From positions 1 to 37,042 of the forward strand of contig JAFZBH010000032.1 of assembly GCA_017561865.1 (NCBI GenBank): 37,042 nucleotides of DNA, in the 5' to 3' direction. The stretch is from Bacteroidales bacterium. Its GTDB lineage: Bacteria; Bacteroidota; Bacteroidia; Bacteroidales; UBA932. The position numbers were made by a program, and so were the translations under genes. How positions within the stretch are numbered: the first letter of the stretch is position 1; every line of letters begins with the position of its first letter. Shown here piece by piece: positions 1 through 37,042 of the stretch. The notes below the pieces were generated by a model. That model was not told where the DNA came from. It made no database searches and worked only from the letters and a program-made list of their open reading frames with translations.

Positions 1-834
1 GGAGAAGGCACCGCCCCCGTGGGCGCCGCGTCCGCCGTAGGTGTCGACGATGATCTTGCGGCCGGTCAGGCCCGTGTCGCCCGCCGGGCCGCCGATCACG
101 AACTTTCCGGTCGGGTTGACGTGCAGGATGAAGGAGCCGTCGAACAGCCTGGCCGTGCGCTCCGGAAGGGAAGCCACGAGGCGGGGGAGGACGATTTCCC
201 GCACGTCCTTCTCGATGCGGGAGCGCATACGCTCGTCGTCGCTGTCGAACTCGTCGTGCTGCGTGCTCAGCACGATGGTGTGGATGCGCACCGGGATGCG
301 GTGGCCCGTGAACTCGACGGTGAACTGGGCCTTGGCGTCCGGGCGCAGGTAAGGCATCAGCTGCGGCTCGCGGTGACGGATGTCGGCGAGGACCTGCAGG
401 AGCTTGTGCGAAAGGGACAGGGCGAGGGGCATATACTCCTCGGTGTCGCGGGATGCGTAGCCGAACATCATTCCCTGGTCGCCGGCGCCCTGCTCGGCGA
501 GCTCCTCGCGGTCGACGCCGCGCCGGATGTCCGCGCTCTGCTCGTGGATGGTGGAAATGACCCCGCACGAAGCGGCATCGAACCCGTATTCGGCCTTGGT
601 GTAGCCGATGCGGGCGATGACGCGGCGCACGGTGGCGGGAATGTCGACGTAGGCGCGGTCGGAACTCACTTCGCCGCCGACGACGACGAGCCCCGCGGTG
701 CAAAAGGTTTCACAGGCGACTTTCGCCTCCGGATCCTGCCGGAGGAATTCGTCGAGAATGGCATCTGAAATCTGGTCGGCGACTTTGTCGGGATGACCTT
801 CGGAGACGGACTCCGATGTAAAGAGGCAGTTCAT
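1..834 (-). CDS. metK: S-adenosylmethionine synthetase, C-terminus cut by window edge
   Basis: Makes S-adenosylmethionine from methionine and ATP in the cytoplasm. The visible 278 codons begin [20 protein letters not shown], the classic N-terminus with the ATP-binding GHPDK motif, followed by [21 protein letters not shown] and, near the window edge, the glycine-rich [12 protein letters not shown] are also diagnostic of MetK. About the last third of the protein (family length near 390-430 residues) lies beyond base 1. The ATG at 834-832 is chosen because it gives the canonical N-terminus and sits directly after a SAM-II-like riboswitch, which would give feedback control by the product. The gene diverges from the TonB-dependent receptor. 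The identification is secure; only the C-terminus is unseen. Confidence 0.97.
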
Positions 835-884
835 CTTTTTTAGCATTTTTGACGAGGTTGCAAGCAGTCAAATCTGTCCTCGTG
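835..884 (-). promoter_or_regulatory. SAM-II-like riboswitch in the metK leader
   Basis: Read on the minus strand, the leader has a 6-bp P1 stem, ACGAGG (883-878) pairing with CCUCGU (857-852). The loop contains AGAUUUGACUG and ends in UUGCAA immediately before the 3' P1 arm. An A-rich tail, UCAAAAAUG then CUAAAAAAG, follows. The order AUUU, UUGCAA, 3' P1 arm, A-rich tail with GCUAAAAA matches the SAM-II (metA-motif) aptamer as I remember it. Loop bases UUUGA (872-868) are complementary to UCAAA (852-848), consistent with the H-type pseudoknot. The metK AUG at 834-832 directly abuts the tail, so ligand binding would hide the initiation region. SAM-II is known from alphaproteobacteria and Bacteroidota. 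Not checked with a covariance model. Confidence 0.85.
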
Positions 885-903
885 GGTTGTTGATAATTCG
901 CGG

Positions 904-911
904 CAAAGATA
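904..911 (-). promoter_or_regulatory. metK promoter, -7 box
   Basis: The minus strand reads TATCTTTG, a perfect Bacteroidota -7 box (TAnnTTTG). Transcription would start near 897-900 and give a leader of about 65 nt, just long enough to carry the riboswitch. No convincing -33 TTTG is seen at the usual spacing. Confidence 0.7.
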
Positions 912-943
912 GCAATAATTGTTGATAAAAAATCCCAAAAGCT

Positions 944-975
944 TTTGTCCGTTTCAAATTCGTAAATTAACTTTG
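944..975 (+). promoter_or_regulatory. Promoter of the TonB-dependent receptor operon
   Basis: A -33 box TTTG (944-947), a 20-bp spacer and a -7 box TAACTTTG (968-975) match the Bacteroidota housekeeping sigma consensus exactly. The predicted leader is about 65 nt before the ATG at 1045. It runs back to back with the metK promoter. Confidence 0.8.
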
Positions 976-1044
976 CGGCGCGATATTGTGTACAACAAGC
1001 CGAAAGCCCGATAAGTAATTCAATTTTACCATATTATCAACATT

Positions 1045-4000
1045 ATGAAACAAACCTTCAAGAGCCTTTTGCTGTCTTTTGCAGCAATGCTTTTCGTTGT
1101 TTCTGCGTTTGCGCAGGTGACAACCTCCTCTCTGAACGGCCGTATCGCCGACCAGAAAGGTGAACCGGTTGCGGGCGCGACCGTCGTCGCCGTCCACACG
1201 CCCTCCGGGACCCAGTACTACGCTGTGGCCAACGCCGAGGGCCGTTTCTTCATCAACGGTATGCGCGCCGGCGGTCCCTACTCCGTCGAGGTCAGCTGCC
1301 TGGGCTACCAGAGCGTGACCTACACGGACGTGACCCTTTCCCTCGCGGAGGCCTACGCCCTCGATGCCACCCTTTCGGATGACACCCAGATGCTGAGCGA
1401 GGCCGTCGTGATCTCCACCGCCGCGTCCAAGTTCGCCACCGAGAAGACCGGTGCCGCGACCAACATCACCAGCAGCCAGATCACCTCGCTGCCGACCGTC
1501 AGCCGCAGCATCAGCGACGTGACCCGCCTGTCGCCTTACGGCGGCAACGGAATGAGCTTCGCCGGCAGCGACGGACGTACCGCCAACTTCACCGTCGACG
1601 GTGCCAACTTCAACAACAACTTCGGTCTGTCCGACAAACTCCCCGGCGGCGGCAACCCGATCTCGATCGACGCCATCGAGGAAATGCAGGTCGTGATCTC
1701 CCCGTATGACGTCCGCCAGACCAACTTCATCGGCGGCGGCGTCAACGCCATCACCAAGTCCGGTACCAACACCTTCAAGGGTACGGCCTACGTGTATCAC
1801 CGCAATGAGAACATGCGCGGCGACACCGTGGACGGCGAGCAGATCGGCGGCGCCCGCGAGAAGGACCGCAACACCACCTACGGCTTCACCCTGGGCGGCC
1901 CGATCATCAAGAACAAGCTCTTCTTCTTCGTCAACGCCGAGTACTCCGTGATCCCGACCGTGGTCAACCGCTGGCAGGGTTCCACCGACGGCAAGGCCGA
2001 CGCCAACAACTTCATCTCCCGCACCAAGCTGTCCGACCTGAAGACGGTTTCCGACTACGTCCAGCAGAAATACGGCTACAACACCGGCTCCTGGACCGAC
2101 TTCCCGGCCAACGAGAACAATATGAAGGTCCTGGCCCGCATCGACTGGAACATCAGCGACAAGCACAAGCTCGCGCTGCGCTACAACTACACGCTCAACA
2201 ACTACTGGAACTCCCCGAACGCCTCCTCGATGGACGGCGGCACCCGTATGTCCGGCGCCCGTATGTCCCAGTATTCGATGTCCTTCGCCAACTCGATGTA
2301 TTCGATGCAGAACATCGTCAGCACCGTGTCCATGGACCTCAACAGCCGCCTGAGCGACAACCTGTCCAACCAGTTCCTCGCCACCTATTCCAAGCTGGAT
2401 GACGTCCGCGGCACCAACTCCGAGGAGTTCCCGTTCATCGACATCCTCGACGACACCCAGAGCAACAACTACATGGCCCTCGGCTATGAGCTGTTCACCT
2501 GGAACAACGCCGTGCACAACACCGTGGCGAACATCAAGGACGACCTGACCTGGTACAACGGCTCCCACAAGGTGACCGGCGGCGTCAGCTACGAGTACCA
2601 GATGGCCGACAACCAGTATATGCGCAACGGTACCGGTTACTACCGCTACTCTTCCCTGAACGACTTCCTCAGCGGCGCAGCCCCCGAGATCGTCAACCTG
2701 ACCTACGGTTATGACGGCGAGCAGAAGCCGGCCGCCCGCGTGCAGTTCCACAAGCTCGGCATCTATGCCCAGGACGAGTGGAATATGACCAGCAACTTCA
2801 AGCTCACCTACGGCATCCGCCTGGACGGCCTGTTCTTCGACAACGGCGACCTGATGACCAACAAGGCCATCTACGACCTGAAGTACTATCCGCGCCGTTA
2901 TGACTACACCGAGACGCGCATCGACACGGGCAAGTGGCCTACCTCCAACCTGACCGTCTCCCCGCGCGTCGGTTTCAACTGGGACGTCCTCGGTGACAAG
3001 ACCCTCAAGGTCCGCGGCGGCACCGGCCTCTTCTCCGGCCGTCTCCCGCTGGTGTTCTTCACCAATATGCCGACCAACGGCGGTCTGGTCCAGTATCAGG
3101 CCCAGATCAATGCCAAGAACGCTGCGAAGAAGGGCTTCTCGATGAACGAGTTCGCCGGCGGCCTCGTGACCGATGCCAACGGCAAGGCCACGGTCGACGC
3201 CCTGTACCAGAAGCTCGTCGGCCTGGGTTATCCCAGCACCGTCAAGCCTGAGGACGGCACCGTGCCTTCCTCCATCAGCGCCGTGGATTCCAAGTTCAAG
3301 ATGCCGCAGGTCTGGAAGACCTCCCTGGCCGTCGACTACTCCTTCCCGACTTCCTTCCCGATGTCCATCGAGGTGGAGGGTATCTTCAACAAGACCATCA
3401 ACGCCGTGTCCATCTCCGACTGGAGCATGAACGACGTGGCCGGTTTCGCCCGCTTCAACGGTGCCGACAACCGTCCGATCTACCCGACCGGCTTCCGCAA
3501 CAATACCAAGGCTTTCGTCCTGGAGAACACGAACCAGGGCTACGGCTGGTCCGCCAACGTGACCCTGCAGGCCCGTCCGGTCGAGGGGCTGAGCCTGATG
3601 GCCGCCTACACGCACACGGTCAACAAGGAGATCACCGGTATGCCGGGCAGCGCGGCCGAGTCCGCCTTCACCTACGTGCCGACGAACGAGGGTCCGAACT
3701 ACATCAAGCTGCACAACTCCCAGTATGTGACTCCGGATCGCTTCATCGCCTCCGTGACCCACAACGACAACAGCGGCAACCACTACAGCCTCATCTATGA
3801 GACCTGGCGCGGCGGTTACAACTACTCCTATATGACGACCAACGACATGAACGGGGACGGCTACAACTACGACGCCATCTACATCCCGACCGACGAGCAG
3901 GTTGCCGCCAGGCAGTTCCGCTTCGTCTCCACCGACGATGCCACCCGCTTCATGGATTATGTCCACAACAGCCCGTACCTGAGCAAGCATCAGGGCGAGT

Positions 4001-4347
4001 ATGCCGAGGGCTACAGCGTGTACTCCCCGTGGGTGCACCGCGTGGACCTGAGCTACAAGCACGACTTCACCGTGAAGATCGGCGGTTCCACCAACACCCT
4101 GCAGCTCAACCTCGACATCAAGAACCTGCTGAACCTGTTCAACTCCAGCTGGGGCGTGAGCAAGTACCTCAACCCGGCGATCGGTTCCGACGCCCGCATC
4201 CTCAAGTACGAGGGTGTCGACGCGGACGGCTATGCGACCTTCTCCACGCCGGCTGCCATCAACGGCAACACGCAGACCTGGACCTTCAACCACGGCATCG
4301 GCCAGTGCTGGTACGCCTCCGTCGGTCTTAAGTATTTGTTTAACTAA
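1045..4347 (+). CDS. Oar-like TonB-dependent outer-membrane receptor
   Basis: Outer-membrane transporter of 1100 residues. It starts MKQTFKSLLLSFAAMLFVVS with a signal peptide ending near AFAQ. A carboxypeptidase-regulatory-like beta sandwich follows (about residues 27-110: LNGRIADQKGEPVAGATVV, YSVEVSCLGYQSV). Next come a plug domain (about 120-240, including FTVDGANFNNNFGL and IEEMQVVISPYDVRQ) and a long beta-barrel ending in an aromatic C-terminus (YASVGLKYLFN). SPYDVRQTNFIGGGVNAITKSGTN is typical of Oar-type rather than SusC-type receptors, and no SusD partner follows. The next gene, 17 bp downstream, is a surface-type lipoprotein and probably co-transcribed. Substrate is not visible from sequence; the neighbourhood of secreted nucleases makes nucleic-acid fragments or nucleosides a guess. 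Confidence 0.9.
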   Translation: MKQTFKSLLLSFAAMLFVVSAFAQVTTSSLNGRIADQKGEPVAGATVVAVHTPSGTQYYAVANAEGRFFINGMRAGGPYSVEVSCLGYQSVTYTDVTLSLAEAYALDATLSDDTQMLSEAVVISTAASKFATEKTGAATNITSSQITSLPTVSRSISDVTRLSPYGGNGMSFAGSDGRTANFTVDGANFNNNFGLSDKLPGGGNPISIDAIEEMQVVISPYDVRQTNFIGGGVNAITKSGTNTFKGTAYVYHRNENMRGDTVDGEQIGGAREKDRNTTYGFTLGGPIIKNKLFFFVNAEYSVIPTVVNRWQGSTDGKADANNFISRTKLSDLKTVSDYVQQKYGYNTGSWTDFPANENNMKVLARIDWNISDKHKLALRYNYTLNNYWNSPNASSMDGGTRMSGARMSQYSMSFANSMYSMQNIVSTVSMDLNSRLSDNLSNQFLATYSKLDDVRGTNSEEFPFIDILDDTQSNNYMALGYELFTWNNAVHNTVANIKDDLTWYNGSHKVTGGVSYEYQMADNQYMRNGTGYYRYSSLNDFLSGAAPEIVNLTYGYDGEQKPAARVQFHKLGIYAQDEWNMTSNFKLTYGIRLDGLFFDNGDLMTNKAIYDLKYYPRRYDYTETRIDTGKWPTSNLTVSPRVGFNWDVLGDKTLKVRGGTGLFSGRLPLVFFTNMPTNGGLVQYQAQINAKNAAKKGFSMNEFAGGLVTDANGKATVDALYQKLVGLGYPSTVKPEDGTVPSSISAVDSKFKMPQVWKTSLAVDYSFPTSFPMSIEVEGIFNKTINAVSISDWSMNDVAGFARFNGADNRPIYPTGFRNNTKAFVLENTNQGYGWSANVTLQARPVEGLSLMAAYTHTVNKEITGMPGSAAESAFTYVPTNEGPNYIKLHNSQYVTPDRFIASVTHNDNSGNHYSLIYETWRGGYNYSYMTTNDMNGDGYNYDAIYIPTDEQVAARQFRFVSTDDATRFMDYVHNSPYLSKHQGEYAEGYSVYSPWVHRVDLSYKHDFTVKIGGSTNTLQLNLDIKNLLNLFNSSWGVSKYLNPAIGSDARILKYEGVDADGYATFSTPAAINGNTQTWTFNHGIGQCWYASVGLKYLFN

Positions 4348-4364
4348 TTCATAGCGAGCACGAT

Positions 4365-6038
4365 ATGAAAGCGAAATATTGCATCCTTTCCCTGATTGCC
4401 TCCCTGGCCGTCCTCTTCGGTTGCCAGAAAGAGGCGGATCACTTCCTGAGCGAGGTTTCCGTGTCGTCTTCCTACGTGGCCATCGATATGGCCGGCGGTT
4501 CCACGAGCATCTCCGTCGACGCCAGCGGCAGCTGGAGCATCGCCGGAATGCCCGAGTGGCTGTCCGTCAGCCCCGAGTCCGGCTCCGCCGGCCAGGGTAC
4601 GATCACTTTCTCCGCTCCCGCCACGCTGGATGGCCGCAGCGCCGAGCTTCAGCTGAGCTGCAACGGCAAGACCCAGAACATCAACGTGATCCAGGGTCTG
4701 TCCACCGTGTCTCCCGCCACCTGCGCCGAGGTCATTGCCGGTCCTGAGAGCAAGACCTACCGCGTGACCGGTATCTGCACCCGTATCGCCAACACCAACT
4801 ATGGCAACTGGTATCTGCAGGACGCCACCGGCGAGATCTACATCTATGGCACCGTCAACGCCGCCGGCAACTACGCCTGGTCGAGCTTCGGCATCGATGT
4901 CGGTGACGAGGTCACCGTCGAAGGCCCGAAGACGGTCTACAACGGCACCGTCGAGCTCGTCGACGTCCAGGTGGTCAAGGTCAACAAGTCCCTCATCAAG
5001 GTCGCCGAGATGGATCCCGAGGACGGCACCATCCCGTCCGACGGCGGTGAGCTGACCGTCAAGCTGACCAACAAGGGCACCGGCGTCTATGTCGAGATCC
5101 CCGAGGCTGCCCAGAGCTGGCTCTCCATCGCTGCCATCGCCGGCAACACGGTGACGTTCCGCGCCGTGGAGAACTTCGCCGGTCCGCGCAACGCGACCCT
5201 CGTGTTCAAGACCACCGATGGCAAGAAGGAGTACACCGCCGAGACCAAGGTGACCCAGCTGGGCGCCACCGGTTCCCAGGCCCTCCCGTTCACCGTCAGC
5301 GAGGCCATCGAGTATATGACCAACCTGGGTGAGGAGACCGCCAAGGACTTCTACGTGAAGGGCATCGTCTCCAAGGTCGTGAACGAGTTCAGCGCCGAAT
5401 ATGGCAACGCCACGTTCTGGATCTCCGAGGACGGCGTCTTCAACGACGACCTGACCAAGGACTTCGAGGGTTTCCGCGTCCTGTGGCTGGACAACAAGGA
5501 GTGGGCTGAGGGCAACGCCCAGATCGCCGTCGGCGCCGAGGTGGTCCTCTGCGGCCACCTGACCGTCTACAAGAAGGACGACAAGGTCACCATCGAGACG
5601 GCCGGCAAGAAGGCTTACGTCTACAAGGTCAACGGCGTGACCGCCGAGGCTGACGGCATCGGCACGGAGGCCCTTCCGTTCAACGTGGCCGGCGCCAGCG
5701 CTTCCATCGACGGCGGCTGCAAGAGCGACGTCTTCGTGCAGGGCAAGATCTCCGCGATCCTGTACAGCTTCAGCGCCCAGTACGGCACCGCCACCTTCTG
5801 GATTTCCGACGACGGAAAGGCCTATGGCGTGTCCGACGACAAGAAGTCCACTTCGGATCCCGCCCACGACTTCGAGTGCTACAGCGTGTACTGGAAAGAC
5901 GGGCAGCCTTGGGCTGAAGGCGAGACCCAGATCGCCGTCGGCGACGACGTCCTCGTCAAGGGCCAGCTCACCAAGTACGGTTCGACCTACGAGACTTCCA
6001 GCAAGAAGGCCTGGGTCTACAGCCTGAACGGCAAATAA
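4365..6038 (+). CDS. Surface lipoprotein with BACON and OB-fold domains
   Basis: A 557-residue lipoprotein. The signal peptide ends in the lipobox LFGC, with Cys20 followed by QKEAD, an acidic stretch like the Bacteroidota lipoprotein export signal, so it is probably surface-exposed. Domains by eye: BACON (about 30-115, SGSWSIAGMPEWLSVSPESG), an OB-like domain (about 117-207, YRVTGICTRIANTNYGNWYL), a second BACON-like sandwich (about 210-300), then two related OB-like domains (about 305-420 and 430-557). The last two share the pattern SAxYGxATFWISxDG and AEGxxQIAVGxxVxxxGxLTxY, so they are an internal duplication. It lies in the receptor operon and could act as its partner or bind nucleic acid, but no catalytic motif is seen. 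The function is inferred from folds and neighbours only. Confidence 0.85.
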   Translation: MKAKYCILSLIASLAVLFGCQKEADHFLSEVSVSSSYVAIDMAGGSTSISVDASGSWSIAGMPEWLSVSPESGSAGQGTITFSAPATLDGRSAELQLSCNGKTQNINVIQGLSTVSPATCAEVIAGPESKTYRVTGICTRIANTNYGNWYLQDATGEIYIYGTVNAAGNYAWSSFGIDVGDEVTVEGPKTVYNGTVELVDVQVVKVNKSLIKVAEMDPEDGTIPSDGGELTVKLTNKGTGVYVEIPEAAQSWLSIAAIAGNTVTFRAVENFAGPRNATLVFKTTDGKKEYTAETKVTQLGATGSQALPFTVSEAIEYMTNLGEETAKDFYVKGIVSKVVNEFSAEYGNATFWISEDGVFNDDLTKDFEGFRVLWLDNKEWAEGNAQIAVGAEVVLCGHLTVYKKDDKVTIETAGKKAYVYKVNGVTAEADGIGTEALPFNVAGASASIDGGCKSDVFVQGKISAILYSFSAQYGTATFWISDDGKAYGVSDDKKSTSDPAHDFECYSVYWKDGQPWAEGETQIAVGDDVLVKGQLTKYGSTYETSSKKAWVYSLNGK

Positions 6039-6055
6039 TATTTATCTATCTTCCG

Positions 6056-6091
6056 AAAGGACCGGCCCTGACTGAGGACCGGTCCTTTTTT
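6056..6091 (+). terminator. Rho-independent terminator after the receptor operon
   Basis: The arms AAAGGACCGG (6056-6065) and CCGGTCCTTT (6079-6088) are perfect complements separated by a 13-nt loop and run into TTTTTT ending at 6091. It starts 17 nt after the stop codon at 6038. Confidence 0.9.
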
Positions 6092-6120
6092 GCGTTCTTC
6101 CCGGAAATTCCGTAACTTCG
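6089..6120 (+). promoter_or_regulatory. Promoter of the nuclease operon overlapping the terminator
   Basis: A -33 TTTG (6089-6092) is formed by the end of the terminator T-tract. A 20-bp spacer follows, then TAACTTCG (6113-6120), a TAnnTTCG variant of the -7 box. The ATG at 6127 begins 6 nt after the box, so the mRNA would be leaderless or nearly so. Confidence 0.7.
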
Positions 6121-6126
6121 TAGATT

Positions 6127-7554
6127 ATGAGCAGATTGAAGATTTTTCCCATATTATGCCTGTTGGCGGTGATGGCGGCGGCCTGCAGCAAGGAGCCAGC
6201 GAGCCTGAATCTGTTGACGACGTCCCTTTCCTTCTCCAACGAAGGCGGAACGCAGGAAATCGCTTTCCTGACCAACCAGAGCTGGTCGGTACGCTCCGGC
6301 GACAGCTGGCTGACGGTCGATCCTTCGTCCGGAAGCGCCTCCGACGCCTACCAGCGGGTGACGGTCACGGTCGGCGGGAACGCCTCCGAGCAGGCCCGCA
6401 CGACGGAACTGACCGTCGTGGCGGGTGAACTGACCGGGCGCGTCAGCGTCACGCAGGCGGGAGAGCCGCGCCTGACCGTCGCCGCGTTCCGCGCCAAGAA
6501 GGCGGACAAGACGACCTGGTACAAGCTGACGGGCGAGATCGCCTCCATCGAGAACGAAGAGTACGGCAATTTCTTCCTCTTCGACGAGACGGGTTTCGTG
6601 TATGTCTACGGCCTGTGCGAGGCACAGGCGGCCACCAACGACCAGACGTTTTCGAAACTGGGCCTGAAGGTGGGCGACACGGTCACGATGATGACCCTGC
6701 GCAGCGAATACAACGGGACCGTCGAGGCGGGAGGCACGACGCCGGCTTATTTCGTGTCAAAGACGGCAGGGGAGTACAAACTGGGCCGGAAAGTATCTTC
6801 CACCAAGGCTCTCTGGCTGGAGCTCCCGGCCACGTCCGCTTCCGACGGACAGGACCTGCTGATCCACTCGTTCCCCGACGGCAGCCGCAACTATGCCGCC
6901 TACTGGGATTATGACAACCTGGTCTCCATCTGGGTGGCCTATCCGCTCTGCGCGGGCAACATCGGCACCGGCGAGCGGACGGAGAAGTTCACGCTCAATC
7001 CGCTCCTGTCCCGGGATAAACAGCCTTATCTGCCGACGGCCTACAAGAGAGGCAACGCGGGGACCTACGACCGCGGTCACCAGATACCATCGGCCGACCG
7101 GTGGAGCTACCGGGTGAATCTCGAGACCTTCTTCGGCACCAATATGACCCCGCAGGACAAGGGATTGAACTCCAATGCCTGGTCCGTGCTGGAGAACAAG
7201 GTTCGCGCCTGGGCGAAGCACAAGGACACCGACACGCTCTATGTCGTGACAGGCTGTTTCGTGAAGGGCAGCGACAAATACGTCCTCGACGCCGACGGCA
7301 AACACGTGACCGTGCCGACAGGTTACTACAAAGCGCTTCTTCGCCGCGACAAGGATCAGGGCTACAGCGCGGCCGCCTTCTGGTTCGACAACAAGGAAAA
7401 CACGGCGACCAGCATCCAGAAATCGATGGCCCTGAGCATAGACGAGCTGGAGAAGAAGGTGGGCGTGGACTTTTTCGTGAACCTCCCCGCCGACACGCAG
7501 AAAGAAGTCGAGGCGCAGAACCCTGCCGACGCTGCCTGGTGGTGGAACAATTAA
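6127..7554 (+). CDS. Lipoprotein DNA/RNA non-specific endonuclease with BACON and OB-fold domains
   Basis: A 475-residue secreted nuclease of the EndoG/NUC (DNA/RNA non-specific endonuclease) family. The signal peptide ends in AVMAAAC with lipid-bearing Cys20, followed by SKE. A BACON domain (about 28-110, SWSVRSGDSWLTVDPSSG) and an OB-like domain (about 112-210, YKLTGEIASIENEEYGNFFL) precede the nuclease (about 215-475). The active-site motif DRGHQIPSADR places the general-base His at residue 318. The metal-site Asn is in TNMTPQ (N339), followed by LNSNAWSVLENKVR. The upstream lipoprotein uses the same BACON-OB design without the nuclease, which suggests shared ancestry. The start is fixed by the signal peptide, although the -7 box is only 6 nt upstream. 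It leads a tight operon with two more lipoproteins. Confidence 0.92.
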   Translation: MSRLKIFPILCLLAVMAAACSKEPASLNLLTTSLSFSNEGGTQEIAFLTNQSWSVRSGDSWLTVDPSSGSASDAYQRVTVTVGGNASEQARTTELTVVAGELTGRVSVTQAGEPRLTVAAFRAKKADKTTWYKLTGEIASIENEEYGNFFLFDETGFVYVYGLCEAQAATNDQTFSKLGLKVGDTVTMMTLRSEYNGTVEAGGTTPAYFVSKTAGEYKLGRKVSSTKALWLELPATSASDGQDLLIHSFPDGSRNYAAYWDYDNLVSIWVAYPLCAGNIGTGERTEKFTLNPLLSRDKQPYLPTAYKRGNAGTYDRGHQIPSADRWSYRVNLETFFGTNMTPQDKGLNSNAWSVLENKVRAWAKHKDTDTLYVVTGCFVKGSDKYVLDADGKHVTVPTGYYKALLRRDKDQGYSAAAFWFDNKENTATSIQKSMALSIDELEKKVGVDFFVNLPADTQKEVEAQNPADAAWWWNN

Positions 7555-7564
7555 ACTGCTGAGA

Positions 7565-8635
7565 ATGAAGAGATTGGTTTTGCTGTTTTGCCTTGTCCTC
7601 CTGCTGCCCGCCTGTACGGAGCAGCTTTCGGACGACGCCTATGTGGTCGGCTTCTACAATGTGGAGAATCTTTTCGATACGGAGCACGACCGGGGCAAGA
7701 ACGACCGCGCCTTCACGCCGGAAGGCGAGAACGCCTGGACGGTCGACAAATACGAAAAGAAACTCTCCAACCTGGCCTCGGTCATCCGCTCGATGGAGCA
7801 GAAGAACGGCCGCTGGCACGCCCTGCTCGGCCTGGCCGAAGTGGAGAACGACCGGGTCCTGCAGGACCTGGTCGAGCGGAAAGAGATTTCCGAGGCGGGC
7901 TATAAGTTCGTCCATTACGAAAGTCCCGACCCGCGCGGCATCGACTGCGCGCTGCTTTACCGGCCGGAGTATTTCGAACTGCTGGACTCGTACGCCATCC
8001 CGTTCGATTTCAAGACCCGGAGCGGCATCGTCTTCGAGAAGACCCCCGAGGAGCAGCGTTCGTTCAAGACGCGCGACATCCTGTGCGCCCGCGGGCGCCT
8101 GGGCGGGGAGATGACGGCCGTCTACGTATGTCACTGGCCTTCCCGTTCGGGGGACAAAGGCGAAGACCTGCGCTGCCGTGCTGCGGAGATCGTCCGCACC
8201 GACGCAGCGAAACTGGAAAAGCGCTTCCCGGGCATCAACATCATCGTGATGGGCGATATGAACGACAATCCGGAGGACGTCTGTATGGCGGAGTGGCTGC
8301 GCGGGCGCGAGACCATCGCCGCAGTGGGGGAGGGCGACTTTTTCTCCCCGTTCCTGCGTATGCACAAGGACGGTTTCGGCTCGCAGGAGTACCACGGCGA
8401 GTGGAACATCTTCGACTGCATCTTCGTGAACGCCGCCCTGACGGACGTCGACGCAGAAGGGAGCCTGCATATCCTCAGGAGCGACGCCTCCCATTACGGC
8501 TTCATCTTCAACCCGCCTTTCCTGACCCAGCAGGACGGCCGCTATGCCGGCACGCCCTTCCGGACCTTCTCCGGCGGGCAGTTCATCGACGGTTTTTCCG
8601 ACCATTATCCGACTTATATCATACTGAGCAAATAA
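7565..8635 (+). CDS. Endonuclease/exonuclease/phosphatase-fold lipoprotein
   Basis: A 356-residue envelope hydrolase. The lipobox LLLPAC (Cys17) is followed by TEQLSDD, acidic enough to fit surface export. The EEP fold is recognised from the ordered motifs VGFYNVENLFD, LLGLAEVEND (metal-binding Glu), the Asp/Asn pair in VMGDMNDNPED and the C-terminal GFSDHYPTY (catalytic His). Family members cleave phosphodiesters or phosphomonoesters in nucleic acids, nucleotides or lipids; sequence alone does not settle the substrate. It starts 10 bp after the NUC-family nuclease, so the two are surely co-transcribed and a joint role in degrading extracellular nucleic acid is plausible. The final taa is followed directly by the next gene's ATG. 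Confidence 0.88.
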   Translation: MKRLVLLFCLVLLLPACTEQLSDDAYVVGFYNVENLFDTEHDRGKNDRAFTPEGENAWTVDKYEKKLSNLASVIRSMEQKNGRWHALLGLAEVENDRVLQDLVERKEISEAGYKFVHYESPDPRGIDCALLYRPEYFELLDSYAIPFDFKTRSGIVFEKTPEEQRSFKTRDILCARGRLGGEMTAVYVCHWPSRSGDKGEDLRCRAAEIVRTDAAKLEKRFPGINIIVMGDMNDNPEDVCMAEWLRGRETIAAVGEGDFFSPFLRMHKDGFGSQEYHGEWNIFDCIFVNAALTDVDAEGSLHILRSDASHYGFIFNPPFLTQQDGRYAGTPFRTFSGGQFIDGFSDHYPTYIILSK

Positions 8636-10636
8636 ATGAAAAGAATCCTTGCCTTCGCAGCCATCATCCTTGCCATGACAGCCTGCCACAAACGCGTGAA
8701 TCCCTTCCTGACCGAATGGGACACCCCTTACGGCATTCCGCCGTTCGAACAGATCAAAGCTTCCGACTACCTTCCGGCCATCAAGGCCGGCATCGAGCAG
8801 CAGACCGCCGAGATCGACGCCATCACGGCCAATCCCGACGCGCCGACCTTCGAGAACACCATCGTGCCGCTGGAGCTCTCCGGCAGGACCCTCGCCAAGG
8901 TGACCGGCGTGTTCTTCAACATCACCGAGACCGACCGCACCGACGAACTCGAGGCCATCGAGGAAGAAGCCATCCCGCTGATGAGCGAGCACGAGAACAA
9001 CATTTCCTTCAACAAGGCCCTCTACAACCGCGTGGCGGCCGTGTATCACGCCGACCAGAGCGCCCTTACGCGTGAGCAGCAGATGGTGCTCAAGAAGCAT
9101 TTCGAGAGCTTCGAGCGCGAAGGTATCGGCCTGCCCGAGGAGCAGCAGGCGCGCCTGCGCGAGATCAACGCCGACATCGCCGCCAAGACGCAGAAGATCG
9201 GCAACAACATCCTGGCCGAGTCCAACGACTTCCTCGACAGGTTCGGTTTCAGCGTGGCCGCCTATCCCGACAAGATGACGACCACGGAGGACCGCGAGCT
9301 GCGCCGCCAATACAACGAAGCCTACACCGCCCGCGGCCACCGCGGCAATGAATTCGACAACCGCCAGCTCTTGCTGGAGGTCCTGGACCTGCGCGCCGAA
9401 AAGGCGAAGATCCTGGGCTATCCCAACGCCGCCGCCTATATCCTGGCCAACAAGATGGCCGGTGATCCGCAGACGGTGGATTCGTTCCTGAATGACATCA
9501 TGGAGGCGGCCGTGCTCAAGGCGAAGCAGGAGCGCGCCGACCTGCAGGCGATGATGGACCGCGACGTCAAGGCAGGCATCCTGCCCGAGGGGTCCACCAT
9601 CGAGCCCTGGGACTGGTGGTACTATGCCGAGAAGGTCCGCTCCGAGAAGTACGACCTGGACGAGAGCCAGACCAAGCCCTATTTCCAGGCTGACAGCGTC
9701 GTGAACGGCATCTTCACCAACGCCCACATCCTCTACGGGGTGAATTTCGAGCGCCTGAAGGACGTGCCCGTGTATAATCCGGAAGTCAAAGCCTACAAGG
9801 TCACCGCGGAGGACGGTTCGCTGGTCGGCATCTTCACGACCGACTACAAGCCCCGCTCCAGCAAGCGCGGCGGCGCGTGGATGAACAACGTTCGCGAGCA
9901 GTACGTGGATGCCGCCGGGCAGGACGTCCGGCCGATCATCGTCAACGTGTGCAACTTCTCCGACGACCAGCTTTCCATCGACGAGGTGGAGACGGCCTTC
10001 CACGAGTTCGGCCACGCCCTGCACGGCCTGCTGACCCGCTGCCATTATCCGTCGGTGAGCGGCACCAACGTGACGCGCGATTTTGTGGAAATGTTCTCGC
10101 AGTTCAACGAGAACTGGGCCTTCCAGCCGGAACTGCTGGCCAAATACGCAAAGAATGCCGCCGGCGAGCCCATCCCGGAGGAACTGGTGCGCAAGATCCT
10201 CGCCGCCAAGAAGTTCAACCAGGGTTTCATGACGACGGAACTCTGCGCCGCCTCCATCCTGGATATGCGCTGGCACGAGTTGGAGAGCACGAAGGGAGTG
10301 GACATCGACGCGTTCGAAAAGCAGATCGCCGAAGAGATCGGGCTGATCCCCGAGATCACCTTCCGCTACCGCTCGACCTACTTCAACCACATCTTCTCCA
10401 GCGGCTATGCCGCGGGTTATTACGGCTACCTGTGGGCCGAAGTCCTGGACAAGGACGCCTTCAGCGTCTTCGAGGCTTCTCCGGACGGTCCGTATGACCT
10501 GGAGCTGGCGAAGAAGTTCAAGCAGACCTTCCTGGAGAAGGGCGGAAGCGAAGAGCCGATGACCCTCTACAAGAGCTTCGCCGGCCGCGAGCCCGACTCC
10601 GCCGCGATGCTCCGCGGCCGGGGCCTGACCGACTAG
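8636..10636 (+). CDS. M3-family oligopeptidase / peptidyl-dipeptidase (Dcp-like) lipoprotein
   Basis: A zinc metallopeptidase of 666 residues, a usual Dcp/OpdA length. The signal sequence MKRILAFAAIILAMTAC has Cys15 followed by HKRVN, a basic stretch unlike the neighbours' acidic export signals, so a periplasmic location is more likely. The N-terminus NPFLTEWDTPYGIPPFEQIK is typical of Dcp. The zinc site is AFHEFGHALHG (H456, E457, H460), with the third ligand Glu in DFVEMFSQFNENW (about E485). C-terminal IFSSGYAAGYYGYLWAEVLD is also an M3 hallmark. It would trim short peptides. It begins directly after the upstream stop codon, making it the third gene of the operon. A palindromic repeat follows 10 bp after its stop. 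Confidence 0.95.
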   Translation: MKRILAFAAIILAMTACHKRVNPFLTEWDTPYGIPPFEQIKASDYLPAIKAGIEQQTAEIDAITANPDAPTFENTIVPLELSGRTLAKVTGVFFNITETDRTDELEAIEEEAIPLMSEHENNISFNKALYNRVAAVYHADQSALTREQQMVLKKHFESFEREGIGLPEEQQARLREINADIAAKTQKIGNNILAESNDFLDRFGFSVAAYPDKMTTTEDRELRRQYNEAYTARGHRGNEFDNRQLLLEVLDLRAEKAKILGYPNAAAYILANKMAGDPQTVDSFLNDIMEAAVLKAKQERADLQAMMDRDVKAGILPEGSTIEPWDWWYYAEKVRSEKYDLDESQTKPYFQADSVVNGIFTNAHILYGVNFERLKDVPVYNPEVKAYKVTAEDGSLVGIFTTDYKPRSSKRGGAWMNNVREQYVDAAGQDVRPIIVNVCNFSDDQLSIDEVETAFHEFGHALHGLLTRCHYPSVSGTNVTRDFVEMFSQFNENWAFQPELLAKYAKNAAGEPIPEELVRKILAAKKFNQGFMTTELCAASILDMRWHELESTKGVDIDAFEKQIAEEIGLIPEITFRYRSTYFNHIFSSGYAAGYYGYLWAEVLDKDAFSVFEASPDGPYDLELAKKFKQTFLEKGGSEEPMTLYKSFAGREPDSAAMLRGRGLTD

Positions 10637-10646
10637 AAGACACTGT

Positions 10647-10738
10647 CGGCGAACGGAGTCTTCCAGACGGGCGGCCGGAAATTATTTTTCGGACAAGTTT
10701 GCCGAAAAACCAATTTCCGCTCCGCTGTCCGTTCGCCG
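10647..10738. repeat. Family A palindromic element, copy A1 (short form, 92 bp)
   Basis: The terminal inverted repeats CGGCGAACGGA / TCCGTTCGCCG are perfect over 11 bp. Nested inside are CGGAAATT/AATTTCCG and TTTTTCGG/CCGAAAAA. The 76-bp core is identical to copy A3 inside manA. It fills the gap between two convergent genes and directly abuts the TAG of the minus-strand gene (10742-10740). Confidence 0.9.
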
Positions 10739-10739
10739 G

Positions 10740-11195
10740 CTATTGTTGCTGAATGTAGTACGTTCCGACGTTATTGCCGCCGAAGACGGAGACCTCCAGG
10801 AGGTTTCCGTCTTTGTCTTGGATACGCTCGAAGAGGATGTCCAGGTTGTTGGATTCGTCCTTTCCGGTGCAGGTCTGGAACCGGCGCTTGCGCCCGGCAT
10901 TGGTCCAACCCTGGCCCTGATTGAAATCCACCCGGTATTTCTTCACCTGCGGTCCGAGCAGGGTCACTTCTCCCTTCTCTTCGTCGATGACGACGGACGC
11001 CTCGACGGGCGTCTTGCGGCCGTAAGTGATCTCGCTGTAGATGGTATTCCGCCGCCTCGCGGCGCTGTTGTTGAGGTTCTCGGAAGAGCCTCCCTGCACG
11101 ATGCCGAGGCTGTAGGAGCTGATCTGATACGTCTGCGCCTCCGCCGCCAGACAGCAGGCGAGGCCGGCCAAAAGGACAACAATCTTCTTAATCAT
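10740..11195 (-). CDS. Small secreted protein of unknown function
   Basis: 151 residues, not recognised. MIKKIVVLLAGLACCLAAEA is a clear Sec signal peptide ending near AEAQ, so the mature protein of about 130 residues is periplasmic or secreted. It is rich in charged residues, contains SENLNNSAARRRNTIYSEI and GRKRRFQTCTGKDES, and ends GGNNVGTYYIQQQ. Repeated beta-strand-like segments suggest a small beta fold, but no family is evident. It is a single gene, convergent with the M3 peptidase. Its TAG stop sits exactly at the edge of repeat A1. The ATG at 11195 follows a -7 box by only 4 nt. Confidence 0.8.
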   Translation of the reverse strand: MIKKIVVLLAGLACCLAAEAQTYQISSYSLGIVQGGSSENLNNSAARRRNTIYSEITYGRKTPVEASVVIDEEKGEVTLLGPQVKKYRVDFNQGQGWTNAGRKRRFQTCTGKDESNNLDILFERIQDKDGNLLEVSVFGGNNVGTYYIQQQ

Positions 11196-11199
11196 ACTG

Positions 11200-11207
11200 C
11201 GAAGATA
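11200..11207 (-). promoter_or_regulatory. -7 box of the small secreted protein gene
   Basis: The minus strand reads TATCTTCG, a TAnnTTCG variant, only 4 nt before the ATG at 11195. TATG, 20 bp upstream, is a three-of-four match to the -33 TTTG. The transcript would be essentially leaderless. Confidence 0.55.
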
Positions 11208-11287
11208 ACACTATTGCCAGAATAATCCATACTCCAAATCCCCATAAATAAGGAGCCCATCCCGTAAGATGCTATCCTATTTTTGAT

Positions 11288-11295
11288 TATCTTTG
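11288..11295 (+). promoter_or_regulatory. Candidate gpmI promoter, -7 box
   Basis: TATCTTTG matches the -7 consensus and is the only full match between 11196 and 11532. A transcript from here would carry repeat A2 and a second repeat in a leader of about 230 nt before gpmI. No clear -33 box is seen. Confidence 0.5.
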
Positions 11296-11306
11296 CAAGA
11301 TAAATT

Positions 11307-11442
11307 CGCCGGCGGGCGGAGTCCTCCGGACGGGGTCCCCGGAAATCTGTGATTTTTGGGGTGTAGAGACGGGCGGCCGGAAATTATTTTTCGGACAGGT
11401 TTGCCGAAAAACCAATTTCCGCTCCGCTGTCCGCCGCCGGCG
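11307..11442. repeat. Family A palindromic element, copy A2 (long form)
   Basis: The left end CGCCGGCGGGCGGA pairs with the right end TCCGCCGCCGGCG apart from one extra G. Relative to the short form it carries a 39-bp module (GGGTCCCC...GTGTAGAGACG) between AGACG-type direct repeats. The remaining core closely matches A1 and A3. It lies in the probable 5' leader of gpmI. Confidence 0.88.
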
Positions 11443-11444
11443 GA

Positions 11445-11510
11445 TGAGATCCTTCGACAAGCTCAGGATGACAAGGGGCAAGTTGAGGATGACGAGAGGA
11501 AAGTGATGAC
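11445..11510. repeat. REP-like repeat around CCTTCGACAAGCTCAGG
   Basis: GATCCTTCGACAAGCTCAGG followed by ATGAC is a dispersed repeat type known from many bacterial genomes. Its reverse strand reads VILSLSKDL. Two decayed partial copies follow (CAAGTTGAGGATGAC and AGTGATGAC). It lies directly downstream of A2 and before gpmI. No coding role. Confidence 0.7.
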
Positions 11511-11532
11511 AAATATAAAAGAATAAAGATAT

Positions 11533-13053
11533 ATGAACCGTAAAGTACTTCTGATGATCCTCGACGGATGGGGCGAGGGCAAACACGATTATTCCAACGC
11601 CATCTGGGCGCAGGGCACGCCGACGATCGACGCCCTGCGTGCGAAATACCCCTATGGCCACCTGCAGGCCTGCGGCGAATACGTCGGCCTGCCCGACGGG
11701 CAGATGGGCAACTCCGAGGTCGGTCATATGAACCTCGGCGCCGGCCGCGTCGTCTACCAGGACCTCGTCAAGATCAATATGGCCGTCCGCGACCACAAGT
11801 TCCTCGACAATGCCGAGATCAAGGCGGTCTATGACTATGTCAAGACCTCCGGCAAGAAGCTCCACCTGATGGGCCTCACCTCCCACGGCGGCGTGCACTC
11901 CTCCCTGGAGCACGTCTATGAGTTCCTCCGCGTGGCAAAAGAATACGGCCTGGAGCAGGTCTATGTGCACGCCTTCATGGACGGCCGCGACACCGACCCG
12001 CGCAGCGGCAAGGGCTTCCTCGAAGAGCTCGAGCAGAAAATGGCAGAGACCACCGGCAAGATAGCTTCCGTGTGCGGCCGCTTCTATGCGATGGACCGCG
12101 ACAAGCGCTGGAACCGTGTCAAGGAGGCCTACGACCTGCTGGTCGAAGGCAAGGGCGCCGCGTTCGAGTCCGCCATCGACGGCATCCAGGCATCCTACGA
12201 TGCCGACGTGACCGACGAGTTCGTCAAGCCGATCGTCATCACGAAGGACGGCAAGCCCCTCGCCAGGATCGAGGAAGGCGACGCCATCATCTTCTACAAC
12301 TTCCGCAACGACCGCGCCCGCGAGCTGACCACCGTGCTCACCCAGAAGGACATGCCGGAAGAGGGGATGAAGACCCTGCCGCTCTACTATTGCTGCCTGA
12401 CTCCCTACGACGCCTCCTTCACCGGCGTGCACATCCTCTTCGACAAGGAGCTGGTGAACGACACCCTGGGCGAGACGGTCTCCAAGGCCGGCAAGCGCCA
12501 GCTGCGCATCGCCGAGACGGAGAAATACGCCCACGTGACCTTCTTCTTCAACGGCGGCCGCGAGCTGCAGTTCGAAGGCGAAGACCGGATCCTGGTGAAC
12601 TCCCCGAAGGTGCCGACCTATGACCTGCTGCCGCAGATGAGCGCCCCCGAGGTGGCCGAGAAGCTGATCGACAAGATCAACTCCGAGGTCGAGGACCTCA
12701 TCATCCTGAACTTCGCCAACGGCGACATGGTGGGCCACACGGGCGTCTACACCGCCGTCACCAAGACGGTCGAGTGCATCGACAAGCTCGTGGGCAAGGT
12801 GGTGGAGGCTGCCATCGCGCACGATTATGTCGTGCTGCTGACCGCCGACCACGGCAACGCCGACTACGAGGTTAATCCCGACGGCACGCCGAACACGGCC
12901 CATTCCCTCAATACGGTCCAGTTCGTGGTGATGAACGCGGGCGAAGAAGTGAAGAGCGTGAAGGACGGCGCGCTGTGCAACGTGGCGCCGACCATCCTCA
13001 AGCTGATGGGCATCCCGCAGCCTGCCGCGATGACCGCGGAGCCGCTCATCTAA
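11533..13053 (+). CDS. gpmI: 2,3-bisphosphoglycerate-independent phosphoglycerate mutase
   Basis: Interconverts 3- and 2-phosphoglycerate in glycolysis and gluconeogenesis, using two metal ions. The 506 residues match the family length. [16 protein letters not shown] gives the N-terminal metal-binding Asp. [16 protein letters not shown] contains the phosphorylated Ser61. [12 protein letters not shown], the RNDRARE motif and [11 protein letters not shown] supply substrate and metal ligands. Only 2 nt separate its stop from manA, so the two sugar-phosphate enzymes are one operon. The likely promoter (11288) is about 230 nt upstream and separated from the gene by two repeats. The ATG at 11533 gives the canonical N-terminus. 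Confidence 0.97.
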
Positions 13054-13055
13054 GG

Positions 13056-13991
13056 ATGTATAAGTTCGAGCCGATCCGCAAGACCCTGGTCTGGGGCACG
13101 GAGAGCTGGGTGCTCTCCGGTGTCCCGGGCTTCGAGTCGGTCGTGGCGGACGGTCCGGAGGCGGGCAGGAAAATCACCGAGTTGTTTCCCGGCGAGTTTC
13201 CGCTGCTCGTCAAGTTCATCGACGCGAAGCGCGACCTCAGCATCCAGGTGCATCCGGACGATGCGCTTGCCCTCAAGCGTCACGGCTGCCGGGGCAAGTC
13301 GGAGATGTGGTATGTGCTGGACGCGGCTCCCGGAGCAAAGCTGATTTCCGGCCTGAAGTCCGCCCTCACCCCGGACGAGTATGTCCGCCTGGTGGCGGAG
13401 GACTGCATCACGGAGGTCCTGGCGGAGCACGAGGTGTCTGCCGGTGACGTCTTTTTCCTGCCCGCCGGCCGCATCCATTCCATCGGGGGCGGATGCTATC
13501 TGGCGGAGGTCCAGCAGACTTCGGACATCACCTATCGCATCTATGATTACAACCGTCCGGGACTGGACGGAAAGCCCCGCCAGCTCCATACGGAACAGGC
13601 GAAGGATGCGATTGATTATCAGGTATATCCGGATTACCGGACGCATTATGAGGCGCGGGTGGACGAGCCCGTGGAACTGGTCCGCTGCCCGCAGTTCACG
13701 GTCGATATGGTGGATTTGACGCCGGCGGCGGAGTCTTCCAGACGGGCGGCCGGAAATTATTTTTCGGACAAGTTTGCCGAAAAACCAATTTCCGCTCCGC
13801 TGTCCGCCGCCGGCGACACGGTGTCGTTCTTAGTACTCATCGGAGTTTCCGGATCGGGCACGGTCCGTTCGCCGCAGGGCGAGACGACCCTGGCGGCGGG
13901 GGAGGCGGTACTGCTGATGGAAGGGGACCTGTCAGGCTTCAGCCTGATCCCCGGCCGGGACGGTCTCAGGCTCCTCTCCGCCCATATCTAA
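13056..13991 (+). CDS. manA: Class I mannose-6-phosphate isomerase with in-frame repeat insertion
   Basis: Interconverts mannose-6-phosphate and fructose-6-phosphate; zinc-dependent cupin, 311 residues. MYKFEPIRKTLVWGTESWVL is the Bacteroidota-type N-terminus. Zinc-site motifs are LSIQVHPDD, MWYVLDAAPGA and FFLPAGRIHSIGGG, with EVQQTSDITYRIYDY as the class signature. The ATG at 13056, 2 nt after the gpmI stop, is chosen over longer frames that overlap gpmI. Residues about 222-253 (containing GNYFSDKFAEKPISAPLS) are encoded entirely by repeat A3, at the linker between the catalytic part and the C-terminal cupin (VSFLVLIGVSGSGTVRSP). The frame is intact on both sides, so the enzyme is probably functional with an added loop. 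The 3' end overlaps the convergent gene at 13932. Confidence 0.93.
   Translation: MYKFEPIRKTLVWGTESWVLSGVPGFESVVADGPEAGRKITELFPGEFPLLVKFIDAKRDLSIQVHPDDALALKRHGCRGKSEMWYVLDAAPGAKLISGLKSALTPDEYVRLVAEDCITEVLAEHEVSAGDVFFLPAGRIHSIGGGCYLAEVQQTSDITYRIYDYNRPGLDGKPRQLHTEQAKDAIDYQVYPDYRTHYEARVDEPVELVRCPQFTVDMVDLTPAAESSRRAAGNYFSDKFAEKPISAPLSAAGDTVSFLVLIGVSGSGTVRSPQGETTLAAGEAVLLMEGDLSGFSLIPGRDGLRLLSAHI
13722..13813. repeat. Family A palindromic element, copy A3 (short form), inside manA
   Basis: The ends CCGGCGGCGGA / TCCGCCGCCGG are perfect inverted repeats. The 76-bp core is identical to A1. It is read in the manA frame without a stop codon and contributes about 31 residues. The end sequence differs from A1 by paired changes in both arms. 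Confidence 0.92.
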
Positions 13992-14255
13992 CGCTTTCGC
14001 CGCCTTGGTCTTCGCCGGGGCGGCGAGCCTTTTCTTCAGGCCGCGCACGACTCCCAGGCCGAGCTCGGTCCAGGTGAACCAGGGCGTGTACTGGCGCACG
14101 AAGTTCGTGGCCAGGTTGGCGGGACGGTAGTGGTCCCGGAAGCCGGAGAAATCCTTCTCGACACCCTTTCCGAGCTTCTTGCGCTCGCGCGTGACGGCGT
14201 GGATGGCTTTGTTCAGCTCCGCCGTCGTCTTGATTTTGCCGTACTTGTCACTCAT
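13932..14255 (-). CDS. Small basic protein of unknown function in the rnr operon
   Basis: 107 residues, not recognised. It starts MSDKYGKIKTTAELNKAIHA and is rich in Lys and Arg in its first 50 residues. A semi-conserved aromatic stretch (QYTPWFTWTELGLGVVRGLK) follows, then an Ala/Pro/Glu-rich tail. No signal peptide is obvious; WFTWTELGLGVV might be a short membrane-associating helix. Its start overlaps the stop of the holin-like gene by 8 bp, and its 3' end overlaps manA convergently by 60 bp. Translational coupling with the holin-like protein suggests a shared envelope role, but that is inference. Confidence 0.75.
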   Translation of the reverse strand: MSDKYGKIKTTAELNKAIHAVTRERKKLGKGVEKDFSGFRDHYRPANLATNFVRQYTPWFTWTELGLGVVRGLKKRLAAPAKTKAAKALDMGGEEPETVPAGDQAEA

Positions 14256-14598
14256 CGTTCTCGGTGTCGTAGAATACGTCGATGAACAGCTTGACGAAGA
14301 GGTCCCGGAAGAGGTCCTGCCGTTTCATCCACAGGACGACCAGGACGACCAGGAAGATGCCCGATATGATCAGCGTGCCCCACGGGGCGCCCAGCAGGCC
14401 GTTGAGCCATTGCAGCAGGGCGAGGGAGAGCAATCCGAGCACGAGGGCAAGGACTGCGAAGATCAGCAGGTAGGAGAGCGTCTGCCCGAGGGCCGTGGAG
14501 AGACCCCGGGTGGCCTTGAGCTTGGCTTCGTCGATGCGCAGGTCGGCATATTGCCGGGCTTCGCGGGTCAGCTCGGACAGCGATTTTTCCTTGGCCAT
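14248..14598 (-). CDS. Phage-holin-family-like membrane protein (holin_3_6/DUF1469 type)
   Basis: 116 residues. A charged N-terminal helix (KEKSLSELTREARQYADLRI, about 3-25, continuing DEAKLKATRG) precedes two hydrophobic segments. These are LSYLLIFAVLALVLGLLSLAL and, after the turn LNGLLGAPWG, TLIISGIFLVVLVVLWM. This helix-plus-hairpin plan is typical of the putative Actinobacteriota/Bacteroidota holin_3_6 family. Despite the family name there is no phage context here; such proteins often sit beside YtxH proteins, as in this operon. It starts 1 nt after the ytxH-like stop. Confidence 0.75.
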   Translation of the reverse strand: MAKEKSLSELTREARQYADLRIDEAKLKATRGLSTALGQTLSYLLIFAVLALVLGLLSLALLQWLNGLLGAPWGTLIISGIFLVVLVVLWMKRQDLFRDLFVKLFIDVFYDTENDE

Positions 14599-14599
14599 C

Positions 14600-14863
14600 T
14601 TACTCGGAGGCTTCTTCGTCGGCGGCAGGGGCGGCCTGGGCCGGCTCTTCTTCCTGTTCTTCCTTGACCTTGGCGCTGAGCGCGTCCTCGAGCTTGTCCA
14701 GGCCCTTCATCACGGCGGCGCGGCCGTTGTTGAAGGCTTCGGAGCCCTTCTCCTTGAGATCTTCGACTACTTCCTCACCTTTCTCGGTGTTGGCGAGGAG
14801 CAGCAGCGCGGCGCCGGTGATGGCACCTGCAATGAATGCGAAAAATGAATTACCGTTGGCCAT
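14600..14863 (-). CDS. YtxH domain protein
   Basis: 87 residues. One glycine/alanine-rich membrane segment (FFAFIAGAITGAALLLLA) is followed by NTEKGEEVVEDLKEKGSEAF and an amphipathic, probably coiled helix with an acidic tail. This is the YtxH pattern, a small membrane-anchored protein linked in some bacteria to stress. It sits between rnr (12 bp upstream) and the holin-like gene, so it is co-transcribed with both. A specific function cannot be assigned. Confidence 0.82.
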   Translation of the reverse strand: MANGNSFFAFIAGAITGAALLLLANTEKGEEVVEDLKEKGSEAFNNGRAAVMKGLDKLEDALSAKVKEEQEEEPAQAAPAADEEASE

Positions 14864-14875
14864 AGCGATATGTGT

Positions 14876-17032
14876 TTATTCTGGGTCTTCAATCAGTTCG
14901 AAATCCAGCAGGCGCTGCTCCAGGTTGGCGTTCTTCACCCGGATGCGTACCGCATCTCCGAGGCGGAACTGCCTGTGGCTGCGCTTGCCGACGAGCCGGT
15001 AGCGCGGCTCGTCGAATTCGAAGAAGTCGGAGCGGATGTCGCGCACCGACACCATTCCCTCGATCTTCGTGGGCTCGATCTCCACGTACATCCCCCACTC
15101 GGTGACGCCGGACACATGGCCGTCGTACTCCTCGCCGATCTTGTCCATCATGAACTCGACGAGTTTGTATTTGACGGAGGTGCGCTCGGCGTCCGCCGCG
15201 ACGAGTTCGCGCTCGGAAGCGTGGCGGCACTCTTCTTCGTATTTCTCCTTCTTGCGGCTCTCCGCGCCGCCCAGGTAGAGCGACAGCAGGCGGTGCACCA
15301 TTAAGTCGGGGTAGCGGCGGATGGGGGAGGTGAAGTGCGTGTAGAACTTGAAGGCGAGGCCGTAGTGGCCGATGTTGTCGGTGCTGTAGCAGGCCTTGGC
15401 CATCGCCCGCAGGGCGAGATTCTCCATCGCGGCGAATTCGGGTCTGCCCTTGGCCGACTCGAGCAGCTGGTTGAGGGCTTTCGCGGTGGCGTGGGCGCGG
15501 GTCTGCGGGTTGTTGGGGATGCGGTGGCCGAAGCCTTTGGCGAAAGTGTAGAGGGCCTCGAGCTTGATCTCGTTGGGCTCGCCGTGGACGCGGTAGACGA
15601 AGGTCTTGGCGTTTTTCTGCGCCACGCCGTTCATCTGTCCGCCGGTGGCGACGAATTCCGCGACGGTGCGGTTCGCCAGCAGCATGAATTCCTCGATCAG
15701 CCAGTTGGCCTCTTTCGAGACTTTCTGGTACACGCGGAGCGGTTTGCCCTTCTCGTCCACCTCGACCTTCATCTCCGGCCGGTCGAAATCGATCGCCCCG
15801 GCGTTCCGCTCGTTCTCCTTCAGGATACTCGCTAATTTATGTAAAGAGATAATAGCCGTTTCCAGTTCTGAATCCGCAGGCGCAGCGGAGGCGGCTGCAG
15901 CCTCGCCAGAACGTGCCACCCTCGGCACCGTAAGAGGGAGGGGCCCATCGTCAGATGGGAGGGGTCCGGCATCGCCGGACGTCTGGAGAGGCTGGCTGCC
16001 GCGGAGCGGAGCCGCGGATTCAATAATCTGCTGAGCCTGGTCGTAATCAAGGCGATAGTCGGAGTTGATGACGGTGCGGCCAATCCAGCGGGATTTGATT
16101 TCGGCCTTGGGCGTCATCTCGAAGACGGCCGAGAAGGTCAGCTTGTCCTCGTGTGGCCGCAGCGAGCACAGCTTGTTGCACAGTTTCTCCGGCAACATCG
16201 GAACCGTGCGGTCCACCAGATAGACCGACGTGCCGCGCTCGCGCGCCTCCTGGTCCACCGGCGAGCCGGGCTTGACATAATACGAGACGTCGGCGATATG
16301 CACGCCGATCTCATAATTCCCGTTCTCGAGCGGCCGGAACGACAGCGCGTCGTCGAAATCCTTCGCGTCGGCGGGGTCGATCGTGAACGTGAACGTGTCG
16401 CGGAAATCCTTGCGGCCCTTCAGGTCCGCGTCCGTGATCTCCTCGGAAATCTTGTCTGCCGCATTCTCCACCTCGGAGGAAAAACGGTAGGGGAGATTGA
16501 ACTCCGCCAGGATGGCGTGCATCTCCGTCTCGTTCTCCCCAGGCATGCCCAGCACGTCGACCACGTGCCCGAAGGGGCCCGGATCGCGGCGGTCCCAGCG
16601 GTCCACGACCGCCGCCACCTTCATCCCGGCCTGCGCGCCCTGGGCCGCGGCCGCCTCGGCATCCACCTGGATGTCGTAAGGCATCGTCTTGCTCTGCATC
16701 AGGACCCAGGCCTGGGCCCCGACGGTATGATAATAACCCACGAACGGCCGGGTCGACCGCTCGAGAATCTCCACCACTTCGCCCTCGCGGCGGCGGACAT
16801 CGCCGCTCTTCTGCCGCGTCACGGCCACCAGCACGGTGTCGCCCTGCAGCGCGTGGCGGGTCTTGTTGGCCTTGACGAAGACATCGTCGTCCTGGCCGTC
16901 GATCATGACGAAGATGAACCCTTCGCGGGTCATCTGCACCTTCCCGACATACTGCGGAAAGGTCTTTCTGCTGCCGGAGCCGGATCTGCTTCTTCCTGAT
17001 GTCTTCCGGCCTTTTCTACTTCTTTTCTGCAT
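14876..17032 (-). CDS. rnr: Ribonuclease R (RNB-family 3'-5' exoribonuclease) with in-frame insertion
   Basis: Processive 3'-5' exoribonuclease that degrades structured RNA in the cytoplasm; 718 residues. The basic start MQKRSRKGRKTSGRSRS leads to cold-shock/OB domains (YVGKVQMTREGFIFVMID, GEVVEILERS). The RNB catalytic core follows with DPADAKDFDDALSF (acidic metal cluster), DRTVPMLPEKLCNKLCSL and IEEFMLLANRTVAEFVA. YTHFTSPIRRYPDLMVHRLL and a C-terminal S1 domain (YDGHVSGVTEWGMYVEI) complete it. Between QAQQIIES and LETAIISLHKLASIL the family normally has a short linker. Here about 50 residues (about 338-388) rich in Ala, Pro and Ser are encoded by a palindrome-ended insert. The frame is uninterrupted. 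First gene of a four-gene operon, divergent from apt. Confidence 0.95.
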   Translation of the reverse strand: MQKRSRKGRKTSGRSRSGSGSRKTFPQYVGKVQMTREGFIFVMIDGQDDDVFVKANKTRHALQGDTVLVAVTRQKSGDVRRREGEVVEILERSTRPFVGYYHTVGAQAWVLMQSKTMPYDIQVDAEAAAAQGAQAGMKVAAVVDRWDRRDPGPFGHVVDVLGMPGENETEMHAILAEFNLPYRFSSEVENAADKISEEITDADLKGRKDFRDTFTFTIDPADAKDFDDALSFRPLENGNYEIGVHIADVSYYVKPGSPVDQEARERGTSVYLVDRTVPMLPEKLCNKLCSLRPHEDKLTFSAVFEMTPKAEIKSRWIGRTVINSDYRLDYDQAQQIIESAAPLRGSQPLQTSGDAGPLPSDDGPLPLTVPRVARSGEAAAASAAPADSELETAIISLHKLASILKENERNAGAIDFDRPEMKVEVDEKGKPLRVYQKVSKEANWLIEEFMLLANRTVAEFVATGGQMNGVAQKNAKTFVYRVHGEPNEIKLEALYTFAKGFGHRIPNNPQTRAHATAKALNQLLESAKGRPEFAAMENLALRAMAKACYSTDNIGHYGLAFKFYTHFTSPIRRYPDLMVHRLLSLYLGGAESRKKEKYEEECRHASERELVAADAERTSVKYKLVEFMMDKIGEEYDGHVSGVTEWGMYVEIEPTKIEGMVSVRDIRSDFFEFDEPRYRLVGKRSHRQFRLGDAVRIRVKNANLEQRLLDFELIEDPE
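15870..16021. repeat. 152-bp palindrome-ended element inside rnr
   Basis: The ends GAATCCGC (15870-15877) and GCGGATTC (16014-16021) are inverted repeats with weaker extension inward. Internal hairpins include CCCATC/GATGGG (about 15942-15959) and TCCGGC/GCCGGA (15965-15979). GC-rich and proline/alanine-coding, it is translated through in the rnr frame. No second copy was found in this window. Confidence 0.7.
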
Positions 17033-17048
17033 ACGAAATTATTACACA

Positions 17049-17056
17049 CAAAGGTA
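17049..17056 (-). promoter_or_regulatory. rnr promoter, -7 box
   Basis: The minus strand reads TACCTTTG (TAnnTTTG), ending 16 nt before the rnr ATG at 17032. The predicted leader is about 10 nt. No good -33 box is visible. Confidence 0.6.
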
Positions 17057-17078
17057 AGGAATTCTCGCGGAAAAAATG

Positions 17079-17086
17079 TATCTTCG
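17079..17086 (+). promoter_or_regulatory. apt promoter, -7 box
   Basis: TATCTTCG (TAnnTTCG variant) ends 18 nt before the apt ATG at 17105. It faces away from the rnr box, so the 72-bp gap holds both promoters. Confidence 0.6.
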
Positions 17087-17104
17087 TATGTTGATAGTTA
17101 TTCT

Positions 17105-17629
17105 ATGAGCACAGAAAAGCTGAAAGAAAGCCTCCGGACCGTTCCGGACTTTCCCGTCAAAGGCATCCTGTTCTGGGATGTCACCACATTGTTCAAGAAT
17201 CCTGAATGCCTCAAGGAGCTGGAGGACATCCTTTATGAGCTCTACAAGGACAAAGGCATCACCAAGGTGGTGGGCCTGGAGTCCCGCGGCTTCGTGATGG
17301 GTCCCGCCCTGGCCGTCCGGCTGGGCGCCGGATTCGTGATGGCGCGCAAGCCGGGCAAACTCCCCGCCGAGACCCTCAGCGAGACCTATGACAAGGAGTA
17401 CGGCCACGACACGATCGAGATCCACAAGGACGCGATCGGCCCCGACGACGTCGTCCTGATCCACGACGACCTGCTCGCCACGGGCGGCACCGTGGCCGCC
17501 GCCGCGCGGCTGGTCAGTCAGTTCAGCCCGAAGAAGGTCCTGATCAATTTCATCATCGAGATCGAGGAGCTGAAAGGCCGCGCGCTGCTGCCGGAGGGCG
17601 TCGAAGTGACTTCCGTGATCAAAGTATGA
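17105..17629 (+). CDS. apt: Adenine phosphoribosyltransferase
   Basis: Converts adenine and PRPP to AMP (purine salvage); 174 residues, typical for Apt. Diagnostic stretches are LRTVPDFPVKGILFWDVTTL, VVGLESRGFVMGPALAVRLG, ARKPGKLPAETLSETYDKEY and the PRPP loop VVLIHDDLLATGGTVAAAAR. It begins 18 nt after its -7 box and is followed 26 bp later by the DUF5020 outer-membrane gene and then a purine permease. The three would cover outer-membrane entry, inner-membrane uptake and trapping of a nucleobase. Confidence 0.97.
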   Translation: MSTEKLKESLRTVPDFPVKGILFWDVTTLFKNPECLKELEDILYELYKDKGITKVVGLESRGFVMGPALAVRLGAGFVMARKPGKLPAETLSETYDKEYGHDTIEIHKDAIGPDDVVLIHDDLLATGGTVAAAARLVSQFSPKKVLINFIIEIEELKGRALLPEGVEVTSVIKV

Positions 17630-17655
17630 CAATTTTCTTAATATAACCCTTTAGG

Positions 17656-18405
17656 ATGAAAAAAGTATTCCTGTTGGCGGTGACCACCGCCGCGCTGCTT
17701 TTCACTCAAGGAGTGAAGGCGCAGACCAATCTCCAGATCTTCTATGACTTCGGGCCGGACCGTCAGTACGTGACCACGACCTTCGAAGGTTTCTACAACG
17801 ACAACTGGGGCAACACCTTCTTCTTCATCGACCACGATTACAACACCCGTGATCAGCACAACAAGGTCTATGCGCCGAGCGGTACGTACTTCGAGGTCGC
17901 CCGTTGCCTGAACTTCTGGCAGGACAGCGCCCTCGCCCCGCTGAGCTTCCAGGTCGAATACAACGCCGGCGTCTACGAAGGCTTCACGATCAACAGCGCC
18001 TTCCTGACGGGCTTCGACTGGTTCCTCCACAACGCCGACTTCAGCAATACCTTCAATTTCAAGGTGCTCTATAAGAAGATTACCTATACCACCCAGAACG
18101 TTCCGATGCAGTTCACCTTCGTCTGGGGCATGCAGGATCTCTTCGGGGTCCAGGGCCTGCGCTTCTCCGGCTTCGCCGATTTCTGGTGGGAGGACCATCT
18201 GCTCTTCGCCGACCACGACGGCTCCATTCTTCCGGAGACTTCCCACACCGTGTTCATCTCCGAGCCGCAGCTGTGGTATAACCTCGGCCAGCATATGGGC
18301 GTCGACAACTTCAACATCGGCGGCGAGGTGGAGCTCTCCTACGATTTCGGCACGTCCAAGGGCTTCTGGGCCCGTCCCTGCCTCGGTGTCAAGTGGGTTT
18401 TCTAG
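17656..18405 (+). CDS. DUF5020-type outer-membrane beta-barrel protein
   Basis: 249 residues with a signal peptide (MKKVFLLAVTTAALLFTQ, cleavage near VKAQ). The body has alternating beta-strand patterns and many aromatic residues (QIFYDFGPDRQYVTTTFEGF, WGNTFFFIDHDYN, LRFSGFADFWWEDHLLF) and ends GVKWVF with a terminal Phe, as outer-membrane barrels do. The layout matches DUF5020 proteins of Bacteroidota and resembles Tsx-like nucleoside channels in general plan; that resemblance is a recollection, not a computed match. It lies between apt and an AzgA-type permease with short gaps (26 and 13 bp), which supports a role in passing nucleobases or nucleosides across the outer membrane. Confidence 0.8.
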   Translation: MKKVFLLAVTTAALLFTQGVKAQTNLQIFYDFGPDRQYVTTTFEGFYNDNWGNTFFFIDHDYNTRDQHNKVYAPSGTYFEVARCLNFWQDSALAPLSFQVEYNAGVYEGFTINSAFLTGFDWFLHNADFSNTFNFKVLYKKITYTTQNVPMQFTFVWGMQDLFGVQGLRFSGFADFWWEDHLLFADHDGSILPETSHTVFISEPQLWYNLGQHMGVDNFNIGGEVELSYDFGTSKGFWARPCLGVKWVF

Positions 18406-18418
18406 AAGAGTTTGACGT

Positions 18419-19741
18419 ATGGCTTCCTTCTTGACCAAAGCCTTCGGTTTGGATCCGCAGAAGCATAAGGTCCGGACCGAGATCGTGGCGGGTATCACCA
18501 CGTTCCTGACGATGGCCTACATCCTGGCCGTCAATCCGAGCATCTTCAGCGCCCTGGACGGGATGCCGAACGGCGCCGTGTTCACGGCCACCGCCCTCGC
18601 CTCCATCATCGCCACGCTTGTGATGGCGTTCTACGCCAAGAAGCCGTTCGCGCTGGCGCCGGGCATGGGCCTGAACGCGTTCTTCGTCTATACGGTCTGC
18701 CTGACGATGGGCCACAGCTGGCAGTTCGCCCTCACGGCAGTGCTCATCGAAGGTTTCCTCTTCGTGATCCTGACCCTGACGAAGGTCCGTACCTGGATCC
18801 TGAACGCCATTCCGGCTTCGCTCAAATATGCGATCGGTGCGGGCATCGGCCTGTTCATCGCCTTCATCGGCATGCAGAACGCCGGCCTGATCGTCAATTC
18901 CGACGCGACCCTCGTGACCCTCGGTGACGTCTGCCACGGCTCCGGCCTGCTCGCAATCATCGGCCTCGTGATCACCGGCGCTCTCGTGGTGCTGGGCGTC
19001 AAGGGCGGCATCCTGATCGGTATCATCGCGACCGCCCTGATCGGCCTGCTGATCAAGGACCCGGCCACGGGCGCCGCCCTGACCCAGTTCACGGGCTTTA
19101 TGTCCGCTCCGCCGAGCGTGGCCCCGATCTTCTGCCAGTTCCAGTTCGGCGAGATCCTGTCCTGGGATATGCTGGCCGTCGTGTTCACCTTCCTGTTCAT
19201 CGATATGTTCGACACGATGGGCACCGTGATCGGTGTCTGCCAGCGTGCCGGGATGGTGGATGAGAAGGGCAGCGTGGACAAGATCGAGCGCATCTTCATG
19301 GCCGACGCCATCGGTACGATGTGCGGCTCCTGCCTCGGTACCTCCACGACCACGACCTACGTCGAGAGCTCCGCGGGTGTCGCCGCCGGCGGCCGCACCG
19401 GCCTGACGGCCTTCTCGACGGCCGTATGCTTCGCCCTCGCCCTGCTCTTCGCCCCGGTGTTCCTCGGCATTCCGAGCGCTGCGACGGCTCCCGCCCTCAT
19501 CGTGGTGGGTATGATGATGATGCAGCCGGTGACCCGGATCGACTGGACGAACTACCGCGAGGCCCTGCCGGCCTTCCTGACCATCCTGCTGATGCCGGTG
19601 GCCTACAGCATCTCCGACGGTATCCTGATCGGCGTCATCGCCTACGTCGTGGTCAACGCGCTGACGGGCAAGGCCAAGCAGATCTCGATCCCGATGTGGG
19701 TGCTGGCCGTGCTGTTTATCCTGCGGTATATCTTCATCTAA
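18419..19741 (+). CDS. AzgA-type NCS2 purine (adenine/guanine/hypoxanthine) permease
   Basis: 440-residue inner-membrane transporter, about 12-14 membrane segments. It starts with FGLDPQKHKVRTEIVAGITT and FLTMAYILAVNPSIF, the signature of the AzgA/PbuG branch of NCS2. FALAPGMGLNAFFVYTVC, the substrate-site region FIDMFDTMGTVIGV and GTSTTTTYVESSAGVAAGGR are also characteristic. It is a proton-coupled purine-base importer by family. It sits 13 bp after the DUF5020 gene and is the last of the apt unit. Which purine it prefers cannot be read from sequence. RAYT-associated repeat B1 begins 28 bp after its stop. Confidence 0.93.
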   Translation: MASFLTKAFGLDPQKHKVRTEIVAGITTFLTMAYILAVNPSIFSALDGMPNGAVFTATALASIIATLVMAFYAKKPFALAPGMGLNAFFVYTVCLTMGHSWQFALTAVLIEGFLFVILTLTKVRTWILNAIPASLKYAIGAGIGLFIAFIGMQNAGLIVNSDATLVTLGDVCHGSGLLAIIGLVITGALVVLGVKGGILIGIIATALIGLLIKDPATGAALTQFTGFMSAPPSVAPIFCQFQFGEILSWDMLAVVFTFLFIDMFDTMGTVIGVCQRAGMVDEKGSVDKIERIFMADAIGTMCGSCLGTSTTTTYVESSAGVAAGGRTGLTAFSTAVCFALALLFAPVFLGIPSAATAPALIVVGMMMMQPVTRIDWTNYREALPAFLTILLMPVAYSISDGILIGVIAYVVVNALTGKAKQISIPMWVLAVLFILRYIFI

Positions 19742-19752
19742 CGCGGCGTTGA

Positions 19753-19771
19753 TTCCGGGCTAGATCCGGAA
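19753..19771. repeat. Short REP-like palindrome after the purine permease
   Basis: TTCCGG and CCGGAA are inverted repeats around a 7-nt loop, 12 bp after the permease stop. It resembles the ATTCCCGG-type palindrome inside metH. It may also act as a transcript-end hairpin; no T-tract follows. Confidence 0.4.
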
Positions 19772-19864
19772 AGGATAACCCTGGACTCGATTCCGCACTT
19801 TTTCGATGCGACCCCCGGCTGCCCAGCCAGGGGTCGCACCGATTTTAGCCCTTTTCGGTGCCAC
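19770..19864 (+). repeat. Family B repeat, copy B1 (left of RAYT)
   Basis: 95 bp, 89 of 95 positions identical to B2 and in the same orientation. It contains an imperfect hairpin, GCGACCCC...GGGGTCGC (19809-19837), within a larger palindrome bounded by TTTTTCGATGCGA and TCGCACCGATTTT. It ends CTTTTCGGTGCCAC. Confidence 0.92.
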
Positions 19865-19956
19865 GAAAAATAGAATAAACGTTTACGGTTCCATTTTTTA
19901 CGTTTCCGACACAAAGTTCTGGAGAGGTTGTTTATCTTTCCCGAAAACTGAACAAA

Positions 19957-20850
19957 ATGGAAAAGCCTCATTATTATCACTACGCCACCGAAGGGTTGAA
20001 GGAGGACACCCTCTTTGCATCTGCTGTTGAATTCATCGCCGGAATCAACCGGATAGCCGTCTGTCTTTGCCGTCTTGGCCCGGATCATCCCGTACAGGTG
20101 ATTTGCTTTTGCTTGATGGACAATCATCTGCACTTTATCCTGTATGGCACGGAGGAAGACTGCGACCTCTTTATCGAGAGCTACAAACAGACAACCGAAC
20201 TTTGGCTCAGACATCACGGAGAGGTGAATGGTCCGGGAAAAAGCTGGCGGATTGGTCACTGGCCAATCCGGGACAGGGAGCGTTTACGTACCACTATCGC
20301 CTATATCCACCGAAATCCGACAGCAGCCGGAATGGCCGTTTCTCCTGCAGGATACCGGTGGAGTTCCGCTTCCCTGGTCTTTACGGATTCTTCCTGGGTC
20401 CGGCTCTATGGGAAGCCGGTGGACAGCATTTCGCTGAATGCCCGGAAGCGGTTGTTCAGCAGTAAGGTGCAAGTTCCGGGAGAATGGATCTTGCTTCCGG
20501 ACGGACTGATATGGCCCGGAGAATTCGTTAATTACAGGCTGATGGAACGGCAGTTTGATTCTGTGCAAGACTATCAGTTCTGTCTGAATAAGCGGGTTGA
20601 AGAAGATATCAATTTGGAGATGAGGCGTTCAGCCATCTCTTTGCCGGATGGGGAGATTTCTGCCCGGGCTCGGCAAATGGCGGAGAAGTTGTTCGGCGAA
20701 CGGGATATGCTCCGGCTGAACGCACAGCAACGGCTCTATTTGGCGCGGCTGCTGAAAAAAGAAACAGGGACTTCCGTTAAACAGATTGCCCGGGTCGTCC
20801 GGATGAAGTTGACGGAGATAGAACCCATCCTGAATCCCCGCAAAGGATAA
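19957..20850 (+). CDS. REP-associated tyrosine transposase (RAYT, Y1/HUH family)
   Basis: 297-residue single-strand DNA transposase of the IS200/IS605-like Y1 superfamily. The HUH motif is MDNHLHFILYG (His57, His59), and the catalytic tyrosine is Tyr116 in TIAYIHRNPTAAGM; this pairing is diagnostic of RAYTs. The C-terminal half ends in a helix-turn-helix-like stretch (LYLARLLKKETGTSVKQIAR, then VVRMKLTEIE), as in longer Bacteroidota RAYTs. It is visibly less GC-rich than its neighbours, suggesting acquisition. No upstream partner gene is seen. It lies between 95-bp direct repeats B1 and B2, and its TAA stop is inside B2. Both catalytic motifs and the frame are intact, so it may be active. RAYTs mobilise short palindromic REPs in other bacteria. 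Confidence 0.93.
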   Translation: MEKPHYYHYATEGLKEDTLFASAVEFIAGINRIAVCLCRLGPDHPVQVICFCLMDNHLHFILYGTEEDCDLFIESYKQTTELWLRHHGEVNGPGKSWRIGHWPIRDRERLRTTIAYIHRNPTAAGMAVSPAGYRWSSASLVFTDSSWVRLYGKPVDSISLNARKRLFSSKVQVPGEWILLPDGLIWPGEFVNYRLMERQFDSVQDYQFCLNKRVEEDINLEMRRSAISLPDGEISARARQMAEKLFGERDMLRLNAQQRLYLARLLKKETGTSVKQIARVVRMKLTEIEPILNPRKG

Positions 20851-20936
20851 CCCCGGACTCGTTTCCGCCCTTTTTCGATGCGACTCCCGGCTGTCCAGCC
20901 AGGGGTCGCACCGATTTTGGCCCTTTTCGGTGCCAC
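20842..20936 (+). repeat. Family B repeat, copy B2 (right of RAYT)
   Basis: 95 bp, differing from B1 at six positions. It begins AAAGGATAACC, so the RAYT stop codon (20848-20850) lies inside it. It is followed directly by family A copy A4. Confidence 0.92.
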
Positions 20937-20937
20937 C

Positions 20938-21068
20938 CGGCGAACGGAGTCTTCCAGACGTGGTCCCCGAAAAACTAAGTTTTTTTGGGTGCAGAGACGG
21001 GCGGCCGGAAATTATTTTTCGGACAGGTTTGCCGAAAAACCAATTTCCGCTCCGCTGTCCGTTCGCCG
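20938..21068. repeat. Family A palindromic element, copy A4 (long form, 131 bp)
   Basis: The ends CGGCGAACGGA / TCCGTTCGCCG are perfect inverted repeats. Compared with A1 it has exactly 39 extra bp (TGGTCCCC...GCAGAGACG) between AGACG repeats; the module can form its own hairpin (AAAAACT / AGTTTTT). The right end abuts the TAG stop of rdgB on the minus strand. Confidence 0.92.
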
Positions 21069-21069
21069 G

Positions 21070-21651
21070 CTAGTAGGATTTCAACCAGTCGGCCATCGCG
21101 CGCAGGGCTCTGCCGCGGTGGCTGACGGCGTTTTTCTCCTCTTCGGAGACTTCGGCCAGTGTCCTGCCCGGATAGGCGTCGGGCAGGAAGACCGGGTCGT
21201 AGCCGAAGCCGCCGCAGCCGGCTTTCCGAGGGGCGATGGCGCCTTCGCAGACCCCCTCGAAGAAACGGGGCTGCCCGTCGGCGAGAATCAGGGTCACCAC
21301 CGTGTGGAAACGCGCGTCCCTGTTTTCGATGCGGATAAGTTCAGTCAGGAGTTTATCCATATTGGCGTTGCTGTCGTGCTCGGGACCGGCATAGCGGGCC
21401 GAATAGATGCCGGGGGCGCCGCCCAGGGCGTCGACCTCCAGGCCGGTGTCGTCGGCGAAGCACGGAAGTCCCGTCCGTTCAAATAGATACCGTGCCTTCT
21501 GCAGGGAGTTCTCCTGCAGGGTGCTCCCCGTCTCGGGGATGTCTTCGGTGATGCCGAGGGTGGCCGGCGAGATGATTTCATAGCCCTCTCCCAGCACTTC
21601 GGCGGCTTCCCGGAGCTTGCCGGGATTGGCGGTGGCAAAGATGATTCTCAT
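21070..21651 (-). CDS. rdgB: XTP/dITP diphosphatase (non-canonical purine NTP pyrophosphatase)
   Basis: Hydrolyses dITP, XTP and ITP to monophosphates, keeping damaged purines out of nucleic acids; 193 residues. MRIIFATANPGKLREAAEVL is the canonical N-terminus with the substrate-binding TANPGK. Other motifs are LQENSLQKARYL, FADDTGLEVDALGGAPGIYS, CGGFGYDPVFLPD and the C-terminal SHRGRALRAM. The ATG at 21651 is preferred over a much longer upstream open frame, which is antisense to the polyprenyl synthase. It diverges from that gene through a 42-bp gap, with its -7 box 6 nt from the start codon. Confidence 0.97.
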   Translation of the reverse strand: MRIIFATANPGKLREAAEVLGEGYEIISPATLGITEDIPETGSTLQENSLQKARYLFERTGLPCFADDTGLEVDALGGAPGIYSARYAGPEHDSNANMDKLLTELIRIENRDARFHTVVTLILADGQPRFFEGVCEGAIAPRKAGCGGFGYDPVFLPDAYPGRTLAEVSEEEKNAVSHRGRALRAMADWLKSY

Positions 21652-21657
21652 ACGGGG

Positions 21658-21665
21658 CAAAGATA
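21658..21665 (-). promoter_or_regulatory. rdgB promoter, -7 box
   Basis: The minus strand reads TATCTTTG, 6 nt before the rdgB ATG. A leaderless or nearly leaderless mRNA is predicted. Confidence 0.65.
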
Positions 21666-21678
21666 ACGCAAAAAATAG

Positions 21679-21686
21679 TATCTTTG
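21679..21686 (+). promoter_or_regulatory. Polyprenyl synthase operon promoter, -7 box
   Basis: TATCTTTG, 7 nt before the ATG at 21694. It is the mirror partner of the rdgB box 13 bp away. Confidence 0.65.
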
Positions 21687-21693
21687 TCTTGAT

Positions 21694-22674
21694 ATGATCA
21701 GTGAAAAACAACTCGACTCCCTCGTCGCGCGCCTGTTCGACGAGATCCGCTTCACCGAAGAGCCCGCAGGCCTTTATGATCCGCTGCGTTATATGATCCG
21801 GATCGGCGGAAAGAGAATCCGTCCGCGCCTGTGCCTGACCGCCTATTCGTTCTATTCCGAGACCTTCGACGAGGGTATCCTCGAGCCGGCTGCGGCCCTG
21901 GAGGTCTTCCATTCCTTCACCCTGATGCACGACGACATCATGGACCGCTCGCCCCTGCGCCGCGGGATGCCGACCGTCTGGAAGAAATGGAACGAGGACA
22001 CGGCTATCCTGTCCGGCGACGTGATGCTGATCGACGCCTACCAGCGCATCGCCAAGGCCCCCCGCGCCGTGATGGACAGGGTCCTGTCGCTGTTCTCCCG
22101 CACGGCTGCACAGGTCTGTGACGGACAGCAGTATGATATGGATTTCGAGTCCGTGGAAGAGGTCCCGATGGAGGAATACAACAAGATGATCGGTCTGAAG
22201 ACCGCCGTCCTGCTGGCCTGTTCGGCCGGGATGGGCGCCATCATCGGCGGCGCTTCCGAGCCGGAATGCGAGGCGCTGTACAACTACGGCTACGAACTCG
22301 GGATGGCCTTCCAGGTCGCCGACGACTATCTTGACGCCTTCGGCGACGAGAAGGTCTTCGGCAAGCCCATCGGCGGAGACATCGTCAACGGCAAGAAAAG
22401 CTGGCTGACCGTCCGTACGATGGAGAAGACCCCCGACAAGGGTGCCTTCCTGACGGCCTTCGCCCTGCCGGCGGATACGCCGGAGCGGAAGGCCGCCAAG
22501 ATCGCAGCCGTCAAGGACATCTACCTCGCCTGCGGCGTGGACCGCGATGCCAAGGAGGAGGTGGTCCGCTTCACCGACCGGGCGATGGACGCCGTTTCCG
22601 GCATCGGCTTCGGTCCCCTGAAGATGGAAGTGTTGCGCCGTTTCGCGGAAAAGCTCGTCGGCCGCGCCAAATAA
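21694..22674 (+). CDS. Polyprenyl (isoprenyl) diphosphate synthase
   Basis: Trans-prenyltransferase that condenses IPP with allylic diphosphates; 326 residues, all-alpha. Both aspartate-rich metal sites are present: the first in LMHDDIMDRSPLRRGMPTVW and the second in FQVADDYLDAFGD. GGKRIRPRLCLTAY supplies IPP-binding residues. Chain length cannot be predicted confidently; farnesyl, geranylgeranyl or longer products (quinone side chain, undecaprenyl precursor) are possible. The start codon lies 7 nt after a -7 box. One nucleotide separates its stop from rsgA, so it leads the operon synthase-rsgA-MATE. Confidence 0.93.
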   Translation: MISEKQLDSLVARLFDEIRFTEEPAGLYDPLRYMIRIGGKRIRPRLCLTAYSFYSETFDEGILEPAAALEVFHSFTLMHDDIMDRSPLRRGMPTVWKKWNEDTAILSGDVMLIDAYQRIAKAPRAVMDRVLSLFSRTAAQVCDGQQYDMDFESVEEVPMEEYNKMIGLKTAVLLACSAGMGAIIGGASEPECEALYNYGYELGMAFQVADDYLDAFGDEKVFGKPIGGDIVNGKKSWLTVRTMEKTPDKGAFLTAFALPADTPERKAAKIAAVKDIYLACGVDRDAKEEVVRFTDRAMDAVSGIGFGPLKMEVLRRFAEKLVGRAK

Positions 22675-22675
22675 G

Positions 22676-23614
22676 ATGGAAGGGGTCGCGACGGTCATCA
22701 AAAACGCGGGAAGCCACTACCTGCTGAGCGCGCTGCCGGCCTGGGAGCCGTTTCCGGCCGTGCTGCGCGGACGGGTGCGGCTTGAGCGCAGCGGCTCGAC
22801 GAATCCCGTCGCCGTCGGCGACCGCGTCCGCTATGCGCTGGAAGGAACGGCGACCGAAGAGCACCCCGCCGTCATCAAGGAGATCCTCCCGCGCGACAAT
22901 TACCTGATCCGCCGCTCCACCAACCTCTCCCGCCAGTCCCACGTGATCGCCGCCAACCTCGACCAGGCGGTCATCATCGTCAGCCTCCTTTTCCCGGAGG
23001 TCAAACTGCCTTTCCTGGACCGGATCCTGGTCACCTGCGAAGTCTATAAAGTCTCGGTCCTAATCGTCCTGGCCAAAGTGGACCTTTACAAGGAAGAGCT
23101 CCCGGAGCAGGTCACCGCCTTCCGGCGCATCTACGAAGGCGCCGGTTACCCCGTCCTCGAGACCTCGGTGCGCAGCGGCGAGGGTATCGAAACCCTGCGT
23201 GAACGCTGCCGAGGCCGGGTCAACCTCTTCTCCGGCGAGTCCGGCGTCGGGAAATCGAGCCTGATCAAGGCGCTGGATCCGTCGCTCGACCCCAAGATCG
23301 GCAAAATTTCCGCGGCCCACCTCCAGGGCAAGCACACCACTTCGCTCTACGAAATGTACAAGATCGGAAGCGGCGGCTACGTCATCGACACGCCGGGCTT
23401 GCGCGGCTTCGGCCTGGTGGACCTGGAAAAGGAGGAAATCTCGAAATATTTCCCGGAAATGCTCGCCGTGACGGATGACTGCCGGTTCGTGCCCTGCACG
23501 CACACCCACGAGCCCGGCTGCGCCGTCAAGGCGGCCGTGGACGAGGGCCGCATCAGCGCCGAGCGCTACAATTCCTACCTCGGCATGCTCGAGGAGGACC
23601 GGAAATTCCGATGA
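22676..23614 (+). CDS. rsgA: Ribosome small-subunit-dependent GTPase A
   Basis: Circularly permuted GTPase that assists late 30S maturation; 312 residues. An N-terminal OB domain (about 1-75) precedes the permuted G motifs: VLAKVDLY (NKxD-like G4), GESGVGKSSLIKAL (G1/P-loop), GKHTTS (G2) and DTPGLRGFGL (G3). The C-terminal zinc knuckle is CRFVPCTHTHEPGCAVK. The order G4-G1-G2-G3 is definitive for RsgA. It begins 1 nt after the polyprenyl synthase and its TGA overlaps the next gene's ATG by 4 bp. Confidence 0.97.
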   Translation: MEGVATVIKNAGSHYLLSALPAWEPFPAVLRGRVRLERSGSTNPVAVGDRVRYALEGTATEEHPAVIKEILPRDNYLIRRSTNLSRQSHVIAANLDQAVIIVSLLFPEVKLPFLDRILVTCEVYKVSVLIVLAKVDLYKEELPEQVTAFRRIYEGAGYPVLETSVRSGEGIETLRERCRGRVNLFSGESGVGKSSLIKALDPSLDPKIGKISAAHLQGKHTTSLYEMYKIGSGGYVIDTPGLRGFGLVDLEKEEISKYFPEMLAVTDDCRFVPCTHTHEPGCAVKAAVDEGRISAERYNSYLGMLEEDRKFR

Positions 23615-24969
23615 ATAAAGGACTTAACCGGGAAATCCTGCGGCTGTCGCTGCCCAGCATCCTGGCCGGCATCACCGTCCCGCTGGTCGGGATGGTGGAT
23701 ACCGCCGTCGCCGGACATCTCCCCGGCGACACGGCGGCGCAGATCGGCGCCATTTCCGTGGGCGCGATGGTGTTGTCACTGCTGTATTGGGCATTCGGTT
23801 TCCTGCGCACGGGAACGGGCGGCCTCACGGCCCAGGCTTTCGGAAGGCAAGACCCCGCCGAGTGCGGACGCATCTTCCTTCGCGGCACGGGCCTGGCCCT
23901 GCTGGCGGCCTTTGCCGCGCTGGCCCTCCAGTGGCCCTTCTTCAAAGGGGTGATGCTGATGACCGACGCCACGCCGGAAGTCAAGTCGCTGGCGGAACGC
24001 TATTTCTTCATCCGCATCTGGGCGGCGCCGGCCACGATGAGCCTGATGACCCTGCGGGGCTGGTTCGTGGGGATGCAGGATTCCGTGCATCCGATGTGGA
24101 TGGATCTCATCATCAACGGAGTCAATATCGCTCTCAGCATCTTGCTTGCCTTCGGGGTCGGAGCGTGGGAAGGCCTGGGCTTCGCCGGCATTCCGCTGGG
24201 CACCGTCATCGCGCAGTACACGGGCCTGGCGTATGGCCTGCTGGTCTGCTGCCGTCGCTACGGCCGGGGGGTCTTCGCCCGCCTGCGGCGCGAAGACTTC
24301 AGCGCCCTGCTCCACGACGGTTCGACCGGCCGTTTCTTCCGGATGAATCTGGACCTGCTCGGCCGTTCGTTCTTCTTCATCCTCATCTACATCGGCTTCA
24401 CGATGATCTCCGCCGGATATGGCGACCTGTGTCTTGCCGCCGGGTCGATCATCATGCAGCTGCTGATGTTCTTCAGCTACTTCACCGACGGATTCGCCTA
24501 TGCGGGCGAAGCGCTGACGGGTCGCTTCATCGGGGCGCGCGACGGCGGGATGCTGCGCCGGAGCGTCCGGCAGGTCTTCGCCTGGAGCGCCGGCATCGGG
24601 GTGCTGTTCATCGGGCTCTATGCCGCGGCGGGCCTGCCGGCCGTGCGGCTGCTGACTTCCGACGGGAGCGTCGTGCAGGCCGCCCGGCAGTTCCTGCCCT
24701 GGCTGCTGCTGATGCCGCCGCTGGGCTGCGCCGCTTTCACCTGGGACGGCATCTTCCTGGGAGCCACGGCCTCCCGCGGCCTGATGCTGTCCATGGCCGG
24801 CGCCGCCGCAGCCTTCTTTGCCGTCTGGTACACAGGCAAATGGCTGCTGCAGCCCGAAGGCGCAGCAGCCATCCACCTTTTGTTTGCGGCGTATTTCGCC
24901 CACCTGGCGTTCCGGACCCTCTGGCTGACCCTCCGTTACCGCCGGGAAGTCCTCCGCCGCGCCGCTTAA
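23611..24969 (+). CDS. MATE-family efflux transporter (DinF-like)
   Basis: 452-residue inner-membrane antiporter with about 12 membrane segments. The first half holds PSILAGITVPLVGMVDTAVAG and GTGGLTAQAFGRQDPAECGR, both typical of MATE/DinF proteins. LRGWFVGMQDSVHPMWMDL and IINGVNIALSILLAFG fit the mid-protein repeat. The C-terminal half repeats the fold more loosely. The substrate (drugs, cations or metabolites) is not predictable. It is translationally coupled to rsgA (ATGA overlap) and the last gene of the operon. Repeat material begins 3 bp after the stop. Confidence 0.93.
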   Translation: MNKGLNREILRLSLPSILAGITVPLVGMVDTAVAGHLPGDTAAQIGAISVGAMVLSLLYWAFGFLRTGTGGLTAQAFGRQDPAECGRIFLRGTGLALLAAFAALALQWPFFKGVMLMTDATPEVKSLAERYFFIRIWAAPATMSLMTLRGWFVGMQDSVHPMWMDLIINGVNIALSILLAFGVGAWEGLGFAGIPLGTVIAQYTGLAYGLLVCCRRYGRGVFARLRREDFSALLHDGSTGRFFRMNLDLLGRSFFFILIYIGFTMISAGYGDLCLAAGSIIMQLLMFFSYFTDGFAYAGEALTGRFIGARDGGMLRRSVRQVFAWSAGIGVLFIGLYAAAGLPAVRLLTSDGSVVQAARQFLPWLLLMPPLGCAAFTWDGIFLGATASRGLMLSMAGAAAAFFAVWYTGKWLLQPEGAAAIHLLFAAYFAHLAFRTLWLTLRYRREVLRRAA

Positions 24970-24972
24970 GGC

Positions 24973-25074
24973 TGTCCGTTCGCCGGGTGGCACCGAAAAG
25001 GGCTGAAATCGATGCGACCCCTGGCTGGACAGCCGGGGGTCGCATCGAAAAACGCCAAAAACAGGCCCGGGATC
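24973..25074 (-). repeat. Family B repeat, copy B3, joined to a remnant of family A
   Basis: On the minus strand, bases from about 25074 to 24987 match B1/B2 (TTTTTCGATGCGACC, GGCTGTCCAGCCAGG, CCCTTTTCGGTGCCAC), with divergence at the 5' end. The match is followed by CCGGCGAACGGACA (24986-24973), the end of a family A element with the rest missing. It lies between convergent genes. Its outer edge coincides with the TGA stop of the minus-strand gene. Confidence 0.85.
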
Positions 25075-25507
25075 AGAGGTAGTGGGCGTGCTTGACCTCG
25101 GCGTCCGGGTTGGCTTTCAGGATCTGGGCGACCATGCGGTCGGCATTCTCCTTGGAAGTGCGTATCTCCATGAATCCCGTGCCGGAATCGTGGATGAACA
25201 GATGGCGGAACCGGCCTCTCCTGTTCTCTTTGTAAATGACGGACGTGATGTCCGAAAGGCGGAGCGGGTACTTTTTCTGCTGGCTGAACGTAATCGTATC
25301 CGCCTCGTCGTCAAAAGTGTAAGTACTCAGCTTGTAAAGGGAATAGAAGATGGCAAAGTAAGCCAACGAATAGAAAGCGCTGAAGAGATAGTACTCCCCT
25401 GAGAACACGAAATAAAGGACAAGACACACGACGCCCGCAGCACCGATCGCGATGCTGGACCACTTGATCAGCCTGGGGTGTCGCGTGTTGGCGTAAACCG
25501 TCTTCAT
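25073..25507 (-). CDS. Small membrane protein with a PH-like C-terminal domain
   Basis: 144 residues, no named family recognised. Two hydrophobic segments form a hairpin (about 17-36, WSSIAIGAAGVVCLVLYFVF, and about 40-60, YLFSAFYSLAYFAIFYSLYK). A soluble beta-rich region follows (YTFDDEADTITFSQQKKYPL, then DITSVIYKENRRGRFRHLFI) that resembles the bacterial PH-like domain of small membrane proteins. The N-terminus is presumably cytoplasmic. It is the last gene of the minus-strand operon starting at xth, 3 nt after the lipoprotein gene. Confidence 0.8.
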   Translation of the reverse strand: MKTVYANTRHPRLIKWSSIAIGAAGVVCLVLYFVFSGEYYLFSAFYSLAYFAIFYSLYKLSTYTFDDEADTITFSQQKKYPLRLSDITSVIYKENRRGRFRHLFIHDSGTGFMEIRTSKENADRMVAQILKANPDAEVKHAHYL

Positions 25508-25510
25508 AGG

Positions 25511-26533
25511 CTAAAAGTACTCTTCCTCCGCGTCATCCGCGAAAGGATCGAAGACGGGATAGGTGGCGTCCACCGTAATGCCGTCAAACATCACTTTGCC
25601 GTCCTGGACGAAGGCGGAGAGGATGTTCCGGAATATGTATCCGGCATCCTTCGCTTCGTAATAATACCTTCCGTCGATCTTCTCGACGCTGATGACGGAA
25701 TTTCCGTCGCTGAAGCCGTCGTTGCTCTCCGAACGGAAATCCCAGTTCGCGTAGCCCTCCCCATCGTACTCATAATCGTCCTTCAACTGCTGGAGCATCC
25801 TGGGCGTACAATGCTCCTCGAGGAATTCGTCCTCGACGTACAGGGATTGATTGTACATCCGGGTGATGAAATCCTGGATGATCCGGTCTTCCTCCGGCGT
25901 GTTGTCGTGGGAGGGGACACGGTCATAGTCCGTGAGGTCGAGCATATTCCACTCGCCGGGAGTCAGTTCGGCGCTCTCGGGCAGGGCCTTCATAAAGGCG
26001 CCGGCCTGCTCTTCGCCGACCTCCTTGCCGTTGAGCGTGGCATTTTCGAGCTCCCCGTAAACCTCAAGCTGGTTGAACCGGTCCACGACGCGGCTGTTCT
26101 TCAGGGTGACGATTTCTGTATAGTAAGAAGGCCCGCCGGCGGAGCCGCCCTTGCAGAAATAGCCCTTGCCATCCTGCTGCTCCCGGGTATAGGCCGGGAA
26201 CCGGTCCGTCTCCACGCCGATCAGGTCGATGTTTTCCCCGTCAAAGGTGAAAAAGGCACCGTACTCGTCGCCTGCATCGCGCATCCAGACTTCGTCGATC
26301 CCGTCGCCGTCCAGGTCCACAAACTGCCATTTGCAGAGGGGTTTCCAGCCGTGGTCATCATCCGTCTCCTGATAGAGATCCTGCATCCGGGCGAACTCTT
26401 CGGCCGAGAGGGTGACCGGGGCGAGAGACTCTTCTGCAATAGGTTCTGAAGCCGCTTCCGCGGTCTTCTTGGGGTTGCCGCCGCAAGCGCTCAGCAGCAG
26501 CGACAGGGCAGCGAGAAAGAATACTTTTTTCAT
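25511..26533 (-). CDS. Lipoprotein of unknown function with an Asp-rich loop
   Basis: 340 residues. MKKVFFLAALSLLLSACGGN is a lipoprotein signal with Cys17. The ATG at 26533 is chosen over one 15 nt upstream because it gives a clean signal peptide. The mature part is acidic. Early on it contains WQFVDLDGDGIDEVWMRDAG, an Asp-rich loop like FG-GAP or calcium-binding repeats, then several WxFRSE/YYYEAKDAGY-like strands. The C-terminal half could be an NTF2-like or similar domain (FITRMYNQSLYVEDEFLEEH), but this is a guess. It ends DPFADDAEEEYF. No enzyme motif. Same operon as its neighbours (15 bp and 3 bp gaps). Confidence 0.82.
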   Translation of the reverse strand: MKKVFFLAALSLLLSACGGNPKKTAEAASEPIAEESLAPVTLSAEEFARMQDLYQETDDDHGWKPLCKWQFVDLDGDGIDEVWMRDAGDEYGAFFTFDGENIDLIGVETDRFPAYTREQQDGKGYFCKGGSAGGPSYYTEIVTLKNSRVVDRFNQLEVYGELENATLNGKEVGEEQAGAFMKALPESAELTPGEWNMLDLTDYDRVPSHDNTPEEDRIIQDFITRMYNQSLYVEDEFLEEHCTPRMLQQLKDDYEYDGEGYANWDFRSESNDGFSDGNSVISVEKIDGRYYYEAKDAGYIFRNILSAFVQDGKVMFDGITVDATYPVFDPFADDAEEEYF

Positions 26534-26548
26534 ATGGCAGATAAACAT

Positions 26549-27244
26549 TTATTTCTTCAGTCGCCGGTTGGCTTCTTTCAGGAAGGCGTCGAGTTCTTTG
26601 TTTTTCCTGGTATCCTCCTCAAAGGCGCGGCCTACGATTTCGTCTGCGAAGGCCTCTGCAGACTCGCAGCCGACGAAGAAGTCTTCGTCGAGGTCCGTAC
26701 GGACGGTCCCGCCGCCGGTGTTGCCGGCGGAGATGCCCTGCGTCTTGTCGTCCCGCCAGAAAAAGGGCGGTTCGCCCTCTTGGAAACAAAGCGACAGTTC
26801 CGAACTCTCGTGGTACTCCCTATTGATGTAAACGGCCAGGAAGATGTTTTTGTGGATGAAGCGCAGGTCAAGCCGGTCCGCCAGTTTCTCGGCCGGCGAG
26901 TTGAATCGGCCCCGCAGGACCACGTCGTTCTTCTTCAGCAGCGCTTCCAGTTCGGGGGTGCATTCGATCTTCTTGAGATCCGCCTCGACGATCAGGTCCT
27001 TCAGGTTGGGGAACGATTCGATGAAACCGGGCTTGACCGCGGAGATATCCTTGGTGATCACCAGCGTAAAATATTCCTCCGGATTGAGGCCGCTGGACGT
27101 GATATCTTCGACGCAGACGCTGATCCGGCGCTTGCAATCCCAGTGCTTCCTGACGAAGATGTTGTGCCCGTACAGGGTATAGGGCCCCGGATTGTACTCG
27201 TCTAAAAAAATGTTGTCGTTGTGTTTGGAATAATAAACCGCCAT
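26549..27244 (-). CDS. Uncharacterised protein with a C-terminal domain duplicated at 29.6 kb
   Basis: 231 residues, not recognised. The N-terminal half (YNPGPYTLYGHNIFVRKHWD, ITSSGLNPEEYFTLVITKDI) ends in a leucine-rich-like stretch (GFIESFPNLKDLIVEADLKK). The C-terminal roughly 95 residues are the notable part. YHESSELSLCF, GGGTVRTDLDEDFFVG and RKNKELDAFLKEANRR match the small protein at 29598-29927 almost motif for motif. No signal peptide or membrane segment. It starts 4 nt after xth. The two related proteins flank xth-cysS on opposite strands, suggesting local duplication. Function unknown. Confidence 0.82.
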   Translation of the reverse strand: MAVYYSKHNDNIFLDEYNPGPYTLYGHNIFVRKHWDCKRRISVCVEDITSSGLNPEEYFTLVITKDISAVKPGFIESFPNLKDLIVEADLKKIECTPELEALLKKNDVVLRGRFNSPAEKLADRLDLRFIHKNIFLAVYINREYHESSELSLCFQEGEPPFFWRDDKTQGISAGNTGGGTVRTDLDEDFFVGCESAEAFADEIVGRAFEEDTRKNKELDAFLKEANRRLKK

Positions 27245-27248
27245 GGCC

Positions 27249-28001
27249 TTATTCGCTTAGAACCAGCTCCACCGGGCAGTGGTCGGAGCCGAAGATTTCG
27301 TTATGGATGTCCGTCCCGGCCACGCGCGGGGCGAGGCCCTCGGAAACGAGGAAATAGTCGATGCGCCAGCCCACGTTCCGTTCGCGGGCGGCCATCCGGT
27401 AGGACCACCAGGAGTATTTGGCTTCGCCCGGATGGCCCTCGCGCCAGGTGTCGCGGAAGCCGGCGGCAAGGAGCTCCGTCATCTTGGCCCGCTCCTCGTC
27501 GGAGAAACCGGCGTTGAAATGGTTGGTGGCGGGGTTCTTGAGGTCGATCTCCTCGTGGGCGACGTTCATGTCGCCGCAGATGACCACGCCCTTTTTCGCG
27601 GCCAGGCCGCTCACATAGGCGCGGAACGCGTCCTCCCACCGCATCCGGTAGTCCAGGCGCCTCAGCCCGTCCTGCGAATTGGGGGAATAGACGCAAACCA
27701 GGTAGAAGTCCGGCATCTCGAGGGTGACGACGCGCCCCTCGTGGTCGTGTTCGTCAACCCCGATGCCATAGCTGACGGACAGCGGCGTGTGGCGCGTATA
27801 GATGGCCGTGCCGGAGTAGCCCTTCTTGTCGGCGTAGTTCCAGTAGGACTGGTAGCCGAGGAACTCGAGGTCCAGCTGGCCGGCCGAGAGCTTGGTCTCC
27901 TGCAGGCAGAAGAAATCGGCGTCGAGCGTCTCGAAGACGTCCGCGAAGCCCTTGCCGGCCACGGCCCGCAGGCCGTTCACATTCCAACTAATGAATTTCA
28001 T
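27249..28001 (-). CDS. xth: Exodeoxyribonuclease III (AP endonuclease)
   Basis: DNA-repair nuclease cleaving 5' to abasic sites; 250 residues, normal length. Ordered family motifs: [23 protein letters not shown] (metal-binding Glu), [25 protein letters not shown], the catalytic [24 protein letters not shown] and C-terminal [10 protein letters not shown] (catalytic His). No signal peptide, unlike the EEP lipoprotein at 7.6 kb, so this is the intracellular repair enzyme. It is first in a four-gene minus-strand operon. Its ATG lies 5 nt after a TAnnTTCG box. Confidence 0.96.
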
Positions 28002-28006
28002 AAGGA

Positions 28007-28014
28007 CGAATATA
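28007..28014 (-). promoter_or_regulatory. xth promoter, -7 box
   Basis: The minus strand reads TATATTCG, 5 nt before the xth ATG. A TAnnTTCG variant; the mRNA would be nearly leaderless. Confidence 0.55.
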
Positions 28015-28028
28015 CGCAGATTTTTTCG

Positions 28029-28036
28029 TATCTTCG
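28029..28036 (+). promoter_or_regulatory. cysS promoter, -7 box
   Basis: TATCTTCG, 20 nt before the cysS ATG at 28057. It diverges from the xth box within a 55-bp intergenic gap. Confidence 0.6.
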
Positions 28037-28056
28037 CCTACTTATATGATTTGGCT

Positions 28057-29583
28057 ATGCGTGAATTTTTCATTACCAATACGCTGACCCGCCGTAAGGA
28101 GCTCTTCAGGCCGATCCATCCCGGCCACGTGGGGATGTATGTCTGCGGCCCGACCGTCTATGGCGACGCCCACCTCGGCCACGCCCGTCCGGGGGTGACC
28201 TACGACGTCCTGAGCAAGTTCCTGCGTCATCTGGGCTACCGGGTGCGCTATGTCCGCAACATCACGGACGTGGGGCATCTCGAGCACGACGCCGACGAAG
28301 GGGAGGACAAGATCGCGAAGAAGGCCCGCCTGGAGCAGCTGGAGCCGATGGAAGTCGTGCAGGCCTACACGCTGCGCTACCACGAGGCGATGCGCCAGCT
28401 CAACGTGGCGCCGCCCTCCATCGAGCCGCGCGCCTCGGGCCACATCATCGAGCAGATCGAGGCCGTGAAGAAGATCCTCGCCGCCGGCTATGCCTACGAA
28501 AGCAACGGCAGCGTCTATTTCGACGTCGAGAAATACAACCGCGACTACCACTACGGCGTCCTCTCCGGACGTAGCCTGGACGACACGCTGGAAGGTACCC
28601 GCAGCCTGGACGGGCAGGGCGACAAGCGCGCCCCTTATGATTTCGCCCTCTGGAAGAAGGCGGAGCCGGAGCACATCATGCGCTGGCCGTCCCCCTGGGG
28701 CGAGGGCTTCCCGGGCTGGCACCTGGAGTGCTCCGTGATGGGCGAGAAGTATCTCGGCTCCGAGTTCGACATCCACGGCGGCGGGATGGACCTGCTGTTC
28801 CCGCACCACGAGTGCGAAATCGCCCAGAATCAGGCTTCCCGCGGCACGCAGGGCGTGCATTACTGGGTCCACAACAATATGATCACCATCGGAGGCCAGA
28901 AAATGGGCAAGAGCCTGGGCAATTTCATCACGCTGCCGCAACTCTTCGCCGGCGAGCACCCGAAGCTCGCGCAGGCCTACAGCCCGATGACGGTGCGTTT
29001 CTTCATCCTCCAGGCCCACTACCGCGGCACGCTGGACTTCTCCAACGAAGCCCTGCAGGCTGCCGAGAAGGGCCTCAAGCGCCTGATGCAGGCCGCCCGC
29101 GACCTCTATGCGATGGCCGGGGGCAAGGTCCCGCAGTATGCCTATGGCGAGGAGCCCGTGCACGTGGCCCCCGACAGCTGCCCGGCGGACAGCCCGGCTG
29201 TCAAGGCCGTCTGGGAGGGCATCTACGACGCCCTCTGCGACGACCTCAACACGCCGGTCGCCCTGGCGCAGCTCTCCGAGGCCGTCCGTCTGGTCAACTC
29301 CGCCAAGGCGGGGCAGGTCAAACTCTCGAAGGGCGATCTGGACACGCTCGTGCAGCTTTTCGACGATATCGTCTTCGGCGTGCTCGGCCTCAAGGACGAG
29401 GAAGCAGCAGGCGGAGCCGGCGCGAAGGTGATCGACGGCCTGATGCAGATGGTGCTCGAGCAGCGCGCCGCCGCCAAGGCCGCCAGGGACTGGACGACCT
29501 CCGACCACATCCGCGACGCCCTCGCCGCCCTGGGCATCCGGGTGAAGGACACCAAGGACGGCGCAGAATGGACGCTTGACTGA
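28057..29583 (+). CDS. cysS: Cysteinyl-tRNA synthetase
   Basis: Charges tRNA-Cys; class I synthetase, 508 residues. The N-terminus is [20 protein letters not shown], then [20 protein letters not shown] with a zinc-ligand Cys and the HIGH-type motif [42 protein letters not shown] and [15 protein letters not shown] (the remaining zinc ligands) follow. The signature loop is [15 protein letters not shown], i.e. KMSKS with Gly in the Ser position. The C-terminal anticodon-binding helices end [16 protein letters not shown]. The ATG at 28057 is preferred over longer in-frame starts antisense to xth. First gene of a five-gene plus-strand run. Confidence 0.97.
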
Positions 29584-29597
29584 TTTGCATTGCTGCC

Positions 29598-29927
29598 TTG
29601 AAAAAACAATCCCGAAGAGAGATTCTCCGCCATGCCGCCATCTTCCTGGCGGACCACAACGATGAGGAACACCACGAGTATTCCAAATTAACGCTGTGTT
29701 TCTCGGACGAGGGACCTTACCTGCTGGAGGATGTCTATACCCCTGGCTGGGCGGCCAGCAACTACGGCGGCGGGACCGTCCGCACCGACCTGCCCAAAAA
29801 CTTCTACGTGAACCAGACCCCGGAGACCTTCGCCGAGCATTTCTCCGACCGCTTCCGGGAGCAGATACGGAACAATCGGGAGCTCGCCGCCTTCCTTGCC
29901 GAAGCCAACGGGCGGGGTAACCAATAA
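29598..29927 (+). CDS. Small protein related to the C-terminal domain of the 26.5-kb protein; probably a truncated copy
   Basis: 109 residues if translation starts at TTG 29598; no in-frame ATG exists upstream. It aligns without gaps over long blocks to the C-terminus of the protein at 26549-27244: HHEYSKLTLCF, NYGGGTVRTDLPKNFYVN, RNNRELAAFLAEANGR. The N-terminal roughly 130 residues of that relative are missing, and the matching region begins just after the cysS stop (14 nt away). It may be a decayed duplicate or a short protein translated by coupling from cysS. No catalytic motif is visible. The next gene starts 9 nt later. Confidence 0.55.
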   Translation: MKKQSRREILRHAAIFLADHNDEEHHEYSKLTLCFSDEGPYLLEDVYTPGWAASNYGGGTVRTDLPKNFYVNQTPETFAEHFSDRFREQIRNNRELAAFLAEANGRGNQ

Positions 29928-29936
29928 ATATCGCAT

Positions 29937-30323
29937 ATGTTACTGATCGGAGTCAAAGAAGACAAAGGCTGGCTGTATTCCCGTTGGAACCTGACCTGGG
30001 GCGCCGGCTGGAAGAACATCTGCAAGGCCGGATGGCGGCTGCTTGCGGATTTCGACAATCCCGAGGTGTACGTGGACGGGGAAAAAGTGGGACCTTTCGC
30101 GGATCAGGATGACATCCTGGAACTTCCCGAGCGGGGCCAGATGATGGTCCGCGGGCTTTCCAAGACCCTCGGCATCCCCGTGATGGTGTCGTTGGTCAAC
30201 CAGACCAAACTCGTGGATGTGACGCTGCCCGCCACGAAGGAAGTGGTGGACAGCACCGACTACGAGACCTTCAACAAGGAGATCGCGCCCTACGTCGACA
30301 GCCTGGAGCTGGTGATGTTCTGA
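29937..30323 (+). CDS. Small protein of unknown function
   Basis: 128 residues, not recognised. Begins MLLIGVKEDKGWLYSRWNLT and contains GWKNICKAGWRLLADFDNPE and VYVDGEKVGPFADQDDILEL. Probably a soluble alpha/beta cytoplasmic protein; no signal peptide or membrane segment. Its TGA overlaps the ATG of the U32 gene by one base (TGATG), so the two are translationally coupled and may be functionally linked. Confidence 0.75.
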   Translation: MLLIGVKEDKGWLYSRWNLTWGAGWKNICKAGWRLLADFDNPEVYVDGEKVGPFADQDDILELPERGQMMVRGLSKTLGIPVMVSLVNQTKLVDVTLPATKEVVDSTDYETFNKEIAPYVDSLELVMF

Positions 30324-31588
30324 TGGACAGGAAGGAACTGGAAATCATGGCGCCGGCGGGCAGTTTCGACTGCCTGCAGGCTGCGATCCAGGGCGGGGCC
30401 GATTCCGTCTATTTCGGTATCGGCCGGCTCAATATGCGCAGCCGTTCGGCGAATAATTTCCAGCCGGAAGAGCTGCCTGAGGTGGTGCGCATCTGCCGGG
30501 AAGGGGGCGTTCGCAGCTACCTGACCCTCAATATCACCCTGTTCCAGGAAGACCTGGAGGAGATGCGGCAGGCGCTGGATGCCGCCCGGGAGGCCGGCGT
30601 GGATGCCGTGATCGCCTCCGACATCGCAGCCATCCAATACTGCCGACGGATCGGTCTTGAAGTCCATATCTCCACGCAGTTGTCCATTTCCAACGTGGAG
30701 GCGCTGCGTTTCTACGCGCAGTTCGCCGACGTGGTCGTGCTCGCGCGCGAACTGACGCTCGACCAGGTCCGGGACATCCACGAGACCATCGTCCGGGAGC
30801 GGATCTGCGGTCCCTCGGGGCAGCTTGTCCGCATCGAGATGTTCGCCCACGGGGCCCTCTGCATGGCCGTCAGCGGCAAATGCTATCTCTCGCTGCACGC
30901 CGCCGGGGCCTCGGCCAACCGTGGCGCCTGCTACCAGGTCTGCCGCCGCAGCTACGAGGTCCGCGACCGCGAGACCGGAGGTGAGCTGCTCGTCGACAAC
31001 GAATATATCATGTCCCCCAAGGACCTCTGCACCATCGAATTCCTGGACCGCATCATCGACAGCGGCGTGCGGGTGTTCAAGATCGAGGGGCGGGCGCGTT
31101 CCGCGGAATATGTCAAGCGCTGCGCTTCCTGCTACCGGCGGGCGGCCGACGCCGTCTGTGACGGCACGTATACGCCGGAGCTGGCGGCGGCGCTGAAAGG
31201 CGAACTCGCCGAGGTCTTCAACCGGGGCTTCTGGGACGGCTACTACCAGGGTGCGCGCCTCGGGGAATGGAGCGCCGTTTATGGCTCCCAGGCTACCCGG
31301 CGCAAGGTTTACCTCGGCAAGGTGACCAACTGGTTCGACCGCATCGGCGTGGCGGAGATCACCGTCGAGACCCGCGACCTGCACCGGGGCGACCGCCTGA
31401 TGGTGATCGGCCCCACTTCCGGGGTGGTCGAATTCGACGCGGAGGACATCCGGCTGGAGTTCGACCCGGTGGAACGTGCCCCGAAGGGCAGCCGCTGCTC
31501 GGTGGGCGTCGATCCCGCGCTATGCCCGGACGGCCGCCTGCGCCGCGGCGACAAGGTTTTCCTTTGGATCCAAGCTGATGAAATATGA
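30323..31588 (+). CDS. U32 peptidase-family protein (TrhP/RlhA-like RNA hydroxylation type)
   Basis: 421 residues. It starts MDRKELEIMAPAGSFDCLQA followed by AIQGGADSVYFGIG, the U32 N-terminal TIM-barrel signature. VHISTQLSISN and GPSGQLVRIEMFAHGALCMA lead into the cysteine set (ALCMAVSGKCYLS, RGACYQVCRRSY) that binds an iron-sulfur cluster in better-studied relatives. FKIEGRARSAEYVKRCASCY is also family-typical. Although named peptidases, studied relatives such as TrhP, RlhA and UbiU/UbiV take part in hydroxylation of tRNA, 23S rRNA or ubiquinone precursors. Tight coupling upstream (1-bp overlap) and downstream (ATGA overlap with GH31) is clear. Confidence 0.9.
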   Translation: MDRKELEIMAPAGSFDCLQAAIQGGADSVYFGIGRLNMRSRSANNFQPEELPEVVRICREGGVRSYLTLNITLFQEDLEEMRQALDAAREAGVDAVIASDIAAIQYCRRIGLEVHISTQLSISNVEALRFYAQFADVVVLARELTLDQVRDIHETIVRERICGPSGQLVRIEMFAHGALCMAVSGKCYLSLHAAGASANRGACYQVCRRSYEVRDRETGGELLVDNEYIMSPKDLCTIEFLDRIIDSGVRVFKIEGRARSAEYVKRCASCYRRAADAVCDGTYTPELAAALKGELAEVFNRGFWDGYYQGARLGEWSAVYGSQATRRKVYLGKVTNWFDRIGVAEITVETRDLHRGDRLMVIGPTSGVVEFDAEDIRLEFDPVERAPKGSRCSVGVDPALCPDGRLRRGDKVFLWIQADEI

Positions 31589-33818
31589 AACGTTTGCTTC
31601 TGTTGCCCCTCTGGTTGCTGCTGACGTCCGGTCAGAGCGGCCCCGTCGTCACCATCGATACGCCGCAGGGAACCCTGCGCCTGGAAGCGCTCGCTGAAGA
31701 CGCCATCCGGGTACGGATGTTTCCTTCCGGATATGACGGACAGGAAGAGTTGATCTTCACCGAGAAAGTCCAGCCGCCGAAAGTCAGCGTCAGGCGCCGC
31801 AAGGGGACCGTCAGCCTGCGCACCCGGCGCCTGTCGGCCGTCTATGACGTCCGGACGGACCTGCTCCGTTTCCTGGACGCAAAGGGCAAGGTCATTTTGC
31901 AGGAGAAGGCCCATTATCTCGTCCAGGAAGGGCCCGATGCGCTGGGGCTTACGGCCTGCGTGAGCTTCGATTCGCCGGAAGGCGAGCATCTGTATGGCAC
32001 CGGACAGTTCCAGGACGGGTATCTGGACATCCGCGGCCTGACCCGGCGCCTGACGCAGGTCAACACGCAGATCTCCCTGCCGATGATCCTTTCCAGCCGC
32101 GGCTGGGGCCTGCTCTGGCACAACTACGGTCTGACGGATTTCAACCCGGCCGGCGAGAGTCTGCTCCTCGCGCCCAACGATTATGCCGGCGGTGAGGGGG
32201 TTACCGTAGATGCCACCGGCACGGCGGGGAACCGGCGCGAACGTCGCTTTTTCCAGACTTTTGCCGGCGCCATCGACATCCCGGCGGACGGAGAATACGC
32301 CCTGCTGCTGGATGTCGGGCGTGACATGGCCCGCAAACAGTATCTCTCCATCGACCGGAAGCCGGTCATCGACATCACCAACACCTGGCTTCCGCCCACC
32401 GCCGCCGTCAGGACGCATCTCACCGAAGGGAGGCACGAGATCGAGGTGGAAGGCGTCCTGGGCGATACGCCCTCCCTTTTCTGGAGGGCCGTCGACGAGC
32501 GGACCACCTTTTCTTCCCCGGTGGCGGAAGGGATCGATTACGTCGTGTTTGCAGGCGGGGCGGATGAGGTGATGCACAGTTTCCGCACGCTCAGCGGGCA
32601 CGTTCCGCCGCTGCCCGACTGGATCTTCCGCTATATCCATTGCCGCGAGCGTTATGACACGCAGGAGGAGCTGCTGGCCGCCGCCCGCCGTTTCCACGAA
32701 ACGGGTACACCGGTGGGCACCATCGTGCAGGACTGGCAGTGGTGGGGCAAATACGGCTGGAATGCGATGCGTTTCGATGAAGACAAGTATCCCGATCCCA
32801 AGGCGATGACCGACGAGCTGCACGCGATGGACCAGCACCTGATGCTGTCGGTATGGTCGCGGATCGGCCGCGACTCCGAGCTCGGCAAGGAGGCGGCAGA
32901 CAAGGGCTACTATATCGGCGATACGGAGTGGATCGATTTCTTCCAGCCGGAAGCGGCCGGCTTCTACTGGAAGAATTTCAGCGCCAGGCTCCTTCCTCTG
33001 GGCATCGACGCCTGGTGGCAGGACGCCACCGAGCCGGAGAACGACGACCTCAAGGGACGCCGCATCGGGCCGGACAAGATTCCTGGCGAGTGGTATCGCA
33101 ACGTCTATCCGCTGCTGGTCATCCGGACGGTTTACGAGGGTCTGCGCCGCGACCAGCCCGACCGCTTGCCGGTCATCCTGACCCGCAGCGCCTATCCGGG
33201 CATCCAGCGCTACGGCGCCGTGACCTGGAGCGGAGACGTGGGCAACGACTGGGCCACGCTCCGGCGCCAGATCGCCGGCGGATTGAGCCAGATGGCTGCC
33301 GGCCTGCCCTGGTGGACCTACGACGCCGGCGGCTTCTTCCGCCCGCGCGACCAGTATGCCGACGCCGACTATCAGGAGCGGATGATACGCTGGATCCAGG
33401 CTTCCGTCTGGCTCCCGTTCATGCGCGTACACGGCTACCAGAGCCGTACGGAGCCCTGGGAGTACAGCCCCGGGACGCAGCGCCTGTTCGAGGCCGCGAT
33501 CGCGCAGCGCGAAGCGTTGCAGCCTTATATCCTGAAGCAGGCCCGTCGCGTCTGGGAGGAGGACTATACGCTGATGCGCCCGCTGCTTTTCGACTTCCCG
33601 GGTGATGAGCAGGCCCTCCGGCAGGACTGCGAATGGATGTTCGGGCCGGACTACCTGGTCTGCCCCGTCACGGAAGGGGGAGTCAGCAGCTGGCGGGTCT
33701 ATCTGCCTGTGAATCAGGGCGGCTGGGAAGATATCCGCAACGGTTCACGCTACGGGGGCGGTGCGTATTATGACGTCCCGGTCGACCTGGAGGCCATTCC
33801 GGTCTTCAAACGGCTGAA

Positions 33819-33822
<4 letters not shown>
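31585..33822 (+). CDS. GH31 alpha-glycosidase with PA14-like insert (alpha-xylosidase/alpha-glucosidase type)
   Basis: 745 residues, retaining glycosidase acting on alpha-linked sugars. MKRLLLLPLWLLLTSGQSGP looks like a Sec signal, so it is probably periplasmic. The N-terminal beta domain contains LYGTGQFQDGYLDIRGLTRR and ILSSRGWGLLWHNYG. Residues about 215-320 form a PA14-like insert (DGEYALLLDVGRDMARKQYL, EGRHEIEVEG), as in gut Bacteroidota xyloglucan alpha-xylosidases. Catalytic residues: nucleophile Asp480 in AWWQDATEPEND and acid/base Asp551 in TWSGDVGNDW. No SusC/SusD or other glycosidase is adjacent, so it is not in an obvious polysaccharide locus. It overlaps the U32 gene (ATGA) and shares TTAA at its stop with metH. 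Confidence 0.93.

Positions 33823-37042
<3,220 letters not shown>

What the first reader, a model, noticed from the sequence alone, without database searches (positions are those of the whole stretch)
13722..13813. Palindromic repeat A3 inserted in frame into mannose-6-phosphate isomerase
A 92-bp element whose 76-bp core is identical to an intergenic copy 3 kb away is translated as about 31 residues inside ManA. It lies at the linker before the C-terminal cupin domain, with catalytic motifs and frame intact. The element has no stop in this frame, and the long-form module is also a multiple of three (39 bp). This parallels the Rickettsia palindromic elements that add peptides to proteins, but in a Bacteroidota housekeeping enzyme.
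Basis: partly seen in the sequence, partly recalled or inferred. Interest (0 to 1): 0.82.

Follow-up and report, generated by a model that had tools for sequence, protein, structure and literature searches.

The report
Hairpin repeats rewriting enzyme loops
In a group of related Bacteroidales bacteria, one of them from yak rumen, short repeated hairpin sequences sit inside the genes of everyday enzymes and read as extra loop residues, with different species carrying different hairpins at the same spot.

Summary
The ManA insert (13720-13815 with its arms, 96 nt, no stop) is a copy of a repeat with 33 matches in this incomplete genome. Eight host ORFs there carry it in frame, in three sense and two antisense frames; the sixth frame holds a stop. 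Hosts include ManA, AtpG, IspG, DapF and RimO.

Sister species carry other palindromes at the same spots of these five enzymes: the same family in another frame, other families in either orientation, fragments and mosaics, or nothing. 26 of 30 linkers of 20 aa or more share DNA with a linker of an unrelated gene; the other 58,008 nt of these genes gave no cross-gene hit. Two species with 89-94% flank identity differ in three of four linkers.

Best reading: non-autonomous hairpin elements insert widely and survive where a loop tolerates any open frame. Known parallels: Rickettsia palindromic elements and intragenic REPs. New here: several families, frames and orientations turning over at shared sites. 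The mobiliser is unknown. Expression, structure and activity are untested.

The parts
13056..13991 (+). manA, class I mannose-6-phosphate isomerase-like, 311 aa, host of the insert
13720..13815 (+). family A short-form palindromic element with its arms, 96 nt, read in frame
13720..13731 (+). 5' arm CGCCGGCGGCGG
   Evidence: arms differ between copies but stay largely complementary
13804..13815 (+). 3' arm CCGCCGCCGGCG, complementary to the 5' arm
10647..10739 (+). family A short-form intergenic copy
11307..11443 (+). family A long-form intergenic copy upstream of the ORF 11533-13053 (phosphoglycerate mutase by recall)
20937..21069 (+). family A long-form copy next to the RAYT-like gene
15869..16015 (-). 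in-frame extra segment of RNase R that folds as nested hairpins; a further candidate palindromic insert (family not assigned, relatives not compared)
   Evidence: the Pfam RNB match spans 381 residues for 324 profile positions
34635..34661 (-). in-frame small palindrome CGTCATTCCCGGCTCGACCGGGAATCT in metH, similar by reading to families C/H (relatives not compared)
19957..20850 (+). RAYT-like transposase gene; candidate mobiliser of its own flanking palindromes, not shown for family A
   Evidence: NF047646 43 bits, below its cut-off of 80

Best explanation
The ManA insert is a copy of a non-autonomous hairpin element (family A, about 95 nt short form or about 135 nt long form). Shown: it is multi-copy; in host ORFs it lies in frame in whichever of five open frames it happens to fall; unrelated hairpin families occupy the same sites of the same enzymes in sister species. 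Inferred: the elements are mobile and insert at many places; insertions survive inside genes only where a surface loop or interdomain linker tolerates 15-50 arbitrary residues and the frame stays open; such loops are hit again and again, and inserts turn over by new insertion, nesting and deletion between repeats. The encoded peptide is probably neutral or slightly costly, not selected for its sequence. The enzyme that moves family A is not identified.
For: 33 matches in the genome. Family A in frame in ORFs of ManA, AtpG, IspG, RimO, DapF, an MBOAT protein, a U32-family protein and, weakest, an OMP-like protein. PDB alignments place the AtpG and RimO inserts at short junctions: query 70 to 96 for 65 to 68 of 5dn6, and 378 to 427 for 378 to 384 of 4jc0. 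Frames: sense phases 0, 1, 2 and antisense phases 1, 2; the sixth frame has a stop. The ManA loop holds family A in two frames (G000, G124), A fragments joined to family C (G275, G221), family F2 in both orientations (G216 and G338 against G380), a C-like palindrome by reading (G166, G113), family H (G096), or a plain short loop (G022, G297). 32 of 53 linkers, and 26 of 30 of at least 20 aa, share DNA with a linker of another gene; 61 cross-gene pairs, 17 with an opposite-orientation hit, of which AtpG-ManA of G000 reflects only the palindrome's own symmetry. No cross-gene hit in 58,008 nt of the same genes outside the linkers; fold z < -3 in 16 of 43 linkers against 23 of 832 control windows. 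Insert families are scattered over the tree.
Against: No transcript, peptide or activity data; the genomes are drafts, the named ones metagenome-assembled. No target-site duplication was seen by eye, and no pre-insertion allele of the same species is available, so mobility rests on copy number and on presence or absence between species. 27 of 43 linkers do not fold strongly, and 21 of 53 have no cross-gene hit, many of them plain short loops. Host genes were found through ORFs that span the element, so frame-breaking insertions could have been missed: one search put 24 of 30 copies outside called ORFs, misplacing AtpG and probably the OMP-like gene, and does not exclude a broken gene. By coding score on both sides only 5 (strict) or 7 (relaxed) of 30 copies count as inside genes. 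Stops occur in some relatives' matches and were not resolved: AtpG of G124, DapF of G216 and G338.
Confidence: 0.82

Rival explanations
1. [quoted passage not shown]
For: G216 and G338 share an identical ManA insert, and G124 and G275 share 34 identical nt in theirs. Fragments and mosaics in G221, G275 and G113 show decay of older inserts.
Against: The F2 insert of ManA in G380 is in the opposite orientation to G216 and G338, and the F1 insert of IspG in G124 is opposite to G096 and G216. The ManA element of G124 is closer to the RimO element of G000 (93.6% over 78 nt) than to the ManA element of G000 (88.5% over 96 nt). G216 and G338, with 89-94% flank identity, carry different families in AtpG and IspG, and only one of them has an insert in RimO.
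Confidence: 0.1
2. The hairpin acts in the mRNA: at domain or loop junctions it slows the ribosome or changes mRNA decay, and the peptide is only tolerated. Any family, frame or orientation would then serve, because a palindrome folds either way.
For: What is shared between sites is the hairpin and not the peptide. By reading, family A subtypes keep pairing through paired changes.
Against: Pairing is also expected of any mobile palindrome copied from a master. Several species have no insert at a given site and an open gene. 27 of 43 linkers lack strong folding.
Confidence: 0.06
3. The added peptide has a selected function (binding, assembly, stability).
For: Inserts of 15 aa or more over the shortest form are found in housekeeping enzymes of most of the ten inner-clade species.
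Against: The same element gives five unrelated peptides in different hosts; neighbours have unrelated peptides or none at the same spot.
Confidence: 0.04
4. Assembly error or decaying gene: the repeat was stitched into manA by the assembler, or manA is a pseudogene.
For: The genome is a draft of 56% completeness in 89 contigs; repeats attract assembly errors; a distant ManA-like match exists elsewhere.
Against: In-frame inserts at the same sites recur in other assemblies, and the barrel downstream aligns to the end of the protein. A chimera would rarely keep the frame in so many genes.
Confidence: 0.04

Closest known systems
Rickettsia palindromic elements (RPE) and Wolbachia palindromic elements
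   Same: Palindromic repeats of about 100-150 bp, in frame in unrelated conserved protein genes, often in exposed places; some Rickettsia orthologues carry different RPE groups near each other (PMC3767692, PMC10969869, PMC2229807: passages read). [quoted passage not shown] families C and H here carry the same letters as part of GAATGACG, which is a lead and was not tested.
   Different: Here Bacteroidota from metagenomes; family A is read in five frames and both orientations; several unrelated families replace each other at the same sites between species of about 90% identity. PMC3767692 left hotspots and one common origin both possible; here orientation and family differences favour repeated insertion.
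Intragenic GTAG/CGTC REPs (Opitutus, Thauera, Xanthomonas and others)
   Same: Palindromes inside coding regions, suggested to be neutral in flexible linkers; different REPs at about the same site of recB in two Xanthomonas species; CGTC repeats reported from Bacteroidetes among other phyla (PMC3733652, section 15 and passages). Families C and H begin with CGTC by reading and may belong here.
   Different: Family A has no GTAG and is larger; the parallel hits here involve five enzymes compared over up to twelve genomes, with at least five families.
MITEs with in-frame ORFs (ERIC, Correia 107 bp)
   Same: Non-autonomous repeats of about 100 bp with terminal inverted repeats, sometimes fused in frame (PMC2229807, passages).
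   Different: No target-site duplication or terminal TA seen for family A by eye; arms vary between copies.
REPIN/RAYT systems
   Same: A RAYT-like gene with palindromic repeats lies in the window.
   Different: Its immediate flanks are another repeat (D2); a clear family A copy adjoins the RAYT in 1 of 30 RAYT loci.

Membership tests
Protein-coding palindromic elements (RPE-like, as a functional kind) | Multi-copy palindromic repeat | tested here: met
   33 matches, strong hairpin
Protein-coding palindromic elements (RPE-like, as a functional kind) | Inserted in frame in conserved protein genes | tested here: met
Protein-coding palindromic elements (RPE-like, as a functional kind) | Host proteins translated and active | not testable with these tools
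   no expression or activity data
Rickettsia RPE family proper | Each element encodes a conserved peptide | tested here: not met
   family A is read in five frames; the RPE feature is from PMC10969869, passage
Rickettsia RPE family proper | Sequence relationship to known RPEs | not tested
   RPE sequences were not fetched; the ATGAC letters in families C and H are only a lead
GTAG/CGTC REPs moved by RAYTs (for family A) | GTAG tag at one end | tested here: not met
   no GTAG on either strand of 13720-13815
GTAG/CGTC REPs moved by RAYTs (for family A) | CGTC tag at one end | tested here: inconclusive
   CGTC occurs inside the element on the other strand, not at its end, by reading
GTAG/CGTC REPs moved by RAYTs (for family A) | Repeats flank the RAYT gene | tested here: not met
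   clear copy within 1.5 kb of the RAYT in 1 of 30 loci, weak partial matches in two more; but co-occurrence by genome is strong, 9 of 11 against 18 of 389, and confounded by kinship
CGTC REPs (for families C and H) | CGTC tag at one end of a 20-40 bp palindrome | tested here: inconclusive
   copies begin CGTCATTCC or CGTCATTCG by reading; not compared with the published family models
MITE (for family A) | Terminal inverted repeats | tested here: met
   arms complementary
MITE (for family A) | Target-site duplication | tested here: inconclusive
   none evident by eye in the flanks; no exact empty site of the same species

The most novel reading that the evidence does not exclude
In this clade hairpin elements work as interchangeable, expressed loop cassettes. 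Several unrelated palindrome families are continually swapped in and out of the same junctions of core enzymes (ManA, AtpG, IspG, DapF, RimO, and also an MBOAT protein, an ABC-F-like protein and a Mur ligase). What is kept at a site is a folded mRNA hairpin at a domain or loop boundary, which paces translation or mRNA decay, while the peptide is free to be anything.
Probability: 0.07. Interest if true: 0.92.

Novelty: new variant of a known kind. Interest (0 to 1): 0.74.

Why it matters
Protein-coding palindromes are best described in obligate intracellular Rickettsia and Wolbachia, and PMC3767692 left open whether shared sites mean hotspots or one old insertion. Here closely related species carry different families, frames and orientations at the same sites, which makes that question answerable and favours hotspots set by loop tolerance. 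It offers a natural insertion-scanning experiment on core enzymes, a warning for annotation (unrelated proteins share DNA-derived segments), and a possible source of new protein segments outside intracellular bacteria.

Tried and rejected
RAYT as the mobiliser of family A: not shown, not excluded. Against: the window's RAYT is flanked by direct copies of another palindrome, D2, and a clear family A copy was near the RAYT in 1 of 30 RAYT loci, with weak partial matches in two more. For: of the genomes whose best RAYT match is at least 60% identical (11), 9 have a family A match with E up to 1e-10, against 18 of the other 389 (counts read by hand from the two lists, assuming the same 400 genomes; Fisher p 4e-10). 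These are close kin, so kinship may explain it; both lists score only a few candidates per genome, and 18 genomes have family A without such a RAYT.

Elements evolved to be stop-free: not supported. Twelve intergenic short A copies, which are not independent, have 4.8 open frames on average against 3.7 expected, single-copy p 0.12-0.38; seven long copies 2.9 against 2.3; F1, F2, G and D2 are near expectation and C and H below it.

Fixed peptide function: argued against by the five frames. Phage or plasmid carriage: no exact hit of a 28-base pattern in viral contigs, no hit in plasmids; the phage records were not searched. Known RNA family: Rfam at gathering thresholds gave one match in the window, not at the element.

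Surface-loop test by structure prediction: not possible, the tool was off.

Coding-score test: family A 5 of 30 (strict) and 7 of 30 (relaxed), F1 16 of 28 and 17 of 28; the OMP-like host passes neither.

Rows dropped: AtpG of G380, DapF of G216, RimO of G096 and RimO of G380, where the boundaries were not found (truncated contig, wrong ORF or pattern miss); RimO of G096 shows a short insert. One search failed (script error) and was rerun.

Full report
Observation. manA (13056-13991, +) codes for 311 aa. Inside it lies a 96-nt palindrome, 13720-13815, with 12-nt arms CGCCGGCGGCGG and CCGCCGCCGGCG, without a stop in the manA frame. It is a short-form copy of a repeat (family A): the 66-nt core has 33 matches in the window's genome (1.58 Mb, 89 contigs, completeness 56%), five of them identical over all 66 nt, and 78 nt are identical to the intergenic copy at 10654-10731. 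Three further copies lie in the window (10647-10739 short, 11307-11443 and 20937-21069 long). Arms differ between copies but remain largely complementary, for example GCTGACCGACGG with CCGTCGGTCAGC in L010.

The host protein. ManA is recognised by PF20511, TIGR00218 (77 bits, below its cut-off of 116) and PDB 1qwr (5e-31). A profile of 88 ManA sequences aligned to 1qwr puts the site between the first two strands of the C-terminal barrel; no structure could be computed. In 29 of 29 first-round relatives read (L035-L063) the segment is absent. The linker is 37 aa here, 14 in G022 and 12 in G297, a net gain of 23-25 residues.

Other hosts in the same genome. Reading the flanks of 30 of the 33 copies (L001-L030), I found spanning ORFs of recognisable proteins in eight: ManA, AtpG, IspG, RimO, DapF, an MBOAT protein, a U32-family protein and an OMP-like protein. 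One of the three remaining copies lies in the same OMP-like ORF. The OMP-like case is the weakest (only a barrel domain downstream). The element is read in sense phases 0 (ManA, AtpG, OMP-like), 1 (RimO) and 2 (IspG) and antisense phases 1 (MBOAT) and 2 (DapF, U32). The sixth frame carries a stop and was not seen in use. So the shared feature is the DNA palindrome, not a peptide. PDB alignments show the AtpG and RimO inserts where relatives have 2 and 5 residues; for IspG and DapF the alignments break at the insert. A coding-score test on both sides passed 5 of 30 copies with strict and 7 of 30 with relaxed limits. A simple gene caller placed 24 of 30 copies outside called ORFs, wrongly for AtpG and probably for the OMP-like gene.

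Sister species. In a sample of 400 genomes of the genus, ManA matches with E up to 1e-80 occurred in 126. Loci were held for the best 30 (window included); I read their linkers together with L094-L097. G022 and G297 have the short loop.

The same holds for AtpG, IspG, DapF and RimO, searched in 11 sister genomes with matches in 9, 11, 9 and 11 of them (four rows dropped, see Tried and rejected). Of 53 linkers, 32 share DNA (E up to 1e-3) with a linker of a different gene; of the 30 with at least 20 aa, 26 do. There are 61 cross-gene pairs, 17 with an opposite-orientation hit, of which one (AtpG-ManA of G000) only reflects the palindrome's symmetry. The remaining 58,008 nt of the same genes give no cross-gene hit, and strong folding (z < -3 against codon shuffles) occurs in 16 of 43 linkers against 23 of 832 control windows. 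So 27 of 43 linkers are not strong hairpins: several are fragments, short or plain loops.

Turnover. G216 and G338 have 89-94% nucleotide identity in the flanks, yet AtpG carries F1 in one and F2 in the other, IspG F1 and C, RimO none and H; ManA has the same insert in both; DapF could not be compared. G113 and G166 (91-97%) differ in AtpG and DapF but are the same or nearly so in ManA, IspG and RimO. On a tree of the five proteins without linkers (two nodes below 70% support, G096 and G380 with much missing data) insert families are scattered. F1 has 28 matches in 8 of 12 genomes and none in the window's; by coding score 17 of 28 copies (relaxed limits) or 16 (strict) lie in genes in frame, in IspG, AtpG, a Mur ligase, an ABC-F-like protein with two ABC domains, an MBOAT protein and GSCFA proteins. 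In the MBOAT protein F1 sits in the same loop as family A in the window's genome, both antisense. The ABC-F-like linker carries different element mixtures in five species, by reading.

Mechanism. Shown: copy number, in-frame position, many frames and orientations, different families at the same sites. Inferred: mobility, and a filter by loop tolerance. Open frames are not clearly commoner than in dinucleotide shuffles, so there is no sign that the elements are adapted for coding. The mobiliser is unknown. The window's RAYT is flanked by another repeat (D2) and a clear family A copy adjoins it in 1 of 30 RAYT loci; yet genomes with a RAYT at least 60% identical have strong family A matches in 9 of 11 cases against 18 of 389 others (counted), an association that kinship may explain. 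Loss of the segment at RNA level cannot be excluded without expression data; conservation of the frame argues against it, with the caveat that hosts were found through spanning ORFs.

Known relatives. In-frame palindromes are known from Rickettsia and Wolbachia (PMC3767692, PMC10969869, PMC2229807: passages read) and from GTAG/CGTC REPs in several phyla, with CGTC repeats also in Bacteroidetes, and with different REPs at about the same recB site in two Xanthomonas species (PMC3733652, section 15 and passages). [quoted passage not shown] this lead was not tested. PMC2229807 reports that an RPE-bearing guanylate kinase is translated and active with changed substrate affinity (passage). PMC3767692 left hotspot and common origin both possible. 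My literature searches (listings, apart from the passages named and one from PMC12306157) showed no report of in-frame inserts of this kind in Bacteroidota; the library holds open-licence papers only, so this is no proof of absence. That the genus may be Cryptobacteroides is recalled, not a tool result.

Verdict. A real feature: a new variant of a known kind, spread over a clade and unusually dynamic.

Noticed in passing
window 19766-19864, 20838-20936 and (inverted) 24975-25071: A second palindromic repeat (D2) flanks the RAYT-like gene as direct copies and recurs inverted 4 kb away; probably the RAYT's own repeat.
   Followed up: partly
window 34635-34661 (-): Small palindrome CGTCATTCCCGGCTCGACCGGGAATCT in frame inside metH.
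   Followed up: partly
window 15869-16015 (-): RNase R carries an extra in-frame segment of about 49 residues that folds as nested hairpins.
   Followed up: partly
window 830-887 (-): SAM-II riboswitch (RF01726, 60.9 bits, gathering 44).
   Followed up: no
L277 (G000:C10), L287, L291, L300, L305: ABC-F-like proteins have a long linker before the C-terminal coiled coil that seems built from several palindrome families, a different mixture in each species.
   Followed up: partly
L242-L243 (G124:C31): AtpG of G124 has a stop inside and a break between residues 221 and 238 of the query; error or a further insertion.
   Followed up: no
G000 C6, C26, C37, C49 (L029-L032, L278-L280, L282): The 3' half of family A directly abuts family G in four places, suggesting composite elements.
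   Followed up: no
genus sample of 400 genomes: RAYT-like genes (E up to 1e-10) occur in 329 of 400 genomes, often several per genome.
   Followed up: no
[quoted passage not shown]
   Followed up: no
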